DNA of 64,000 nucleotides from Halogranum rubrum (GTDB lineage Archaea; Halobacteriota; Halobacteria; Halobacteriales; Haloferacaceae): contig NZ_FOTC01000003.1 in assembly GCF_900114455.1 (NCBI RefSeq), forward strand, positions 308,124 to 372,123. Direction: 5' to 3'. Position 1 is the first letter of the stretch. Each line of letters starts with the position of its first letter. Positions 1-64,000 of the stretch are shown piece by piece. The notes below the pieces were generated by a model, which ran no database searches, was not told the origin of the DNA, and saw nothing but the letters and a program-made list of their open reading frames with translations. A program made the translations under genes and the position numbers.

Positions 1-480
1 AGTGAGTACGTCGACGCGGGCTACTACTGGAACGCGGGTATCTTCGCGTGGACGCCGGAGTCGTTGCTGTCGGCGGCCCGCGACTCGCCGCTGGAACCGC
101 TGGTCGACGCACTCGACGCGGGCGAGGAGGAGCGTGGCTTCGACGACGTTCCCGAGGTGAGCATCGACTACGCGGTGATGGAACGTGCCGACCACGCCGC
201 CGTCGTCCCGGCGACGTTCACGTGGGACGACTTGGGGTCGTGGGACGCACTGGAACGCGTGCTCGACGCCGACGAGGACGGGAACGTCGCACTCGGCGAG
301 TCGCTGACGGTAGACTGCGAGAACACCGTCGTCGCGAGCGACGACAAACACGTCTCGCTCGTCGGCGTCTCTGACCTCGCCGTCGTCGCGTGGGACGACC
401 GAGTGCTCGTCGTGCCGAAAGAGGACGCACAGCGCGTGCGCGAAGTCGTGTCGCAGTTGAAACAGGAAGGGCGGTTTTAG
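1..480 (+). CDS. Mannose-1-phosphate guanylyltransferase family protein, C-terminal part
   Basis: The gene is cut by the window start; 159 residues are visible in frame 1. The segments YYWNAGIFAW and SIDYAVME, followed by TFTWDDLGSWDAL, are typical of mannose-1-phosphate guanylyltransferases (ManC/GMP type), which make GDP-mannose from GTP and mannose-1-phosphate for glycan synthesis. The last ~60 residues match the usual beta-rich C-terminal end. No mannose isomerase domain follows. The ORF stops 9 nt before the end of the convergent SDR gene. The exact sugar substrate is inferred; another sugar-phosphate nucleotidyltransferase is possible. Confidence 0.85.
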   Translation, partial: SEYVDAGYYWNAGIFAWTPESLLSAARDSPLEPLVDALDAGEEERGFDDVPEVSIDYAVMERADHAAVVPATFTWDDLGSWDALERVLDADEDGNVALGESLTVDCENTVVASDDKHVSLVGVSDLAVVAWDDRVLVVPKEDAQRVREVVSQLKQEGRF

Positions 481-489
481 TCTACTAGT

Positions 490-1275
490 CTAACTCCGCA
501 GTCGCCCACCGTCGACAGGGAGGGCGACGCCGTTGACGAAGCTCGCGCGGCGACTGGCGAGGAACGTGACGACGTCGCCGAGTTCGCGCGGGTCGCCGAC
601 GCGACCCAGTGGAATGTCGTCGGCCCAACTCTGTAGGCCTTCGTCGTAGCTGTCGTACTCGCCACGGTCGACCGAATCCTCGACGAGTTCCTCGATACGC
701 GCCGTCTCGTGGGCACCGGGCAGGACGGCGTTGGCACGCACGTTCGGGGCGTACTCCCGAGCGAGCGTCTTCACGAGGCCGATGACGCCCCGGCGGACGG
801 CGTTCGAGAGGACGAGGCCGTCGATAGCCTCCTGCACACTGGTCGAGGTGATGCAGGTGACGGTGCCCGCCTCGCTCTGTTTCAGGTAGGGAGCGGCCGT
901 CTTGACCGTCCAGACGACGCTCATCACGAGCATGTCGTACGCGCCGTACCACTCCTTCTCGGTCAGCTCGTCGAACGTGCCCGGCGGAACACCGCCGGCA
1001 GAGGTGACGAGATGGTCGATACCGCCGAACTCGTCGACGGTGACTTCGACGAGGTTCTCGATGCTGTCGGGGTCGGTGATGTCGGCTTCGACGCCGACGA
1101 CGCGACCCGTGCCGACACCTTCGAGCGCCGTCTCGGCAGTGGCGAGTTTCTCGGCGTCACGACCACAGACGACCACGTTCGCGCCCGCCTCGGCGAGCGA
1201 TTCGGCGCTTCCGTAACCCAGTCCGGCGGAACTCGCGGTGACGAGTGCGACGTCGTCCTCCAGTTCGAGGTTCAT
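490..1275 (-). CDS. SDR family oxidoreductase with atypical active site
   Basis: A 261-residue short-chain dehydrogenase/reductase. The N-terminal nucleotide-binding motif is seen as TASSAGLGYG (residues 14-23), and a C-terminal FVNGVALPVDGG segment is typical of classical SDRs. The usual catalytic YxxxK is absent: the matching stretch reads LVLSNAVRRGVIGL, so Tyr and Lys are replaced by Ser/Asn and Arg. A subgroup of bacterial and archaeal SDRs has this SNxxR pattern, so the change is probably old rather than decay. Substrate unknown. The gene lies convergent to the sugar nucleotidyltransferase, and no partner gene suggests a pathway. Confidence 0.85.
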   Translation of the reverse strand: MNLELEDDVALVTASSAGLGYGSAESLAEAGANVVVCGRDAEKLATAETALEGVGTGRVVGVEADITDPDSIENLVEVTVDEFGGIDHLVTSAGGVPPGTFDELTEKEWYGAYDMLVMSVVWTVKTAAPYLKQSEAGTVTCITSTSVQEAIDGLVLSNAVRRGVIGLVKTLAREYAPNVRANAVLPGAHETARIEELVEDSVDRGEYDSYDEGLQSWADDIPLGRVGDPRELGDVVTFLASRRASFVNGVALPVDGGRLRS

Positions 1276-1359
1276 GCGTTGGGTGTCTCGGTGGGGTGAC
1301 TAAAGTGTGCGTCTCGACTCGACAGTCCACGTCGACTGTGGTGGGACGACCCGAACGGG

Positions 1360-1515
1360 CTACGAGTAGTGCTTGTAGAGGGCGAGTGCGAGGACCAGTA
1401 GCAGCGGAACGAACGGAAGTGCGTCCCGAAGTGGTATCAAGAACAGCAGTATCGAACCCATCACGACGAACTCGAGGGCGACCAAGACGCTGACTCTCTC
1501 GTGTGAACTCGTCAT
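1360..1515 (-). CDS. Small two-helix membrane protein
   Basis: A 51-codon reading frame starts at an ATG and encodes MTSSHERVSVLVALEF, a hydrophobic stretch, a short polar turn (PLRDALP), a second hydrophobic stretch and a basic end (YKHYS). Third codon positions are mostly G or C, as in neighbouring genes, and it fills most of the gap between the SDR and Tfx genes. It has the topology of a helical hairpin in the membrane. No family is recognised and function is unknown. Confidence 0.5.
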   Translation of the reverse strand: MTSSHERVSVLVALEFVVMGSILLFLIPLRDALPFVPLLLVLALALYKHYS

Positions 1516-1630
1516 CGCTCGAATCAGTTCCTACGAACCGACTCACGTGGCAGGGAGTATCAATGTGACGCTGGTGAAACCGGTTCGAGACGGAGTAGAG
1601 ACCGACAGAACGGCCATCAACAGGTAGCCG

Positions 1631-2095
1631 CTACCCCGAACGGCGAACCCGCACCGCACCGTCGCTCGTCACGCCGACGAGAATCGACTCGCGAACCTCT
1701 CGGCCCTGTACCGCGTCGCCGGCGGCGTCGCTGACCAGTTTCATCAGGTCCGGGGCGGTGTGGTTGACCTTCACACCGGCCTCGTCACAGGCGTCGTAGA
1801 CCAGTTTCGGCACGTCGTAGAGGTCCGTTCCGGCGGTGACGTCGACCTGCACGGGGGCGGTGAGCGCCTCCGCGAAGGCGACCGTCTCGCGTGCCTTCTC
1901 GACGTTCGAACGAGCGCTCGCCTCGATGCTGGAGACGTTCGCGCGCGACGTGCCGAGGCGGTCGGCGATGACCGTCTGGCGGACGCCGCGTTCACGGAGG
2001 GCAAGCACTTCGGCCTGCCGGCGCGTCAGAATGCTCTGGTCGGGGTCGAACCCGGCCTGCGCCAGCAGGGTGTCGACGTCGAGGGCATCGTCCAT
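1631..2095 (-). CDS. Tfx family DNA-binding transcriptional regulator
   Basis: 154 residues. The N-terminal half holds a helix-turn-helix of the sigma-70 region 4 type: LTRRQAEVLALRERGVRQ followed by IADRLGTSRANVSSIEASA, at residues ~23-65. The C-terminal half (VDVTAGTDLYDVPKLVYDACDE onward) matches the conserved domain of archaeal Tfx proteins. Tfx was described in Methanothermobacter as a regulator of a molybdenum formylmethanofuran dehydrogenase operon; that operon is not expected here, so the target is unknown. The gene stands alone between convergent and divergent neighbours. Confidence 0.85.
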   Translation of the reverse strand: MDDALDVDTLLAQAGFDPDQSILTRRQAEVLALRERGVRQTVIADRLGTSRANVSSIEASARSNVEKARETVAFAEALTAPVQVDVTAGTDLYDVPKLVYDACDEAGVKVNHTAPDLMKLVSDAAGDAVQGREVRESILVGVTSDGAVRVRRSG

Positions 2096-2171
2096 GCGGA
2101 CGCTTGGCGACCGAGTCGCAAAAAAGTACAGAAATCACTGTCCACGGCCGAGTCGAGGTGTCGTGCGCCGA

Positions 2172-2618
2172 CTACGAACCCCAGAAGTTGTCTCGGCTAC
2201 CGAGACGCTCTGGGCGGTCGGGACGGTCACGGCCACGCTTCCGGTCGGGCGTGTCGTCCTTGGACTCCTCTTCGTCGGCCTCTTCCATCGGAAGCCGCTC
2301 TATCTCCTCTGCGCGGGCGTGATTCGACATGACGCGGAGAATCTTCACCCGAGCGCGAGCGTCGGGGAGGATACCGTCGACCATGACGATGAAGCCGTCT
2401 TCGGTCCGACCGACGCCGGCACCGCTCTCGTGGATGTCGGTCACCTCGACGATGACCTCCTCGCCGGGTTTGACTGGCTGTTGCTTCAGGTCGCGAATCG
2501 GCTGGTTGTAGTGTTGACACCATTCGGCGCCGCCGCGGTCACCGTAGTGCTGACAGCCCATCCCTTGGATGCGCTCCTGGAAGCTCGGGCAATCGTCGGC
2601 CAGTGGACAGTCTGGCAT
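2172..2618 (-). CDS. TRAM domain protein with N-terminal cysteine cluster
   Basis: 148 residues. Residues 1-42 hold five cysteines (MPDCPLADDC, then MGCQHY and WCQHY), suggesting a metal site. Residues ~52-108 form a TRAM domain (VIVEVTDIHESGAGVGRTEDG, then GFIVMVDGILPDARARVKI), an RNA-binding beta-barrel also found in tRNA/rRNA methyltransferases. The last 40 residues are charged and low in complexity (DEEESKDDTPDRKRGRD). Small TRAM proteins are common in haloarchaea and are thought to bind RNA; the cysteine cluster sets this one apart. Role inferred only from the domain. Confidence 0.85.
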   Translation of the reverse strand: MPDCPLADDCPSFQERIQGMGCQHYGDRGGAEWCQHYNQPIRDLKQQPVKPGEEVIVEVTDIHESGAGVGRTEDGFIVMVDGILPDARARVKILRVMSNHARAEEIERLPMEEADEEESKDDTPDRKRGRDRPDRPERLGSRDNFWGS

Positions 2619-2728
2619 AGTCGTGACTACCCCGGGGTCGGTCTAAACCCTTCCGTTCGGCCGATTGGGACGGTTCGAGCGACTATCCCAATCGAAACCC
2701 TTTCGCCGTCACTCACCAACCCCCGGCC

Positions 2729-3418
2729 ATGAGCCGCCGCGTTCCCGAGTTCGCGCTCGTCATCGGAGGCTTCCTCGCACTCACCGTCCTCGCCACCGGC
2801 GTCGCCTTCACTGGCGACGTCGCCCGGTCGGTGCTCACGGCGGCCATCGTCGGGACGCCGTTCGGCGTCTACGCCGTCCACCACAGCGACGACCCCACCA
2901 CCGTCCTTCCACCGCAACTCGTCCTCGCCGGGGCCGCTGTCCTCGGCGGACTCCTCCTCGTCGCCGCCGTCCCCGGCTCGACGGAACGCCTGCCGCGACG
3001 TCTCCTCTACGCGCTGTTCGTCGCGCTCGTCGTCGGTCTGCCACTGGCAACCTACGCCGTCCGATACGGCGACCTTCGACCGCTCCCGCCGCGACCGACG
3101 GCCGCGGGTTCGGCGCTCGTCGGTCTCGCGCTCCTCGTCGTGGGGCCACTCGTCGGCGACGCGGTGCTCGGTGCGGTCGACGCAGTACTCGTCTTTCTCG
3201 CCGGAAACGGCTACGCCGACGCCCACGGTGTCGGGCCGACTCGACGCGTTCGCCGAGCGCTCGTCGTCGCCGGCGGCCTGCTGTGTGTCGGTCTGGTCGC
3301 GCTCGGAATCGTCGTCGGGTCGACGACGACGCTCTTCCCGTGGGTGGTCGCCGGTATCGCTGCGGCGCTCGCACCGAGTCTCCACTACGCGTTATCGATA
3401 GAACGAGAGGGTCGATAG
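2729..3418 (+). CDS. Conserved multi-pass membrane protein, function unknown
   Basis: 229 residues with about seven hydrophobic segments (around residues 8-28, 33-48, 60-82, 90-108, 125-145, 148-160, 175-222) separated by short charged loops. No catalytic or transport motif is recognised. The ATG at 2729 follows a short AT-containing stretch (TTTCGCC near 2701) and gives the first transmembrane segment near the N-terminus. It is convergent with the MutS-like gene. Likely a haloarchaea-specific family. Confidence 0.7.
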   Translation: MSRRVPEFALVIGGFLALTVLATGVAFTGDVARSVLTAAIVGTPFGVYAVHHSDDPTTVLPPQLVLAGAAVLGGLLLVAAVPGSTERLPRRLLYALFVALVVGLPLATYAVRYGDLRPLPPRPTAAGSALVGLALLVVGPLVGDAVLGAVDAVLVFLAGNGYADAHGVGPTRRVRRALVVAGGLLCVGLVALGIVVGSTTTLFPWVVAGIAAALAPSLHYALSIEREGR

Positions 3419-3454
3419 CGCAAGGGAAGAGTCGATAGCGCGGAGACGAGACGG

Positions 3455-5425
3455 TCAGAACTTCTTCAACAGGCGGTCGTAGAAGGCGTTTCCGCTCTCA
3501 CCGGCCAACTTCTCGACGATGAGTTCCGGCGTCGACCGCGCGAGGTGGTCTTTGACTGGCGAGCGGTTCACCTGCAGTTTGCCGTCTTTGAGTCCCACAG
3601 CCTCGATACCGTCGACGGCGACGGGGAAGTCTGCCGCCTCTCGAATCTCCCCGGCGAGGTGCGAGACGAACACCGCCGTCGTCCGCTGGCCGTCGAGTTC
3701 TTCGAGGATACCGGCGATAATCTTCGCACTCGCGCCCGGTTCGGTGATGCTCTCCAGTTCGTCGACGAGCACGAGGCGGTTCTCCGCTCCTTCGGTCAGT
3801 GCGGCGAAGTCCTGTAGCGTACTCTCGAACGCGCCGGCGTCGAGCGTCCCCTGCGACTTCGCGTAGTAGTGTAACTCCTCGACGACGCCGAGTTCGACAC
3901 GTTCGGCCGGGACGGGCAGTCCCATGTGTGCGAGGAGGACGATGACGCCCACCAGATCGAGCGTCGACGTCTTCCCCCCGCTGTTGACACCGGAGAGGAG
4001 CGTGACGCCCGACACCTCGTAGTCGACGGGGTCCACGTCGGCGAAGTCGACGTCCAAGAGCGGCGACCGGCCACCTTCGATGTCGAATCCCTCTCTGCCG
4101 AACTCGGGAAGGACGCACTCGAAGTCACGGGCGAACCGGGCGACGGCGAGTTCGACGTCGAGTTCCAGCGCGTCGCGGACGAGCGTCTCGACCGGGTCGC
4201 GCAGGTCACCGAGGTCGGTCGCCAAGTCGGCTTTCAGCCGCGCCGCACGCTGGTCGCGGGCCGCTCCCAACTCGGTCTCCAGTCTCGCGGCGACGTCCTC
4301 GCGGTGGTCGACCGGAAACGACGGGTCGGTCGGAAAGAGGCGGTCGACGGGGCCGTCCTCGCCCGACTTGAGCGAGAGGCTGTCGACGAGGTGTTCGCGG
4401 GCCTTCGCCAACGCCTCGTCGTACTCGTCGGCCAGTTCTCTGTCCAAGAGCGAGTCGACCCGCGCACCCTGCTCGACGAGCGAGAGGAAGTCCGTCCCCT
4501 CGATGGTGACGTCCTGCTCGCGGATGGCGTCGCGCAGGTGGTCGTTGGCGACGGACTCGGCGGTGGAGACGGCGGCGTCTACGTCGTCGACGGCGGCCGT
4601 CAGGCGGGCCAACTCGTCGTCGCCGACGAGTTCGCCGTCGTCGTCGACGCGAGCGAGTCCGTCGCGCAGGTCGGCGAGCGAGCACGCCGGGTCCATACCC
4701 GCGGCTTCGTGGACTTCGGCGGCGGCTTTCAGCCGACTCCGGTTCACCGCGAAGAAGTCGAGCAGGCGTTCGGGGACGATGTCCTCGGGATGCTCCAAGG
4801 CGTCCGGACGGACGCGAACGTCTCCCTCGACGTCGATGCCCGCGAACGACTCGTCGAGGACGACGACCGTCGAGTACGAGCGGGCGAGTTCGGCGATGTC
4901 GCGGCCGTCTTCGACGATTTCGACGGAGAGTTCGGGGTAGGCGTCCTCGGCCTCGGCGTAGCGTTCGGCGTCGGCGGTGGCGAGACAGCGTTCGCGGACG
5001 CGCTGGGTCGGCGCCGACTGGAGCGGGGCGACTCCCGAGAGCGCGTCGAGGACAGCGTCGTCGACGTCGCGGTCCATCGCGTCACCGACGAAGGCGCGGA
5101 CCTCTTCGATGCGCGACTCGGCGGCGCTCGGAAACAGCGTCTGCAGGCGTTTTCTGGCGTAGGTCGTCTGCGTCCGCGCCTGCAAGAGGCCGAGGACGTC
5201 GTCGTACAGTTCGCGGGTGTGGTCCGTCGCGAGAAAGTCACCGTCGTCGCCGTGTTGCTGTCGAATCGCCGCCCGCGCGATGGCGGCCGCTCGACCTTCG
5301 GTGAGACCGGGCGCTCGGGCGAGTGCGGCCACGTCACCGTCGCGAAGTGCCCGTTCGGCGTCGTCGAGACTGGCCAGCGAGGCGGCCGTCTTCTCGCCGA
5401 CACCGGGGATGGCCGTGAACTCCAT
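3455..5425 (-). CDS. MutS-related ATPase with N-terminal helix-hairpin-helix
   Basis: 656 residues. Residues 1-55 hold a helix-hairpin-helix pair (AIPGVGEKTAASL and RAPGLTEGRAAAI) likely to bind DNA. A long helical middle (residues ~65-440) resembles the lever/clamp part of MutS proteins. The C-terminal ABC-type ATPase has Walker A GVNSGGKT (479-486), Walker B LVLVDE (551-556) and FVSHL (switch His). There is no mismatch-reading domain and no Smr nuclease domain, so it is neither MutS1 nor canonical MutS2. The role is probably recognition or remodelling of branched or damaged DNA, by analogy with MutS4/5-type clamps. It stands alone. Confidence 0.85.
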   Translation of the reverse strand: MEFTAIPGVGEKTAASLASLDDAERALRDGDVAALARAPGLTEGRAAAIARAAIRQQHGDDGDFLATDHTRELYDDVLGLLQARTQTTYARKRLQTLFPSAAESRIEEVRAFVGDAMDRDVDDAVLDALSGVAPLQSAPTQRVRERCLATADAERYAEAEDAYPELSVEIVEDGRDIAELARSYSTVVVLDESFAGIDVEGDVRVRPDALEHPEDIVPERLLDFFAVNRSRLKAAAEVHEAAGMDPACSLADLRDGLARVDDDGELVGDDELARLTAAVDDVDAAVSTAESVANDHLRDAIREQDVTIEGTDFLSLVEQGARVDSLLDRELADEYDEALAKAREHLVDSLSLKSGEDGPVDRLFPTDPSFPVDHREDVAARLETELGAARDQRAARLKADLATDLGDLRDPVETLVRDALELDVELAVARFARDFECVLPEFGREGFDIEGGRSPLLDVDFADVDPVDYEVSGVTLLSGVNSGGKTSTLDLVGVIVLLAHMGLPVPAERVELGVVEELHYYAKSQGTLDAGAFESTLQDFAALTEGAENRLVLVDELESITEPGASAKIIAGILEELDGQRTTAVFVSHLAGEIREAADFPVAVDGIEAVGLKDGKLQVNRSPVKDHLARSTPELIVEKLAGESGNAFYDRLLKKF

Positions 5426-5500
5426 TCGTCCCGGGGTATTGCGGGCTTTGATAAAACGTTGCGGGTCGGTAGCAGGAGCGGGAGCCAGAACCGGTCGCCG

Positions 5501-5857
5501 CTACGAGCGGTCGGTCCCGTCGTTCGTTGCCGACTCGCTCTCCTCGTCGCCGGACGCACTCATTCCGGGGAGATGCGACCGCGCGTACTCGGACATCTCG
5601 GCGAAGCCGATAGACCGGTCGATGCTATCGACGAGGTCACTGAGCGACTCTCCGGGTGCGAGTTCCCGGCGGTTGACCCACCCCGAGGAGTCGTCTCGTA
5701 GCTCCGTCGGACCGAGGTCCGTCTCCAGCAGGAGACGGTCGTCCGGGTGGTAGTACGCGACGCCACCCTCCGCGCTCGTCCCGAGCAGTCGTGCCCCGTC
5801 GTGTTCCTCCGGATACGACTCGTCGTCGTCGTCATCCCGAGGGTTCGTGTCGGTCAT
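5501..5857 (-). CDS. Acidic haloarchaeal hypothetical protein
   Basis: 118 residues from the ATG at 5857; an upstream extension exists in frame but has no convincing start and overlaps larE antisense. The protein begins MTDTNPRDDDDDESYPEEHD, has a core with GGVAYYHPDDRLLLETDLG and SSGWVNRRELAPGESLSDL, and ends in an acidic Ser/Glu-rich tail. No known domain recognised. It is divergent from larE with ~130 nt between the starts. Confidence 0.7.
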   Translation of the reverse strand: MTDTNPRDDDDDESYPEEHDGARLLGTSAEGGVAYYHPDDRLLLETDLGPTELRDDSSGWVNRRELAPGESLSDLVDSIDRSIGFAEMSEYARSHLPGMSASGDEESESATNDGTDRS

Positions 5858-5989
5858 TGGGCGTTCCTCATCCACTCGTTCGGCGGGAGCGTTCCTGACT
5901 CTTGTGGCACTCCGGACCACAGAGTCGGTCGTCCGCCCCGGTTGCGCGAAAGGCAACGCGCTTTTGCAGTCGCGCGGGTAACGCAGGGT

Positions 5990-6859
5990 ATGACCCTCGA
6001 CGAGAAGTTGTCGGCCGTCCGGACGTCGCTCGCGGAGCGAGACGGCGTCCTCGTTGCGTTCTCCGGCGGCGTCGACTCGGCCGTCGTCGCCACGCTCGCT
6101 CGCGACGCCCTCGGTGACGACGCCGTCGCCTGCACTGCCCGCAGCGAGACGCTCCCCGAGGCAGAACTCGGTGACGCGAAGCGCGTCGCGGACGAAATCG
6201 GCATCCGTCACGAACTCGTCGAGTTCTCCGAACTCGACAACCCGGACTTCGTCACCAACGACGGCGAGCGGTGCTATCACTGCCGGACGATGCGACTCGG
6301 CAAGATGTACGAGAGGGCACAGGAGTTGGGAATCGACACCGTCTGCGACGGCACCAACGCCTCCGACCCCGGCGAAGGCCACCGACCGGGCCTCCGCGCC
6401 GTCGAAGAGTTGGAAGTCTTCTCACCGCTCCTCGCACACGACATCACTAAAGACGAGGTGCGCGAAATCGCCGACCGTTACGACCTCTCTGTCGCCGACA
6501 AACCGTCGATGGCCTGTCTCTCCTCGCGCATCCCGACCGGTCTGGAAGTCACCGAAGAGAAACTCTCACGCGTCGAGAAGGCCGAACGCGTCCTCCGGAC
6601 GTGGGGGTTCACCCAGTTCCGCGTCCGCGACCACGACGGACTCGCCCGCATCGAGGTGTCCGAAGAAGAACTCGACGACGCACTCGACCCCGAGTTCGTC
6701 CGTGCCGCCCGCGACCACCTCTCGGACCTCGGCTTCGACCACGTGACGCTGGACCTCCACGGCTACCAGACCGGCAGTGTGAGTCCGGCCAACGAGGCGT
6801 ACGACGAGGAACCGCTCGTCGCCGACGTGTTCGCCGAAGACTACCCGACCCGGAAGTAA
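5990..6859 (+). CDS. larE: LarE family ATP-pyrophosphatase / sulfur transferase
   Basis: 289 residues. The PP-loop is AFSGGVDSA (23-31). LarE activates a pyridinium carboxylate by adenylation and inserts sulfur to build the nickel-pincer nucleotide cofactor of lactate racemase and related enzymes. Cys95 and Cys98 (RCYHC) and Cys176 (MACLSSR) are present; Cys176 is the number of the sulfur-donating cysteine of Lactobacillus LarE. Three such cysteines recall the class in which a 4Fe-4S cluster carries the sulfur (inference). larB and larC are not in the window. The start at 5990 puts the PP-loop at the usual distance and removes a non-conserved 81-codon extension. Confidence 0.9.
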   Translation: MTLDEKLSAVRTSLAERDGVLVAFSGGVDSAVVATLARDALGDDAVACTARSETLPEAELGDAKRVADEIGIRHELVEFSELDNPDFVTNDGERCYHCRTMRLGKMYERAQELGIDTVCDGTNASDPGEGHRPGLRAVEELEVFSPLLAHDITKDEVREIADRYDLSVADKPSMACLSSRIPTGLEVTEEKLSRVEKAERVLRTWGFTQFRVRDHDGLARIEVSEEELDDALDPEFVRAARDHLSDLGFDHVTLDLHGYQTGSVSPANEAYDEEPLVADVFAEDYPTRK

Positions 6860-6860
6860 G

Positions 6861-7475
6861 CTACCGCGTCTCGTTCTCGCGAACGAGTTCGGGTGTCTCC
6901 GCGATGCGAATCTCGTTGAGCGCGCAGTTGTCCTGTTTCTGTCCGAGTATCGCATCGACGACGTCGAGACCTTTCAGGTCGGCGAGGACGAACCGAATCG
7001 GCCCGCCGTGAGTGACGACGAGAACAGTCTCGTGTGCTGCCGCTCCGTCGAGGAGCGCACGCCACGCAGCCAGGACACGTTCGCGCAGGTCGAGGAAACT
7101 CTCGCCACCCTTCGGTCGTTCTGTCGCCGCAGTGTAGCCGACGACGTCGAGCGCGTACTCGGGAAATCGACGGCGAACCGTCTCGTCGGTGAGTCCCTGG
7201 AGGAACCCGAAATCCCGCTCGCGCCACGCGGCGTCGAAGCGAGGCGTCGGAACCGAGGACGGGAGCGCGGCGACGAGCGACGCTGTCGTCTCTTGGGCGC
7301 GCAAGAGGTCCGAGGAGACGACCCGGTCGACGTCGTAGGCGGTGACGAGATACGCGGCGAGTGTCCGTGCCTGTTCGTGGCCGCGAGCGGTCAGTTGCGA
7401 CGGTGCCCACCCCTGTATCAACCCGTCGCGGTTCCACGTCGTCTCGCCGTGCCGGACGAGAAGTACCGTCGCCAT
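6861..7475 (-). CDS. Histidine phosphatase family protein
   Basis: 204 residues from the ATG at 7475 (MATVLLVRHGET). The phosphohistidine motif VRHGET lies at residues 7-12. Further family landmarks are the ERDFGFLQGLTDE stretch, KGGESFLDL and VVTHGGPIRF with the second catalytic His. This matches phosphoglycerate mutase/CobC-like phosphatases. The substrate cannot be told. It ends one base from the stop of larE on the other strand, a tight convergent arrangement. Confidence 0.9.
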   Translation of the reverse strand: MATVLLVRHGETTWNRDGLIQGWAPSQLTARGHEQARTLAAYLVTAYDVDRVVSSDLLRAQETTASLVAALPSSVPTPRFDAAWRERDFGFLQGLTDETVRRRFPEYALDVVGYTAATERPKGGESFLDLRERVLAAWRALLDGAAAHETVLVVTHGGPIRFVLADLKGLDVVDAILGQKQDNCALNEIRIAETPELVRENETR

Positions 7476-7572
7476 GGGTAGCCGTTCTCTGGACGACGAG
7501 ATGAGCGTTGCTCCGGAGCAGTGTCGGCACGTCGCACGCGAGATTGAACGTCTCAGCCGACGAGTGAGTGGT

Positions 7573-8073
7573 ATGCGAGAACTCACGACGAGTATCGACA
7601 TCGACGCGTCACCCGACGCAGTGTGGGACGTACTGACCGACTTCCGTCGCTATCCCGAGTGGAACCCGTTCATGCGCGTCGTCGGACGCGCAAACGAGGG
7701 TGCTCACTTAGTGGTCGAACTGACACCGCCGGGGGGGCGACAGTTCCGGTTCCGTCCCACCGTGACGCGGGTCGACCCCAACCACGAACTTCGGTGGCTG
7801 GGTCACCTGTTCGTCACGGGTCTCTACGACGGCGAACACCGGTTCACGCTGGAGGCGACTGACGAAGGGACGCGAACGCGGTTCACGCAGGCCGAGTCGT
7901 TCGGCGGCGTCCTCGCGGGCCTCGTCAACCGGTTCGTCGGGTCCGCAACCGAAGCGGGGTTCCGCGAGATGAACGCGGCGCTCAAGGAGCGAGTGGAGTC
8001 AGGCGTGAAAGGGGAGCAATCGTCCGCTGGAGTCGGCGACGGAAACGAGAGCGGCGACGAAGTGGCCGTCTAA
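7573..8073 (+). CDS. SRPBCC (START/polyketide cyclase-like) family protein
   Basis: 166 residues. The start MRELTTSIDIDASPDAVWDV followed by RYPEWNPFM is the typical opening of SRPBCC ligand-binding proteins (COG4891-like), which have a deep hydrophobic cavity. The C-terminus AEAGFREMNAALKERVE is also typical, then a Gly/Asp/Glu-rich tail of ~25 residues. The ligand is unknown. It is convergent with tatC with 3 nt between stops. Confidence 0.85.
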   Translation: MRELTTSIDIDASPDAVWDVLTDFRRYPEWNPFMRVVGRANEGAHLVVELTPPGGRQFRFRPTVTRVDPNHELRWLGHLFVTGLYDGEHRFTLEATDEGTRTRFTQAESFGGVLAGLVNRFVGSATEAGFREMNAALKERVESGVKGEQSSAGVGDGNESGDEVAV

Positions 8074-8076
8074 CTC

Positions 8077-9492
8077 TCAGTTCCCTGTCCAACGGAGTAG
8101 GAGGAGCGTCCCCTCGAACAGCGCCACCATCGTAATGGCGATGATGATAGGTGCCATCCCCGTCGGGTCGGGGCTGACGAGGAACGCCAGACCGAGGAAC
8201 GACCCCCAGAAGATGAGCCGTTTGTCCTCCAGCCACCGGCGGGTGACGAGGTTCATCATGATGGCGAGCATGATGAACAGCGGAATCTGGAAGACGATGG
8301 CCATGTAGCCCATCAGGATGAGGATGAGGTTGAACGTCTCCGAGAGACCGAACGCGATGACGGCCGTCCCCTCGGTGTAGCTGGTGAAGTACGCGAAGAT
8401 GGAGGGGAGCACGACGAAGTGTGCGAAGGCGACGCCGATGACCGCGAGGATGAGACTCGTCGGGACGGACGCGAGGTAGTACTTCCGTTCGTTCTGGTAG
8501 AGTCCGGGCCGCATGAACAGATACGACTGGTAGACGAACACCGGCAGGCCGACGACGACGCCGACGAGGCTGGCCACCTTCAGTTTCGTCAAGATGAGTT
8601 CGAGCGGACCGTAGATGTGGGGCCGGAGCAGTTCGTTACCGGGTGCCCCCGCGCCGGGGATGTGTTTGTTCCAGAGGAAGTTGATGATGTCGACGGTGCT
8701 CGGGACGTACTGGAGCACCTCGCCGAGACCGAACACCGAGAGCGCGACGCCGCCGCCGATGATGAAGACGACGGCGAGTCGCCGGACCATCTCTTCGATG
8801 TGGTCGGCCAGCGGCATCTCCTGGTCGGTCTCTGGCCCTTGGCCGACGAGTCCGTCGTCCTCGTCGAACTCCTCGGGTTCCGCAAAGTCCTCTTCGGGAA
8901 TCTCGACGTCGCCGAACGCACCGGGAAGGTCTTCGTCCTCGTCGTCTTCCTCGTGGTCCTCGTGTTCGTCGGCAACCGGGTCGCCGAACCCCTCGTCGGG
9001 GTCGTCGAAGCCGCTCTCGCTGACCTGGAGTGCGGGACTGTCTGCGGGGTCGAACGGTTCGTCCGCGTCGTCGTCCTCTTCGAGTACGACGTCTCCGGGC
9101 GCGTCGGGTTGGAGCGGCGGTTCAGAACTGTCCTCGGCTTCGTCCCGTTCGTCGGCGTGGGTGTCGTCTGCGTCGTCTGCGTCGTCTGCGTCGTCTCTGT
9201 CGTCTGCGTCGACTTTGGTCAGCGCCGAGTCGGCCGACTCGGGGCCACCGTCCGTGTCGAGGGGGGTGTCGTCGGTCGAATCACGTGGCGCTTCGTCGTC
9301 GTCACTCGTCGCGTCGTCGACCGACTCGGAGGGTTCAGACGGCTCCGAAGCCTCTGAAGGCTCCGAGGGTTCGGAAGATTCCGAAGGGCCGTCGGTCGAC
9401 GGCGTGGCGGTCTCGTCGGACTCGGTAGGGGCGTCGTCGCGGTCCTCCAACTGCTCTGTCGGCTCCGCGTCCGACTCCGATTCGTCGCCCAT
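8077..9492 (-). CDS. tatC: Twin-arginine translocase subunit TatC (single-domain) with long acidic N-terminal extension
   Basis: 471 residues. The TatC core with six membrane segments starts at about residue 226 (MPLADHIEEMVRRLAVV) and includes PGLYQNERKYY and the terminal FLVSPDPTGMAP loop. TatC receives twin-arginine signal peptides and is central in haloarchaea, where most secreted proteins use Tat. Residues 1-225 are a low-complexity acidic, Ser/Pro/Glu-rich region (SEPSEPSEASEPSEPSE, DDADDADDADD), predicted cytoplasmic. It corresponds to TatCo of Haloferax in being the non-duplicated copy beside the tandem one. It shares a 91-bp divergent promoter region with the tandem tatC gene. Confidence 0.93.
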   Translation of the reverse strand: MGDESESDAEPTEQLEDRDDAPTESDETATPSTDGPSESSEPSEPSEASEPSEPSESVDDATSDDDEAPRDSTDDTPLDTDGGPESADSALTKVDADDRDDADDADDADDTHADERDEAEDSSEPPLQPDAPGDVVLEEDDDADEPFDPADSPALQVSESGFDDPDEGFGDPVADEHEDHEEDDEDEDLPGAFGDVEIPEEDFAEPEEFDEDDGLVGQGPETDQEMPLADHIEEMVRRLAVVFIIGGGVALSVFGLGEVLQYVPSTVDIINFLWNKHIPGAGAPGNELLRPHIYGPLELILTKLKVASLVGVVVGLPVFVYQSYLFMRPGLYQNERKYYLASVPTSLILAVIGVAFAHFVVLPSIFAYFTSYTEGTAVIAFGLSETFNLILILMGYMAIVFQIPLFIMLAIMMNLVTRRWLEDKRLIFWGSFLGLAFLVSPDPTGMAPIIIAITMVALFEGTLLLLRWTGN

Positions 9493-9583
9493 TCAGTTGT
9501 CCTACGCCGCCGCTCTGTTATAGGCCTTTTTCCATCGCCCGCAGTCGAAAAGATTGATAACTGCGAGACGGCTTTCCCCTCGT
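9493..9583. promoter_or_regulatory. Divergent promoter region between the two tatC genes
   Basis: The 91-bp gap has an AT-rich element for each direction. On the minus strand CCTATAAC begins 32 nt before the ATG of the single-domain gene. On the plus strand GATTGATA begins 32 nt before the ATG at 9584. Both distances fit haloarchaeal TATA boxes with very short or absent leaders. Inferred from position and composition only. Confidence 0.5.
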
Positions 9584-11809
9584 ATGTCTAGCGCGCTCGA
9601 CCAGGATACCCGCCGCACTCTCGACGAAGGTCGGGAGACCGCCGGAGCCATGTTGCGGTCGGCCCAGAAAGACGGGCAGAAGATCTTCATCTTCTTCCTC
9701 GTCGGGTTCCTCGGGACGTTCTACGCGCTCCAGTACGGGGTCTGGAGCTTCCTCGAAGGGGTCACGAAAGCCCGGATGAACGAGGTCGTCAGTGGGCAGG
9801 TGCAGATCGTCGCCCAGACGCCGTTCGACGTCATCCTCTTACAGGCGAAAGTGAGTATGGCCGCGGGTATCATCTTCGCGCTCCCCGTCTTCATCTACTT
9901 CGCCCGTGACGCCCTCGAAGACCGCGGGTACTGGCCCGACTCGCCCGTCGCGACGTGGAAGATTGCCGCCGTCGGCCTCCTCGCAGCCCTGCTGTTCTCG
10001 CTCGGACTCTTCTACGGCTACTACCTCTTCTTCCCGCTGATGTTCCAGTTCCTCGCCGAGAACGCCATCGCGGTGGACCTCGCACCCCGGTACTCCATCG
10101 TCAAGTGGGCGCAGTTCATCTTCCTCCTGACTATCTCCTTCGGCCTCGCCGCACAGATGCCGCTCGCCATCACGGGGCTCGCGTACACCGAAATCGTCCC
10201 GTACGAGACGTTCCGCGACCAGTGGCGCTACGCCGTCGTCGCCATCTTCGTCTTCGGGGCCGTCTTCTCGCCGCCAGACCCCTTCACGCAGGTCATGTGG
10301 GCCGTTCCCCTCCTCGTCCTCTACGGCTTCAGCCTCTATCTCGCCAAAATCGTCGTCACCGCGCGCAGAAGTAGCGAGAGCGTGAACTTCCGGCGGACGG
10401 CCGCGTCGAACTGGAACGTCCTCGCGGGCGTGTTCGCCGCGGCCGTCGCCGGTGCGTATCTGTTCTACACGCGCGGTGCCGTCGCTCGCATCAACGGCTA
10501 TCTCGACACGGGCATCGTCGGCAGCTACACGAGCTATCGGCTGGTCCCGGCGGGTGACATCCTCCCGCTGTCGCCGACAGTCAACGCCGTCGTCGTCGGC
10601 GCGGTGCTCGGTCTCGTCGCCGCCGTCGTCGTACTGATGTACTTCATCGTCTCGGCTGTCGACGACACCGTCCCGTCCGAGGGCGACGTGGGCGACCCGA
10701 CGGGTATCGACCTCAGCGAACTCGACGAGGCGGGCGTCCGCGCCGCGCCGTTGGAGGCGTTCGCGGCACTCTCGGAACCGGAGGCGATGCAACTCGCCAG
10801 CGAGGCACTGGACGACGGCGACGACATGAAGGCCCAAGCCATACTCGACCGGTTCGACGAGGCACAAGAGGCCGACGTCGAAGGCGACGAGTCGATGGTC
10901 GAGACGGGTACGGCGGAAGACGACGTGCCGGCGGCAGGCGAGTCCGACCCCGGTAGCATCGAGGACCGCGCGACCCGCGCAGGTGGGTCGTTCCTCTCCG
11001 AACTCACCGACGGCGAACGCGACGAGGACGACATCGGCGGCTACTACAGCGACATCATGTTCATCGTCGAGAGTCTCACCTCGAAGGCGTTCTGGGTGGT
11101 CGGGTGGTTCATGCTCGTCCTCGGTGGGACGTTCACGTGGCTGTACAGCGGCGGTATCGGCTACGTCAAGCGGAACTTCCTCGACCGTCTCCCGGCCGCC
11201 GTCGACCCCGAGTCGCTGACGGTCATCACGCTCCACCCCGTTGAGGCGCTCATCTTCGAGGTGAAGTTCTCGACGCTCGTGGCCGGCTTGCTGACGCTCC
11301 CACTCGTCGCGTTCCTCGCGTGGCCCGCGCTCCGCGACCGAAAACTCGTCTACGGTCGGCGCTACGTCATCTTCGGGTGGGTCGGTGCGCTCCTCGTGGG
11401 CCTCGTCGGTGGGTTCGCCCTCGGCTACCTCTACGTCGCGCCGACGGTCATCTCGTTCCTCGTCGCCGACGCGGTGGCGGCCGACATGGTCATCAGCTAC
11501 CGCATCTCCGACTTCTTCTGGCTCATCTTCTACACGACGGCCGGAATCGGTCTGCTCGCAGACATCCCGGTGCTCATGGTGCTTCTCAACACCACCGGTC
11601 TCTCGTACAAGGCGATGCGAGGCCGCTGGCGCGAGGTGACGGTGGGTATCCTGACCTTCGCGGCGTTCTTCACGCCCGCAGGCATCCTCACGATGTTCCT
11701 CGTGACGATTCCGCTGATGGCCGCCTACGGACTCGGCCTCGGCGCACTCTACGTCGTCACGTTCGGTGGTCGCCGTGACCTGGCACGACCACGCGCATCG
11801 GACGCCTGA
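9584..11809 (+). CDS. tatCt: Tandem-domain twin-arginine translocase TatC (TatCt)
   Basis: 741 residues. The first TatC domain spans about residues 30-255 and has the conserved FSPPDPFTQ loop. Two extra membrane segments (278-296, 333-355) and an acidic linker (360-490) join it to a second TatC domain (495-740), where the matching loop reads FTPAGILTM and lacks the PPD motif. This is the haloarchaeal duplicated TatCt, shown in Haloferax to be needed for growth. The sequence suggests the second half has lost part of the substrate-binding signature. The start ATG at 9584 gives the best fit to the promoter element; the next Met is at residue 23. Confidence 0.93.
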   Translation: MSSALDQDTRRTLDEGRETAGAMLRSAQKDGQKIFIFFLVGFLGTFYALQYGVWSFLEGVTKARMNEVVSGQVQIVAQTPFDVILLQAKVSMAAGIIFALPVFIYFARDALEDRGYWPDSPVATWKIAAVGLLAALLFSLGLFYGYYLFFPLMFQFLAENAIAVDLAPRYSIVKWAQFIFLLTISFGLAAQMPLAITGLAYTEIVPYETFRDQWRYAVVAIFVFGAVFSPPDPFTQVMWAVPLLVLYGFSLYLAKIVVTARRSSESVNFRRTAASNWNVLAGVFAAAVAGAYLFYTRGAVARINGYLDTGIVGSYTSYRLVPAGDILPLSPTVNAVVVGAVLGLVAAVVVLMYFIVSAVDDTVPSEGDVGDPTGIDLSELDEAGVRAAPLEAFAALSEPEAMQLASEALDDGDDMKAQAILDRFDEAQEADVEGDESMVETGTAEDDVPAAGESDPGSIEDRATRAGGSFLSELTDGERDEDDIGGYYSDIMFIVESLTSKAFWVVGWFMLVLGGTFTWLYSGGIGYVKRNFLDRLPAAVDPESLTVITLHPVEALIFEVKFSTLVAGLLTLPLVAFLAWPALRDRKLVYGRRYVIFGWVGALLVGLVGGFALGYLYVAPTVISFLVADAVAADMVISYRISDFFWLIFYTTAGIGLLADIPVLMVLLNTTGLSYKAMRGRWREVTVGILTFAAFFTPAGILTMFLVTIPLMAAYGLGLGALYVVTFGGRRDLARPRASDA

Positions 11810-11897
11810 CTTCGGCGCCGTTCTTTCGGTTGTCGACTGTTCACGAGTGGCAACACTTGCGTTCGGTCCTCGAACTGTAAGACGTAAGTGTTCGCAC

Positions 11898-11903
11898 AAG
11901 GAG
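11898..11903 (+). promoter_or_regulatory. Strong Shine-Dalgarno site before RHH gene
   Basis: AAGGAG lies 8 nt before the ATG at 11912. Such a clear ribosome-binding site is uncommon in this window, where many genes look leaderless. It fixes the start of the small regulator and implies a leadered transcript. Confidence 0.55.
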
Positions 11904-11911
11904 ATTCGTAT

Positions 11912-12106
11912 ATGGCCAAGATAAGTGTCGAAATACCCGACGAACTCCTCGCCGACTTAGACGAGCACGTCGGTGAAGGTGGAAAGTTCGTAAACCGGAG
12001 TGACGCCATCCGTGCGTCTGTCCGAAAGACGTTGGACCTCCTCGACGAGATAGACGAGCGGCATGGACGACTGGAAGCGCGGAATCGAAACGCTGACGAT
12101 GAGTGA
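11912..12106 (+). CDS. Ribbon-helix-helix (CopG/MetJ type) regulator
   Basis: 64 residues. It begins MAKISVEIPDELLADLDEHV, continues with FVNRSDAIRASVRKTLDLLD, and ends with a charged tail. This is a complete ribbon-helix-helix fold: a beta strand that enters the DNA major groove and two helices for dimerisation. The stop overlaps the start of the YhhQ-type transporter by 8 bp, so the two are probably co-translated. It may repress its own operon in response to a 7-deazaguanine precursor; the ligand is speculation. An antitoxin is less likely, as the partner is a transporter. Confidence 0.85.
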   Translation: MAKISVEIPDELLADLDEHVGEGGKFVNRSDAIRASVRKTLDLLDEIDERHGRLEARNRNADDE

Positions 12107-12809
12107 CAGAATGCGAGAGCCATCGCTGGCTCCTATCGCACTCGTCGCGCTCTTCGTCACCGCGCTGGTGACCGCGCAACTGGTCTCCTCGAAGCTTCTC
12201 GCCCTCACAATCCCCGTCGTCGGTATCGCACTCACCGCACCCGGTGGAACCCTCGCGTACGCGGCGACGTACTTCGCCTCCGACTGTATCTCCGAACTCT
12301 ACGGTGAAGCGTTCGCGCGCCGCGTCGTCAACGTCGGCTTCGTGATGAACTTCGTGATGCTGGCACTCGTCTTTCTCACCATCCAGATTCCGGCCGCCCA
12401 GGGCAGCCCTGTCGACCCGAGTCAGTTCGCGACCGTCTTAGGGTCGGGTGCGAACATCGTCCTCGGGTCGTCGCTGGCCTACCTCGTCAGCCAGAACTGG
12501 GACGTCGTCGTCTTCCATCGGATTCGTGAGGCGACCGACGGGTCGATGCTCTGGCTCAGAAACGTCGGTTCGACGGCGACGAGCCAACTGCTCGATACAG
12601 TGATCTTCACCGTCGTCGCCTTCGCCGTCGCACCCGTCGTCTTGGGCACTGGCCAGCCACTCCCGACGAGCGTCGTCGTGAGCCTCGTCGTCGGCCAGTA
12701 CCTCCTCAAACTGCTCATCGCGCTGTTCGACACCCCGTTCGTCTACGCGACGGTCAGCGCACTTCGCTCGGACGGCCACGAGCAGACGAGTGTGACGGCG
12801 AGCGACTAA
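12099..12809 (+). CDS. Queuosine/archaeosine precursor transporter, YhhQ family
   Basis: About 236 residues from the ATG at 12099, which overlaps the RHH stop; an ATG at 12063 in frame and one at 12111 are alternatives. Six membrane segments, with the family segment YFASDCISELYGEAFARRVV in loop 1, then NVGSTATSQLLDTVIFTVVAF and the end GQYLLKLLIALFDTPFVYA. In bacteria YhhQ (COG1738) imports preQ0/preQ1. In an archaeon, salvage of preQ0 would feed archaeosine at position 15 of tRNA. Placement directly after a regulator suggests controlled salvage. Confidence 0.88.
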   Translation: MSDRMREPSLAPIALVALFVTALVTAQLVSSKLLALTIPVVGIALTAPGGTLAYAATYFASDCISELYGEAFARRVVNVGFVMNFVMLALVFLTIQIPAAQGSPVDPSQFATVLGSGANIVLGSSLAYLVSQNWDVVVFHRIREATDGSMLWLRNVGSTATSQLLDTVIFTVVAFAVAPVVLGTGQPLPTSVVVSLVVGQYLLKLLIALFDTPFVYATVSALRSDGHEQTSVTASD

Positions 12810-12838
12810 TCGGTCGACCGTTTGAGAGCAGTCCCGTG

Positions 12839-12843
12839 TTTTT
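12839..12843 (+). terminator. Oligo-T stretch after the YhhQ gene
   Basis: Five T residues lie 30 nt past the stop codon (CCCGTGTTTTTCTCGG). Archaeal termination commonly occurs at short T-runs. Weak evidence on its own. Confidence 0.3.
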
Positions 12844-12947
12844 CTCGGGGATTCAGACACCTTCTCACTGATTTCTCTGTTCTGTGTGTCGAATCTGTCC
12901 GTAGTTGGGACAGTCGAATTTATGTCTATTGGTGCCAAATGACACGC

Positions 12948-13193
12948 ATGGCCGGGACGCACAGAATACGACTGACAGAGCGCGACAGTATGGAGGGAGG
13001 CGTTCGCTGTCCGAGCTGTGGGAGTTATACATCGTTCAGTGACATCATCGCAACTGGACAATGCCGGGGTGTCCACCGACAGGACAAATCCTGCGAGACG
13101 GAACTCGCCATCGACCTCGTCATCCAGAAGACGGAGTTGCAACAGAGCGAGTTCGATATCGGCGACGTCGGGTCGTTCGACTCCGAAGAGTGA
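12948..13193 (+). CDS. Small cysteine-containing hypothetical protein
   Basis: About 81 residues from ATG 12948; 12939 and 12990 are possible alternative starts. I chose 12948 because a TATA-like TTTATG begins 29 nt before it. The core has CPSCGSYTSFSDIIATGQC and later a further Cys in CETELAIDL, which may form a zinc ribbon. The C-terminus is acidic. Family and role unknown. Confidence 0.6.
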   Translation: MAGTHRIRLTERDSMEGGVRCPSCGSYTSFSDIIATGQCRGVHRQDKSCETELAIDLVIQKTELQQSEFDIGDVGSFDSEE

Positions 13194-13261
13194 GAACGGA
13201 AAGCGAGTCGAGACCCGACACGAGCGCGACACCGGACGCGGCGGTCCGACGAACACGAGAA

Positions 13262-13288
13262 ACCCGAGATACCCGAGACACCCGAACG
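13262..13288. repeat. Three tandem 9-bp units
   Basis: ACCCGAGAT, ACCCGAGAC and ACCCGAACG follow each other between the small cysteine protein and the RlmE gene. Short and probably slippage-derived. Confidence 0.5.
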
Positions 13289-13322
13289 TGAGAAGCGGAC
13301 GCGCTAGCGTGCGAAGAGGGAT

Positions 13323-14099
13323 TCAGGCGTCGTCGACACGCTCGGCGAACGCGAAGCGTGGCTTCACGTCCGTGATACGGACGGTGACAGTCTCGCCCAT
13401 CTCTGCGCCGGAGACGAAGACGGTGAACTCGTCGACTTTGGCGATGCCGTCGCCCTCGCTGCCGACGTCGACGATTTCGACTTCGCACTCGTCACCTTTC
13501 TTGACAGGTGCTGTGATGCGCTTTTTCCCGATGAGGTAGAGTTCCGAGGACTCCTGTCGGGAGGCGTCGGGATGCGTCGCTCGAACGTACTGGAACTCTT
13601 TTTCCATGTCGCTTCTGAGGTCCGGCAGGTCCGGACCGTCGAACACCTTCACCACCAGGTCACCGCCGCTGTCGAGCAGTTCGAGAGCGACTTCGAACGC
13701 CTGTCGTGCGAGATAGACCGACCGAGCGTGGTCGAGGTTGTACTCGCCGGTCATGTTCGGTGCCATGTCCGAGAGGACGACGTCCGCGCCGTCGTCGCCG
13801 ATGGCCTCGAACAGTTGCTCTTTCGTGTCTTCCTCGGTCATGTCACCGCGGATGGTCGTCACGTTCCGCGCCTCCAACTCCTTGATACGCTGGAGGTCGA
13901 CGCCGATGACTTTGCCGTGTTCACCGACCTCTTCGGAGGCGACCTGCAGCCATCCGCCGGGGGCGGCCCCGAGGTCGACGGCGACGTCACCGGGCGAGAG
14001 GAGACTAGAGGATTCGTTCAGCTGTTTCAGCTTGTAGGCCGAGCGGGCGCGATAGCCCTGCTGTTTGGCCCTGTTGTAGTACTCGTCTTTTCGTGCCAT
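13323..14099 (-). CDS. rlmE: 23S rRNA 2'-O-ribose methyltransferase RlmE (FtsJ) with C-terminal TRAM domain
   Basis: 258 residues. Residues 1-195 are an FtsJ-type methyltransferase: RAKQQGYRARSAYKL at the N-terminus (the catalytic Lys is within SAYKL), SAM-binding VDLGAAPGGW, VLSDMAPNMTG and LVVKVFDG. FtsJ methylates the ribose of a uridine in the 23S rRNA A-loop. Residues ~200-258 (GDECEVEIVDVGSEGDGIA onward) form a TRAM domain, a fusion usual in haloarchaea that probably adds RNA affinity. Monocistronic, ending near the convergent small cysteine protein. Confidence 0.93.
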   Translation of the reverse strand: MARKDEYYNRAKQQGYRARSAYKLKQLNESSSLLSPGDVAVDLGAAPGGWLQVASEEVGEHGKVIGVDLQRIKELEARNVTTIRGDMTEEDTKEQLFEAIGDDGADVVLSDMAPNMTGEYNLDHARSVYLARQAFEVALELLDSGGDLVVKVFDGPDLPDLRSDMEKEFQYVRATHPDASRQESSELYLIGKKRITAPVKKGDECEVEIVDVGSEGDGIAKVDEFTVFVSGAEMGETVTVRITDVKPRFAFAERVDDA

Positions 14100-14150
14100 C
14101 AGTTGGTCGTCGATACACGACCGAGCGGTAAACAGCCTTCGTTGTCCACG

Positions 14151-14543
14151 CTACGCATCGTCGCGGATGACCATCACCTTCACCCGGCTGACGGCGTCGA
14201 AATCCCGCAGTCGGTTGGTCAGTTCGCCGATGACTTCGGCAGGTCCTCGACAGAACAGTGACTCCAGACACCACTCGCCTTGGTGGGTGTGGCTGGTGTT
14301 GAGGATGACGTCCTGAAACTCGTGTTGGACGGCATGGAGTTCCCTGATGATGTCGTGGTGGCGGTAGTCGAAGCCGACGAGTGCGACCACCTCGCCCGTA
14401 GTGGCTTCGAGCCGCGAGTGCGACTCGATGTACTCCTGCATCGCCTCTCGAACCGCCCGCGAGCGGCTTTCGAGCCCTTGTTCCTCCCAGACACCGTCGA
14501 ACTCGGCGAGGAGGTCGTCGGGGATGTTGAAACTCGTTCGCAT
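14151..14543 (-). CDS. nikR: NikR-type nickel-responsive regulator
   Basis: 130 residues. The N-terminal ribbon-helix-helix (MRTSFNIPDDLLAEFD; SRSRAVREAMQEYI) is followed by an ACT-like metal domain. The nickel ligands of E. coli NikR have counterparts in spacing: His74, His85-x-His87 and Cys92 (NTSHTHQGEWC). NikR represses nickel uptake genes when nickel is bound. It is transcribed away from a NicO-family transporter, with an inverted repeat between them that fits an operator. The metal could also be cobalt. Confidence 0.9.
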   Translation of the reverse strand: MRTSFNIPDDLLAEFDGVWEEQGLESRSRAVREAMQEYIESHSRLEATTGEVVALVGFDYRHHDIIRELHAVQHEFQDVILNTSHTHQGEWCLESLFCRGPAEVIGELTNRLRDFDAVSRVKVMVIRDDA

Positions 14544-14578
14544 CGTGTGGGTGGTCTCCTCACTGGACGATGAAACTC

Positions 14579-14609
14579 GTTATGACGCACCCCCGGTCTC
14601 GGTAATAAC
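14579..14609. promoter_or_regulatory. Candidate NikR operator (inverted repeat)
   Basis: GTTATGAC, 15 nt of spacer, then GTAATAAC. The second arm read in reverse complement is GTTATTAC, so 7 of 8 positions match. Arm size and total length (31 bp) are close to the 28-bp E. coli operator GTATGA-N16-TCATAC. It lies 35 bp before nikR and 37 bp before nicO, where it could control both. Confidence 0.55.
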
Positions 14610-14618
14610 TACCGCTAT

Positions 14619-14636
14619 ACTCGGCGACAACCGAGT
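14619..14636. promoter_or_regulatory. Short inverted repeat before nicO
   Basis: ACTCGG, 6 nt, CCGAGT: a perfect 6-bp inverted repeat ending 10 nt before the nicO ATG. It could be a second protein-binding site or a small leader hairpin. Could be chance. Confidence 0.3.
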
Positions 14637-14646
14637 TCGTCTCAAG

Positions 14647-15459
14647 ATGACACTCCTCACTGACGCCGTTGGGCTCTTCCTCGGGGCGATAGCGCTGGGT
14701 GCCGTCCACGGTGTCGAGCCGGGTCACGGCTGGCCCATCGCTGCCTCCTACGCGCTCGACCGGTCGAACAAGTGGCTCGCGGGACTCGCGGCGGGGCTGG
14801 TCCTCGGTGTCGGCCATCTCATCAGCAGCATCGCCATGGTTGGCGTGTTCTTCTTCGCGACGGCGTACTTCGACCTCACGCAGGTCAACGACCCAGTTCG
14901 GGTCTTCGGCGTCGCCATCGGCGGTCCGGTGAGTATCGTCGCTGGCGTCGTCTTGATTGCACTCGGCATTCGAGAGTACACGCACGGTCACGGGCATAGT
15001 CACGGCGGGCACGAGAAACACGGAGACGGCCACACGCACCACGAGGAGGGCAGTCATCACCACGGCGGTAGCCACGAACACGAGCACGCACGCAGCCACG
15101 GAGAACACAGCCACAGCCACGGAGAACAGGGACACGGCCACTCGCGTACCGACGCTACCACCGACACCACCACCGACCGCGGACTCCTCGGTCTGGCGTG
15201 GTTCGCGTTCCTCCTCGGCTTCGCTCACGAGGAAGAGTTCGAGATTATCGTCCTCTGTGCGGGGTCGACCTACTGTCTCGAACTGATGGGTGCGTATGCA
15301 CTCACTGTCGTCGTCGGCATCGTCGGGTCGACGTTGCTCATGGTTGCCGGCTACGAGCACTTCGAGGAGGAAGTCGAGCAGTACGCCCCGTACTTGCCAG
15401 TCGTCTCGGCCGCCATCCTCGTCACGATGGGCGTCGGCTTCGTGTTCGGTCTCTTTTAA
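14647..15459 (+). CDS. NicO-family nickel/cobalt transporter with histidine-rich loop
   Basis: 270 residues. About six to seven membrane segments, with GAVHGVEPGHGWPIAASYAL near the N-terminus (HxxxPGH signature) and LLGFAHEEEFEIIVLC in the second half. Between them, about residues 111-170, is a very His-rich cytoplasmic loop (HGHGHSHGGHEKHGDGHTHH and similar) that would bind nickel or other metals. Divergent from nikR, supporting nickel as the substrate. Direction (uptake or export) cannot be told from sequence alone; regulation by NikR favours uptake. Confidence 0.88.
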   Translation: MTLLTDAVGLFLGAIALGAVHGVEPGHGWPIAASYALDRSNKWLAGLAAGLVLGVGHLISSIAMVGVFFFATAYFDLTQVNDPVRVFGVAIGGPVSIVAGVVLIALGIREYTHGHGHSHGGHEKHGDGHTHHEEGSHHHGGSHEHEHARSHGEHSHSHGEQGHGHSRTDATTDTTTDRGLLGLAWFAFLLGFAHEEEFEIIVLCAGSTYCLELMGAYALTVVVGIVGSTLLMVAGYEHFEEEVEQYAPYLPVVSAAILVTMGVGFVFGLF

Positions 15460-15473
15460 CTCACTTCACGCAC

Positions 15474-15944
15474 TCACTCGATGTGGAGGTCACCTTCGTC
15501 GTCGACGACGTCGGTGTCCCACTCCAGATGGAAGTCGACGCTGCGACGGCTCGTGGAGGTCAGCATCGCCGAGTCGGAGTCGACGGCGACTTCGAAAGTG
15601 ACCGTCTCCGGCGGGTTGATGGTCGTGCTGTCGTTGCCGACGAAGAACGTCACGCGGTCGTACTTTCGAGCGTGGTCGGCGGTGGTGTCGTCGTGGGTGT
15701 CTGTCGTCTCTGTCGTCTCTGTTCCTGTCGGCTTCGACGTCGACTCACGGGTCGTCTCGGCCGTTCGGTCCGCGTTCGTCGTGTTGGTACCGGTGGTACT
15801 CGTCGTCTCGCCGGTCGGTCTGCCAGCCGTCTCACCGTGTGTTCCCGTGTGAGTCCCCTCCGAGTCCAGTTGATTGGCGAACTCCCGAAGGTACGATGCG
15901 ACTTCCGCCCGCGTCAACTCTTGTTTCGTGTCAATTTCTGACAT
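15474..15944 (-). CDS. Amphi-Trp domain protein with Thr-rich linker
   Basis: 156 residues. The N-terminal helix (MSEIDTKQELTRAEVASYL then REFANQLDSEG) and the C-terminal beta part (VTFEVAVDSDSAMLTSTSR, then DFHLEWDTD) match the amphi-Trp domain common in haloarchaea. A Thr/Gly/Glu-rich linker of ~60 residues is inserted between them, much longer than in compact family members. Function unknown. Convergent with nicO. Confidence 0.75.
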   Translation of the reverse strand: MSEIDTKQELTRAEVASYLREFANQLDSEGTHTGTHGETAGRPTGETTSTTGTNTTNADRTAETTRESTSKPTGTETTETTDTHDDTTADHARKYDRVTFFVGNDSTTINPPETVTFEVAVDSDSAMLTSTSRRSVDFHLEWDTDVVDDEGDLHIE

Positions 15945-16082
15945 GCCAGAGAGACGGATGCCCGAGCGACAGTCCGATGGGTTGCAGGTGCAAGTCGTTT
16001 ATGCGTAGTAGCGGCGACGTCGTACCGTTTCTCCTACCGTCGTGCGCGCTCGCACACGGGACACACTACAGCAAATCAGGAG

Positions 16083-16092
16083 TATTTTTAAG
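16083..16092 (+). promoter_or_regulatory. TATA box of the PCNA gene
   Basis: TATTTTTAAG begins 31 nt before the ATG at 16114, the expected spacing for a haloarchaeal promoter with almost no leader. Confidence 0.65.
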
Positions 16093-16113
16093 ACCCATCT
16101 CGTAGCACACCAT

Positions 16114-16857
16114 ATGTTCAAGGCCATCGTCAGTGCGTCGACTCTCCGGGACGCACTCGACTCAGTAAGCGTACTTGTCGAGGAGTGTAAGATTCGACTG
16201 AACGAGGACGAACTCGCCATCCGCGCGGTCGACCCTGCCAACGTCGGGATGGTCGACCTCTCGCTCGAAGCGGCGGCGTTCGAATCCTACGAGGCTGACG
16301 GCGGCGTCATCGGCGTCAACCTCTCGCGTCTCGAAGACATCGCTGGCATGGCCAACTCCGGCGACCTCATCCAACTCGAACTCAACGAGGAGACCCGCAA
16401 ACTCCACATCCAGATCGAGGGCCTCTCGTACACGCTGGCGCTCATCGACCCCGACTCCATCCGCCAAGAGCCGGACATCCCGGACCTCGACCTTCCGGCC
16501 GAAATCGTCCTCGAAGGTAACCAGATGGACCGCGGTATCAAGGCCGCAGACATGGTGTCGGACCACATCCGTCTCCGCGTCGACGAGGAAGCAGAGGCGT
16601 TCTACATCGAAGCGGAGGGCGACACCGACGACGTCGACCTCAAACTCACCCGAGAAGACCTCATCGACTTCACCTCCGGCCCGGCGGACTCGCTGTTCTC
16701 GCTCGACTATCTCAAGGACATGAACAAGGCCATTCCCTCCGACGCCGAGGTCACCATCGAACTCGGCGCAGAGTTCCCGGTCAAACTGCACTACGAGTTC
16801 GGTGAGGGTATGGGTCACGTGACGTACATGCTCGCACCGCGTATCCAGAGCGACTGA
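16114..16857 (+). CDS. pcn: DNA polymerase sliding clamp (PCNA)
   Basis: 247 residues, the normal length. It begins [19 protein letters not shown] and ends [24 protein letters not shown] forms a trimeric ring that tethers polymerase, FEN1, ligase and other partners through PIP boxes; it is loaded by RFC, one subunit of which is encoded at 26.7 kb. The start at 16114 is supported by the TATA box and by the conserved MFKA beginning. Confidence 0.97.
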
Positions 16858-16950
16858 CGCGAGTCCTCAAACGGTCGAGAATTCAGAACGTCTACTATTC
16901 CTATCGGTGGCAAGAACGCCTATCCGTGCGGCAGGAGAATCCGGTCTTGT

Positions 16951-17190
16951 ATGGCGACAAACATCACCGAAGACGACGAAGGCAAGTCAGTGGTTGGCGC
17001 AGACGGAGAACAGGTCGGACGCGTCGTCAACGTCGAACACGGGACTGCGTACGTCGAGGCAGACCCGGGGCTGACCGACACCATCAAAGCCAAACTCGGA
17101 TGGGGCGACACCAGCGAGGACTCCTACCCGCTGCAAGAGCAGTCGGTCGAGGCTGTCACCGACGACGAAATCAAGCTGAAGTCGTTCTAA
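16951..17190 (+). CDS. PRC-barrel domain protein
   Basis: 79 residues: MATNITEDDEGKSVVGADGE, then QVGRVVNVEHGTAYVEADPG and a final VEAVTDDEIKLKSF. It is a single small beta-barrel of the PRC family, common in haloarchaea, often with roles in RNA processing or membrane-associated scaffolding. No specific partner visible. A T-rich stretch follows. Confidence 0.8.
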   Translation: MATNITEDDEGKSVVGADGEQVGRVVNVEHGTAYVEADPGLTDTIKAKLGWGDTSEDSYPLQEQSVEAVTDDEIKLKSF

Positions 17191-17211
17191 AACGCCCCAG
17201 ACAGACGACGG

Positions 17212-17224
17212 TTTTTCGCTTTTT
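17212..17224 (+). terminator. Double T-run after the PRC-barrel gene
   Basis: GTTTTTCGCTTTTTGCG contains two runs of five T residues, 22-34 nt past the stop. This is a plausible archaeal terminator, between convergent genes. Confidence 0.4.
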
Positions 17225-17235
17225 GCGCACCGAAC

Positions 17236-18585
17236 TCAGGGAACCACAGACCGCCGAGCGAGTGCGACGAGAATCCCGATGATAGGAACGACGAGCACCG
17301 CACCCGCGATGAACGGCGACCAGTAGGCGACGAACGCGTACAGCGCCGCCATCGCCGGTGGTCCGATAGTTCGGCCCAGACTCCCGGCACCCTGCGTGAC
17401 GCCGAAGGCACTCCCCTGTGTCTCGGCGGACGCGGCCATCGAGACGAGCGTCGAGAGCGCGACGTTGAGGAGGCCGTTGCCCAGCGACAGCGTCCCCAAC
17501 ACGACGAGTAGAGCGACGAGTTCACGTGTCAGGTACGCCGGACCGCCGATGGTGGGGAGAACCGACCCAATCTGCGGCGAGAAGGGGATGGCGGCGAGTG
17601 CCACGAGCAACAGCGATGCGCCCGCGACGGCGATGCGCGACTCGGCGAAGCGCCGCGAGAGACGACCGACGATGACCCCTTGGTTGATGACACCGAGGAC
17701 GCCGATGTAGGTGAGCAAGAACGCCGTCTGCGTCTCGTCGTAGCCGTAGATGTCTGCGGCGAAGGGGATGAACATGACCTGAATCCCCGAGAAGGCGACG
17801 GAGACGAGGAAGAAGGCGACGACGAGTCCTCTGAGGTTCGTGTCGCGGAGCGCCGTCACGAACTGTCCGACGAGCGACTGTCGGCCGGCCGCCCGACGCT
17901 GGCGGTCGGGTTCGGGGAGGAACGCCGCTGCCGAGGCCAACGCGAGGAGACTCAACCCTGCGGCGGCGAAACTCGGCAGCGAGAACCGCGTCGCCGGAAC
18001 GAACGTCGGGAACAGGTCGCGGGCGGCGGTGACGACGGCGTCACTGGCGAAGATACCACCCAACGCGGGGCCGAAGATGAACCCGAGGCTGAACGACGCG
18101 CCGATGAGGCCCAGTGCACCCGCACGGCGCTCCGGCGGCGTGATGTCGGCGATGTACGCCTGCGCCGTAGCGATGTTCCCACCCATCGCACCGGCGACCA
18201 TCCGCGAGACGAAGAGCACGGCGAGTCCGGCGGTCAGACCGAAGAGGTCCGAGAACTCACCCGCGAGACCGAAGACGGTCCACGCGACGGCGCTTCCCGC
18301 CAACGACAGCATCAACACGGGCCGACGCCCACGCTCGTCGGAGATGCGTCCCAACAGCGGCGCGAACAGGAACTGCATCAGTGAGTAGGAGGCCGCGAGG
18401 AGACCGATGAAGACGTCGCTGACGAGGAAACTCCGGACGTAGAACGGGAGGATGGGGATGACGATGCCGAAACCGAGTAAGTCGATGAAGACGACACCGA
18501 TGACCGTCGCCAGCGCACGTCGGCGGGAGGCGACGGCGGCGTCAGCGTCGGCGTCGGGTGCGGTGGCGGCTTCGGGGACGCTCAT
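17236..18585 (-). CDS. MFS transporter, TetA-like exporter
   Basis: 449 residues with 12 predicted membrane segments. The loop 2-3 motif GRISDERGRRPVLMLSL is the classical MFS motif A, and the N-terminal VVFIDLLGFGIVIPILPFYV is typical of drug:H+ antiporters of the TetA/Bcr kind. The N-terminal 22 residues are Ala/Asp-rich. Substrate unknown; tetracycline or other small toxic molecules are typical for the family. No regulator lies beside it. Confidence 0.88.
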   Translation of the reverse strand: MSVPEAATAPDADADAAVASRRRALATVIGVVFIDLLGFGIVIPILPFYVRSFLVSDVFIGLLAASYSLMQFLFAPLLGRISDERGRRPVLMLSLAGSAVAWTVFGLAGEFSDLFGLTAGLAVLFVSRMVAGAMGGNIATAQAYIADITPPERRAGALGLIGASFSLGFIFGPALGGIFASDAVVTAARDLFPTFVPATRFSLPSFAAAGLSLLALASAAAFLPEPDRQRRAAGRQSLVGQFVTALRDTNLRGLVVAFFLVSVAFSGIQVMFIPFAADIYGYDETQTAFLLTYIGVLGVINQGVIVGRLSRRFAESRIAVAGASLLLVALAAIPFSPQIGSVLPTIGGPAYLTRELVALLVVLGTLSLGNGLLNVALSTLVSMAASAETQGSAFGVTQGAGSLGRTIGPPAMAALYAFVAYWSPFIAGAVLVVPIIGILVALARRSVVP

Positions 18586-18811
18586 ACACTCACGGCGTCG
18601 GGGAGCGGCCTAACGCTTTCCCCGATTTTGGGTGGCGATGGTGGACGTCAGTGCCGAAAACGGTGTCTTCGAAGGTTGGCTCTGATTCCGAGGTTCTGAT
18701 AGCTGTTGTATACTGAATATAGAGAGTGTAGTCAGCGTCCGGTGTAGTTACCAGCCAGCGTCTGCGACCGACTGACGACACTTATCGGGCGGACACGTAC
18801 AGAGATGTTGT

Positions 18812-19231
18812 TCATTCGAGATACTGTGTGCTACAATCGGGCTGGACTTGTACTCCCTTCGCAGTCAGGTACAGGTCTGCTCCCCCGGCAGAGTTGCTTC
18901 CACAGTCGGTCTCGGGCCATTTGCGTCTGATTGTTCCGTATCGGTCGCTTGTCACGGTTATTCGTGCTGGCACTCCGCTGAATGCCTCTGTTCCCTCTTC
19001 ACCCTTATCACCACTTAACCGAAACTCACGGCGATACAGTCTCTCTCCGTCTCGGTTCGTTACCTCGACGACAAACGTCTCAGTAGACTTCATCAAATTA
19101 AATACCTCCACGAAATGCCCCAGCTCTCTCGATGAGAGAACTTCACTACAGCCACCAAGTCCTGTGATTCCGAGGCAGAGACCGGCCCCACAGACTCTAA
19201 GAACGTTTCTTCGTGAATAGATGGAAGACAT
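18812..19231 (-). CDS. Predicted Tat-exported lipoprotein, unknown function
   Basis: 139 residues from the ATG at 19231 (MSSIYSRRNVLRVCGAGLCL). The twin arginines are followed by a hydrophobic stretch and a lipobox (GLGGC), so it should be exported by Tat and anchored by lipid. The mature part has a likely beta-sandwich (FVVEVTNRDGERLYRREFRL). GC and codon use are lower than in the surroundings, and the upstream gap is AT-rich, suggesting a recent arrival. An extension to ATG 19243 adds only MVGF. Confidence 0.7.
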   Translation of the reverse strand: MSSIYSRRNVLRVCGAGLCLGITGLGGCSEVLSSRELGHFVEVFNLMKSTETFVVEVTNRDGERLYRREFRLSGDKGEEGTEAFSGVPARITVTSDRYGTIRRKWPETDCGSNSAGGADLYLTAKGVQVQPDCSTQYLE

Positions 19232-19450
19232 AAACCCAACCAATAGATATCTCGATAAATAATTTCTGACTTTGCAGATTTCGTGCAGTACCTGAAACTC
19301 CGAGTACTGAGAACCGACTTGCGCGCTGTATTCAGGAGGTCACGGAAATCCATCCAATCACTGTCAGGATCGGCGTACAAGGTACTGGGGCAATATCTCC
19401 TGTTCGAGTACACCACACCTATGCTCTAGTCGGGCAAAGCGAACTCAAGG

Positions 19451-19624
19451 ATGGCTGACAAGCGACTCTACTGGCTCACCATCGTCGCAGCGTGCACGGC
19501 AGGGTCGATACAGGCCTATTGGGTGATTACCGGCGAGAGAGGCACCCTCGGAATCGTTGCGACTGTCGCTTGGTTGGTGGTCGCTCTCACTTCCGCCTGG
19601 CAACTCCGCCGGTCTTCGAAGTAG
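19451..19624 (+). CDS. Small two-helix membrane protein
   Basis: 57 residues: MADKRLYWLTIVAACTAGSI, then QAYWVITGERGTLGIVATVA and a second hydrophobic helix ending WQLRRSSK. The ATG follows CAAGG. It lies in a stretch otherwise without genes. No family recognised. Confidence 0.6.
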   Translation: MADKRLYWLTIVAACTAGSIQAYWVITGERGTLGIVATVAWLVVALTSAWQLRRSSK

Positions 19625-19680
19625 TTAGCAGTAACCGACCTTTCGGCACTACTCTGCGTAGAATCACGCCGCACTCGTCC

Positions 19681-20268
19681 TCACACACTTCGGTCGATGA
19701 CTCGCTTCGCCGCCTGCGCTTTCTCCTTCCAGCCGTATCCGGCCTCGTAGACGTGGCGTTTGCTCTCGACCAGTTGTTCCGGCGTGGCTTCCTCGAACCC
19801 GCCGCGGTCCCACGACCCAGAGTCGTGGAGCCACTCGACGACGTGTTCTTTCGTCTCGGCCCACGACAGGCCGACCATCTCGTACCACGCGACCATGGCG
19901 AAGACGGCGTTGTCGTGACAGCCGGGAACGCTCCCCTTCAGATAGAGCGTACGCATCGGCTCTCGGGTCGGTTCGGACACTAACTCTTTGTACTCGGCGG
20001 CGGTCAGAAGCCGGAGCGCGCCGTCCTCCTCGACGACGCGCTGTTGGCGTTTGAGGTACTCCAACGCCGCGGTGTGGAGGTTGTCCCACTCGCCGTGCGA
20101 GAGGTCCGAGAGGCTGTCCTCGGTGCGGGGGGCGACGGAGAGTAGCGAGACGATGTCGACATAGGCTTTCTCGACGGTCGGCCACTGGGTGCCTTCGAAC
20201 CGGCAGTCGGCGTCGTGCAGGCTGTTCGTGGTCCGACAGCCGGGACACGGGTAGTCGAAGCGCGGCAC
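19681..20268 (-). CDS. Haloarchaeal conserved protein with N-terminal zinc-type cysteines
   Basis: 195 residues from a GTG at 20268 (VPRFDYPCPGCRTTNSLHDA then DCRFEG). A longer frame reaches 20385, but a CTATTACG element lies 30 nt before the GTG, fitting a leaderless start, and the upstream codons look non-coding. The three N-terminal cysteines with His may bind zinc. A winged-helix-like part (LSDLSHGEWDNLHTAALEYL, ending KRQQRVVEEDGALRL) suggests DNA or protein binding. The C-terminus is rich in Trp and charged residues. Function unknown. Confidence 0.7.
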   Translation of the reverse strand: MPRFDYPCPGCRTTNSLHDADCRFEGTQWPTVEKAYVDIVSLLSVAPRTEDSLSDLSHGEWDNLHTAALEYLKRQQRVVEEDGALRLLTAAEYKELVSEPTREPMRTLYLKGSVPGCHDNAVFAMVAWYEMVGLSWAETKEHVVEWLHDSGSWDRGGFEEATPEQLVESKRHVYEAGYGWKEKAQAAKRVIDRSV

Positions 20269-20426
20269 GTCTCGTCGGTTGTCAATCGGTCGTAATAGCT
20301 TGCGTGGTTGCCGATGCGTACGGGAGGTGACGACACGCTGGAGAGAGCGAAGAGAGCGGAAGAGCCATGCCGACCGGACTGTCAAAGATACACGATGCGT
20401 CCCGCCACGGTGTGTGAGTTCCCTCC

Positions 20427-20834
20427 ATGACGACCCGGAGAAGCGTCCTCCGGTCGCTCGGTCTGGTCTCGGTCGGCCTGCTCGCTGGCTGTTCGGCTAT
20501 CGACAGCGATCCGAAACCGGGGTCGCTACTCGTCGTCAACAACGACGGCGTCGATCACACGCTTCGACTCGACATCACGCGGAGTAGTGACGAGAGCGCG
20601 ACGCGGCAGGAGACGGTCCGAATCGGCGCTGGCGAGTGGGGGCTTCGGAACAAGCTCCTCACCGACCCCGGAAGCTACGAGATTACGGTCACCGTCGGCG
20701 AGAGCGACGAGACGGCGGCGACGACAGTCGAAGTGACGCCGAGTGGGAACGGGAAGCGACTCGGCGGCGAGAATCTGGAGGTCTACATCGACAGAGACGG
20801 AACCCTGAGAGCGACCGCCCGCACGTACGACTGA
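20427..20834 (+). CDS. Predicted Tat-exported lipoprotein, unknown function
   Basis: 135 residues. MTTRRSVLRSLGLVSVGLLA followed by GCS is a Tat signal with lipobox. The mature part has two beta-rich segments (SLLVVNNDGVDHTLRLDIT and SYEITVTVGESDETAATTV), like a small Ig-type domain. It stands alone and is convergent with the DUF460 gene. Confidence 0.75.
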   Translation: MTTRRSVLRSLGLVSVGLLAGCSAIDSDPKPGSLLVVNNDGVDHTLRLDITRSSDESATRQETVRIGAGEWGLRNKLLTDPGSYEITVTVGESDETAATTVEVTPSGNGKRLGGENLEVYIDRDGTLRATARTYD

Positions 20835-20849
20835 CTCGGTCCCTCCCGG

Positions 20850-22823
20850 CTACTCCTCTCTACCGCCGTTGGCGCGGTGTTCGCTGATGATCTGGTCCAT
20901 CATCTCGGACTTCTGTTCTTTCTGGCGGTCCTCCGCCCGCCGTCGCCAGTCGGCGACGACCGACTCGATGTCGGTCCCGCGGGCGATGGCGAGTTCGTCT
21001 ATCTCCTGAATCGAGACGTCGTCGGCCGGGCCGACGGGAATGTCGTGGTCGAACAACACCTCGTCGGCGACGTCCGAGAGTCCGCCCGAGCGCAGGACGA
21101 CGCGCGGTTTCTTCTCGGCGAGGCGCTCGGCCGTGCTCCGACCGGCCCCGCTCGCGTCGCGGAGGTAGACGACGTCGCCCGCGGAGATGCCGTACTCCTC
21201 GTCGGTCTGCTCGATAGCTTTCTTGGTGAACTGTTCGACCACCTTCACGGGCACCAAGTCCCGACCCTCGGCGACGTCGGCGAAGTTCGAGTGGTCCAAC
21301 TTCCAGAGGTCTTTCAGTCGCGAGAGCTTCGACTGGAGTTCGTCGGCGCGTTCTTCCTCCGCTTCGAGTTCGCGCTCCAGTCGACCGTTCTCGCGTTCGA
21401 GGCGGTTTACCTCGCGGCGTTCGCGGGCCTCTCGGCGCTCTTTTCGCCGGGCGTCGGAGAGTTCGCTCTTGTACTCCTCGATGGTCTCGTCGCGGTCTTC
21501 CACTCGACTCTGGAGCTCCGAGACGTGCGTTTCGAGTCGCTCGACCTGCGATTCGAGCCGTTTTATCTTCTTCTCCTCTGCGCTGAGTTCGCGCTCCGTG
21601 TGCTCCGTCGTCTCCTCTTCGGACTCCTCGTCGTCCGAGAGTTCTCGAAGCACGGCTTCGACGGACTCTTCCCCGGAGACGACGCGGGCGATGACCTCGC
21701 CGCGGTCGATTCGAGGCGGCACTTTCCGGGTGATGCGCTCGAACTGGTCTTCGTGGGCGTCGAACGCGAACAGCGCCGCCGCCATCGCGTCGCGTTCGTG
21801 GTCGTTATCGTAGTCCTCGTCACGAGTACGATGGAGTTTCTCGTCGACTGGGAGGTCCGTCGTCGGGTTCCACCCCGCCGCGTCGAAACTGCGGCGGAAC
21901 TTCTCGACCGTCTCCGGCATCGGGGTCACGTCGGCGGCGACGATGATAGGTCGACCGCGCTCGATGAGCCACTCGATGACGTCTGCGGTGTCGGCCGTCC
22001 GGGTCGAGAGCACGTCGAGGACGGTGCCGTCGAGTCCGACGACGGCCGCCGCGGTGGTCGTTCCGGGGTCGATGCCGACGATGACGTGGTCGCGGCGCTT
22101 CACCAACGGTTCGAACTCGATGCCGTCGCGCCGGTCGCGTTCGACTTCGATACGGATGTCGCCGGAGCGACGGTTCGAGACGGGGATGTCCTGCGGGCGA
22201 GCCTCGACGGTGAAGATAGCGTTCGAGAACCCGCCGTACTTCTCGGTGACGTCGCGTTCGTAGGCGAGACCGGCGTCTTTGAGTTTCGACTCCACGTCGC
22301 GAGACGTGGTCTTGACGTTGCCGTGGATGCGGCGAGTGTAGCGGTCGGAACTCCACCCACCCTTCCCGGTCGAACGGCCGCGAGAGACTTTCACCGTCGT
22401 CGTGTCGGTGAACGCCGAGACTTCGTAGCCGACGTTGGCGGCGGCGAGGCGGGCGGCGGCCTCCGCTTCTTTCATCGGCTCTTTCCCGTACGGGACGCCG
22501 TGACGGGAGGCGACTCGTGAGAGTGGTTCCGGTTGGTCTGCGCCGGTCACCTGCACGAGCTTCGTGCCAGCGGGGAGTGATTGGAGAAAGTGTACGAGGG
22601 CGTCCTTGTCGGCCGCCAGTTCGTACATGTTGTCGGTGGCAACGATAGCCGGTTCTTCGCGCTCGATGAGGCGTCGTAACTTGCGGAAAGAGACAACGTC
22701 CTTGTCGAGATGCTCGCCGTCGAAGGCGACGACCGCGTAGGAGGGGGCGTCCCCGCGGATGTTGCCGCTCTGGATGTCGACGCCGAACACCAGCGAGTCG
22801 AGCGCACTCGTCCGGGTGCTCAC
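20850..22823 (-). CDS. DUF460 protein with RNase H-like domain and coiled coil
   Basis: 657 residues from a GTG at 22823 (VSTRTSALDSLVFGVDIQSG). A TATTTATC element lies 31 nt before this GTG; the longer reading to 22871 runs through that element and is unlikely. The GVDIQSG segment and a second VGIDPGTTTAAAVVGLDG segment are RuvC/RNase H-like strands, with later acidic stretches (DEDYDNDHERDAMA) that could bind metal. Residues ~395-505 form a long charged coiled coil. DUF460 proteins are widespread in archaea and predicted nucleases or resolvases; activity has not been shown to my knowledge. Confidence 0.85.
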   Translation of the reverse strand: MSTRTSALDSLVFGVDIQSGNIRGDAPSYAVVAFDGEHLDKDVVSFRKLRRLIEREEPAIVATDNMYELAADKDALVHFLQSLPAGTKLVQVTGADQPEPLSRVASRHGVPYGKEPMKEAEAAARLAAANVGYEVSAFTDTTTVKVSRGRSTGKGGWSSDRYTRRIHGNVKTTSRDVESKLKDAGLAYERDVTEKYGGFSNAIFTVEARPQDIPVSNRRSGDIRIEVERDRRDGIEFEPLVKRRDHVIVGIDPGTTTAAAVVGLDGTVLDVLSTRTADTADVIEWLIERGRPIIVAADVTPMPETVEKFRRSFDAAGWNPTTDLPVDEKLHRTRDEDYDNDHERDAMAAALFAFDAHEDQFERITRKVPPRIDRGEVIARVVSGEESVEAVLRELSDDEESEEETTEHTERELSAEEKKIKRLESQVERLETHVSELQSRVEDRDETIEEYKSELSDARRKERREARERREVNRLERENGRLERELEAEEERADELQSKLSRLKDLWKLDHSNFADVAEGRDLVPVKVVEQFTKKAIEQTDEEYGISAGDVVYLRDASGAGRSTAERLAEKKPRVVLRSGGLSDVADEVLFDHDIPVGPADDVSIQEIDELAIARGTDIESVVADWRRRAEDRQKEQKSEMMDQIISEHRANGGREE

Positions 22824-22947
22824 AAACGCTCGGTAGGGTGTCAGTCGATAAATACCCCACGCCGAACCCATTCGAACGTCGCCGTCATCGACGTGTCGAG
22901 AGTGCGAACACTGAAACCAGAGAGCAGTAAATCACCACTGTGGAAAC

Positions 22948-23925
22948 ATGAGTACTGGTCCCGAACCTCCAAGTCTCGGTCTCTCGAACCTCCGTCGAAT
23001 CGCCGTCGTCGGCTTCCTCGCCCTCCTCGTCCTCGTCGCCCCCGTCGCAGGAATCCTCGCGTGGGAACCCGTCGACGAAGGGAACATCAAGGTCGTCAAG
23101 AAGTGGGGTGCGACGACGGGCACCGTCTTCGAACCCGGTGCCCACTTCGTCAACCCCGTCTCGCAGTCGACGAGTAGCCTCTCGGTCCGGCCGCAGTCCT
23201 ACACGATGTCGGCCCAGCAGAACGAAGGCCAGCAGACCGGCGACGACGCCATCCGCGTCCTCACCGAAGACGGTCTTCGCACCGATATCGACGTGACCGT
23301 GCGCTACCGGGTCGACGCCAGCAAGGCCGTCGACTTCTACCGGAAGTACCGGACGCTCGACACCGCCGAAGAGCGCCTGATTCGGCCCTCGATTCGGTCG
23401 ATTCTCCGGACCGAGGCCGGGCGACTCCCGGTCACCGAAATCTACACCGGCGAGGGACAGACGAGACTGAAACTCGCCGCCGAACAGGAACTCGGAGCGC
23501 AGTTCGCCAACGACGGCCTCATCCTCGAAGCCGTCCAGATTCGGAACGTCGAACTCCCCGCCGAGTACGCGAAAGCCGTCGAGCAGAAGGAGATTACCGA
23601 ACAGCGTCGCCAGCAGAAACAGAGCGAACTCGAAGTCGAGAAACTCGAAGCCGAACGGAAGACGATCGAAGCGCAGGGTGAAGCCGACGCCAACCGCATC
23701 GTCAGCGAGTCGTTGACGAACGAGGTGCTCGCCCAGCAGTACATCCAGCGACTCGACGAGACCGATACGGTCTACATCCCCGTCGGCGGCGACGGCTACC
23801 CGCAGTTCGTCCGGAACCTCGAATCCGGGTCGAACAGTGGAAGCAGCAGTAGCAGCGGAAGCAACAGCCAATCGACGCGGAGTGGCCAGTCAACCGGTAA
23901 CGACACGGCCACTGCCGACTCGTAA
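22948..23925 (+). CDS. SPFH/band 7 (prohibitin-like) membrane protein
   Basis: 325 residues. A membrane segment at ~17-37 is followed by an SPFH domain (WEPVDEGNIKVVKKWGATTG, then DGLRTDIDVTVRYRVDASKA) and a coiled coil (EITEQRRQQKQSELEVEKLE region). The last 40 residues are Ser/Gly/Asn-rich. SPFH proteins assemble as large membrane rings and often protect or regulate membrane proteases. The next gene starts 3 nt after its stop, so the two form an operon. Confidence 0.88.
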   Translation: MSTGPEPPSLGLSNLRRIAVVGFLALLVLVAPVAGILAWEPVDEGNIKVVKKWGATTGTVFEPGAHFVNPVSQSTSSLSVRPQSYTMSAQQNEGQQTGDDAIRVLTEDGLRTDIDVTVRYRVDASKAVDFYRKYRTLDTAEERLIRPSIRSILRTEAGRLPVTEIYTGEGQTRLKLAAEQELGAQFANDGLILEAVQIRNVELPAEYAKAVEQKEITEQRRQQKQSELEVEKLEAERKTIEAQGEADANRIVSESLTNEVLAQQYIQRLDETDTVYIPVGGDGYPQFVRNLESGSNSGSSSSSGSNSQSTRSGQSTGNDTATADS

Positions 23926-23928
23926 GCG

Positions 23929-24336
23929 ATGGACCGTCGTCTCCTCGCCGTCGTCGGCGTCTGTGTGACGCTCTTCGTCGCCTTCCTCGCTCGGGGCGTC
24001 CTCCTCTCTGTCGGCCGCGTCGCTCTCGTTGCACTCCTGTTGGCACTCGTCGCCGGTGTCGCCCTCCTCGTGACCCGCGAACCTGCCTACGGGCGGTTCA
24101 CGGTCGGTGAGAGGACGCGTATCCTCCGACGGCCAGTCGACGAACAGGGTGCCCATCGCTGTGTAGACTGTGAGCAGGCGGTCACCGACGGCGAACGCCG
24201 ACGGTTCGTCCGCGAGTGGGTGCTGTTCGGCGTTCCGCTCGTCCTCCTCGACGACGGGGAGAACGTCTACTGTTCGGCGTGTGCCGGAGACGAGACGAGC
24301 GAACTCGCCGACGACGAACTGCTCCGCGAGAAGTAG
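23929..24336 (+). CDS. Membrane protein with C-terminal zinc-ribbon-like region
   Basis: 135 residues. Two membrane segments (5-25 and 30-48) are followed by a soluble part with two CxxC pairs (HRCVDCEQAV and YCSACAGDE) about 50 residues apart, likely one zinc site. It directly follows the SPFH gene (3 nt) and probably works with it at the membrane. Family not recognised. Confidence 0.75.
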   Translation: MDRRLLAVVGVCVTLFVAFLARGVLLSVGRVALVALLLALVAGVALLVTREPAYGRFTVGERTRILRRPVDEQGAHRCVDCEQAVTDGERRRFVREWVLFGVPLVLLDDGENVYCSACAGDETSELADDELLREK

Positions 24337-24340
24337 TCTC

Positions 24341-25273
24341 TTACTCTGCGTCGGGGAACGGTACCTCGACCTTCTGGCCGTCGCTCGGGACGAAACACTC
24401 GCCGTGGAAGCGTTCTTGGGCCTCTCGCTCGATCGGACTCGCGTCGCCGGCGTAGCGCGACGAGATGTGCGTCAACGCGAGTCGCTTGGCGTTCGCCCGC
24501 GATGCCACGTCTGCGGCTTCCTGCGCCGTCGAGTGGTACGTCTGTCGGGCACGCCCCGACTCGTCGCTGGCGAAGGTAGCGTCGTGGATGAGCAGGTCGG
24601 CGTCTTCGGCCATCTCGACGGTGGCCTGCACGGGGCGGGTGTCGCCGGTGTAGACCAACTTTCGACCCGGACGCGGGTCACCGACGACCTGTTCGGGCTG
24701 GATGACTCGGCCGTCGTCGAGTTCGACGGCCTCGCCGTTGTGGAGTCTCCCGTACATCGGCCCCGGTGGGATGCCGAGTTCTTCTTCGGCTTTCTCGCGG
24801 TCGAACCGCCCCGGCCGGTCGTCTTCGACGATGGCGTACCCCTGCGAGCGCGTCCGATGGTTGGTCTTGAACGTCCGGACCTCGAACTCGTCGCCGTCGA
24901 GTGCCGTCGACCCCGGCGACACTTCGTGGATGTTGACCGGATAACTCGGGTCGTAGCCACCGGCGTGGACGAGGCGTTTGACGTGCTTTTTCGACCCCGG
25001 CGGGACGTGAATCGCCAGCGCGGCGTCGCGGTCGTTGAAGTCCCACGACTGAATCAAGCCGGGAATCCCGAGGATGTGGTCGCCGTGGAGATGCGTGACG
25101 AAGAGATGCGAGACGTTGAACCCGGTGTTGAACCGCATCATCTGTCGCTGAGTTCCCTCGCCGCAGTCGAACAGCATCCGCTCGCCCTCGCGGTTGACGA
25201 GGACGGCGCTGGGGGCCCGCTCGGTGGTCGGGACCGCCCCGCTGGTTCCTAAGAACGTCACGCGCATCGACAT
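24341..25273 (-). CDS. rnz: Ribonuclease Z
   Basis: 310 residues, the normal length of the short form. Metallo-beta-lactamase fold with HLHGDH at 61-66, LFDCGEGTQRQMM, LVYTGDTRP and LTHISSRY. It removes 3' trailers from pre-tRNA, important here since the tRNA gene in this window does not encode CCA. Start at 25273 (MSMRVTFLGTSG); the Met at residue 3 is equally possible. Confidence 0.95.
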   Translation of the reverse strand: MSMRVTFLGTSGAVPTTERAPSAVLVNREGERMLFDCGEGTQRQMMRFNTGFNVSHLFVTHLHGDHILGIPGLIQSWDFNDRDAALAIHVPPGSKKHVKRLVHAGGYDPSYPVNIHEVSPGSTALDGDEFEVRTFKTNHRTRSQGYAIVEDDRPGRFDREKAEEELGIPPGPMYGRLHNGEAVELDDGRVIQPEQVVGDPRPGRKLVYTGDTRPVQATVEMAEDADLLIHDATFASDESGRARQTYHSTAQEAADVASRANAKRLALTHISSRYAGDASPIEREAQERFHGECFVPSDGQKVEVPFPDAE

Positions 25274-25454
25274 TGAGAAGAACGAGACGGGGTGGACCTA
25301 AACGCGTGTCGGAACGGGTTGGCGGCTCGTGTTGTGGACACGTCACCTGCTAGCTTGGCACACAGTTTCGGTCCGTTCACGACCGTTCACTCCTCGAATT
25401 CGGTCGAACTGAGCGCGGGGTATATCTATACATACCACTACTGGAGACAGTACG

Positions 25455-26621
25455 ATGAAACAGACTATCGTGGCCGTACTCCTGGCACTCATGCTTCTTC
25501 TGGCAGGCTGTTCCGGCGGTGTGGATTCGGGACAGACGACCGATGTGGAGCAGACCGAAACGGCAGGTACAGACGCCGAGGGCGGCGCAACCAGCACGGA
25601 CGGCACGAACGCCGCGTCGACCGGGACGGTGAACCTGTACGTGAGCGACGAGGTGAACGCCATAGACCAGTTCGAACACCTGAACGTCACCATCACGAGA
25701 GTCGGCTTCGCACGGGCTGGCGACGAGGTTGACGAAGAGAGCGAGTCGTCCGCGAACGCGAATACGTCGGTCGAAGCCAACACGACCGTGACAGCAAACG
25801 CAACCGACACGAACGTGTCGGCGTCGGCGAACGCGTCCGTCGAGACCAACGCATCGGTGACCGACGACGGCTCCGCAGACAGTGCGGAGAGCGACGAAGA
25901 CGGTGACACGGGTGGATGGGTCGAGTACGACGTCGGGAAACAGACCGCCGACCTGACCGAACTCCAAGGGCCGCAGTCGACCAAGTTCGGTTCCGTCTCG
26001 CTCGAAGCGGGCAAATACACGAAGGTCTTCGTCTACGTCAGTGAGGTCGAAGGGACGCTCAAGACCGGCGAGACAGTGAACGTGAAGCTGCCGAGTAACA
26101 AGCTTCAACTGAACAAGGGGTTCGCCATCGAATCAGGTGAGAGCGTCGACTTCGTCTACGACATCACCGTCGTCGAAGCGGGTAAGAGCGGCAAGTACGT
26201 CCTCAAACCCGTCATCACCGAATCGGGCACCGGTGACGAAGTCGACATCGAAGTCGTCGAACCGAAGCAGAAGAACGGTGAGAAGGGGAAAGACGAAGCG
26301 AACGACGAGTCGGGCCTCGAAGCGACCTTCGTCGGCGACGTCACGGCCGACGGGGACGCGACGGTCCGCGTGATGCAGGACGGTACCGCCGTCGAAGGCG
26401 CGACGGTCACCGCCAACGGGGAGACGGTCGGAACGACGAACGAAGACGGCGAACTGACGTTCTCGGTCCCCGAGGGCACCGAAGAGCTCGAAGTGACGGT
26501 CACCGCGGACGACGCCGAGGTCGAACTCAGTCAAACCCTCGCGACGTCGAGTGGCGAAAACGGCGGGGAGGGAGACGGCAACGGAGAGGACGCCAACGGT
26601 CTGGACGAAGCGGTCGTGTAG
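25455..26621 (+). CDS. DUF4382 domain lipoprotein
   Basis: 388 residues. A Sec-type lipoprotein signal (MKQTIVAVLLALMLLLAGC) is followed by a Thr/Gly-rich spacer and a DUF4382 domain (GTVNLYVSDEVNAIDQFEHL, then VGFARAG), interrupted by an Asn/Ala/Thr-rich insert of ~60 residues (NANTSVEANTTVTANATDTN). A second carboxypeptidase-regulatory-like beta domain (ATVRVMQDGTAVEGATVTAN) follows, then a Gly/Glu tail. Many NxT/NxS sites suggest glycosylation. Likely a surface protein; function unknown. Confidence 0.8.
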   Translation: MKQTIVAVLLALMLLLAGCSGGVDSGQTTDVEQTETAGTDAEGGATSTDGTNAASTGTVNLYVSDEVNAIDQFEHLNVTITRVGFARAGDEVDEESESSANANTSVEANTTVTANATDTNVSASANASVETNASVTDDGSADSAESDEDGDTGGWVEYDVGKQTADLTELQGPQSTKFGSVSLEAGKYTKVFVYVSEVEGTLKTGETVNVKLPSNKLQLNKGFAIESGESVDFVYDITVVEAGKSGKYVLKPVITESGTGDEVDIEVVEPKQKNGEKGKDEANDESGLEATFVGDVTADGDATVRVMQDGTAVEGATVTANGETVGTTNEDGELTFSVPEGTEELEVTVTADDAEVELSQTLATSSGENGGEGDGNGEDANGLDEAVV

Positions 26622-26740
26622 TCCGGGTGTTGCGTTTCACTCATCGACACGACCCCAGACCACTGCTTTCTGCGGCGAGTATGGTGAGTGCGGCGTTCGG
26701 ACCGACCGATTCTTACCCAATCGCCCATTACTCGAAATCA

Positions 26741-27775
26741 ATGGACGCGCCGCTGTGGACGGACACGCACGCGCCGGCTCTCGCCGACCTCCCGCAGGCG
26801 GAGGTCCGCGACCGGCTGGACCGCACCGTCGACGAGCCGATGAACCTCGTGGTGCAAGGGCCGGTGGGCGTCGGTAAGACGGCCGCCGTTCGAGCGCTCG
26901 CCCGCGAGACACACGACGACCCGGACAACGACTTGGTCGAAATCAACGTCGCGGACTTCTTCAACCGAACGAAGAAGGAGATTCGGTCGGATCCGCGCTT
27001 CGAGCAGTTCCTCGACGGTCGAAGCCGGATGGCCAAACGCGACATGATCAACCGAGTGCTCAAGGAGTCCGCCAGCTACGCCCCGATGTCGGGGTCGTTC
27101 AAGACAATCGTCCTCGACAACGCCGAGGCGATTCGCGAGGACTTCCAGCAGGCGCTGCGCCGCGTGATGGAGCAGCACCACCGGACGACACAGTTCGTCA
27201 TCGCCACGCGCCAGCCCTCGAAGCTCATCCCGCCGATTCGCTCGCGCTGTTTCCCCGTGCCGATTCGTGCGCCGACGACCGACGAGACAATCGACGTGCT
27301 CGAAGGCATCGTCGAGGCTGAGGACGTCGAGTACGACTCGAACGGACTGGAGTTCGTCGCCAGCGCCGCCGGTGGCAACCTCCGAAAGGCGGTGCTCTCG
27401 GCGCAGGCCACCGTCGTCGAACACGACGAACTGACGATGCAGACCGCCTACCAGACGATGGGCGAACTCGGTCACGACGACGCGATACTCGACGCGCTCT
27501 CGGCGGCCGAGGCCGGCGACATCAGTGCTGCCAGAAAGGCCGTCGACGACCTCATCTCCGACGAGGGCTACGACGGCCAAGAGTTCCTGAGCGAACTGCT
27601 CCGCGTCGCTCGCGCGAAATCTGACATCGCGGGCGACGACCTGGCTCGACTCTATCGCCTCGCCGGGAGCGTCGACCTCGACCTCGCGACGGGGACCGAC
27701 GCGACGATTCACCTGACACACCTGCTGTCGGCGTGGTCGACCGAGTCCACGGAGTCCACGGAGCGTGCAGCGTGA
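26741..27775 (+). CDS. rfcC: Replication factor C small subunit (RfcC type)
   Basis: 344 residues. AAA+ clamp-loader subunit: Walker A GPVGVGKT (40-47), sensor and SRC motif PPIRSRC (164-170). Walker B reads IVLDNAEA instead of the canonical LDEAD, so the acidic residue next to Asp is Asn. This fits the divergent third RFC small subunit of haloarchaea. RFC loads PCNA (16.1 kb). An in-frame extension upstream is unlikely, as ATG 26741 aligns with MDAPLWTDTHAPALADLP, the family start. Its stop overlaps the next gene by 4 bp. Confidence 0.93.
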   Translation: MDAPLWTDTHAPALADLPQAEVRDRLDRTVDEPMNLVVQGPVGVGKTAAVRALARETHDDPDNDLVEINVADFFNRTKKEIRSDPRFEQFLDGRSRMAKRDMINRVLKESASYAPMSGSFKTIVLDNAEAIREDFQQALRRVMEQHHRTTQFVIATRQPSKLIPPIRSRCFPVPIRAPTTDETIDVLEGIVEAEDVEYDSNGLEFVASAAGGNLRKAVLSAQATVVEHDELTMQTAYQTMGELGHDDAILDALSAAEAGDISAARKAVDDLISDEGYDGQEFLSELLRVARAKSDIAGDDLARLYRLAGSVDLDLATGTDATIHLTHLLSAWSTESTESTERAA

Positions 27776-28383
27776 ACCCGCTTCCAGTCGCGCCCGGGAC
27801 GTGGCGATACGCGGCCCCACCGCTCTTGCTCGCGCTTCCGGCGCTCGTCGTCGCGTTCCCGGTCGGCGTCGGTCTCCTCGTGCTCACAGTCGCCGTCGTC
27901 GCCTTCTTCCGTGACCCCGAGCGGACACCACCCGCGTCCGGTATCGTCGCTCCGGCGCACGGGAAGGTCTCCGTGATTCGTGAGGAAGGTGAACAGGTCC
28001 GTGTCGGCGTCTTCATGAACGTCACCGACGTCCACGTCATCCGCGCGCCGACCGACGGCTACGCCGAGTCCGTCGAGCGGCGTCCGGGCGCGTACAAACC
28101 GGCGTTCTCGAAGGACTCCGACCGAAACGAACGCGTCGACGTCGACTTCGGAACGCACGAGGTGTCGTTTATCGCCGGGTGGTTCGCCCGCCGCATCCAT
28201 CCGTACATCTCTGGTGGGGAGTCCGTCGCACGCGGTGAACGACTGGGCCACATCGCCTTCGGAAGTCGCGCAGATATCCTCCTCCCGGAGTGGGTCGACG
28301 TCGAGGACGTCGAGGTAGAAAAAGGGCAGCGCGTCACCGCCGGTCAGACGGTGGTCGTAGAGACGCCGACCGCGGCCGACTGA
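27772..28383 (+). CDS. asd: Phosphatidylserine/archaetidylserine decarboxylase-like protein
   Basis: 203 residues from a GTG at 27772, within GTGA overlapping the rfcC stop. Two N-terminal membrane segments (13-46), FFRDPERTPP, AHGKV, FMNVTDVHVIRAPTDG and IAFGSRADILLPE. The Gly164-Ser165 bond is the expected self-cleavage site making the pyruvoyl group. The short form is the type found in archaea, converting archaetidylserine to archaetidylethanolamine. No serine transferase gene is close. Functional coupling with rfcC is probably only transcriptional. Confidence 0.9.
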   Translation: MNPLPVAPGTWRYAAPPLLLALPALVVAFPVGVGLLVLTVAVVAFFRDPERTPPASGIVAPAHGKVSVIREEGEQVRVGVFMNVTDVHVIRAPTDGYAESVERRPGAYKPAFSKDSDRNERVDVDFGTHEVSFIAGWFARRIHPYISGGESVARGERLGHIAFGSRADILLPEWVDVEDVEVEKGQRVTAGQTVVVETPTAAD

Positions 28384-28471
28384 TTCTCGAAGCGCTCTCT
28401 CGTCGTGCGTTCTCCAGTGGAAACAGGGGGGTTTGTCAGACGCTCACATCGTCGAGAGCGTCGGAGCAGAG

Positions 28472-29446
28472 TTACGCTCGCGTCAGCACGTGGACGTACC
28501 GCGTGAGCGACCGGTGGACGCGGCGTTGGAACAGTCTCTCTACGTCCCATCCGGCGTCGACGGCGGCGTCCGCCCACGAACGGTCGGCGACGACGACGGC
28601 GCGAGGCGCGACGCGGGCGGCCTCCGAGAGCGCCCCGGCGACGAGGTCCTTCAAGTCGTGTCGAGCAATCTTCGACTGGCGGCCGTAGGGGGCGTCGAAG
28701 ACGACGCCGTCGACACTGTCGTCCTGTAAGGCGAGACTGGTTGCGTCGCCGCGGACCACGTCCCACGTCGCCTCGGGCGTGAGTTCCGCGAGGTTTGTCC
28801 GACTTCCACGAGCCATCTTCCACTGGGCGTCCGCGCCGACGACGCGAGCGCCGACGAGTGCCGCTTCCAGCAGAACGCCGCCGGTGCCGCACATCGGGTC
28901 GAGAACCGTCTTTCCCGGCCCCGCACCGGCGATGTTGACGAAAGCGCGGGCGTCGAGCGGAGCCATACTTCCCGGTTGGAAAAAGGGGCGGTCGGTCGGC
29001 TTTCGGTCGCCGAAGTCGCGGATGCTCTCGACGTCGAGCCAGCCGAGTATGCAGACGTCGTCGGAGAACAGGACCCGAAGCACGTGGTCGGGGTCGTCGA
29101 GGTCGACCGAGAAACCGCGGTCGACGAGCACACTTCCTAGGGTTCGCTCGGCGTCTTGCGTGCTCACGTCGGTCGCGCTGTGAACGTCACGGGCGCGGAC
29201 GGCGACCGTTCCCGAGCGCTCGATACTGGCCGCTTCGAGGAGGTGACGGGCGCTCTCGACGTCGGCGTCGGTGTGGCCGACGAGTTCGCTGGCGCGGTGG
29301 GTGTACGCCAGCATGCGGAGGCGGTCCGGCGAGATGCCTCGTGCCGTCGCGAGACCGGACGCGACGACGTCGACGGCGTCGGCCGCGCTTTCGGCCTCGC
29401 AGGCGGCGAACGCGTCGTCCTCGCCGGCGAGTTCGAGACAGTACAC
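28472..29446 (-). CDS. trmG10: tRNA (guanine(10)-N2)-dimethyltransferase, Trm-G10 type
   Basis: 324 residues from a GTG at 29446 (VYCLELAGEDDAFA); the longer frame to 29575 lacks family character. N-terminal THUMP-like domain (residues ~1-150) then a Rossmann methyltransferase: TVLDPMCGTGGVLLEAALVG, DAQWKMARGSRTNL, VVFDAPYGRQS (NPPY-like motif). Family members methylate G10 of tRNA. In the NPPY-type motif the first residue is Asp (DAPY), as typical for this family. Confidence 0.9.
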   Translation of the reverse strand: MYCLELAGEDDAFAACEAESAADAVDVVASGLATARGISPDRLRMLAYTHRASELVGHTDADVESARHLLEAASIERSGTVAVRARDVHSATDVSTQDAERTLGSVLVDRGFSVDLDDPDHVLRVLFSDDVCILGWLDVESIRDFGDRKPTDRPFFQPGSMAPLDARAFVNIAGAGPGKTVLDPMCGTGGVLLEAALVGARVVGADAQWKMARGSRTNLAELTPEATWDVVRGDATSLALQDDSVDGVVFDAPYGRQSKIARHDLKDLVAGALSEAARVAPRAVVVADRSWADAAVDAGWDVERLFQRRVHRSLTRYVHVLTRA

Positions 29447-29615
29447 GCTCGCAGTGTGACGACCGACCGGTATGAGGATGCCGACTCTCGCCGCGTCGAA
29501 CCCCGTGTGACCAATCGGCAGACGGACAGAATCCCGAGAGACACGGTGACGGGGGCGATTTCCCACCGTCGACACGTTTGGTCACAAATTCGATGTATCA
29601 TTCAGTAGCACCAAT

Positions 29616-29645
29616 CTTTTTAAACCTTAAATACGACCCTTAAAT
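29616..29645 (+). promoter_or_regulatory. AT-rich promoter of the TBP gene with repeated CCTTAAAT
   Basis: TTTTTAAACC lies about 36-26 nt before the ATG at 29652, and CCTTAAAT occurs twice (29625-29632 and 29638-29645), 13 bp apart. The second copy ends 6 nt before the start codon. The first element fits a TATA box; the second is in the position of a site that could block transcription. Confidence 0.5.
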
Positions 29646-29651
29646 CGATAC

Positions 29652-30212
29652 ATGACCGACCCCACGGACACAATCAATATCGAAAACGTGGTCGCCTCGA
29701 CGGGAATCGGGCAGGAACTCGACTTGCAGAGCGTGGCGATGGACCTCGAAGGGGCCGACTACGACCCGGAGCAGTTCCCGGGACTCGTCTACCGGACCCA
29801 GAACCCGAAGTCTGCGGCGCTCATCTTCCGCTCCGGGAAAATCGTCTGCACGGGGGCCAAGTCGACCGACGACGTTCACGAGAGTCTCAACATCGTCTTC
29901 GACAAACTCCGCGAACTGAAGATTCAGGTCGAAGACGACCCCGAGATTACGGTCCAGAACATCGTCACGAGTGCCGACCTCGGCAAGAACCTCAATCTCA
30001 ACGCTATCGCAATCGGTCTCGGTCTGGAGAACATCGAGTACGAACCGGAACAGTTCCCGGGTCTCGTCTATCGCCTCGACGAACCGAAGGTCGTCGCACT
30101 GCTGTTCGGGTCGGGGAAACTCGTCATCACGGGTGGCAAGAAGCCCGAAGACGCGAAACACGCGGTCGAAGTCATCACGGAACGCCTCTCGGAACTCGGC
30201 CTCCTCGGCTGA
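29652..30212 (+). CDS. tbp: TATA-box-binding protein
   Basis: 186 residues with the two direct repeats of the saddle fold. Repeat 1 has [12 protein letters not shown] and [11 protein letters not shown]; repeat 2 has [12 protein letters not shown] and [14 protein letters not shown] recruits TFB and RNA polymerase. Haloarchaea carry several TBP copies; this one has the canonical length and no extension. Convergent neighbours are absent; a membrane protein follows on the same strand 79 nt later. Confidence 0.97.
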
Positions 30213-30291
30213 ACGCACACCTCTCAGTTTTCTCTCTTTGGCCTGCACCCGAGAGCGTCAGGACCAAACCCCCACACTGCCAACCCGACGT

Positions 30292-30663
30292 ATGGTTATC
30301 CTCCAGGCCGGAGCGGTCGGCAACCCCGTCGCAATCGCGGGTACGGTCGGCCTGTTCGCGCTGTTCCTCTCGGTTACCGCACACATCGCGGCTCGAAACG
30401 TCCTCGGCGACGTCGAGGTGAAGAAGGCGTTCGTCGTGGGACCGCTTCCGGCAGCCATCGCCGTCGTCTCCACTGCGTTCGGTCTCAGCCCCTTCCTCGC
30501 TATCGCCCTCGCAATCTCTGTCGACGCCGTCGCCATCTCGTTGCTCTACAAGCGTTCGCGACGGCTGACGGCTTACATCACCGCCATCCACATCGTCGTC
30601 AGCATCATCCTCGGCGCGATGCTGTTCTCGCTCGCGTTCCTCCTCAGCAGCGCACCGGGATGA
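30292..30663 (+). CDS. Conserved membrane protein, four helices, unknown function
   Basis: 123 residues from ATG 30292. Four hydrophobic segments (about 10-32, 47-67, 69-86, 95-119) with a NVLGDVEVKKAF loop after the first. The family is widespread in haloarchaea by my recollection, without assigned role. Followed at 58 nt by a CPBP protease gene on the same strand. Confidence 0.7.
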   Translation: MVILQAGAVGNPVAIAGTVGLFALFLSVTAHIAARNVLGDVEVKKAFVVGPLPAAIAVVSTAFGLSPFLAIALAISVDAVAISLLYKRSRRLTAYITAIHIVVSIILGAMLFSLAFLLSSAPG

Positions 30664-30721
30664 GCGAGTGAGAAACAGGGACAACCGAACCGCTCAAGCG
30701 ACGTCCGGACGCACGGACGGC

Positions 30722-31738
30722 ATGGTCGACTCACTGGTCGGACTCGTGTGGAATCGCACGGAACGTCGCCTCCGCGCACCGCTTCGAGTCGTCGCGACCC
30801 TCCTCCTCGTCGGTGTGTTCGTACTCGGTCTCGGTCTGCTCGTCGGCGTCCTCGGTCTCGCTCCCCTCCTCGTCAGTCTGTTCGGTGCGAGTGCTGGCAG
30901 TCTCGCGACGGGCCTCGTCGGTAGTCTCGTCGCCGGTATAGCCATCCTCCTCGCCGTCGCCGTCGCCGGTCGGATAGTCGACCGTCGCTGGTTCGACGAC
31001 TTCGGCTTCCACCTCGACCGGTCGTGGTGGGTCGACCTCGGATTCGGTCTCGGTCTCGGCGTGGGACTGATGACGTTCGTCTTCGTGACTGGCGTCGCCG
31101 CCGGATGGTTCCGCGTGACGAGCGTCGCCGTCGGCAACGTCGTCAGCGGCGGGTTCGTGACGCTCGTCGTCCTCTTCTTGCTGGTCGGTCTCTACGAGGA
31201 ACTGTTCGCCCGGGGCTACCTCCTGACGAACGTCGCGGAGGGACTCACGGGATACGTCGGCGAGCGTGGGGCCGTCGCGCTCTCCGTGCTCTTCTCGTCG
31301 AGCGTGTTCGGCGTCCTCCACGCCAGCAACCCGAACGCGTCGCTGCTGAGCACCGTGACCATCACCCTCGCGGGCGTGATGCTGGCGCTCGGCTACGTGC
31401 TGACGGACGAACTCGCCATCCCCATCGGTCTCCACGTCACGTGGAACCTCTTTCAGGGCGGTGTCTACGGCTTTCCCGTCAGCGGGTTGGGGGTCGAAAC
31501 GACGGTCGTTGCGACCCGAGAACAGGGACCGGACCTCGTGACGGGCGGGAGTTTCGGCCCCGAGGCCGGGTTGCTCGGCGTCGCGGCGATGGTGCTCGGG
31601 ACACTGGCAATCGTCGCGTGGGTTCGCTGGCGACGCGGCGACGTCGGCATTCACCCGGGGCTGACGACGCCGGAGTTGCGTGTGAGCGAATCGAGTGACG
31701 CGAGTGAGGCGAACGAACTGAGCAATCGAACGAACTGA
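30722..31738 (+). CDS. CPBP family intramembrane metalloprotease
   Basis: 338 residues with eight or so membrane segments. The CPBP (Abi/Rce1) motifs are present: YEELFARGYLL (EExxxR-like), VFGVLHASNPN (FxxxH) and LHVTWNLFQGG (HxxxN). Such proteins cleave membrane or prenylated substrates, or process peptides. The start at 30722 is chosen over 30668 because the first 18 residues of the longer form are charged and not conserved in type. C-terminal ~35 residues are polar. Substrate unknown. Confidence 0.88.
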   Translation: MVDSLVGLVWNRTERRLRAPLRVVATLLLVGVFVLGLGLLVGVLGLAPLLVSLFGASAGSLATGLVGSLVAGIAILLAVAVAGRIVDRRWFDDFGFHLDRSWWVDLGFGLGLGVGLMTFVFVTGVAAGWFRVTSVAVGNVVSGGFVTLVVLFLLVGLYEELFARGYLLTNVAEGLTGYVGERGAVALSVLFSSSVFGVLHASNPNASLLSTVTITLAGVMLALGYVLTDELAIPIGLHVTWNLFQGGVYGFPVSGLGVETTVVATREQGPDLVTGGSFGPEAGLLGVAAMVLGTLAIVAWVRWRRGDVGIHPGLTTPELRVSESSDASEANELSNRTN

Positions 31739-31774
31739 GCGAACGGCTATCTCGCCGGGCGGCGACTCTCCTGT

Positions 31775-32185
31775 ATGGACCCCAGACTCACGCTCGTGAC
31801 GCTCGGCGTCGCCGACGTCGACACCGCGATAGCGTTCTACCGCGACGGACTCGGCTTTCCGATGCAAGAACGAGAACCCGACAGCGACGTCGCGTTCTTC
31901 ACGCTCGACGGGACGTGGCTCTCGGTCTATCCGCGGAAGCTACTGGCCGAAGACGCGACAGTGCCGTTCGCCGACGGCGACGAGGCTGGATTCTCCGGGG
32001 TGACGCTGGCGCACAACGTCGACTCGAAAGCCGAAGTCGACGCGATTCTGGGGACGGTCGAGGAAGTTGGCGGGCGACTCGTAAAACCGGCAGCAGATAC
32101 GTTCTGGGGCGGCTACTCGGGCTACTTCGCGGACCCCGACGGCCACCTGTGGGAGGTCGCGTACCCGCTTCTCACGGCAGAGTGA
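31775..32185 (+). CDS. VOC (glyoxalase/bleomycin resistance) family protein
   Basis: 136 residues: LTLVTLGVADVDTAIAFYRD, GLGFPMQE, then GYSGYFADPDGHLWEVAYP. Two beta-alpha-beta-beta-beta modules as in glyoxalase I-like proteins; Glu of WEVAY is the usual metal ligand. Substrate cannot be assigned. Confidence 0.85.
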   Translation: MDPRLTLVTLGVADVDTAIAFYRDGLGFPMQEREPDSDVAFFTLDGTWLSVYPRKLLAEDATVPFADGDEAGFSGVTLAHNVDSKAEVDAILGTVEEVGGRLVKPAADTFWGGYSGYFADPDGHLWEVAYPLLTAE

Positions 32186-32221
32186 GGGTGAAAAATCGAC
32201 GGCGACCCGTTCGGAAGAGCG

Positions 32222-33067
32222 TTACTCGACCAACCGCTCGATTTCGGTCACGAGGATGTCCGAGGCACCGACACCGCGGAGGTCGTTGATGACGTTGAAC
32301 ACGTCGCGTTCGTCGACGACGACGTGGACGGCCACCTTCTCGCCACCGGCGATGTCCATCACCGTCGGCCCGCCCATCCCGGGGATGACGTCGCGGACGT
32401 CGTCCAGTTTGTCCTTCGGCGCGTTCATCATCAGATAGCGTTTGCCGTCGGCGGCCAGCACAGAGCGAAGCGCCATCGTCACCTGTTGGACCTTCGCGTC
32501 GTCTGCGACGTCCGGGCGGGCGAAGAGGCGAACCGACGAGGAGAGCACCTCGTCGATGATTCCTAATCGGTTCACCGCGAGCGTCGTCCCCGTCGAGGTG
32601 ATGTCGATGATGGCGTCGGCCATGTCGACGTGCGGAGTGAGTTCGGTCGCACCGGTCACTTTCACGATTTCGGGGGAGACACCCTGCTCTTCGAAGTAGC
32701 GTCGGGCGATGGTCGGGAACTCGGTGGCGACGCTCTTGTCGTCGACGTCGGCGACAGTCTCGATGTCGCCGTCTTCGGGGGCGGCGAGGACGAGTCGGCA
32801 AGAGCCGAACTCCAGGTCCAAGAGTTCCGTCAACTCGTGGCCCGACTCTCGCACCTGATCGAGACCCGTGATTCCCAGGTCTGCCGCGCCGTCGCGGACG
32901 TACTCAGGAATGTCGGCCGCGCGAGCGAACAGGACGGTCACGTCGGGGTCGACCGTCTCGGCGTAGAGTTTGCGGTCCGACCCGTTCTTGATGTGGAGGC
33001 CGGCGTGTTCGAGCAGCTCGATGGTCGGGTCGTGGATGCGCCCTTTGTTGGGCACGGCGATGCGCAT
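32222..33067 (-). CDS. hisG: ATP phosphoribosyltransferase, long form
   Basis: 281 residues. First enzyme of histidine synthesis: joins ATP and PRPP. N-terminal [37 protein letters not shown] and the PRPP-binding [14 protein letters not shown]. The extra C-terminal domain (about 205-281) is the histidine-binding regulatory domain of the long form, so no HisZ is needed. No other his genes are near, as usual in haloarchaea. Confidence 0.95.
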
Positions 33068-33162
33068 ACTCCCCAGTCAGCCCCACGGGAGAACTGTCTT
33101 TCCCTCTCCCGTAGACGAGACGAACCACACCAGCTAATGTCTCCACGTGGAAACCACCAGTC

Positions 33163-34458
33163 ATGAGCACGCTCCTCATCGAAGGCGGACAGGTACTACT
33201 ACCCGATATGCGGGTCGTCGAGGCGGACGTCCTCGTCGACGCCGACGAAGGTGGTATCCTCGACGTGGGCACGGACATCGAAGTCGACGCCGACGAGACG
33301 CTCGACGCCTCGGGTGGACTGGTGATGCCCGGTCTCGTCAACGCCCACTGTCACGCCGCGATGACCCTGCTTCGAGGGTACGCCGACGACAAACCGCTCG
33401 ACGCGTGGCTACAGGAGGACATCTGGCCGGCCGAGGCCGAACTGACGGCCGAGGACATCCACGTCGGCACGGAGTTGGGTCTCTTGGAGATGATCAAATC
33501 CGGGACGACCGCGTTCGCGGATATGTACTTCGACGTCCCCGAAGTCGTCGACGCCATCGACGAGGCTGGACTCCGCGCTCGCGTCGGCCACGGTGTCGTC
33601 ACCGTCGCCAAAGACGACGAGGGCGCACAGGCCGACATCGACGAGAGTCTCGACATCGCCCGCGAGTTCGACGGTGCCGCAGACGGCCGCGTCACGACGG
33701 CGTACATGCCACACTCGCTGACGACGGTCGGCGAGTCGTACCTCCGCGAGAGCGTCGCCGAGGCACGCGAAGACGACATCCCGGTCCACTTCCACGCCAA
33801 CGAGACGACCGACGAAGTCGACCCCATCGTCGACGAACGTGACGAACGACCGCTCGAATACGCCGACGACCTCGGGATGCTCACCCACGAGGACTTCGTC
33901 GCCCACGGCGTCCACGTCGACGGGGCCGAAATCGACCTGCTCGCGACGCGCGGGACGGGCGTCGTCCACTGTCCGGCCTCGAACATGAAACTCGCGAGCG
34001 GGATGGCCCCGGTCCAGCGGATGCTCGACGCCGGTGTCACGGTCGGACTCGGAACCGACGGCGCGGCGTCGAACAACGACCTCGACATGTTCGACGAGAT
34101 GCGCGACGCGGCGATGCTGGGGAAACTCGCGACCGGAAACGCCAGCGCCGTCGACGCCGAGAGCGTCGTCCAGATGGCGACGCAGGGGAGCGCCGATGCC
34201 ATCGGCGTCCAGTCGGGCGTCGTCGAACCCGGTGCGAACGCCGACCTCGTCGTCCTCGACCTCGACTCGCCGCATCTCACGCCCGCCCACGACCTCGTGA
34301 GCCACCTCGCCTACGCCGCTCGCGGGTCCGACGTTCGCCACACCGTCTGCGACGGTCAGGTGCTCATGCGTGACCGCGAGGTGCTGACGATGGACGAGTC
34401 GGCCGTGCTGACGCGTGCACGGGACCACGCTACGGCTCTCGTCGAACGCGCCGAGTAA
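33163..34458 (+). CDS. MTA/SAH (or 5'-deoxyadenosine) deaminase, amidohydrolase family
   Basis: 431 residues. Metal ligands appear in NAHCHAAMTLLRGYADD, in HFHANET and HGVHVDG, and in GLGTDGAASNNDLDMF. HCPASNMKLASG is typical of the MtaD/DadD group, which deaminates 5'-methylthioadenosine, S-adenosylhomocysteine or 5'-deoxyadenosine to inosine derivatives. The SAH hydrolase gene lies 1.3 kb downstream on the same strand, supporting a role in removing SAM by-products. Exact substrate preference not visible. Confidence 0.9.
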   Translation: MSTLLIEGGQVLLPDMRVVEADVLVDADEGGILDVGTDIEVDADETLDASGGLVMPGLVNAHCHAAMTLLRGYADDKPLDAWLQEDIWPAEAELTAEDIHVGTELGLLEMIKSGTTAFADMYFDVPEVVDAIDEAGLRARVGHGVVTVAKDDEGAQADIDESLDIAREFDGAADGRVTTAYMPHSLTTVGESYLRESVAEAREDDIPVHFHANETTDEVDPIVDERDERPLEYADDLGMLTHEDFVAHGVHVDGAEIDLLATRGTGVVHCPASNMKLASGMAPVQRMLDAGVTVGLGTDGAASNNDLDMFDEMRDAAMLGKLATGNASAVDAESVVQMATQGSADAIGVQSGVVEPGANADLVVLDLDSPHLTPAHDLVSHLAYAARGSDVRHTVCDGQVLMRDREVLTMDESAVLTRARDHATALVERAE

Positions 34459-34651
34459 GTCGGTCGAACGCGTCTCGGTATCGTCTCCGGTGAAGAAAAT
34501 CAACAGTATAAGAATGTTTGTTTTTCTTGAATCTACGCCACGAGAGAGCTTTCTAAACAGTGTTGAACGATGTGAGCGCGTCGTGGAACGGGGCGAACGA
34601 GGTGAACGACACGTTCTGTTTATCTTGAATGTCTGCCTCAGAGAGGATGCA

Positions 34652-35497
34652 ATGAACGCTCACAGAAAGGTCAACACACTCGCAATCACGATGATGCTCG
34701 TCCTCGCGGGCCTCACCGGGGCCGCAGGAACGGCCGTCGCACAGTCCGCAGGCAACGCAGGAAACACGGGCACTGGTGATACAGTGGCCGCAGCAGGCAA
34801 CGTCGCCGTCACCGTCGAACAAGACGGAAACACCAGTGGCGCAGTCGTCACGGTCACCGACGGCGACGTGCCCGTCGAGAACGCGACGGTCGACGTGACG
34901 AGCGATACGACCTACGCGGGAACTGGAACGTACCAGACGGGCGCTGAGGGGACCATCTCGCTTCCCGCACCCGCAGAGACGACGACGGTGACGGTGACGG
35001 CGACGAGCGGCAACCACTCCGCGACGACGACGGCGGAACTAGAGGCGCTGACGTTCGAGAGTTTCGGACAGCGCGTCTCGTACTTCGTTCACGGCCTCCT
35101 CGACGGCCAGCGCACCGAAGGCGGCATCGGCCAGTTCGTCTCGGAGTTCGTGAAGACGCACAACCCGAGCAACGACAACAAGCCGGACCACGCTGGGAAA
35201 CCCGACAAAGCAGGGAAACCCGACCACGCAGGACAGAACGGCGAGAAGGACAAGAAAGACAAGAAGGACAAGGCTGGCAAGCCAGAGAACGCAGGCGACA
35301 ACGGCAAGAGCGACAAGCAGACCGGGAAACCCGACCACGCGAACGGGAAGGACAAAGCCAAAGACGACGAGTCTGAAGAGGAACAGACCGACGACGCGCA
35401 GGCAGATGAGTCCGACAGTGACCGTCGCCCCGACAGAGGGAACGGCAACGGCAACGGAAAGGGTCCCAAGGCACTCGCCGCACCGCTGACGAACTAA
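34652..35497 (+). CDS. Secreted protein with lysine-rich KPDHAG-type repeats
   Basis: 281 residues. A Sec signal (MNAHRKVNTLAITMMLVLAG to about residue 31, AVAQ) precedes a beta domain (VAVTVEQDGNTSGAVVTVTD), then a C-terminal half made of short repeats such as GKPDHAGKPDKAGKPDHAG and DKKDKKDKAGKPENAG, and an acidic/basic mixed tail. No lipobox or membrane anchor. High lysine is unusual for a haloarchaeon. GAGAGGATGC before the ATG is a possible ribosome site. It sits between two genes of SAH metabolism; function unknown. Confidence 0.75.
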   Translation: MNAHRKVNTLAITMMLVLAGLTGAAGTAVAQSAGNAGNTGTGDTVAAAGNVAVTVEQDGNTSGAVVTVTDGDVPVENATVDVTSDTTYAGTGTYQTGAEGTISLPAPAETTTVTVTATSGNHSATTTAELEALTFESFGQRVSYFVHGLLDGQRTEGGIGQFVSEFVKTHNPSNDNKPDHAGKPDKAGKPDHAGQNGEKDKKDKKDKAGKPENAGDNGKSDKQTGKPDHANGKDKAKDDESEEEQTDDAQADESDSDRRPDRGNGNGNGKGPKALAAPLTN

Positions 35498-35594
35498 CGC
35501 TCTCTACGGCATCGAACCGGACAGTCGTCCGCACCGGGTGTCTCGCGGCGTTCGACCCGAGACCCCCCACCCGGACACACCAACAGGGAGGAGG

Positions 35595-35660
35595 GAGTCG
35601 ACTCGGCAGTTAGGGGAAGAGAGTCGACTCGGCATTTAGGGGAAGGGGAGTCGAGTCGAC
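35595..35660. repeat. 26-bp direct repeats containing GTCGAC palindromes
   Basis: Two copies (35595-35620, 35621-35646) differ at two positions, and a partial third starts at 35648. Each begins with the palindrome GAGTCGACTC followed by GGCA and TTAGGGGAAG. They lie 80-145 nt before the ahcY ATG, in a 240-bp gap that otherwise shows only the ahcY promoter region. Confidence 0.7.
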
Positions 35661-35739
35661 ATCGCCGGGCAACGGAACGAGTCCACGAGGGCGTTCCGCC
35701 TTCGGTATCGTTTTCACCGCCCTCGTCGCATCCAGACGC

Positions 35740-37026
35740 ATGAGCGAGACGTATCCACCGATTACCGAGCATCTCGACGACGTCGAGACTGCTCGCGACG
35801 AGGGTCGCCGCAAGATGGACTGGGCGCTCCAGCACATGCCGATTCTGCAGGCGCTCCGCGAGGAGTTCGAGAGCGAGAAACCGCTCGACGGCCAACGTAT
35901 CGCGATGGCCATGCACGTCGAGGCGAAGACGGCCAACCTCGTCGAACTGCTCGCACTCGGCGGCGCAGAGGTAGCTATCACCGGCTGTAACCCGCTGTCG
36001 ACGCACGACGACGTCAGCGCGGCGCTCGACGCCCACGACAACATCACCTCCTACGCCGTCCGCGGCGTCGACGAAGAGGGCTACTACGAGGCACTGCGAG
36101 CGACGCTCGACTTCGACCCGACTATCACCGTCGACGACGGGATGGACCTCGTCTACCTCGTCCACGAGGAGTATCCGGACCTCATCGACACCATCGTCGG
36201 CGGCGCAGAGGAGACGACGACGGGCGTCCACCGTCTGCGGTCGATGGACGAAGATGGAGAGTTGAAGTACCCCGTCTTCGCCGTCAACGACACGCCGATG
36301 AAGCGACTCTTCGACAACGTCCACGGCACCGGCGAGTCCTCCTTAGCGACTATCGCCATGACCACGAACCTCTCGTGGGCAGGCAAGAACGTCGTCGTCG
36401 GCGGCTACGGCTACTGCGGCAAAGGTGTCGCCAAGAAGGCCGCCGGCCAGAACGCGAACGTCATCGTCGCCGAAGTCGACTCCCGGCGCGCACTCGAAGC
36501 CCACATGGAGGGCTACGACGTGATGCCGATGGCCGAAGCCGCCGAAGTTGGCGACGTGTTCATCACGACGACGGGGAACCGCGACGTCATCACCCGCGAA
36601 CACTTCGAAGTCATGCAGGACGGCGTACTTCTCGCCAACGCGGGCCACTTCGACGTCGAAATCAACCTCGAAGACCTCTCGGACCTCGCCGTCGACCAGT
36701 ACGAGGCCCGCGACGGCGTCGACGCCTACGAGATGGAAGACGGCCGCCGTCTGAACGTCCTCGCCGAAGGTCGACTCGTCAACCTCGCCGCACCCCTCTC
36801 GCTCGGCCACCCGGTCGAAGTGATGGACCAGTCGTTCGGCGTGCAGGCCGTCTGTGTCCGCGAGATGGTCGAGAACGGCGACGCCTACGACGCCGGCGTC
36901 CACGACGTGCCGGACGACCTGGACCGCGAAGTCGCCGAAATCAAACTGGAGGCAGAGGGCATCGAGTTCGACTCCCTGAGCGACGAACAGCGCGAGTACA
37001 TGGGGTCGTGGGCGCACGGGACGTAA
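35740..37026 (+). CDS. ahcY: Adenosylhomocysteinase (SAH hydrolase)
   Basis: 428 residues. Catalyses reversible hydrolysis of S-adenosylhomocysteine to adenosine and homocysteine, relieving inhibition of methyltransferases. Landmarks: AMAMHVEAKTANLVELLALG, VDDGMDLV, EETTTGVHRL, the NAD site VVGGYGYCGKGVAKKA, and the C-terminal segment ending YMGSWAHGT. All are typical of the archaeal form. Monocistronic, ending at a strong T-run. Confidence 0.97.
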   Translation: MSETYPPITEHLDDVETARDEGRRKMDWALQHMPILQALREEFESEKPLDGQRIAMAMHVEAKTANLVELLALGGAEVAITGCNPLSTHDDVSAALDAHDNITSYAVRGVDEEGYYEALRATLDFDPTITVDDGMDLVYLVHEEYPDLIDTIVGGAEETTTGVHRLRSMDEDGELKYPVFAVNDTPMKRLFDNVHGTGESSLATIAMTTNLSWAGKNVVVGGYGYCGKGVAKKAAGQNANVIVAEVDSRRALEAHMEGYDVMPMAEAAEVGDVFITTTGNRDVITREHFEVMQDGVLLANAGHFDVEINLEDLSDLAVDQYEARDGVDAYEMEDGRRLNVLAEGRLVNLAAPLSLGHPVEVMDQSFGVQAVCVREMVENGDAYDAGVHDVPDDLDREVAEIKLEAEGIEFDSLSDEQREYMGSWAHGT

Positions 37027-37064
37027 TCGCGCACTAGCCACTCGCGATAGTCGTCGAACGAGGG

Positions 37065-37073
37065 TTTTTTTTT
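37065..37073 (+). terminator. Nine-T run after ahcY
   Basis: Nine consecutive T residues 39 nt past the ahcY stop, the longest T-run noticed in the window. Oligo-T is the main archaeal termination signal. No hairpin is needed or seen. Confidence 0.6.
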
Positions 37074-37097
37074 CCACGGTATCTCGAAGGGCCACGT

Positions 37098-37289
37098 ATG
37101 AGTCAGACTGGTCTCTCGACTGATGCGCTCGCACTCGCCCTCGGTGCCGCCTTCCTCGCTCTCGGCGTCGGCATCCACTTCGTGTTTCAGGCCACCTTCG
37201 CGTACTTCGCGTTTCTCGTCGGCGGCCTGTTCTTCGCCATCGGGTCGATACTTCGCGTGTGGCGTGCGTTCGGCCCGAGTGCAGCGTGA
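37098..37289 (+). CDS. Small two-helix membrane protein
   Basis: 63 residues: MSQTGLSTDALALALGAAFL starts a first helix, then FVFQATFAYFAFLVGGLFFA a second, ending SILRVWRAFGPSAA. Codon use is as in neighbours. A second small membrane gene follows at 46 nt and the two may be co-transcribed. Unknown function. Confidence 0.65.
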   Translation: MSQTGLSTDALALALGAAFLALGVGIHFVFQATFAYFAFLVGGLFFAIGSILRVWRAFGPSAA

Positions 37290-37335
37290 GAGACCGCGCA
37301 CAAACAGCTATCTCGCCGTTCGACGACTACCAACT

Positions 37336-37539
37336 ATGGGTCGTGGTCTCCCCTTCGTCATCGTCGGATTCACCTTCCTCGGCGTCGCACTGACGCAGTC
37401 TCTGACCGACGACACGTCGAGTGCGGTGGTGTGGTTCCCCATCGGAATCGCGATGCTCGCCGTCGGTATCGGCCTGTCGTGGCGAGGCGGCGACGACGCA
37501 GATGCAGACGGCGAATCCGCCGACACAGAGCAGTTGTAG
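37336..37539 (+). CDS. Small two-helix membrane protein with acidic tail
   Basis: 67 residues: MGRGLPFVIVGFTFLGVALT, a short polar turn, VWFPIGIAMLAVGIGLSW, then an acidic end (DDADADGESADTEQL). The ATG follows CAACT. Unknown function; the acidic tail would face the cytoplasm if the N-terminus does. Confidence 0.65.
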   Translation: MGRGLPFVIVGFTFLGVALTQSLTDDTSSAVVWFPIGIAMLAVGIGLSWRGGDDADADGESADTEQL

Positions 37540-37586
37540 CCGACCGCAGTCGCCCGACTTAAGCCCGCCCACCTGCCAGTCGGAGT

Positions 37587-38108
37587 ATGGCCGCCAACAG
37601 GAAAGGTGACAGGCGGGAACGCGAACTCGTCAACCGACTCGACGAGGCCGGATTCGCCGTGATGCGCGCCCCGGCCAGCGGTGGCGCGACGACGCGCGAA
37701 CTCCCCGACGTGCTCGCCGGCAACGGCGAAACGTTCTACGCCATCGAGGCGAAGTCCAGCGCCGGTAACCCCATCTATCTTACCGGCGAAGAAGTCGAGG
37801 CGCTCGTCTACTTCTCGCGGAACTTCGGCGCGAAACCTCGTATCGGCGTCCGGTTCGACAGAGAGGATTGGTACTTCTTCCACCCCGCAGACCTCTACAC
37901 GACCGACGGCGGCAACTACCGAGTGAAGAAAGAGACGGCACTCGCCGACGGCGTCGACTTCGACGAATTCGTCGGGAAGTCCGCGAAGACGACGCTCGCA
38001 GACCACACGGAACCGGACGACGGCCCCTCGAAGGGCGTCCGTGACGTGCTCAACGCGGTGAAAGAGGGCGTCATCTCGGTGGACGAGGCGGCGGAGATGC
38101 TGGACTAA
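37587..38108 (+). CDS. hjc: Holliday junction resolvase Hjc
   Basis: 173 residues. The nuclease core is at the N-terminus: Glu in [13 protein letters not shown], Asp in RELPDVLA, and the ExK motif in AIEAKSS. Hjc cuts four-way junctions symmetrically during recombination repair. About 40 C-terminal residues ([20 protein letters not shown] onward) extend beyond the typical ~130-residue core and look helical, a feature seen in haloarchaeal Hjc. Confidence 0.93.
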
Positions 38109-38283
38109 CTGCACAGTACTTTGATTTCGTCGAATCCGCCTGTGTACAGGTGAGTCGTTGCTCGTCGCCGCCGGGCGAGCGTTCGACGGCGACGACGGTT
38201 TCGGGGGAGACGCCGAACGGCCAGCAATCGTAGTTATCGTCACCGTGGAAAACGAACAGAGGAGGACACGCCGATGCAGACAC
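38071..38283 (-). CDS. Possible small protein antisense to the end of hjc
   Basis: 70 codons from an ATG at 38283. The middle ([20 protein letters not shown]) has host-like codon use, but the last 12 codons lie over the hjc 3' end and the N-terminus is less convincing. It would fill the 216-bp gap between hjc and the dehalogenase-like gene. No family recognised. It may be a chance frame. Confidence 0.3.
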
Positions 38284-38324
38284 GTCCGTCGGTCACACGT
38301 CGTTTTCTAGAGGACGAGTCCGAA

Positions 38325-39221
38325 CTACCCCGACTCGTCCAGCGACAACAGGAACGACCGTATCTCGGTGGCGAGTTCCGGCCCCTTCTCCTCTTGGAGA
38401 TAGTGTCCCGCGTCGTCGTACGCGACGGTCGGCGCATCGGGGAACAGTCGCTGCCAGCGCCGGAGGAAGTCCGGCCCGAACGCCGGGTCCTGCGTCCCCC
38501 AGAGCAGACAGACGGGCGTGTCGGCGATGGCCTCGCGGCGACTCCAGAGTGCCCGAAGCCACTCGCTCGACCCGAGAATCTCGCGGGGGAACAGCCACGA
38601 CCCGAGACGTTCGGTCGGCGTCGACAGCGGTTCGAGGTAGTGGCGGTGAATCTCGGGCGTCAGTTTCGAGCGGTCGCCGTAGACGAGCGGCATCACCCAG
38701 CGGGCGAAGCCGTTGTGTCGCGTGACGAGGCGTTTGCCGACCGGGTTGTCGAACGCGCGACTGAACAGACGCGTGCGCCGGTCGTGTTCGACCGGCCACA
38801 TCCACGTGTTCAGCACGACGAGTGCCCGGACGTTCTCGGGGTGGCGCGTCGCGTAGTCGAGGCCGATGGGACCGCCCCAGTCCTGCACGACGAGCGTCAC
38901 GTCTGTCAGTTCGAGTTCGTCGAGGAAGCGAGCGACGACGCGAGCGTGGTCCTCGGGGCGGTACGAGAAGTCCTCCGGCTTGTCGGAGAGACCGAACCCG
39001 AGGTAGTCGGGCGCGATACAGCGGTAGCCGTCGGAGAGGCCGGAGACGAGGTGTCGGTAGAGGAACGACCACGTCGGGTTGCCGTGGAGGAACACGAGGG
39101 GGTCGCCGTCGCCCTCGTCGACGTAGTGGAGACGGCCCTCGGGCAAGTCGAGGTAGTTCGACGCGAAGGGATAGCGGTCGGTGTCGAGCCACTCGGGCCG
39201 GTCGAGCGCAGGGGTGGACAT
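38325..39221 (-). CDS. Alpha/beta hydrolase, haloalkane dehalogenase-like
   Basis: 298 residues. HGNPTWSFLYRHLV contains the oxyanion/halide Asn-Trp region, VVQDWGGPIGL the nucleophile Asp followed by Trp, LLWGTQDPAFG the acid, and DAGHYLQEE the catalytic His. All are characteristic of haloalkane dehalogenases, which release halide from carbon by an ester intermediate. Without measured activity an epoxide hydrolase or esterase role remains possible, but the GNPTW and QDWGG pair favours dehalogenase. It is 8 nt from the SWIM gene end, same strand. Confidence 0.85.
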   Translation of the reverse strand: MSTPALDRPEWLDTDRYPFASNYLDLPEGRLHYVDEGDGDPLVFLHGNPTWSFLYRHLVSGLSDGYRCIAPDYLGFGLSDKPEDFSYRPEDHARVVARFLDELELTDVTLVVQDWGGPIGLDYATRHPENVRALVVLNTWMWPVEHDRRTRLFSRAFDNPVGKRLVTRHNGFARWVMPLVYGDRSKLTPEIHRHYLEPLSTPTERLGSWLFPREILGSSEWLRALWSRREAIADTPVCLLWGTQDPAFGPDFLRRWQRLFPDAPTVAYDDAGHYLQEEKGPELATEIRSFLLSLDESG

Positions 39222-39229
39222 GAACTGGA

Positions 39230-39916
39230 TCAGGCTTCGAGCGCGGTACCCGTCACTGATACGGCCACGCGGGGGTGACTTCGTCCGAGGCGCTGAAGCC
39301 GAGAGGCAGGGAATCCGTAGCGTTTCACGCCCGAGAGGTCGATTGTACCGTCGGGAGTGCGAAGCGATTCGAGGTAGGCGGCCTCCACGACTGGTTCGTG
39401 GACGCCGTAGTCGTCGTTCGTCTCGTAGTCGGCGACGGTTCGACCCTCTGCGGTCTCGTACTCGTCCGCTCGCTGGTCGGTGACGCCGACGACGACGACG
39501 ACGCTGCCCGTCTCTCGGTCGCGAGCGAACTCGCCGGGGTCGAAGTCGTGGCGGTCACAGAGCTGTGGGCCGCGTTCGGCGACGGGAACGAACGTCCGGT
39601 CGCCACAGACGGCGCAGACGGCGCTCCGTTTGCCGGGCGGGGGGACACGGCCTTCGTTGACCTCGATGGCGACGCGGCGGAGATGTTTGCAGCGTGCGCC
39701 GCGAATCGCGTGGTCGGGGCAGGTACAGGTCCGTTCGTCGAGGTCCACGACGTAGGTGCCGTGGTCTGTCTCGACGACGTATCGGTCGTCACGGAGCGCT
39801 CGGACGAGCATCGGTTCGACGCGAGCACGGAGTGCTCGGCCGGTGAAGCCGTCGGCCGGAAGGGTCGGTCGGGTGTTCGAGTGCGGTGACGCTGGTGTGT
39901 GTGCTGGATGCGTCAT
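39230..39916 (-). CDS. SWIM zinc finger protein
   Basis: 228 residues. The SWIM motif CxCxnCxH is seen as CTCPDHAIRGARCKHL at residues ~63-78, preceded by TYVVDLDERT. A second Cys/His cluster (CAVCGDRTFVPVAE ... LCDRHDF) lies at ~100-125. SWIM domains bind zinc and nucleic acid or protein. The C-terminal part (YETNDDYGVHEPVVEAAYLE) is not recognised. It may be transcribed with the downstream dehalogenase-like gene. Confidence 0.85.
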   Translation of the reverse strand: MTHPAHTPASPHSNTRPTLPADGFTGRALRARVEPMLVRALRDDRYVVETDHGTYVVDLDERTCTCPDHAIRGARCKHLRRVAIEVNEGRVPPPGKRSAVCAVCGDRTFVPVAERGPQLCDRHDFDPGEFARDRETGSVVVVVGVTDQRADEYETAEGRTVADYETNDDYGVHEPVVEAAYLESLRTPDGTIDLSGVKRYGFPASRLQRLGRSHPRVAVSVTGTALEA

Positions 39917-40085
39917 AGTTTCAGGGACTCACGAGGCTGCTGCCTCGCCGTCGACAGAGATAGGGGCCGGAGACACCTAAGACTTCGGTCGAGGGTCTGA
40001 AACCATCGAATTCGACAGTTTCCCGGTGTTCGACAGAGGGGCCAGTTCCGAAGTCCTTTTACTACGTCCGCGGAAACGGCCGGAC

Positions 40086-40280
40086 ATGGCTATCGAAGGG
40101 GAGACGCTCAAGGAAATCATCGTCTCCGTCGTCGCAGTCGGCTTCTTTATCGCACTCATCGTCGCAATCGGCGCCGTCTACGGTCCCGCACTCACGGGAG
40201 TGGGTGGTCTCGCCCTCGTCGGCGCTATCGTCCTATTCGTGCTCGTGATGGCCGTCGTCGGCTTCTTCCTCTCGCCCTAG
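40086..40280 (+). CDS. Small two-helix membrane protein
   Basis: 64 residues: MAIEGETLKEIIVSVVAVGF begins the first helix, and a second runs to VVGFFLSP. Its stop codon overlaps the priL stop on the other strand (CCTAGG), so both genes end in the same four bases. A TTTTACTACG element lies 25-35 nt before the ATG. Family common in haloarchaea, role unknown. Confidence 0.75.
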   Translation: MAIEGETLKEIIVSVVAVGFFIALIVAIGAVYGPALTGVGGLALVGAIVLFVLVMAVVGFFLSP

Positions 40281-41365
40281 GCTTCCCGCCACTCTCGAAC
40301 GTCGTCGGCTTCGTCGAGCGCCTTCTCGTAGTAACTCATCGGGTGTGCGATGGTCTCGCACCGCTCGTCTTTGTTCACACAGTCGCCGTAGGCCTGCATC
40401 GTCGCACACGTCGGCGCGGCGAACTGTGCCCCGGTGTCGTCGCGGAGATACTCCGTCTGGTAGCGAATCGTCTCCTCGTCGAGCGTCGTGTCGCGGTAGA
40501 ACTGCACGACTTCGTCGGTGTCCATCCCGATTCCGGTGAGGAAGGCAGTGAGCGCGAACGTCGAGTGAGCGTCGAGTTCGTTGTCGCGGCGGACTCGGTC
40601 GAGCAGATGCGACATACAGGGCGGGAACAGGTCCGGCGCGACGGTGTCTATCTGGCGGACGTCGCGGCGGTCGGCCAAGAGGTCTCTGAGCGTCCCGATT
40701 TCTGACTCCAGTGAGTCGGCGATGGCGTCGCCGCCGGCGGTGCCGCGGACCTGAAACGGGAGGCCGTCGGCGACGCGGCGTTCGACCGCCTCACGAAGGA
40801 GGCGGGTGAGGTCGGCGCGTTCGACGCGAACCGCGCCGTCGACGACTTCGCGGTTGACGAGTCGCCAGCCGTCGCCCCAGTCGGCGTTCGAGAGCGTGAG
40901 ATACGACCCGAGTGCGACGCGGAACCAGTCCGGGTCGCGGCCGCGTTCGGGCGGTTCGGCGATGACGTCGTCGGCGAGGTCGAACTCCCGAAGCACGTCG
41001 TCGAGTGACACCGTTCGTTGGTTCGTACTCTTGAGTCCGTCGTCGGTGGACGAGAAGTCCTCGGCGAAGTGGTCGGCGGCAGTCGCCGCCTCGGCGGCGG
41101 CGTACTTCCGAACCGCGGCCGGGGCGTCGATGAGCGAGACGAGGATACGAGCGATGGGGTAGGAGAGCAGTTCGTCCTGCGTGCTCCACTCGCGGGGCGT
41201 CTCCGACTCCGTCGTCCCCGAGAGCAACGCCCGTTCGACCCGTTCGCGGCCGCGGGCGACGGCCGGTGCGTCGTCGGCGATGAGCGTCGGCAACGCGACG
41301 CCGGACGCTTCGACCGCCTCACGCGCACCGTCGAAGAAGGGGTACCGGGCGTGGAGCGGATTCAT
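40277..41365 (-). CDS. priL: DNA primase large subunit PriL
   Basis: 362 residues. The 4Fe-4S ligands are Cys250 (FPPCMSHLL), Cys320 (PTCATMQAYG), Cys329 (DCVNK) and Cys336 (ERCETI), followed by HPMSYYEKAL, the family end. PriL partners PriS to make primers. The N-terminal helical domain (MNPLHARYPFFDGAREAVEA) fits the family. priS is not in the window. Confidence 0.94.
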   Translation of the reverse strand: MNPLHARYPFFDGAREAVEASGVALPTLIADDAPAVARGRERVERALLSGTTESETPREWSTQDELLSYPIARILVSLIDAPAAVRKYAAAEAATAADHFAEDFSSTDDGLKSTNQRTVSLDDVLREFDLADDVIAEPPERGRDPDWFRVALGSYLTLSNADWGDGWRLVNREVVDGAVRVERADLTRLLREAVERRVADGLPFQVRGTAGGDAIADSLESEIGTLRDLLADRRDVRQIDTVAPDLFPPCMSHLLDRVRRDNELDAHSTFALTAFLTGIGMDTDEVVQFYRDTTLDEETIRYQTEYLRDDTGAQFAAPTCATMQAYGDCVNKDERCETIAHPMSYYEKALDEADDVREWREA

Positions 41366-41450
41366 TGCTCGCAGGTTTCGAATCCCGGAGGATAAACACG
41401 ACGATTGACCGGAGACTGTCTGTGTAAATAGTCAGTTCGGAGAGACAGTT

Positions 41451-41480
41451 CTGTGGCCGTGTTGAATAGAGGCCGCAAGT
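41451..41480. repeat. Copy 1 of a 30-bp repeat bounding a low-GC patch
   Basis: CTGTGGCCGTG, then T, TGAA, a variable 7-mer and CGCAAGT. It matches copy 2 at 42091-42120 in about 24 of 30 positions. It resembles ends of haloarchaeal insertion sequences or MITEs as I recall them, but no transposase lies between the copies. Confidence 0.5.
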
Positions 41481-41538
41481 CGGTTAGGGTAATGCAGACA
41501 CCGAAATGATAAGTTGACCACAAAATAGAGTCAGTAGA

Positions 41539-42000
41539 GTGAATAGACGGTCACTACTTGCGACACTGAGCCTCGGTTCGGTAACTGCGTTGAGTGGCTG
41601 CCTCAATCTCGAGGGTATCGATGGTGGCGTCCTCACAGTCATGCATCTGTCTTCGTCCGAAGTCCCAGACGTTGTCCCCGCTTCTGACGAGAGACTCGAC
41701 GAAGCACCGTTGATACAACGAGCGCTTGACCGCGTAAGGCAAGAAAATCCGCAGGGAGTGATGGACTTCCGATTGAATCGGAAAGAGTACAAGACTGTCG
41801 CAGATGTGCTCGAGAAGCTACCGTATTACGACCGCCGGGAGCACGAGATGTCGATTCCATCTGGATTCTTCGTTAGTCACGACGATTTCGTCTACCGTCT
41901 CGCGTACAGACCGATCTGCTCGGAGACACCATTTGTCTCGTCCGAAAACCCTCGAAACCGGTGCTGGACGACAGTACCCAAAGGGAGTACCACGCTGTAA
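41539..42000 (+). CDS. Predicted Tat-exported lipoprotein in a low-GC patch
   Basis: 153 residues from a GTG (VNRRSLLATLSLGSVTALSG then CLN). The twin Arg, hydrophobic stretch and Cys of the lipobox fit Tat export with lipid anchoring. The mature part has no known domain and lacks the strong acidic character of its neighbours; codon use is more AT-rich. It lies between two related 30-bp repeats, so it may have arrived with them. Confidence 0.65.
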   Translation: MNRRSLLATLSLGSVTALSGCLNLEGIDGGVLTVMHLSSSEVPDVVPASDERLDEAPLIQRALDRVRQENPQGVMDFRLNRKEYKTVADVLEKLPYYDRREHEMSIPSGFFVSHDDFVYRLAYRPICSETPFVSSENPRNRCWTTVPKGSTTL

Positions 42001-42090
42001 CAAACGGTCTTGGCTCTGTGAGCGCTCCAACTCGTGTTGCGTACACCCCCGTGTGTTGTACGCGAGTTCTGATAGCATTCAGGAAGATGT

Positions 42091-42120
42091 CTGTGGCCGT
42101 GCTGAACTCAGCGCGCAAGT
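42091..42120. repeat. Copy 2 of the 30-bp repeat
   Basis: CTGTGGCCGTG, C, TGAA, a variable 7-mer, CGCAAGT. Same orientation as copy 1, 640 bp away. It is followed by GTGGCACGGTATTTAGG, in which a TATTTAG element could act as promoter. Confidence 0.5.
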
Positions 42121-42198
42121 GTGGCACGGTATTTAGGTCACAGCTATGACATCCTGAATCCATAGAAATTCAACATCTAAAGAACAAACAATAAGAAG

Positions 42199-42519
42199 AT
42201 GGACGTTAATTTCGACTCAAGAAGGGTTAACTGGTCACTCATAGGACTCATTATCGTCGGAGCTATCACCGCATTCTACGGGTATACACTGTCACAGACG
42301 TTATTTTTAGCTCTCGGAGTTGTTGTCAGCGTTGGTTCCGCTTTAACGTTGAAAGTCAAACAGGCGATATTGCCAGTAGTAATGAGCTGTTCGGGCATTC
42401 TAATGTTCGTAATTGGTCTCTCTACAAGCCCACCGCTCGGGTACATCCAGATTGTCGGTGGAATTGCGCTAGCAATTACTCCTCTTGCCTCTTTTGCTAC
42501 TGATATTGTTCGGAATTGA
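42199..42519 (+). CDS. Small low-GC membrane protein
   Basis: 106 residues with four hydrophobic segments (about 12-30, 33-48, 56-73, 80-100). Codons are rich in A and T third positions (ATA, TTA, GTT), unlike the rest of the window, indicating horizontal transfer. It follows repeat copy 2 by ~80 nt. No family recognised. Confidence 0.6.
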   Translation: MDVNFDSRRVNWSLIGLIIVGAITAFYGYTLSQTLFLALGVVVSVGSALTLKVKQAILPVVMSCSGILMFVIGLSTSPPLGYIQIVGGIALAITPLASFATDIVRN

Positions 42520-42781
42520 AATTTGTTAGCAGGCTCAAATTGGATAGCTCACTCTTGAGCATCTGCGTATAAATCTCAACAGGAATGCAAGATACACCCT
42601 CTCTATTCAGCACGCTAAATCTGACCCCATGTAGACAGGTTAGATGCAGTCCCCCGAACTGAGCGACCGACCCACTGAGAGCCTCGAGCGAAGGACGAGA
42701 GTGACTCCACCCCGCAGAGGCGACCGAAACGCTTCACACACATCCAGAAGTCATATCCCGTCCCCCGAGTTTCACACGAGT
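42520..42781. other. AT-rich gap before tyrS
   Basis: 262 nt with no convincing gene. A 6-bp inverted repeat GCTCAA/TTGAGC (42533-42560) follows the low-GC gene and may terminate it. GC returns to normal from about 42640. The ATG of tyrS at 42782 follows directly on a GC-rich leader. Confidence 0.4.
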
Positions 42782-43774
42782 ATGGACGCCTACGAACAGA
42801 TCACTCGGAACGTCTCCGAGGTGGTCACCGAGGACGAGGTCCGTGCGCTAGCCGAATCACCCGACGGAAAGCGAGCGTACGTGGGCTACGAACCTTCGGG
42901 CGTCCTCCACATCGGCCACATGCTGACGGCGACGAAACTCATGGAACTGCAGGACGCCGGGATGGACGTCACGGTCCTCCTCGCCGACGTCCACGCCTAC
43001 CTCAACGATAAGGGGTCGTTCGAGGAGATTCGCGACACGGCAGAGCGGATGAAAGCGCAGTTCCTCGCCTACGGACTCGACGAGGAGCAGACCGAGTTCG
43101 TCCTCGGGTCGGAGTTCCAGTTCGACCGCGAGTACGTCCTCGACCTGCACGCGCTGGAACTCAACACGACGCTCTCCCGCGCCGAGCGAGCGATGGCCGA
43201 GATAAAGGGCGGCGACTCGGTGAAGGTGTCACAGGCGGTCTACCCGCTGATGCAGGCGCTCGACATCGTCTACCTCGACGTGGACCTCGCTATCGGTGGG
43301 ATGGAACAGCGGAAGGTCCACATGCTCGCCCGCGACGTGCTTCCGGCCATCGACGAGGACGCGCCGACGTGCATGCACACGCCGCTCATCGCCGACCTCT
43401 CGTCGGGTGCCGGGAAGATGTCCTCGTCAACGGGGACGACCATCTCGATGGAGGACTCCACGAAGGACATCGAAGAGAAAGTCAACGCCGCGTTCTGCCC
43501 GCCGACGGCGAACCCCGACCCTGCCGACGACGGTACCGAACGCGAGAACCCGGTGCTCCAAATCTTCGAGTACCACGTCTTCCCGCGCTTCGAACAGGTC
43601 GTCGTCGAGCGTCCCGAGAAGTACGGCGGTAACCTGACCTACGACGACTACGCGTCGCTGGAAGCCGAACTCGAATCGGGCGAACTCCACCCGATGGACG
43701 CCAAGACGGCGCTGGCGTCGTACCTCGACGAACTCATCGCGCCGGGCCGCGAGAAGATTCGAGCGCAGAAGTAG
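42782..43774 (+). CDS. tyrS: Tyrosyl-tRNA synthetase
   Basis: 330 residues. Class I synthetase: YVGYEPSGVLHIGHM has the HIGH motif, SGAGKMSSSTG the KMSKS motif, and QAVYPLMQALDIVYLDVDLA the tyrosine pocket helix with DxxxxxxD. The archaeal form has no C-terminal S4 domain, as here. The start at 42782 aligns with MDAYEQI; an in-frame upstream stretch from 42644 is not conserved in type. Confidence 0.95.
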   Translation: MDAYEQITRNVSEVVTEDEVRALAESPDGKRAYVGYEPSGVLHIGHMLTATKLMELQDAGMDVTVLLADVHAYLNDKGSFEEIRDTAERMKAQFLAYGLDEEQTEFVLGSEFQFDREYVLDLHALELNTTLSRAERAMAEIKGGDSVKVSQAVYPLMQALDIVYLDVDLAIGGMEQRKVHMLARDVLPAIDEDAPTCMHTPLIADLSSGAGKMSSSTGTTISMEDSTKDIEEKVNAAFCPPTANPDPADDGTERENPVLQIFEYHVFPRFEQVVVERPEKYGGNLTYDDYASLEAELESGELHPMDAKTALASYLDELIAPGREKIRAQK

Positions 43775-43802
43775 TCGACTCGCTCTCTTTCGTTCTCTCC
43801 TC

Positions 43803-43982
43803 TCAGGCCATCCCGAACATCGACATCACGTTACTGACGAGTCCCTTCGCGACGAGGCCGAGACCGACGAGTGCGAGGGCGATGCCGACGGCGACGATGG
43901 GCGCTTTGTAGGCGACGACGGCGATACCGACGAGCAGGAGGACGACGCCGAGAATACCGGTCGTACCGAGTTTGTCGAGCAT
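43803..43982 (-). CDS. Small two-helix membrane protein
   Basis: 59 residues: MLDKLGTTGILGVVLLLVGI starts helix 1, APIVAVGIALALVGLGLVAK helix 2, ending SNVMSMFGMA. Host-like codons. It lies between tyrS and an SDR gene. The gene belongs to a small haloarchaeal membrane family by my recollection; role unknown. Confidence 0.65.
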   Translation of the reverse strand: MLDKLGTTGILGVVLLLVGIAVVAYKAPIVAVGIALALVGLGLVAKGLVSNVMSMFGMA

Positions 43983-44034
43983 AGACGGGAGGTGACGAGC
44001 GCACGGAGTAAACCTGCCGCTTCTCCGAGAGCGG

Positions 44035-44823
44035 CTATCTGGCGCGTTCTCGTGTCCTCGACTCGTGTTCGACGACGAACCGCTCTGTTCCTCTCTTCAC
44101 CAAGTACGGGAACAGTCGAGCGACGGCGAGACCGACTCTCGTGAACCAGTCGGCCATGACGACGCGGTCCGTCGATTCGACCTGTCGGGCTAGCTTGCGG
44201 CCCACGTCCGTGGGGTCGCTCATCGCGGACGCCGGGTAGTCGAGTGCGGTGGCCGAACGGGTCTTCGCCAGTCGAGGATGCATCACGCTACACGAGACGT
44301 TCGTGTGCTGGAGTTCCAGTCGAAGCGAACGGGTGAACGACTCGATAGCACCTTTCGTCGAAGCGTATCCGGTGAGACCGGGGTTACCGACGAGGCCGAC
44401 GCCGGAACTGACGTTGTGGATGCGCCCCTCGTTCCGGGCCAGCATGTGTGGTAAGACGGCGCGAATCGTTCGGAGGTAGCCGAAGTAGTTCACCTCGAAG
44501 GTACGCTTCGTGTCCGCGAGCGTCTGCTCCTCGAAGAACCCGAAGTCCAGTATCGCAGCGTTGTTGACGAGAATATCGACCGCTCCCCATCGGTCGAGGA
44601 CGTCGGCAATCGCCGTCTCGACGTCGCCGTCGACGGTCACGTCACAGTCGTAGAATCGGACTCGGTCGGGAGACGCCTCCTGCAGTGGTCGGACGTGTTC
44701 GCCGTCGACGTCGAGGGCGGCGACTCGATAGCCGTCTTCGAGGAGAGTCGTGAGCATTCCGTAGCCGATACCTTCGTTCGCACCCGTGAGGACGACGACT
44801 CGTGACGTCTCGAATTCGGTCAT
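44035..44823 (-). CDS. Classical SDR family oxidoreductase
   Basis: 262 residues from ATG 44823 ([20 protein letters not shown]). Glycine motif [14 protein letters not shown] ([11 protein letters not shown]), catalytic Ser in NVSSGVG, and YASTK with catalytic Tyr and Lys are all intact. The C-terminal part ([20 protein letters not shown]) resembles lipid- or steroid-handling SDRs of the DHRS type. Substrate unknown. Divergent from the eIF1A gene. Confidence 0.88.
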
Positions 44824-44980
44824 CTCTCTAGAGATGCGTTCGAGAGATATCACCTCGCTGGCGAGTTACGATAGTCAGTCCGGAGTCGAAGCGGGCCGAA
44901 GAACGCGCGGGGGCGACGAACCGACTGGTGCTCGGTGGCGGCAGCAAGACATAACCGTCCGGAGTCACGAACGTCCCACC

Positions 44981-45265
44981 ATGAGCGAGTCCACACAGCG
45001 TCGAGACCTTCGAATGCCCGACGACGACGAGGTGTTCGCCGTCGTGACCGAGATGCTCGGAGCCAACCGTGTACAGGTCCGGTGTGCAGACGGGACGGAG
45101 CGAACCGCTCGTATCCCTGGTCGGATGCAGAAGCGTGTCTGGATTCGCGAGGACGACGTCGTCCTCGTCGAACCGTGGGACTGGCAAGACGAGAAGGCCG
45201 ACGTCGAGTGGCGCTACGAACGCGACGAAGCCGAACAACTCCGCGAGGAAGGCCACATTCACTGA
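44981..45265 (+). CDS. eif1a: Translation initiation factor aIF-1A
   Basis: 94 residues. OB-fold core: [20 protein letters not shown], then [33 protein letters not shown], and the family end in basic/acidic helix ([11 protein letters not shown]). The factor binds the ribosomal A site during initiation. The rio1 gene follows on the same strand after a small gene on the other strand; eif1a, rio1 and the KH gene often cluster in archaea. Confidence 0.95.
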
Positions 45266-45307
45266 CGAAGAGGCTCGGTTTCGAAGCAGTCGACCGCCGA
45301 ACGGCCG

Positions 45308-45469
45308 CTATCGCTCGCGGACGTTCGGGTCGTTACAGATCGGACAGCGCAGTTCACTCATCGGCTTCTCCTCCTGTGGGACGAACGTCTCCATACAGGC
45401 GTTACACTGGTACAAGGTTCGTTTCTCGCCACTGCTGAACAGGCCGCGTGCTTTGTCGATGACTCCCAT
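45308..45469 (-). CDS. Small zinc-ribbon protein
   Basis: 53 residues from ATG 45469: MGVIDKARGLFSSGEKRTLY, QCNACMETFVP, then ELRCPICNDPNVRER. Two CxxC pairs make one zinc ribbon. It is common in haloarchaea. Unknown function; it lies antisense between eif1a and rio1. Confidence 0.8.
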   Translation of the reverse strand: MGVIDKARGLFSSGEKRTLYQCNACMETFVPQEEKPMSELRCPICNDPNVRER

Positions 45470-45611
45470 GTGTGAGCACCTCGTACGGAGTCGGTGCGAA
45501 CAGAGAATAAACCGCGAGAATCGTCGCCGACCGTTGCGGACTGTTTCGGCCGTCAGCGCCACGCGACACACCTGCACCCCTTTTCAGGCCGGAGTCCGTA
45601 GTCACTCGTAG

Positions 45612-46469
45612 ATGACAGGGGAGTTCGAGCTAATCGAGCCAGAGGAAGCCGAGGGGTTCGGCGACGAGTGGGAGGAGATAGACGTCTCCGACACCGAAGC
45701 CGACCGTATCGCGCGAAAGCGCGACAGAAAGTTCAGCGAGTTCAGAAAGCGCATCAAGGACGCCGACCAGTTCAAGGTCGAACAGTCGGTGTTCGACGAC
45801 GCGACGTTCGCCGCCATCTACAAACTCGTTCAAGACGGGTACATCGAGGCCTTCGGGGGGCCGATTTCCACGGGAAAGGAGGCGAACGTCTACGAGGCAC
45901 TCGGAGACGACGACACCGACGTCGCGGTCAAAATCTACCGCATCAACGCCTCGAACTTCCGGCAGATGCGCAACTACCTCGAAGGCGACCCACGGTTCGA
46001 GGGCATCGGCAACGACAAGGGGAAAATCGTCCTCGCGTGGGTGCGCAAGGAGTTCGCCAACCTCGAACGCGCCCGCAAAGCCGGCGTCCGCGTCCCCGAA
46101 CCCATCGCCGTCGAGCGAAACGTCCTCGTGATGGAACTCGTCGGACTGGTCGAAGACCGGGCGCGTCGCCTCTCGGAGGTGAACGTCGAGAACCCCGAGA
46201 CAGCCTTCGAAGTCGTCCGCGAGTACATGCGTCGCCTCTACAGCGCCGGCCTCATTCACGGTGACCTCAGCGAGTACAACCTCATCATCCACGAGGGCGA
46301 ACTCGTCGTCATCGACCTCGGACAGGCCGTGACGATTCACCACCCGAACGCAAACGAGTTCCTCCAACGGGACTGTACGAACGTCGCGAGTTTCTTCACC
46401 CGCCAAGGTATCGACGTGGACGGCGACGAACTGTACGACTACGTGACCGACGTCGAACCAGACAACTAA
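45612..46469 (+). CDS. rio1: Serine/threonine protein kinase Rio1
   Basis: 285 residues. An acidic N-terminus is followed by the RIO kinase: ISTGKEANVYEAL (nucleotide loop), VAVKIYRI (Lys), LVMELVG (hinge), LIHGDLSEYNLI (catalytic loop) and VVIDLGQAV (metal-binding Asp, in place of DFG). The STGKEANV loop and length indicate Rio1 rather than Rio2. Rio1 acts in late small-subunit maturation, together with Pno1/Dim2-type proteins (50.6 kb). Confidence 0.94.
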   Translation: MTGEFELIEPEEAEGFGDEWEEIDVSDTEADRIARKRDRKFSEFRKRIKDADQFKVEQSVFDDATFAAIYKLVQDGYIEAFGGPISTGKEANVYEALGDDDTDVAVKIYRINASNFRQMRNYLEGDPRFEGIGNDKGKIVLAWVRKEFANLERARKAGVRVPEPIAVERNVLVMELVGLVEDRARRLSEVNVENPETAFEVVREYMRRLYSAGLIHGDLSEYNLIIHEGELVVIDLGQAVTIHHPNANEFLQRDCTNVASFFTRQGIDVDGDELYDYVTDVEPDN

Positions 46470-46519
46470 GGAGAAAAGACGGCGACAGGTCGAAGTCACC
46501 CCGTCGTGTCGGCTTTCCT

Positions 46520-47362
46520 ATGGTCGACGCCTCCGCAACCGACCGCGCCGTCGAAGCCTTCTCCCTCCTCGGCGACGACACGCGACTCGCTATCCTCCGA
46601 ACGTTGTGGGACGCCGAGGACCCCCTCTCGTTCGGCGACCTCAGAGAGCGGGTCGGCGTCCGCGACAGCGGCCGGTTCAACTACCACCTGAAGAAACTCG
46701 ACGAGCGGTTCGTCCGCAAAACCGACGAGGGCTACGAACTTCGGTTCGCCGGACGGCGCGTCATCGGGGCACTGCTCGAAGGGACGTACGACCAAGCCGA
46801 CGACGCCGAACCGATTCCCGTCGACGGGCCGTGTCTGGAGTGCGGCGCGGCGCTCACCTACCGGTACGAAGACGAAATCGCCTCCGTCTCCTGCGACGAG
46901 GGTCACGACATGCTCAAGACCGGCGTTCCGCCGGGTATCTTTGCCGGGCGTGACGACGAGACGTTGCCGCGGGTCTTCGAGCGGTACATCCGTCGGCAGT
47001 CTGAGTGGACGAAGTCGGGGTTCTGTCCGAACTGCTCGGGGCCGACGAGTGCGCAGGTCGGCGAGTCGGAACTGTGGGACCGTACGGACTACACCGTCGT
47101 GACGTTCACCTGCGAGCGATGCGGACAGACGCTTCACTCGGACGTGGCCGCAGCACTGCTCGACCATCCGGACCTCGTCGCCTTCGCCCGTGAACACGGT
47201 GTCGGCGTCCGCGAGACGCCCATCTGGGAACTCACGCTCCTCCACGACGCGGAGACGACGGTTACGACCGACCCGTTCCGTGCGGCCGTGACGTTCCGAC
47301 TCGACGGTGACGAACGCACACTCGTCGTCGATGAGGCGTTCTCCGTCGTCGACGTGACGTGA
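46520..47362 (+). CDS. Winged-helix regulator with zinc-binding domain
   Basis: 280 residues. Residues 10-75 are an ArsR-like winged helix (LLGDDTRLAILRTLWDAEDP; GRFNYHLKKLDERFVRKTDE). The rest has three CxxC pairs (CLECGAAL, FCPNCSGP, FTCERCGQ), forming a haloarchaeal zinc-containing domain. It is followed at 105 nt by an MFS transporter on the same strand, suggesting local control of an efflux or uptake gene. The pair separates rio1 from the other translation genes. Confidence 0.85.
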   Translation: MVDASATDRAVEAFSLLGDDTRLAILRTLWDAEDPLSFGDLRERVGVRDSGRFNYHLKKLDERFVRKTDEGYELRFAGRRVIGALLEGTYDQADDAEPIPVDGPCLECGAALTYRYEDEIASVSCDEGHDMLKTGVPPGIFAGRDDETLPRVFERYIRRQSEWTKSGFCPNCSGPTSAQVGESELWDRTDYTVVTFTCERCGQTLHSDVAAALLDHPDLVAFAREHGVGVRETPIWELTLLHDAETTVTTDPFRAAVTFRLDGDERTLVVDEAFSVVDVT

Positions 47363-47467
47363 GACGCCGACAAATGACACTGGGAAGACAGAAGAGACCT
47401 TCTGCCGAACCAGTTACAGAACCGTCATTCTGCAGACAGTTATCCGGTCGTCGCTCCATCGACGAGT

Positions 47468-48799
47468 ATGCAGATTCCGTTTCGTGACAGCGTCCTCGTT
47501 CGGAACCCGAACCTCCGGCGACTCGTCTTCGGGCGACTGGTGACGAACGCCGGGGACAGCGTCTACGCCATCGCGGCGATGTGGTTAGTCTACGACCTCA
47601 CCGGGTCGTCGGCGTACACGGGTCTCGCGGGACTCTTGACGATGGGGCCGCAGGCCTTGCAGGTGTTCGTCGGCCCACTCGTCGACCGCTGGCCACTCCG
47701 CCGAATCCTCGTCGGAACGCAGGTCGTACAGGCCGTGCTCGTGCTCGTGATTCCGGCGGCGTTCCTCCTCGATGCGCTCTCCGTCTGGGTCGTCCTGACC
47801 GTGATGCCGGTCGTCTCGTTGCTCAACCAGTTCGTCTATCCGGCACAGAACGCCGCGCTCCCTCGAATCGTCGAACAAGAGGACCTCGTCTCGGCGAACT
47901 CGTTGCTCTCGTTGGCGTATCAGGGCGTGGATATGGCGTTCAACGCGCTCGCAGGTGTTCTGGTCGCCGTCGTCGGCGCGGTGACGCTCTATCTCGTCGA
48001 CTCCGTCACGTTCGTCGTCGCAGCCATCCTGTTTCTCGGTCTGCGTGTGCCCGCGTCGCGCGGAGCGAGCAGTTCGGAGACGGAGGAGTCAGAGGGAGGA
48101 GATTCGGTGGGGAGCGACTCGGAGACGGGAGAGCGGACGGCAGCAGTCGCCGACGGCGGAGCGGATTCTTCCTACCTCGCCGACCTGCGGGCCGGTCTCT
48201 CGTTCGTGCGTGGCACCATCCTCCTGCCACTGCTCGTGACCAGCGTCGTCGCCAACGGGACGCTCGGCGGCGTGTGGGCGACGATGCCTGCCTTCGCCGA
48301 CGCCCGCGGTGGCCCGGAGACGTACGGGGTTCTCATGGCCGCCATCGCCGGCGGGATGCTCGTCGGGGCGCTCGTCGCGTCGCGGTTCGAAGACTACCCA
48401 CTCGGCCGGTTGACGGTGACGCTGTACGCGCTCTCGGGGAGTCTCTGGCTAGCGGCGGTGTGGTCGTCGTCGCTCCCGTCGACGGCGGCCCTCCTCGCAC
48501 TGGCGCTCGTTCCGGTCGGCATCTCTAACGTCATCGTCGTCACGATGTTTCAGACGCTCGTCCCCGACGACTTGCTGGGTCGAGTGATGGCCGCAATCGG
48601 GAGCATCTCCACCGTCGCGATGCCGCTCGGGTCGGCGGCCGGTGGCGTGGTCGCAGACGCGACGAGTGCGACGTACGTCGTCGCCGGTGGGGGTCTGGGA
48701 CTGCTGTTCGTCGCCGTCTACATCGCCGCGATTCCGTCGCTTCGTCGACTGCCGCGAACGGAAGAGCTAGAGACGCTGCAGCGGGCGTCCGCGGAGTGA
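47468..48799 (+). CDS. MFS transporter, DHA3-like
   Basis: 443 residues, 12 predicted segments. The N-terminal FGRLVTNAGDSVYAIAAMWL and YDLTGSSAYTGLAGLLTMGP, and FVGPLVDRWPLRRILV between segments 2 and 3, are typical of DHA3-type multidrug exporters. The central loop (residues ~197-225) is Ser/Glu-rich. Substrate unknown. Probably regulated by the preceding winged-helix gene. Confidence 0.85.
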   Translation: MQIPFRDSVLVRNPNLRRLVFGRLVTNAGDSVYAIAAMWLVYDLTGSSAYTGLAGLLTMGPQALQVFVGPLVDRWPLRRILVGTQVVQAVLVLVIPAAFLLDALSVWVVLTVMPVVSLLNQFVYPAQNAALPRIVEQEDLVSANSLLSLAYQGVDMAFNALAGVLVAVVGAVTLYLVDSVTFVVAAILFLGLRVPASRGASSSETEESEGGDSVGSDSETGERTAAVADGGADSSYLADLRAGLSFVRGTILLPLLVTSVVANGTLGGVWATMPAFADARGGPETYGVLMAAIAGGMLVGALVASRFEDYPLGRLTVTLYALSGSLWLAAVWSSSLPSTAALLALALVPVGISNVIVVTMFQTLVPDDLLGRVMAAIGSISTVAMPLGSAAGGVVADATSATYVVAGGGLGLLFVAVYIAAIPSLRRLPRTEELETLQRASAE

Positions 48800-48854
48800 A
48801 CAGTCTCCGGACGTGGCCAGAGCGCTTAGGGATGTGTCGACCGTTACCACGTTC

Positions 48855-49136
48855 ATGTCCAACAGCGTGAAAGTTTCCGAGTTCGACTACGAGTCCGACG
48901 ACGAGGGGAACCTCGTCGTCACAGCGACGCTCCGAAACGAGAGTGACGAGGCGGCGACGGTCACGCTCATCGCCAGTGTGACCGCAGGGAAAGGGAAGAA
49001 CGAGCGAGAGGTCGACCAGTCCGAGCAGTTCGAACTGTCGGAGGGTGCGAGCGCAGACGCCGCCTTCACCTTCGACGTTCCCTACACGCGCTTCGAGCGC
49101 AACGGTGGTCTGGACTTGGAAGTCCACCCGGCATAA
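48855..49136 (+). CDS. Small beta-sandwich protein, FxLYD-like
   Basis: 93 residues from ATG 48855: MSNSVKVSEFDYESDDEGNL, VVTATLRNESDEAATVTLIA, then a beta strand ending GGLDLEVHPA. The pattern resembles FxLYD/CARDB-type single Ig-like domains, but without signal peptide. Function unknown. Confidence 0.65.
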   Translation: MSNSVKVSEFDYESDDEGNLVVTATLRNESDEAATVTLIASVTAGKGKNEREVDQSEQFELSEGASADAAFTFDVPYTRFERNGGLDLEVHPA

Positions 49137-49158
49137 CCCGACGAAGCCCGACGAAGCA

Positions 49159-49165
49159 TTTTTTT
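49159..49165 (+). terminator. Seven-T run
   Basis: Seven T residues 23 nt past the stop of the small beta-sandwich gene. It follows two copies of CCCGACGAAGC, short direct repeats. Confidence 0.45.
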
Positions 49166-49378
49166 GTAGTGGGTCGGTAGGAGAGCGTGATGCAGTCCGC
49201 TCCCGACTCCATCTGCTGGCGCTGGTGGCCGCACGCCGTGGGAGCGGACAGTCTCTCGGTCGTCGACGCCGTGGCGTAACCCGGCGTCTCCGGTCGCGGA
49301 TGCTCACTTCGTTCTCTCGTCTGTGCGAATCGAGTACAGCACACGACCACCAGCGACACGTATTCAAACACTCGACAG

Positions 49379-50545
49379 ATGGACGACTTCACCGTCACAC
49401 CGTACACCGTCGAAGGCGACGTCGACTACGACCGCCTCCTCGACCAGTTCGGTGCCGACCGACTGACCGACGAACAGCTACAGAACTTCCCCCACCCGAC
49501 CCACCGACTGCTCCGCCGTCGCGTGTTCTACGCCGGCCGCGACGTCGACCGGTTCACCGCCGCCGCGGCTCGTGGTGAGACCGTCTCGGTCGTGACTGGT
49601 CGGGGTCCCTCCGGGCCGATGCATCTCGGACACGTCTACCCCTTCTACTTCGCGAAGTACCTCCAAGACGAACTCGGCGCGTACGTCTACATCCCGCTCT
49701 CTGACGACGAGAAGTACTTCTCGAAGGACCTGACGTTCGACGAGATTCACGAGTACACCCGGCAGAACGTCCGCGACATCCTCGCCGTCGGGTTCGACCC
49801 CGAGCGCACGAGACTCGTCGTCGACACCGCCGACGCGGACGTGGTGTATCCCGTCGCCGCCGAGTTGGCGAAAGAACTCACGCCCGCCGCCGTCGAGGCG
49901 ACGTACGGGACGCCGCCGAACGTCGGTCTGGGATTCTACCCGGCGGTGCAGGCGACGCACCTCCTGCTCCCGCAACTGGTCCACGGCCGCCACCCGACGC
50001 TCGTTCCCATCGCTGTCGACCAAGACCCGCACGTCCGGGTCTGTCGCGACATCGCCGCGAAGCAGCGACACGACGTGGAGAAACCCGCCGCGCTGCTCTC
50101 GCGGTTCCTGCCCCGACTGGGCGGTGGCGGCGGGAAGATGTCGACCAGCGACGACGCGCCCGGCATCCTGCTCTCGGACGACCGCGAGACGGTTCGCGAG
50201 AAAGTCCAGCGACACGCCTACTCCGGCGGCCGAGACGACGTAGACGCACACCGCGAACACGGCGGTGATCCGACCGTCGACGTCGCCTACCAACTCCTCG
50301 CGTACTTCTTCGAGGAGAGCGACGAGACGTTGGACCGACTGGCCGCGGACTATCGCTCGGGTGAGTTGCTCTCGGGCGAGTTGAAAGCGTACGCCGCCGA
50401 CCGCATCGCCGACTTCCTCGAAGGGCACCAGCGGCGACGACCCGAGGGTCCAATCGCCGACGTCGTCGAACCGTATCGACTGACCGAAGCGGAACGAGCA
50501 CGGGTGCGACCAGACGTCTTCGGCGGCGAATCTGACCGAGAGTAG
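49379..50545 (+). CDS. trpS: Tryptophanyl-tRNA synthetase-type protein
   Basis: 388 residues. Class I signature GPSGPMHLGHVYPF (HIGH-like) and GGGGKMSTSDDAPG (KMSKS), with GLGFYPAVQATHLLLPQL and VDQDPHVRVCRDI between, as in archaeal/eukaryotic TrpRS. Some haloarchaea carry two TrpRS genes; whether this is the main one cannot be told. The C-terminus (VVEPYRLTEAERARVRPDVF) is family-like. Followed by pno1 on the same strand. Confidence 0.93.
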   Translation: MDDFTVTPYTVEGDVDYDRLLDQFGADRLTDEQLQNFPHPTHRLLRRRVFYAGRDVDRFTAAAARGETVSVVTGRGPSGPMHLGHVYPFYFAKYLQDELGAYVYIPLSDDEKYFSKDLTFDEIHEYTRQNVRDILAVGFDPERTRLVVDTADADVVYPVAAELAKELTPAAVEATYGTPPNVGLGFYPAVQATHLLLPQLVHGRHPTLVPIAVDQDPHVRVCRDIAAKQRHDVEKPAALLSRFLPRLGGGGGKMSTSDDAPGILLSDDRETVREKVQRHAYSGGRDDVDAHREHGGDPTVDVAYQLLAYFFEESDETLDRLAADYRSGELLSGELKAYAADRIADFLEGHQRRRPEGPIADVVEPYRLTEAERARVRPDVFGGESDRE

Positions 50546-50647
50546 CGCCGACGAACGACACCGCGAGACGGCATCCGCGTGTGTCGGTTTCTCCCACAGA
50601 GCGACGACGAACAAACGCTTAAACCGCTCGAACGGATATCCCAGTTC

Positions 50648-51199
50648 ATGCAACACGTGAAGGTTCCGCAGGACCGCATCGGTGTCGTCATCGGTGACGG
50701 CGGCGAGACCATGCGGGAGATCGAGAGTCGGGCCGAGGTTCGGCTCGACATCGACTCCGAGAGCGGGTCCGTCGCTATCGACTCCGTCGGCGACCCTGTC
50801 ACGGGACTCGCCGCCCCGGACATCGTCCGGGCCATCGGCCGCGGGTTCAAGCCCGAGGTCGCCCTCTCGCTGCTCGACAACGACATGCGGATGTTCGACC
50901 TCATCGACATCGGTGAGGCCACGCGAAACAAAAACGACATGAAGCGCCAGAAGGGTCGACTCATCGGCGAGAACGGTCGGACCCGCCAACTGATGGAGGA
51001 GCTGTCGGGTGCCCACGTCGTCATCTACGGGTCGACGCTCGGCATCATCGGCCAGCCAGAAGAGGTCGAGACGGTCCGCCGCGCCGTCGGGATGATTCTC
51101 GACGGAGCGCCCCACGGAGCGGTCTACTCCTACCTCGAACGGAAGCACAACGAACTCTCTCGCGGTGCCCAACTCTCGGGCTCTACCGAAGACTTCTGA
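50648..51199 (+). CDS. KH-domain RNA-binding protein, Pno1/Dim2 type
   Basis: 183 residues from ATG 50648 (MQHVKVPQDRIGVVIGDGGE). Two KH domains: first GxxG as GDGG (residues ~17-20), second as GENG in GRLIGENGRTRQLMEEL, followed by VVIYGSTLGIIG. The archaeal relative of Pno1/Dim2 binds the 3' end of pre-16S rRNA and partners the Rio kinases and Nob1 in small-subunit maturation. In many archaea it follows eif1a-rio1 directly; here ~4 kb separates them. Confidence 0.92.
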   Translation: MQHVKVPQDRIGVVIGDGGETMREIESRAEVRLDIDSESGSVAIDSVGDPVTGLAAPDIVRAIGRGFKPEVALSLLDNDMRMFDLIDIGEATRNKNDMKRQKGRLIGENGRTRQLMEELSGAHVVIYGSTLGIIGQPEEVETVRRAVGMILDGAPHGAVYSYLERKHNELSRGAQLSGSTEDF

Positions 51200-51297
51200 C
51201 GTCGCGTCTCGTCTCTCTGTCTCGCCGCACTTCTGTGCAGTAGCGCCTCGACACGGACACGGGATAGCTACATGTCTCTCGCCACAGTAGCACGGAT

Positions 51298-51753
51298 ATG
51301 AACGGCCAAGGTGCGGTCGAAGGCGTGTTCGTCACAGCGACGTCCGGCGGCACAGTCGAGCGACGAGATGAAGTCGACGCGCTTGCGGGTCGTGGACTCC
51401 GTGGGGACCGACACTGCAAAGAACAGCCATCCGACGCTGGTGACGACGTGACGCTCATAGAGCGGGAAGCCCTCGACGCGATTCGGCGTGAGTCGGGTAT
51501 CGAACTCGCACCCGGCGAACACCGCCGTAACGTCGAGACGCGCGACGTCGCGCTCAACCACCTCGTCGGCGAGCGATTCCGCGTGGGCGACGCCGTCTGT
51601 CGCGGTGTCGAACTCTGTGAACCGTGTAACCACCTCCAGCAGATGACCGAAGACGGCGTGTTGCAGGCGCTGCTCCACCGTGGTGGACTCCGCGCCGAAA
51701 TCGTCGAGGGCGGGACGATTCGTTCGGGCGACGCCGTCGTCTCACTCGACTGA
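51298..51753 (+). CDS. MOSC domain protein
   Basis: 151 residues. Family landmarks are GRGLRGDRHCKEQPSDAGDD, VTLIEREALDAI, ARNV-like HRRNVETRDVALNHLVGERF, and the conserved Cys in GVELCEPCNHLQQM. MOSC domains bind molybdenum cofactor or act as sulfur-carrying modules (YiiM/MCSC relatives). Standalone small form. Specific partner unknown. Confidence 0.87.
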   Translation: MNGQGAVEGVFVTATSGGTVERRDEVDALAGRGLRGDRHCKEQPSDAGDDVTLIEREALDAIRRESGIELAPGEHRRNVETRDVALNHLVGERFRVGDAVCRGVELCEPCNHLQQMTEDGVLQALLHRGGLRAEIVEGGTIRSGDAVVSLD

Positions 51754-51899
51754 GAACGCGGTGGTCAAACCGCGCTTTCGCTGCCGACGTCCGCCGGCCA
51801 GCGTGTCACGAGTACTACTTATACGGCCCTGTGGGAGAGTGTGACACGAGCAGGCATGTGACTCACGTCTTGCGGTTTTGTGAATTCCGAACCGTAGAG

Positions 51900-51908
51900 T
51901 TTTTATAG
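51900..51908 (+). promoter_or_regulatory. TATA box of the thermosome gene
   Basis: TTTTTATAG begins 34 nt before the ATG at 51934, with CGAACCG just upstream as a possible TFB-recognition element. H. volcanii cct1 is heat-induced, so heat response is expected; no distinct heat-shock site was identified. Confidence 0.6.
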
Positions 51909-51933
51909 AACCACAGACAATCATTGCGTGAAT

Positions 51934-53619
51934 ATGGCTCAGCGAATGGGTAATCAGCCGATGATTGTACTGTCGGAGGACAGCCAGCGCACCTCCGGGA
52001 AAGACGCACAGTCGATGAACATCACTGCTGGGAAGGCCGTCGCCGAGTCCGTTCGGACCACACTCGGCCCGAAAGGCATGGACAAGATGCTCGTCGACTC
52101 GTCGGGCGGCGTCGTCGTCACGAACGACGGCGTGACCATCCTCAAGGAGATGGACATCGACCACCCGGCGGCGAACATGATCGTCGAAGTCTCTGAGACG
52201 CAGGAGGACGAAGTCGGCGACGGGACGACGACGGCCGTCGTCATCGCCGGTGAACTCCTCGACCAGGCTGAGGAACTCATCGACTCGGACATCCACCCGA
52301 CGACCCTCGCACAGGGATACCGTCAGGCGGCCGAGAAAGCCAAGGAAGTCCTCGAATCGAAAGCAATCGACGTCACCGAAGACGACCGCGAGACCCTCGT
52401 CAAAATCGCCGCGACGGCGATGACCGGCAAGGGCGCGGAGTCGTCCAAAGACCTGCTCGCCGAACTCGTCGTCGACGCCGTGCTGGCCGTCGCCGACGAG
52501 GACGGTATCGACACCGAGAACGTCTCCGTCGAGAAGGTCGTCGGTGGCTCCATCGACAACTCCGAACTCGTCGAAGGCGCAGTCATCGACAAAGAGCGCG
52601 TCGACGACAACATGCCGTACATGGTCGAGGACGCCAACGTGGCCGTCTTCGACGGCGCACTCGAAGTCAAAGAGACCGAAATCGACGCGGAAGTCAACGT
52701 CACGGACCCCGACCAGCTTCAGCAGTTCCTCGACCAAGAGGAGAAACAGCTGAAGGAGATGGTCGACAAGCTCGTCGAGGCCGGTGTGGACGCCGTCTTC
52801 GTCGGTGACGGCATCGACGACATGGCCCAGCACTACCTCGCCAAAGAGGGTATCCTGGCCGTTCGCCGTGTCAAGAACAGCGACCTCAAGCGCATCGCCC
52901 GCTCCACGGGCGCACGTGTCGTCTCCAACGTCGACGACATCGAAGCCGACGACCTCGGCTTCGCTGGCTCCGTCGCCCAGAAGGACGTCGGCGGCGACGA
53001 GCGCATCTTCGTCGAGGACGTCGAGGACGCGAAGGCCGTCACCCTGTTCCTCCGCGGTGGCACCCAGCACGTCGTCGACGAACTCGAGCGCGCTATCGAC
53101 GACTCGCTCGGCGTGGTCCGCACGACGCTGGAGGACGGCAAAGTCCTGCCCGGCGGCGGCGCACCCGAGACGGAACTCGCCCTCGAACTCCGCGACTTCG
53201 CCGACTCCGTCGGTGGGCGCGAGCAGCTCGCCATCGAGGCGTTCGCCGACGCGCTGGAAGTCATCCCGCGCACGCTGGCCGAGAACGCTGGGCTCGACCC
53301 CATCGACTCCCTCGTGGACCTCCGTTCGCGCCACGACGGCGGCGAGTTCGGTGCCGGTCTCGACGCCTACACGGGCGACGTCATCGACATGGAGTCCGAA
53401 GGTGTCGTCGAACCGCTCCGGGTCAAGACGCAGGCCATCGAGAGCGCCACCGAGGCGGCCGTCATGATCCTCCGCATCGACGACGTCATCGCCGCAGGTG
53501 ACCTCTCCGGCGGTCAGATCGACCCCGACGACGACGACGACGAGATGCCGCCCGGCGGCGGAATGGGCGGCGGCATGGGCGGTATGGGCGGCATGGGCGG
53601 TATGGGCGGCGCGATGTGA
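51934..53619 (+). CDS. thsA: Thermosome (group II chaperonin) subunit
   Basis: 561 residues from ATG 51934 ([20 protein letters not shown]). Nucleotide-binding motifs [16 protein letters not shown] and the [14 protein letters not shown] segment are intact; the C-terminus ends in GGM repeats ([15 protein letters not shown]) that project into the cavity. Very close to H. volcanii CCT1 in sequence as I remember it. An in-frame GTG lies 6 nt upstream and would add two residues. Confidence 0.97.
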
Positions 53620-53620
53620 G

Positions 53621-53681
53621 AGAGGTTCAAAAGAACCTCTAAACCGAGCGGGCGCGCCCGCGAGGTGTGGCGCTGAGCCAC
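53621..53681. other. Three consecutive hairpins after the thermosome gene
   Basis: Hairpin 1: AGAGGTTC/GAACCTCT with AAAA loop (53621-53640), starting 1 nt after the stop. Hairpin 2: the 14-bp palindrome GCGGGCGCGCCCGC (53648-53661). Hairpin 3: GTGGC/GCCAC with 5-nt loop (53667-53681). All arms pair perfectly. They could protect or terminate the transcript. No T-run follows. Confidence 0.6.
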
Positions 53682-53865
53682 TAACACCCACCATCCAGTC
53701 CGCTTCCGTATCGACTCTCGACCGTCGGCCCGCGTTTGCCGATTCGAATCCGACTTCTTTCGACGCTCGACGCCGAGTGACGACACCGTCGCCGTTCGTT
53801 CTGTCGCCGCAACCGGCCCCAAGCCATTCCAGTGAGCCGCGCGGAGATGACGACAGAGTATCACG

Positions 53866-54441
53866 ATGAGCGAGAGCAGACGCACGTTCCTCAAGACCGC
53901 AGGCGCATCGGTAGTCGGAGTGGCAGTCGCCGGATGTACCGGGAACTCGTCGGACGGGTCCGACGGGACGACAGAAGCGACGACGACAGCAGACGGGACG
54001 GACACTGTTGCCGAGAACGAGACGACGACGGGAGAGTCGTCGACGACTGCGTCGGCAGGCGACGTCAGCGGGTCCGTCGGGTCGGAGTCGAACGCCGACC
54101 TGGAACTCACCGAGCACTCGTACTTCCAAGACGGGTCGAACGAGGGTGTCCGCGGGACGGTGACGAACACCAGCGACAAGACGTACTCGCTGGTCGTCGT
54201 TCACGTCAACCCCGAGAACGACGAAGCGGAGACGCTCGACCGGTTCGAAGTCGACAGCAGCGAGTCCATCGACACGCTCGAACCGGACGCGACGTGGGAC
54301 TTCGAAGTCGTCTTCGACGGAGACATCGACTTCACCCAGTACACCATCTGGGCGACGGGTCAGACCGAGGGCAACTCGGGGGAGACGTCGAACGCGACGA
54401 CGAACGAGACGGCGATGAACGAGACGACGACGGCGAACTGA
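53866..54441 (+). CDS. Predicted Tat-exported lipoprotein with FxLYD-like domain
   Basis: 191 residues. MSESRRTFLKTAGASVVGVA then VAGCTG gives a Tat signal (SRRTFLK) and lipobox. A long Thr/Ser/Gly linker leads to a domain with EHSYFQDGSNEGVRGTVTN and KTYSLVVVHVNPEN, like FxLYD surface domains. The tail repeats NATTNETAMNETTT with several N-glycosylation sequons. Likely surface protein; ligand unknown. Confidence 0.8.
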   Translation: MSESRRTFLKTAGASVVGVAVAGCTGNSSDGSDGTTEATTTADGTDTVAENETTTGESSTTASAGDVSGSVGSESNADLELTEHSYFQDGSNEGVRGTVTNTSDKTYSLVVVHVNPENDEAETLDRFEVDSSESIDTLEPDATWDFEVVFDGDIDFTQYTIWATGQTEGNSGETSNATTNETAMNETTTAN

Positions 54442-54515
54442 CGACAGACGTCGCTCTCGGTGGTCTCGTTCGGTCGAAACGAAAAGTGGGATGACAGCAG
54501 CGTGTTCTCAGTCGC

Positions 54516-54659
54516 TCAGAGGAACCAGAGGAGCAGACCGATGAGCAACAGAATCAATCCGAGCCCCGACGTCGTCGGTTCGGGGAAGACGAGCAAGATC
54601 GCGCCGATGATGATGAGCAGGCTAGCACCACTCGTCGTGCCTCCGACATTTCGTGCCAT
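54516..54659 (-). CDS. Small two-helix membrane protein
   Basis: 47 residues: MARNVGGTTSGASLLIIIGA starts helix 1, the turn is PEPTTSGL, helix 2 runs to LLLWFL. Codon use fits the host. It fills the gap between a Tat lipoprotein and the HAD gene. Function unknown. Confidence 0.6.
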   Translation of the reverse strand: MARNVGGTTSGASLLIIIGAILLVFPEPTTSGLGLILLLIGLLLWFL

Positions 54660-54781
54660 ACCTCGACGTTCGACGGAGAGTCACAAATGTGCTGTGGCCG
54701 TGAAGCCGTTCCCTGCGTCGACTTTGAATGCTGGACTGGAGTCACAAGAGATATCGCCGGACGTGTCAAACAGACGAATAG

Positions 54782-55303
54782 ATGGACGACTCGTACGACG
54801 CCGTCGTGTACGACCTCGACGGCACGTTAGTTCGACTCGCGGTCGATTGGCAGGCGACAGCGGAGCGTATCAAACCAGTGCTCCGGACACACGGTATCGA
54901 GAGCGACGCTGACGACGCCTTGGACCTGCTCCCCGTCGCCGAAGACGCCGGTGTCGCCGACGAAATCGAACCGTATCTCGCCGAGGCAGAGTGCGAGGGT
55001 GCCCGCGACTCCGACCGTCTGGCGACGATGGACGAGTTCGTCGACTCGTCGCTTCCGGTCGCAATCTGCTCGCTCAACTGCGAAGCGGCGTGTCGTGAGG
55101 CGCTGGAGACTCACGGCATCCCACGAGACGTCGTCGCCGTCGTCGGCCGCGACTCGGTCGACGAGCGAAAACCGCACCCCGAACCGTTGCTCGCCGCCGT
55201 CGACGCGTTAGGAACAGAACCCGAGCGGACGCTGTTCGTCGGCGACTCCGACAGCGACGCGGTGACGGCGCGGAGAGCGGGAACGGCGTTTCGGCGGGTG
55301 TGA
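54782..55303 (+). CDS. HAD family hydrolase, phosphoglycolate phosphatase-like
   Basis: 173 residues. Motif I VVYDLDGTLV with nucleophile Asp, motif II in AICSLNCEAA, motif III Lys in DERKPHPEPLL, and motif IV FVGDSDSD are all present. The cap is a small helical insert (residues ~20-75), so the protein is short for the class. Probable phosphatase of a small phosphoester; substrate not visible. Confidence 0.87.
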   Translation: MDDSYDAVVYDLDGTLVRLAVDWQATAERIKPVLRTHGIESDADDALDLLPVAEDAGVADEIEPYLAEAECEGARDSDRLATMDEFVDSSLPVAICSLNCEAACREALETHGIPRDVVAVVGRDSVDERKPHPEPLLAAVDALGTEPERTLFVGDSDSDAVTARRAGTAFRRV

Positions 55304-55372
55304 GTCGTCACCGGATACGAGTGCGGGAAGGACTTTGAACACGCTCCGCTCGTCACGTTCGTTCCTCGCAGA

Positions 55373-55430
55373 AGCGAGCACGATGGGAGTCCCGCGAGCG
55401 AACGCAGTGAGCGAGTGGGACTACATCGTG
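55373..55430. repeat. Degenerate copy of the tRNA-Arg 3' flank within an inverted repeat
   Basis: AGCGAGCACGATGGGA (55373-55388) is identical to the 3' end region of the tRNA gene at 55571-55586 and is preceded by similar sequence (TCGTTC...GCAGA). From 55379 CACGATG pairs with CATCGTG at 55424-55430 and AGTCCC with GGGACT inside it, giving an imperfect hairpin. Confidence 0.55.
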
Positions 55431-55459
55431 CGAGAGAAGTCGAGTGAAACGAGACTGAA

Positions 55460-55534
55460 CGAGCACGATGGGATTTGAACCACGCCCGAGAACCTGCGCT
55501 TTCAGCGCAGAACCTCGGTCTCATACCAATCCCA
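55460..55534 (-). pseudogene. tRNA-like hairpin with partial tRNA-Arg 3' end
   Basis: The first 22 nt (55460-55481) equal the 3' end of the tRNA-Arg gene, then one base is missing in the T-stem. Instead of the rest of that tRNA, the minus strand has a long hairpin: TGGGATT/AATCCCA (55528-55534 with 55469-55475), CCGAG/CTCGG and CTGCG/CGCAG around a 7-nt loop CTGAAAG, which looks like an anticodon loop with GAA. It lacks a proper D-arm and T-arm, so I read it as a tRNA-derived remnant rather than a working tRNA. Confidence 0.5.
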
Positions 55535-55572
55535 TGGCTGTCGCTTCCTGCTCACTGTCGTTCGCAGAGAAG

Positions 55573-55647
55573 CGAGCACGATGGGATTTGAACCCACGGC
55601 CGTCGGATTAGAAGTCCGACGCTCTATCCAGACTGAGCTACGTGCCC
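55573..55647 (-). tRNA. tRNA-Arg (anticodon UCU)
   Basis: 75 nt on the minus strand. The acceptor GGGCACG pairs with CGTGCTC (one G-U), D-arm GCTC/GAGC, anticodon arm TCGGA-CTTCTAA-TCCGA with anticodon TCT, T-arm GTGGG-TTCAAAT-CCCAT, discriminator G. CCA is not encoded. No intron. It decodes AGA. It lies between the HAD phosphatase and the UPF0200 gene, and its 3' end is partly duplicated twice just downstream. Confidence 0.93.
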
Positions 55648-55760
55648 TCACTGAGAGTCACACGGGGCGGTGTAAAAAGGCATGCGGGTTCGTCTCTCCG
55701 CACAGCGTACTCCTCGGCCATTCACAGGGCTTAACCTCGCGAGTAGTGTACGGCCACGTA

Positions 55761-56336
55761 ATGAGAGTCATCGGTACCGTCGGACTCCCGGGAAGCGGCA
55801 AAGGGGAAGCCGCCGCCGTCGCCCGCGAGGCGGGCATCCCGGTCGTCACGATGGGCGACGTGATTCGACAGGCGTGCCGCGACAGAGGACTCGACCCCGC
55901 CGAACACCACGGCGAAATCGCACAGGCACTCCGCGAGGAGGAGGGTCTCGACGCCATCGCCGCCCGCTCGCTCCCCACGATTCGTGAGCACCTCGACGAG
56001 GACGGCACCGACGTCGTCCTCGTCGACGGCCTGCGGTCGATGCACGAAGTCGAGCGGTTCCGCGAGGCGTTCGGTGACGACTTCGTCGTCGTCAGCGTCG
56101 AAGCCCCCTTCGAGGTTCGCGCCGAGCGACTCGGCGAGCGTGACCGCGACGCCAGCGACGGCGACGTCGAGCGACTCCGTGAACGCGAGGAGCGCGAACT
56201 CGGCTTCGGGATGGGCGAGGTGATGGACGACGCCGACGTCGTCGTCGACAACACGAGTTCGTTAGAAGCGTTCAGAACGAAGGTTCGGACGCTCCTCGAC
56301 GGCGGCCCCGAGGCGCTCACGGAGGGCGAACGATGA
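55761..56336 (+). CDS. UPF0200 P-loop kinase-like protein
   Basis: 191 residues from ATG 55761 (MRVIGTVGLPGSGKGEAAAV). The P-loop GLPGSGKG resembles dephospho-CoA kinase and adenylate kinase; VTMGDVIRQAC, VLVDGLRSMHEV and VVSVEAPFEVRAERL are the UPF0200 pattern. Archaea often couple it with the UPF0201 gene, as here (4-bp overlap). The substrate is not established; nucleotide or CoA-precursor kinase is a guess. Confidence 0.88.
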   Translation: MRVIGTVGLPGSGKGEAAAVAREAGIPVVTMGDVIRQACRDRGLDPAEHHGEIAQALREEEGLDAIAARSLPTIREHLDEDGTDVVLVDGLRSMHEVERFREAFGDDFVVVSVEAPFEVRAERLGERDRDASDGDVERLREREERELGFGMGEVMDDADVVVDNTSSLEAFRTKVRTLLDGGPEALTEGER

Positions 56337-56764
56337 TCTACAGCGTCGACGTGCGAATCGTCGCGCCGGTCCGCGATACGGAGGTCACGGACCGCGTCGC
56401 CGACGCCGTCTCGAACCTCTTTCCGAACGCCGAGTTAGCGCACGAACCGGGCGAACTCGTCGCCGAGACGCACACGCTCGACCCGTTCTCGGACAAACTC
56501 CACGAACAGGAGATTCTCGACACCGCCCGCCGTGAGTTCGAGAAGCGCAAGACCGACGAAGGGTTCTCGTTCGCACTGAAGAAGCAGGCCGCGTTCAAAG
56601 GCCTCATCAACTTCTCCGTCGGCAACCCCGACGAACTCGGCGACATCGACGTCCACGTCACCGTCCGCGAACCGAGCGTCGACGACTTCATCGCGTACAT
56701 CGCGCCGCCGACGAAAGACGGCAAACCAGTCGACGCAGACCACCCAGACTATCGCCACGACTGA
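56333..56764 (+). CDS. UPF0201 RNA-binding-like protein
   Basis: 143 residues; the ATG overlaps the stop of the UPF0200 gene (ATGA). MIYSVDVRIVAPVRDTEVTD, ILDTARREFEKRKTDEGFSF and KKQAAFKGLINFSV are typical of UPF0201/COG1325, which has an RL5-like fold and is predicted to bind RNA. The fixed pairing with UPF0200 suggests a joint task that is still unknown. Confidence 0.88.
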   Translation: MIYSVDVRIVAPVRDTEVTDRVADAVSNLFPNAELAHEPGELVAETHTLDPFSDKLHEQEILDTARREFEKRKTDEGFSFALKKQAAFKGLINFSVGNPDELGDIDVHVTVREPSVDDFIAYIAPPTKDGKPVDADHPDYRHD

Positions 56765-56772
56765 GTCTCCCG

Positions 56773-57243
56773 ATGCGTGCTCGTAACGCAGTCTCGTTGG
56801 GTCTCCAGACCGGCGTCCTCGTCCTCGTCGCGGGAGCGACGGCGGTTGCGACGGGGTCACCGTTTCTCTTTCCGAGCCTCGGTCCCTCGGCGTACGCGCT
56901 GGTCACTGCACCCGACGCAGAGACGACAGAGCCTCACCGGGTCGTCGGTGGCCACGCCATCGGCGTCGTCGCGGGTCTGCTGAGTTACCATCTCCTCGCG
57001 CGAGGACTGCTCGTGACCGACCTCCCACCCGCCGGGTCGCTCGACCTGACGAGACTCGCCATGAGCGGCGTCGTCGCCGTCGTCGCGACGACGACGGGGA
57101 TGGTCGCCACCGACCTCCGGCACGCGCCCGCCTGCGCGACGACGCTCATCGTCGCACTGGGCCTCCTGTCGACGCCGTGGGAGGGAGTGACCGTCGTCGC
57201 CGCTGTCACGGTCCTCGTCGCCGTCGACGCCGCCGGTCCCTAG
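56773..57243 (+). CDS. HPP family membrane protein
   Basis: 156 residues with four to five membrane segments. FLFPSLGPSAYALVTAPDAE near the N-terminus and GHAIGVVAGLLSYHL are typical of HPP proteins, some of which transport nitrite in cyanobacteria and plants. Starts 8 nt after the UPF0201 stop, so probably in the same transcript. Substrate unknown. Confidence 0.75.
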   Translation: MRARNAVSLGLQTGVLVLVAGATAVATGSPFLFPSLGPSAYALVTAPDAETTEPHRVVGGHAIGVVAGLLSYHLLARGLLVTDLPPAGSLDLTRLAMSGVVAVVATTTGMVATDLRHAPACATTLIVALGLLSTPWEGVTVVAAVTVLVAVDAAGP

Positions 57244-57252
57244 CCCGACAAC

Positions 57253-57771
57253 TCACTCGAACAGGTCCCTGTGTCGGGCCGCGAGGTCTGTGTACGCGCC
57301 CGAGTGGTGTTCTTCGAAGATTTCGTCGGGGTCGAGCGTCGTCTCCGAGAGCGGGGTGACGATAGCGGGAACGCCGCGGACGAACGACTCGGGCGGAATC
57401 TCGTACCCTTCCGGGACGACTGCGCCGGAAGCGACGATGCTTCTCGCGCCGACGGTGACGTTCGAGTTGAGCGTCGCGTTGAAGCCGACGAGTGCACCGT
57501 CCTCGACGACGACGTCGTTGAGCACCGCGCCGTGACCGACCATCACCCGGTCGCCGACGACAGAGGCGTGGAGCGTCGCGTTGTCGCCGACGTGGCTCTC
57601 GCGGCCGATACGGACCGGACCGACGTCGCCGCGGAGGACGACGCCCGGCCAGACGCTGGCGTCGGCGTCGACGGTCACGTCGCCGACGAGTGTCGCGTCG
57701 CGAGCGACGAACGCTTCGTCGCTAATCTGCGGATATTTCCCGTCGAACTCGTAGTGTCGTCTGTCGACCAT
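57253..57771 (-). CDS. Gamma-carbonic anhydrase family protein
   Basis: 172 residues from ATG 57771 (MVDRRHYEFDGKYPQIS). Left-handed beta-helix hexapeptide repeats run from ~20 to 140. Metal-binding His are in SHVGDNATLHAS and VMVGHGAVL, as in Cam/CamH and YrdA relatives. The C-terminal helix follows. Either a zinc/iron carbonic anhydrase or a non-catalytic relative; the catalytic acidic loop of Cam is missing. Confidence 0.88.
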   Translation of the reverse strand: MVDRRHYEFDGKYPQISDEAFVARDATLVGDVTVDADASVWPGVVLRGDVGPVRIGRESHVGDNATLHASVVGDRVMVGHGAVLNDVVVEDGALVGFNATLNSNVTVGARSIVASGAVVPEGYEIPPESFVRGVPAIVTPLSETTLDPDEIFEEHHSGAYTDLAARHRDLFE

Positions 57772-57825
57772 GTGAGAAGATAACGACTGACACAAGCAAA
57801 ACCCTTCGTGCGTGAGCGTCCCCAG

Positions 57826-58902
57826 TCAGGGAAGGAGCAGGATGGCCACAGCAATCGCGATGAACACGACCTTCAATCCCGTGTTCACGGCGACGACCTT
57901 CGACCCGAACGAGGGTCCCCAGATGCCGTACTGGAAGGGAATCGAGCGCTTGAACGTCGAGACGGTGAAGGAGACGATACCCCCGACGAGCATCGTCGCG
58001 ACGGCCTGTCTCGGCGTGAACACCGACCCGACCTGCGGAGCGACAGTCGCTGCACCGACGGTCGTATCGAACGTGAACGCGACGACGACGGGCACTGCCG
58101 CACCGGGGAGGCCGAGGAGCGACGTGAGCGGTGTCGCCGCCTGCGTCACCGCCGCGAGGTCAGTCGTCTCGACGACGAGCGTCACGAGTACGTAGACGAT
58201 GGCCAGTCGCGGGACGATACGTCGCAGTTTCGACCACGTCTGTCCGGCCGCCGTCCGGAGGATGTCGAGTGTCGTCTCGTCGTCGCCGCCGTCAGTCTCG
58301 GAGCGACGGGCAGAGACAGCGTCGCCGGGTTCATCTGTCTCGGTGGGTCCGGTGCGTCCGGTGCGTCCGGTGGATTCAGCGGAACCGGCGTCGCTGGCCC
58401 CACCGTCGAGGAGGAGCGCACCGGCGAGGACGCCGACGAGCGTGATACAGAGCGCGATAGCCGCCCGTGACCCGACGTAGAGGAGACCGACCTCCAACCC
58501 GAGAATCGGGATGAGCACGGGTGCGTAGAAGGTGAAGACGTGTTGGACGAAGCCGAAGAACGTGTTCATCGTCACGGCGACGAGCGTCTCGCCGTCGCTC
58601 AACCGACCGGACTCACGGAAGTCTGCGAGCATCCCGTAGCCTGCCGTCGTCGACGCCGCCGTGGTCAGAATGGCGGTGCCGACCTCGTCCGGGAGATTTG
58701 CCGGGCGGGTGAGATACTGCGAGAGGACGGCGATGCGTTCGACGAGGCCGAAACCGACGGCGACGTTCGCGAGGAAGACACCCACGGCGATGAACGCCGA
58801 GATGCGGGCGACGCGAGGCAACACCTCGAGGAGAACGGGGAGGAGTGACTCGACGAGTGAGACGGCCGACTGCACGCGAGGGCGTCCGAGAGCGACGGCC
58901 AA
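57826..58902 (-). CDS. Nucleoside recognition (Gate) domain membrane protein
   Basis: 358 residues if read from TTG 58902; a GTG at 58875 is the alternative start. Two Gate-type halves: LPVLLEVLPRVARISAFIAV with AASTTAGYGMLADFRESGRL in the first, and IVPRLAIVYVLVTLVV with FTFDTTVGAATVAPQVGSVF in the second, joined by a Ser/Gly/Thr loop. Family members are spore proteins SpmA/B relatives and nucleoside transporter pieces. Role in archaea unknown. It is followed upstream (in its own direction, before it) by two SLC41-type genes on the same strand. Confidence 0.78.
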   Translation of the reverse strand: MAVALGRPRVQSAVSLVESLLPVLLEVLPRVARISAFIAVGVFLANVAVGFGLVERIAVLSQYLTRPANLPDEVGTAILTTAASTTAGYGMLADFRESGRLSDGETLVAVTMNTFFGFVQHVFTFYAPVLIPILGLEVGLLYVGSRAAIALCITLVGVLAGALLLDGGASDAGSAESTGRTGRTGPTETDEPGDAVSARRSETDGGDDETTLDILRTAAGQTWSKLRRIVPRLAIVYVLVTLVVETTDLAAVTQAATPLTSLLGLPGAAVPVVVAFTFDTTVGAATVAPQVGSVFTPRQAVATMLVGGIVSFTVSTFKRSIPFQYGIWGPSFGSKVVAVNTGLKVVFIAIAVAILLLP

Positions 58903-58920
58903 AGCGTCGTCGGTTGGCGG

Positions 58921-58947
58921 TTATGGCGATTATGGCGATTATGGCGA
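58921..58947. repeat. Three tandem copies of a 9-bp unit at a promoter position
   Basis: TTATGGCGA occurs three times without gap, ending at the base before the stop codon of the half-size transporter gene. On the minus strand the unit reads TCGCCATAA, so CATAA boxes lie about 22, 31 and 40 nt before the TTG at 58902. Slippage here would move the TATA box. Confidence 0.6.
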
Positions 58948-59505
58948 CTACACGAACACCTGCACCGCACCGAACAGTACGAGCACGCCGAGTACGTCAC
59001 AGGTGTTGGTGACGACGGGCAGAACGACGTCGTCCGGGTCGAGTTCGAATCGGTAGGCGGCGTAGGTCGCTACGAGCGTGACCACGACGGCGAGGACGGC
59101 CAGACAGATTCCGCTCGTGAGCGAGACGAGAAGTACCGTCGAGACGGCCAACTGTGTCTCTCCGAGGAGCGTCGTCAAGAGCCACGCGCCGACGCCGATG
59201 ACCGGAAAGACCGAGACGGCGAGTGCTACCGTCGCGAGGGCGTTTCCGAGGAGTTCGTCGTCTCTCGGCGAGAACGAGAGCGTCCCGAGGTGGAAGGACG
59301 TCGAGAGGCGAGCAGCGAGGATACTCCCGAGGTTGCCTGCAGTCCCGATAGTGACGGGGACGAGTACGAGGAGTGACGGATACTGCAACAGCGACCCCTC
59401 GAACCCGCCGAGGACGAGTCCGCTTCCGATTTCGACCAGTGTCAGTGCGAGTAAGACGGGCAGCATCGCCCGCGTAATCGCCCGGACGGTCCACTCCGTC
59501 GTCAC
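58948..59505 (-). CDS. Half-size divalent cation transporter, SLC41/MgtE type (second gene)
   Basis: 185 residues with five membrane segments. PSLLVLVPVTIGTAGNLGSI and LDPDDVVLPVVTNTCDVLGV match the Pfam MgtE membrane domain, which carries Mg2+ in MgtE and SLC41. No N-terminal CBS region. Its ATG overlaps the stop of the partner gene by 4 bp. The two halves probably form a heterodimer. Confidence 0.88.
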   Translation of the reverse strand: MTTEWTVRAITRAMLPVLLALTLVEIGSGLVLGGFEGSLLQYPSLLVLVPVTIGTAGNLGSILAARLSTSFHLGTLSFSPRDDELLGNALATVALAVSVFPVIGVGAWLLTTLLGETQLAVSTVLLVSLTSGICLAVLAVVVTLVATYAAYRFELDPDDVVLPVVTNTCDVLGVLVLFGAVQVFV

Positions 59506-60083
59506 ACGACACCTCCGACGAAGAGGACGGTTCGAACCGCGACGAGAAGAAAGAGGATGCCGAAGACGTCACCCGTGGTAGTGACGACCGGACCGACGAG
59601 TGTGTCGGGGTTGTAGCCGCGACGGTAGCCCGCGAAGACGACGGTGACGACGACGGCAGTCAGGACGATTCCGGAGAGCAAGCCCGCGACGAGTGCGATG
59701 CCCAGTAAAGTGGCGAGTCCGGCGACGTCCCACCCGAGCAACGTGAGGACGAGAAACGCCATCGTCGCGGCGAACAGACTGGCGAGGATGCCGTTGCCGA
59801 GGGCGGCGGCGACGGCCGCGTAGAGTCGTCGGTCGGCCTCGGTGACGCGGGGTTCGATGAACCCCTGGTGGAGCGCGGTGGCGATGCGTGCGCCGAGGCT
59901 CCCGTAGACGTTGCCACGGGTGGCGAGGAGGGCGGGGACGAGCACGAGGAGACCCGGGACTGCCCGGAGTTCCGCGCGCATCCCACCGAGGACGACGCCG
60001 GCGAGGAGGCCACCGAGGAGACTGGCACCGAGTGCCGGTAGCGCCTCACGGTACGCCTCGACTGCGACCTCGCGCACGCTCAT
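59502..60083 (-). CDS. Half-size divalent cation transporter, SLC41/MgtE type (first gene)
   Basis: 193 residues from ATG 60083 (MSVREVAVEAYREALPALGA). PGLLVLVPALLATRGNVYGS and YNPDTLVGPVVTTTGDVFGI are MgtE-domain motifs, with Asp in TTGDVFG likely in the pore. A TTTATGCC element lies 30 nt before this ATG, supporting it over the frame to 60131. Overlaps the next half-transporter gene. Likely Mg2+; Co2+ or others possible. Confidence 0.88.
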   Translation of the reverse strand: MSVREVAVEAYREALPALGASLLGGLLAGVVLGGMRAELRAVPGLLVLVPALLATRGNVYGSLGARIATALHQGFIEPRVTEADRRLYAAVAAALGNGILASLFAATMAFLVLTLLGWDVAGLATLLGIALVAGLLSGIVLTAVVVTVVFAGYRRGYNPDTLVGPVVTTTGDVFGILFLLVAVRTVLFVGGVV

Positions 60084-60374
60084 GAGCGAACTCACACGTG
60101 GCGGCGGCATAAATGGCGGTACAACCGACACACACTGGCACGACCGCGTTGCCGAAAGCAGGTGTGACAGTCAATGCGAAGGACGCCGGTGTTGCTTGCA
60201 TATTCAAACAGCAGAGGTATGTGTGTGGAGTGTGATACTCTAGTAGAACGAGAGCGACTCGCGATGCGTCCATCCCTGCGATGGGGTCGCGATTTATTAT
60301 TTTGCTCGCTCGTGCCGTGATTGCACGGTTCGCACTCTGGTTGCACTCGTTCTGTAGCGGCTGGAGTATACACT
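60084..60374. other. Gap between transporter and zinc protein genes
   Basis: 291 nt without a convincing gene. It holds the first transporter's promoter (TTTATG on the minus strand near 60110), a hairpin with AT-rich tail (60259-60303), and a short ATACACT element just before the zinc protein start. Confidence 0.4.
60259..60303 (+). other. Hairpin followed by AT-rich run
   Basis: Outer arms TCGCGA/TCGCGA (60259-60264, 60287-60292) enclose CCATC/GATGG (60270-60274, 60280-60284) with loop CCTGC. The tail TTTATTATTTT follows. Shape resembles an intrinsic terminator or leader; the AT tail might also be a promoter. Confidence 0.45.
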
Positions 60375-60584
60375 ATGACCGGAATGCCTGCGGATGTCGA
60401 CGGGAAGTATCAACAAGAGCACTGTGACACGTGCGGTGACGACACACCACACGACGTCACGATGGAGATTCAATCGACGCACACCGACTCTCCCCGAAAA
60501 GAGAACCAGAAGTTTGCCAAGTCACCCTGTCGCGTGACCACCTGTACGGTCTGTGACACGGAGACTCGAACGCTGCAACGGTAG
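60375..60584 (+). CDS. Small cysteine-rich protein, probable zinc binding
   Basis: 69 residues from ATG 60375: MTGMPADVDGKYQQEHCDTC then GDDTPH, and CRVTTCTVCDTETRTLQR. Two Cys pairs about 36 residues apart, with an intervening His, suggest a zinc ribbon. A family of this kind is frequent in haloarchaea. Role unknown. Confidence 0.75.
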   Translation: MTGMPADVDGKYQQEHCDTCGDDTPHDVTMEIQSTHTDSPRKENQKFAKSPCRVTTCTVCDTETRTLQR

Positions 60585-60608
60585 GTTCGGCGACTACTCA
60601 CGGAGCGG

Positions 60609-60614
60609 TTTTTT
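60609..60614 (+). terminator. Six-T run after the small zinc protein
   Basis: GGTTTTTTACACG, 25 nt past the stop. A likely archaeal termination site. Confidence 0.45.
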
Positions 60615-60722
60615 ACACGAAAGACGGCCAGATAGCTCGCGGAAGGTGGCCTACGTATGCAAGGGCACAGAGAAGGTCCACGGAACGACGAGAGTCGAGA
60701 GTAGGAGAAGAGAACGGCGCAG

Positions 60723-62123
60723 TTAGCCGAACGGGCCGAGTCCGCCACCGCCCATGCCGCCCATCCCGCCGCCGCCACCTTGATTTTCGAGTTTCTTCAT
60801 CATCCGCTTCATGTCGCCGTCGCCCATGCTCCCGAACTGCTTGAGCGTCCGCTCCATCATCTTGTGCTGTTCGAGCAGTTCGCGGATGGTCTCTTCGTCT
60901 TTCCCGCTCCCCTGCGAGATGCGCCGAATCTGCGAGGCACCGATAGACCGTGGGTTCTCCATCTCGGATTCGGTCATCGAGTCCATGATGACCTCGAACG
61001 ACCGCATCCGGTTCTGCGTGACGTCCATCGCGTCGTCGGGCAGTTGGTCCATCAACCCGCCGCCGAGACCCGGAATCATGTCCATGATCTGGTCGAGCGG
61101 TCCCATCTTGTTCATGGCGTCCATCTGCCGTTTCATGTCCTTCAGGGTGAACGACCCCTTCATGATGTCTTCGGGGTTCCAGTCCTCGTCCTCGGCTTGC
61201 GTCTCGGCCATCGCGCGCTCGACGCGTTCCGAGAGCTGTTTGAGGTCACCCATCCCGAGCAGTCGGGAGATGAAGCCGTTCGGTTCGAAGCGTTCGATGT
61301 CCTGGACCGTCTCACCGGTTCCGAGGAAGGAGATGGACGACCCCGTCTCGTTGACGGCGGTCAGCGCCCCGCCACCTTTCGCGGTCCCGTCGAGTTTCGT
61401 GATGACGACGCCGCCGATACCGATGGAGTTGTCGAACTCTTGGGCCTGCTTCTTCGCACCCTGTCCGATTGCGGCGTCGAGGACGAGCAGGTTCAACTCG
61501 GGGTTGACGGCCTCCTCTATCTCCTCGATTTCGTCGATGAGGTCCGATTCGAGCGCGTGACGCCCGGCGGTGTCGACGATGTGGACGTCCGCGTCGTCGG
61601 TCGCTTCCATCCCCTCGCGGGCGATCTTGACGGGGTCTTCCTCGTCGGGGTCGCCGTAGAACTCGACCTCGGCACGCTCACACATCTGCTTGGCCTGGTC
61701 GTACGCGCCGGGTCGGAAGGTGTCGGTCTGGATGACGGCTGGTCGAAGCCCCTTCTTCGAGAACCACCACGCCATCTTGGCGGCGGTGGTCGTCTTCCCC
61801 GACCCCTGCAGACCGGCGAGCATGATGGTCTGTGGTTCGAGGGGAATCTCCGTGGAGTCGCCGACGAGTTCGACCATCTCCTCGTAGACGATTTTGAGGA
61901 TGTGGTCACGAGCGGTGGTCCCACCGGGTGGTTCCTCTTCGAGCGCTCGTTTCTTGATGCTCTTCGAGAGGTCCATCACCAGCGCGACTTCGACGTCGGC
62001 TTGGAGGAGCGACCGCTGAATCTCCTTGACGATCTCCTCGACGTCCTCCTTCGAGAGCCGGGATTTTCCCTGTAGCTTGTTGAGGGAGCCACGCAGGGAA
62101 CTCCCGAGGTCATCGAGTACCAT
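60723..62123 (-). CDS. srp54: Signal recognition particle protein SRP54
   Basis: 466 residues. N domain (1-90), G domain with P-loop GLQGSGKT (104-111), DTAGR and [13 protein letters not shown], then the Met-rich M domain (from about 300: [31 protein letters not shown]) that binds signal peptides and 7S RNA. The C-terminus ends in a Gly/Met tail ([17 protein letters not shown]). Its receptor FtsY begins to appear at the window end, 1.7 kb away. Confidence 0.97.
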
Positions 62124-62264
62124 TTGCCGGTCGCTACGCTGTGGAGTCGTTAAAGACTTTGCACCTGTGGTTTGGTCGCGTGTGTTGGTTTTGGGTAGAG
62201 TGCAGGAACGCAGCCAAGAAGAACGAACCGTCTGACACCTCCGTCGAGAACACCTCGAAAGCCC

Positions 62265-62355
62265 ACGTGCTCTCGACTCGCGCGCCTCGCTGCGTTCCTC
62301 ACCTCACCGGGTTCGGTTGCGGTACTTGTCTCCTCGTGCTTCGTCGAGAGCACGT
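62265..62355. repeat. Perfect 13-bp inverted repeat with 65-nt loop
   Basis: ACGTGCTCTCGAC at 62265-62277 and GTCGAGAGCACGT at 62343-62355. The arms pair without mismatch. The loop has no coding potential. Could be a structured RNA, a remnant of a small mobile element, or a protein-binding pair. Confidence 0.6.
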
Positions 62356-62422
62356 CCCCTTTCAGTCCCACCCACAGCCACTCCCTCCCCAGCCGATTCC
62401 TTCGTTCTCTCGCTTCGCTCGG

Positions 62423-62471
62423 TCACTCAGTCATCCCTCGCATGAGTGATTCGCGCCGATACACGGCGCGA
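62423..62471. repeat. Two adjacent small inverted repeats
   Basis: TCACTCA/TGAGTGA (62423-62429, 62443-62449) is followed at once by TCGCGCC/GGCGCGA (62451-62457, 62465-62471). Both arms are perfect. Confidence 0.5.
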
Positions 62472-62557
62472 AGCCACGCGCCACGGTTGTAGGTCCCTCG
62501 AACCATCGAACCGCTCGCTCCCCGACCTTTATCTCACAGAACGACTCACCTCTCTCT

Positions 62558-63175
62558 GTGCTCGGTATCGTCCCCGACCTTCAGACGCTCGCACTCTATC
62601 TGGGCGCCGCCATCGCGCTCATCCTCGCGCCTGGCCCAGACACGGTGTACGTCCTCACCCGCGGCGTACAGGACCGCACGGCGGGCCTCCAGTCGGCACT
62701 CGGCGTCAGTACGGGCGTACTCCTCCACACGCTCGCCGCGGCACTCGGACTCGCTGCCCTCCTCCGAGCGGCACCGACCGCCTACAGCCTCGTGAAGTAC
62801 GTCGGCGCGGCCTATCTAGTCTACCTCGGCGTCCAAGCGATTCGTAGCGACGAGTTCGCACTCGACGACGAGACGGACCCGTCGAACAGCTACGTCCGCG
62901 GCGTCGCCGTCAACGCACTCAACCCGAAAGTCGCGCTGTTCTTCCTCGCCTTTCTGCCGCAGTTCGCCGGGAGTGGGCCGGATGCGACTGCCAGAATGGT
63001 GCTCCTCGGCGTCCTCTATGCCGTCGTCACGGCGTGTTACCTCTCGACCGTCGCCCTCGCGTCGAGTCGGGCGCGTCGCGTCGTCGCCACCGACGGCTTC
63101 CGGTCGAAACTCCAGTGGGGCGCAGGAACCGTGTTCGTCGCACTCGGCCTCTCCGTCGCCGTCGGCGGTCAGTAG
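62558..63175 (+). CDS. LysE family translocator
   Basis: 205 residues from a GTG at 62558; a TTTATCTC box lies 30 nt before it, fitting a leaderless start. VLGIVPDLQTLALYLGAAIA, then LAPGPDTVYVLTRGVQ (PGP signature), GVSTGVLLHTLAAALGLAAL and NPKVALFFLAFLPQF are RhtB/LysE landmarks. Exports amino acids or related solutes. Substrate unknown. Convergent with the Ntn-type gene, 1 nt apart. Confidence 0.9.
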   Translation: MLGIVPDLQTLALYLGAAIALILAPGPDTVYVLTRGVQDRTAGLQSALGVSTGVLLHTLAAALGLAALLRAAPTAYSLVKYVGAAYLVYLGVQAIRSDEFALDDETDPSNSYVRGVAVNALNPKVALFFLAFLPQFAGSGPDATARMVLLGVLYAVVTACYLSTVALASSRARRVVATDGFRSKLQWGAGTVFVALGLSVAVGGQ

Positions 63176-63176
63176 C

Positions 63177-63704
63177 TCACTCGTTCGCCAGTCGCCAGAC
63201 GTCGATCTCGTCTCCCGTCTTCGGGTCACGACTGGCGGTAGTGTCGAACGCCTCGCGGATACGTGACTCGGCGGTGTCGAGGTCCATCTCCTCGTCTTCG
63301 AGCGCACCGAGGAGCATCGATGCACCCGTTCCGCGAGCAATCGGCGAGTCGCCCAGCGTCCCGCCGTCGCTACCGATCATGCGAATTCGTGCGACGCCGT
63401 CCTCGTCGTGCCCGGCGACGACCGCTTCGACAGCTTCGTCTGCCGCAATCGACGAGACGCGCGTCGCCAGCGGGTCGATACCCATCTCACCGCGGTCGGT
63501 TCGATACGACCGGACCTCCTGTTCGAACTGGCGGATGAACTCGTCGACGCCGCCCGCAGGACCGACACAGACTGCGCCCACCGCGTCGTCGACGACGACG
63601 AGTCGGTCTCGTGACGTACTCTCGACGCGCCCGTGTTGGACGAGCAGTCGGTCGACGGCGAGCAGTGCGCCATCCGTACATTCGATACCGACGATGGTGC
63701 TCAT
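63177..63704 (-). CDS. Proteasome-like Ntn-hydrolase fold protein with altered active site
   Basis: 175 residues from ATG 63704 (MSTIVGIECTDGALLAVDRL). The opening aligns with mature proteasome beta subunits (TTTVGLKTEDGVVLATD), and later GTGASMLLGALEDEEMDLDT and ESRIREAFDT follow the fold. If Met is removed Ser2 takes the place of catalytic Thr1; Asp18 matches Asp17; the position of Lys33 seems to be Arg34. There is no propeptide. So it could be a Ser-type hydrolase or an inactive relative. Located between lysE and ftsY. Confidence 0.8.
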   Translation of the reverse strand: MSTIVGIECTDGALLAVDRLLVQHGRVESTSRDRLVVVDDAVGAVCVGPAGGVDEFIRQFEQEVRSYRTDRGEMGIDPLATRVSSIAADEAVEAVVAGHDEDGVARIRMIGSDGGTLGDSPIARGTGASMLLGALEDEEMDLDTAESRIREAFDTTASRDPKTGDEIDVWRLANE

Positions 63705-63832
63705 ACCCGGTTCGACGGACGGGGAGACAAAGAGTGCTGTTGCCGACGCGGACGGGACGGACGCGTCGCTCACGAGTCGAGGAGTGCAGTGAGGAGATGT
63801 GGGTGAGAGAGCGAAACCAGTGGGGTGGTGCG

Positions 63833-64000
63833 TTACTCCTCGTCGGCGAGGAGACTCGACACCAGTTCCTCTGGGTCGAACCGCTCCATGTCGTCGTAGC
63901 CCTGTCCCGTCCCGAGGAAGAGGATGGGCTTGCCGGTGACGTAGGCGATAGAGATGGCCGCCCCGCCCTGCGAGTCGGCGTCGGCCTTCGTCAGAATCGC
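63833..64000 (-). CDS. ftsY: Signal recognition particle receptor FtsY, C-terminal end
   Basis: The last 55 codons before the stop are visible; the gene continues beyond the window. The sequence [38 protein letters not shown] and [17 protein letters not shown] matches the end of the NG domain (TKxD guanine motif and the conserved GxGE/QxxDDL region). FtsY docks the SRP54-ribosome complex at the membrane. Being 1.7 kb from srp54 on the same strand fits a shared role. Confidence 0.93.

Follow-up and report, generated by a model that had tools for sequence, protein, structure and literature searches.

The trailer of tRNA-Arg(TCT) in the window, by which we mean the whole stretch of 64,000 nt of Halogranum DNA that was analysed, is made up of two hairpin repeats that lie side by side, both members of a family found across the haloarchaea in which each unit repeats the 3' end of the tRNA it follows; that such a family exists can be considered established with high confidence. 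The locus follows a direct-inverted-direct-inverted-direct layout (Table 1). The recurrence of the last 22 nt of the tRNA gene at 55460-55481, reported in an earlier note on this DNA, is an exact match lying far above chance, since D and D' stand 113 bp apart and the expected number of exact 22-mers in 300 nt is 8.6e-11. The further copy that the same note described as 3' flank is likewise a true repeat, but the label was wrong: read directly, 55371-55388 comprises 14 nt of the tRNA itself (nt 60-73) and ~4-5 nt of flank. The hairpin is also borne out, as the minus strand of 55455-55545 has a predicted fold of -41.7 kcal/mol (z = -4.5) that none of 200 shuffles equalled. What had been overlooked is that the 5' arm of this hairpin is an inverted copy of the T-arm, here shorter than in most family members, and that the third copy has an inverted partner of its own at 55417-55431. 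Together the latter two form a palindrome, separated from D' by a linker, whose type-2 design is also found at Halobellus, Halogeometricum and Haloferax loci. As a separate observation, the spacer contains at 55549-55564 (minus strand) a version, GCGAACGACAGTGAGC, of a GCGAACGAAGTGAGC motif that is recurrent in many trailers, where it could fold into a small hairpin containing tandem G.A pairs and capped by a GAA- or GACA-type loop.

Table 1. Positions of the repeat units behind tRNA-Arg(TCT) in the window, and of the integrative element in tRNA-Lys(CTT) in coordinates of locus L353 (G000:C14:112500-121000)
Feature	Position	Strand	Remarks
tRNA-Arg(TCT) gene, anticodon UCU	55573-55647	minus	ARAGORN (its call: 55572-55647); Rfam RF00005, 70.3 bits
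First copy D, tRNA-Arg(TCT) nt 52-73	55573-55594	minus	inside the tRNA gene
Spacer, including a short hairpin (GCGAACGACAGTGAGC)	55537-55572	minus	95% identity to Halogranum genome G002
Inverted arm I (CATGGGATT)	55528-55536	minus	complement of T-stem 3' strand and part of T-loop
Core hairpin, family F2	55482-55527	minus	motif ACCGAGGTTCTG..CAGGTTCTCGG at 55486-55519
Second copy D', tRNA nt 52-73	55460-55481	minus	exact 22/22; last nt is the discriminator base; TTCAGTCTC comes next
Inverted arm I' of the second, type-2 unit (GCACGATGTAGTCCC)	55417-55431	minus	complement of acceptor 3' strand
Third copy D'', tRNA nt 60-73	55375-55388	minus	3' arm of type-2 hairpin/palindrome 55378-55431
Integrative element in tRNA-Lys(CTT), ~7.3 kb	L353 290-7592		
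Tyrosine integrase ORF, 401 aa	L353 6454-7659		in the tRNA-Lys(CTT) element
ATPase-like ORF	L353 1110-2480		in the tRNA-Lys(CTT) element

To determine the extent of the family, the 3'-flanking DNA of tRNA genes was collected from the Halogranum genome of the window (G000), a second Halogranum genome (G002) and a genome from one other haloarchaeal family (G057), all surveyed through Rfam tRNA matches, a unit being counted where the 3' end of a tRNA recurred, with a score of at least 13/23, within 300 nt downstream of it. Such copies follow 29 of 70, 26 of 50 and 15 of 44 tRNA genes, respectively, against 6, 3 and 1 matches in the upstream control, which are mostly tandem tRNAs; after subtraction of the real tandem tRNAs, 26, 23 and 15 units are left. 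In these three fully surveyed genomes, the share of tRNA genes with a unit is roughly one third to one half. In all 64 units the tail of the unit's own tRNA is the best fit among the tails of that set, and units stand behind tRNAs of most isotypes. No unit was found at 35 tRNAs of three non-haloarchaeal relatives. Searches were also made with core patterns, which make no reference to the tRNA. Pattern alone detects the F2 core, the one seen in the window, in 71 of 295 Halobacteriales genomes; each of the 30 F2 loci inspected follows a tRNA and continues into a copy of the 3' end of that same tRNA. The F1 core (TTYRAATCAGGGA..GACCGTGGTTYRAA) occurs in 122 of the 295, and in none of the 124 genomes of the same phylum listed outside Halobacteriales; reversed-pattern controls gave zero matches. 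Among the fetched loci, 59 of 62 core matches lie 32-330 nt downstream of a same-strand tRNA and end in its 3' end, and the other three have no tRNA called nearby, one being apparently at a contig edge and one having a tRNA-Thr-like tail upstream. At the tRNA-Arg(TCT) loci of named haloarchaea, a unit is detectable in 35 of 69, occasionally as two or three in tandem. One tRNA-Arg(TCT) gene, in another genome (locus L026, G025:C2, ~1501-1627), is split by an intron-like insert of ~28 nt and is missed by ARAGORN when run without its intron search.

A unit runs from the tRNA 3' end through a spacer hairpin, an inverted arm (typically the complement of T-loop and T-stem), a core hairpin and a copy of tRNA nt 53-73 into T-rich DNA, and its size is roughly 65-200 nt, with neither integrase nor cargo. 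Across 73 units, D and D' agree at ~0.97 over nt 53-71 and 0.92-0.93 at nt 72-73, as opposed to ~0.25 at nt 49-51 and 0.56 at +1, dropping to ~0.3; as the units were picked by a score over nt 52-73, the high interior is partly a product of selection, which does not hold for the sharp borders. The DNA after either copy is rich in T (~0.6 at the first two positions). The cores fall into several families, which are common to different tRNAs and genera. The stems of F1 covary: 98% of the cells are paired, and 38 both-side changes compare with 12 in shuffles, none of 500 of which reached the observed value, and with 1-10 in slid controls. In F2 the apical stems vary on both sides and the apical loop is variable. 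Also conserved in F1 cores, and always on the tRNA strand, are a bulged G, a T.G pair that never varies and tandem mismatches of the G.A kind; G.A outnumber T.C mismatches by 210 to 4, and the sense strand gives the better fold in 77 of 99 units. Outside nt 53, where the pair is invariant, the mismatches in the arms comprise 47 G.U and 39 A.C with no significant asymmetry, and hence the arms show no sign of RNA-specific selection. We also observed that the long spacers behind tRNA-Ser(CGA), Val, Asp, Met and Ala in the two Halogranum genomes resemble a second structured domain, with a stem, an internal loop (e.g. GACTCACAC / ACTGCTGTGA) and an inner hairpin, the stem letters of which differ between species yet stay complementary.

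Comparison of close relatives reveals that the gain or loss of units is precise. A 121-bp unit present in Halorientalis persicus is absent from H. pallida, with the remaining flanks 96% identical and the joint located inside the duplicated tRNA end, and Halorubrum displays empty, one-unit and two-unit states; empty and filled sites of this kind were found at tRNA ends only, and insertion and precise deletion would leave them looking alike. Cores at the same tRNA differ in sister species. At tRNA-Arg(TCT), the core has been exchanged between the window genome (F2) and G002 (F1), and on either side of it, in the spacer and downstream of the copy, identity is 95%. A stretch of flank has been duplicated along with the tRNA end in two cases, exactly and over ~33-34 nt in Halorussus ruber, and over ~33 nt at tRNA-Glu(TTC) in the window genome. 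Several core-pattern matches form evenly spaced tandem copies, and some of the tRNA-end copies have decayed. Concerted evolution of the cores within a genome was considered and rejected: 28 of 35 units looked closer in their core to that of another tRNA in the same genome than to the ortholog, but only 26 of 46 were once sample sizes had been equalised, at which point homogenisation is weak (0.765 vs 0.735).

Our favoured explanation, to which we would give not quite an even chance, sees the unit as a small non-coding repeat whose gain, loss and reshuffling are the work of recombination. Copying or repair would switch onto the resident tRNA at short T-arm homology, the core ending in GGTTCRAATC, a T-arm sequence common to all tRNAs; it would then copy the resident 3' end and run on into the flank, so that each new copy thereby acquires the resident tRNA's own end and the tRNA is left intact. 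Recombination between both copies could afterwards delete or amplify the unit. Such a process is consistent with the invariable fit of each copy to its own tRNA, the D/D' identity over nt 53-73 with its edges at nt 51 and +1, the position of the tRNA-independent pattern matches, the precise presence and absence in Halorientalis and the similar Halorubrum case, the core replacement in Halogranum, the core families common to different tRNAs and genera with their evenly spaced tandem copies, the co-duplicated flanks, and the lack of a G.U excess in the arms. Against it, neither a transposition event nor an enzyme was seen, and deletion alone could account for presence and absence; simple copying leaves unexplained why the inverted arm, too, is specific in part to its tRNA; DNA recombination should be blind to the mature 3' end, yet nt 73 is where the copy stops; and the within-genome homogenisation is weak. 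The covarying stems and conserved internal core features further suggest selection on the folded strand. Because the core keeps defined non-Watson-Crick features, the folded sense strand, be it trailer RNA or single-stranded DNA, is probably recognised by something. A rival reading, which we find doubtful yet quite possible, is that of a cis-acting trailer RNA: the unit would be co-transcribed with its tRNA, its inverted arm would pair with the second copy to leave the tRNA 3' end as tail, and by analogy with the RtT repeats of E. coli, which have the same plan, it might serve in termination, in RNase Z processing or as a competing 3' end. Besides the covariation, the G.A bias and the better sense fold, the location of units always on the tRNA strand, the end of the copy at the discriminator and the T-rich DNA after both copies speak for it; its patchy distribution, with losses in sister species that leave the tRNA unharmed, the unlike cores at the same tRNA in sister species and the lack of a G.U excess in the arms speak against it.

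The remaining explanations are less probable. The units might be a neutral by-product without function or spread, generated by local slippage duplication of the tRNA 3' end and held alike by gene conversion from the tRNA in these polyploid cells; the flanks co-duplicated in apparently young units and the decayed copies would fit, but core families conserved across dozens of genera and many tRNAs are left unexplained, as is the covariation, and we deem this improbable. The scar of past integrations proposed by the earlier note is treated here as refuted for this locus and retains hardly any likelihood. Duplicated tRNA 3' ends are indeed a product of integrative elements, and the window genome has five Pfam Phage_integrase matches (one below cut-off), of which none is at the window's tRNA-Arg(TCT) and one adjoins the sole unit located far from its tRNA, tRNA-Lys(CTT). 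There, the element parts the tRNA from its displaced 3' end (nt 58-73), a spacer hairpin and an F1 unit, whereas in G002 a matching spacer and unit directly follow tRNA-Lys(CTT) without interruption; moreover, the block that the element duplicated is nt 58-73 only, and lacks the inverted arm. By this comparison, the element inserted upstream of a pre-existing unit, and the units are not integrase scars. Behind many tRNAs in many genera no integrase lies between the copies, the hairpin design is conserved, and its occurrence in distant haloarchaea is essentially without any integrase-linked variant. A virus-carried element was similarly rejected, as the core motifs gave a single match in 2.9 million viral contigs, and the one match in two viral scans is an ordinary unit behind tRNA-Glu. 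The likelihood that the hairpin is a degenerate second tRNA, or a tRNA-Phe-like gene, is negligible. Its stem does carry a 7-nt CTGAAAG loop, in which the earlier note saw a resemblance to a tRNA-Phe anticodon loop. This resemblance is coincidental: the apical loop varies freely among genomes (relatives have GAA, TTC, GGA, CGAA and others). Moreover, what forms the 5' arm is a T-arm in inverted orientation and not a tRNA 5' end, and ARAGORN and Rfam give no tRNA call at this place. The suggestion of a tRNA-derived small RNA gene holds insofar as a structured sequence is built around a tRNA 3' end in the trailer, its RNA product being putative. Also discarded were a tRNA intron with the copy as alternative 3' exon, since the junctions are direct repeats and a bulge-helix-bulge is impossible, and a kink-turn for the tandem G.A motif, since the 3-nt bulge is absent.

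Two further tRNA loci attracted our attention in their own right. L072 (G000:C13:158311-166451) holds more than 12 low-scoring tRNA genes in a dense one-strand array that looks virus- or plasmid-borne, and no trailer units were seen in it. In L354 (G000:C9:8000-21500), positions 12026-12768 contain a tRNA-Asn, a second tRNA-Asn with a 32-nt intron-like insert and a tRNA-Met; the row adjoins a tyrosine integrase, and both tRNA-Asn have exactly the same 3' end.

The closest known counterpart is found in the RtT repeats of the tyrT/tyrV tRNA-Tyr operon of E. coli (RF00391, gene rttR), which, to our knowledge, are known for one operon. In NC_000913, copies of tRNA nt 58-73 plus CCA recur with a 178-nt period, each after an inverted copy, GGGGAAGGAT; the predicted fold pairs this arm with the tRNA-end copy and leaves the 3' end as tail, and the spacer sequence is repeated after each copy. 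Like RtT, the haloarchaeal unit lies downstream of a tRNA whose 3' end is repeated at its close, and this repeat is predicted to pair with the inverted arm; unlike RtT, it stands behind most isotypes and has several core families, whereas the E. coli unit is longer and includes an annotated small ORF (tpr). The RF00391 model, which as a control recovers all E. coli copies, has no match in the window or in seven unit-bearing loci. The two thus follow the same plan with no detectable relation in sequence, and we do not claim a common family. Conceivably, though we think it somewhat unlikely, the units form a class of hairpin elements able to pass from one tRNA gene to another: they would dock on the T-arm sequence that all tRNAs share and copy the host tRNA 3' end, never damaging the host gene. 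The plan would then have arisen independently in bacteria (RtT) and in haloarchaea, which would point to a general process at tRNA 3' ends. With the attL/attR sites of integrative elements the units share direct copies of a tRNA 3' end, but they differ in their small size, their inverted arm and conserved hairpin, and in having no integrase or cargo. The palindrome-associated elements (PATE) and small mobile repeats (SMR) of Haloquadratum are short palindromic non-coding repeats with no transposase gene, and in the available part of their description they are said to lack target duplications and are given no link to tRNAs (PMC3119063); as far as that part goes, they differ from the present units, nearly all of which stand behind a tRNA and repeat its end. 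A literature search, mostly of papers accessible without subscription, returned no prior description of such units in archaea, and as far as we found the arrangement had previously been documented only behind one E. coli tRNA operon.

What has been a curiosity of E. coli has a counterpart across an order of archaea. Repeats of tRNA ends in haloarchaea should not be taken for integration scars; they provide instead a large comparative data set on tRNA 3' ends that bears on trailer function, replication-transcription conflict and gene conversion. Transcription of the trailer would mean that in many haloarchaeal pre-tRNAs the 3' end is present in two versions.
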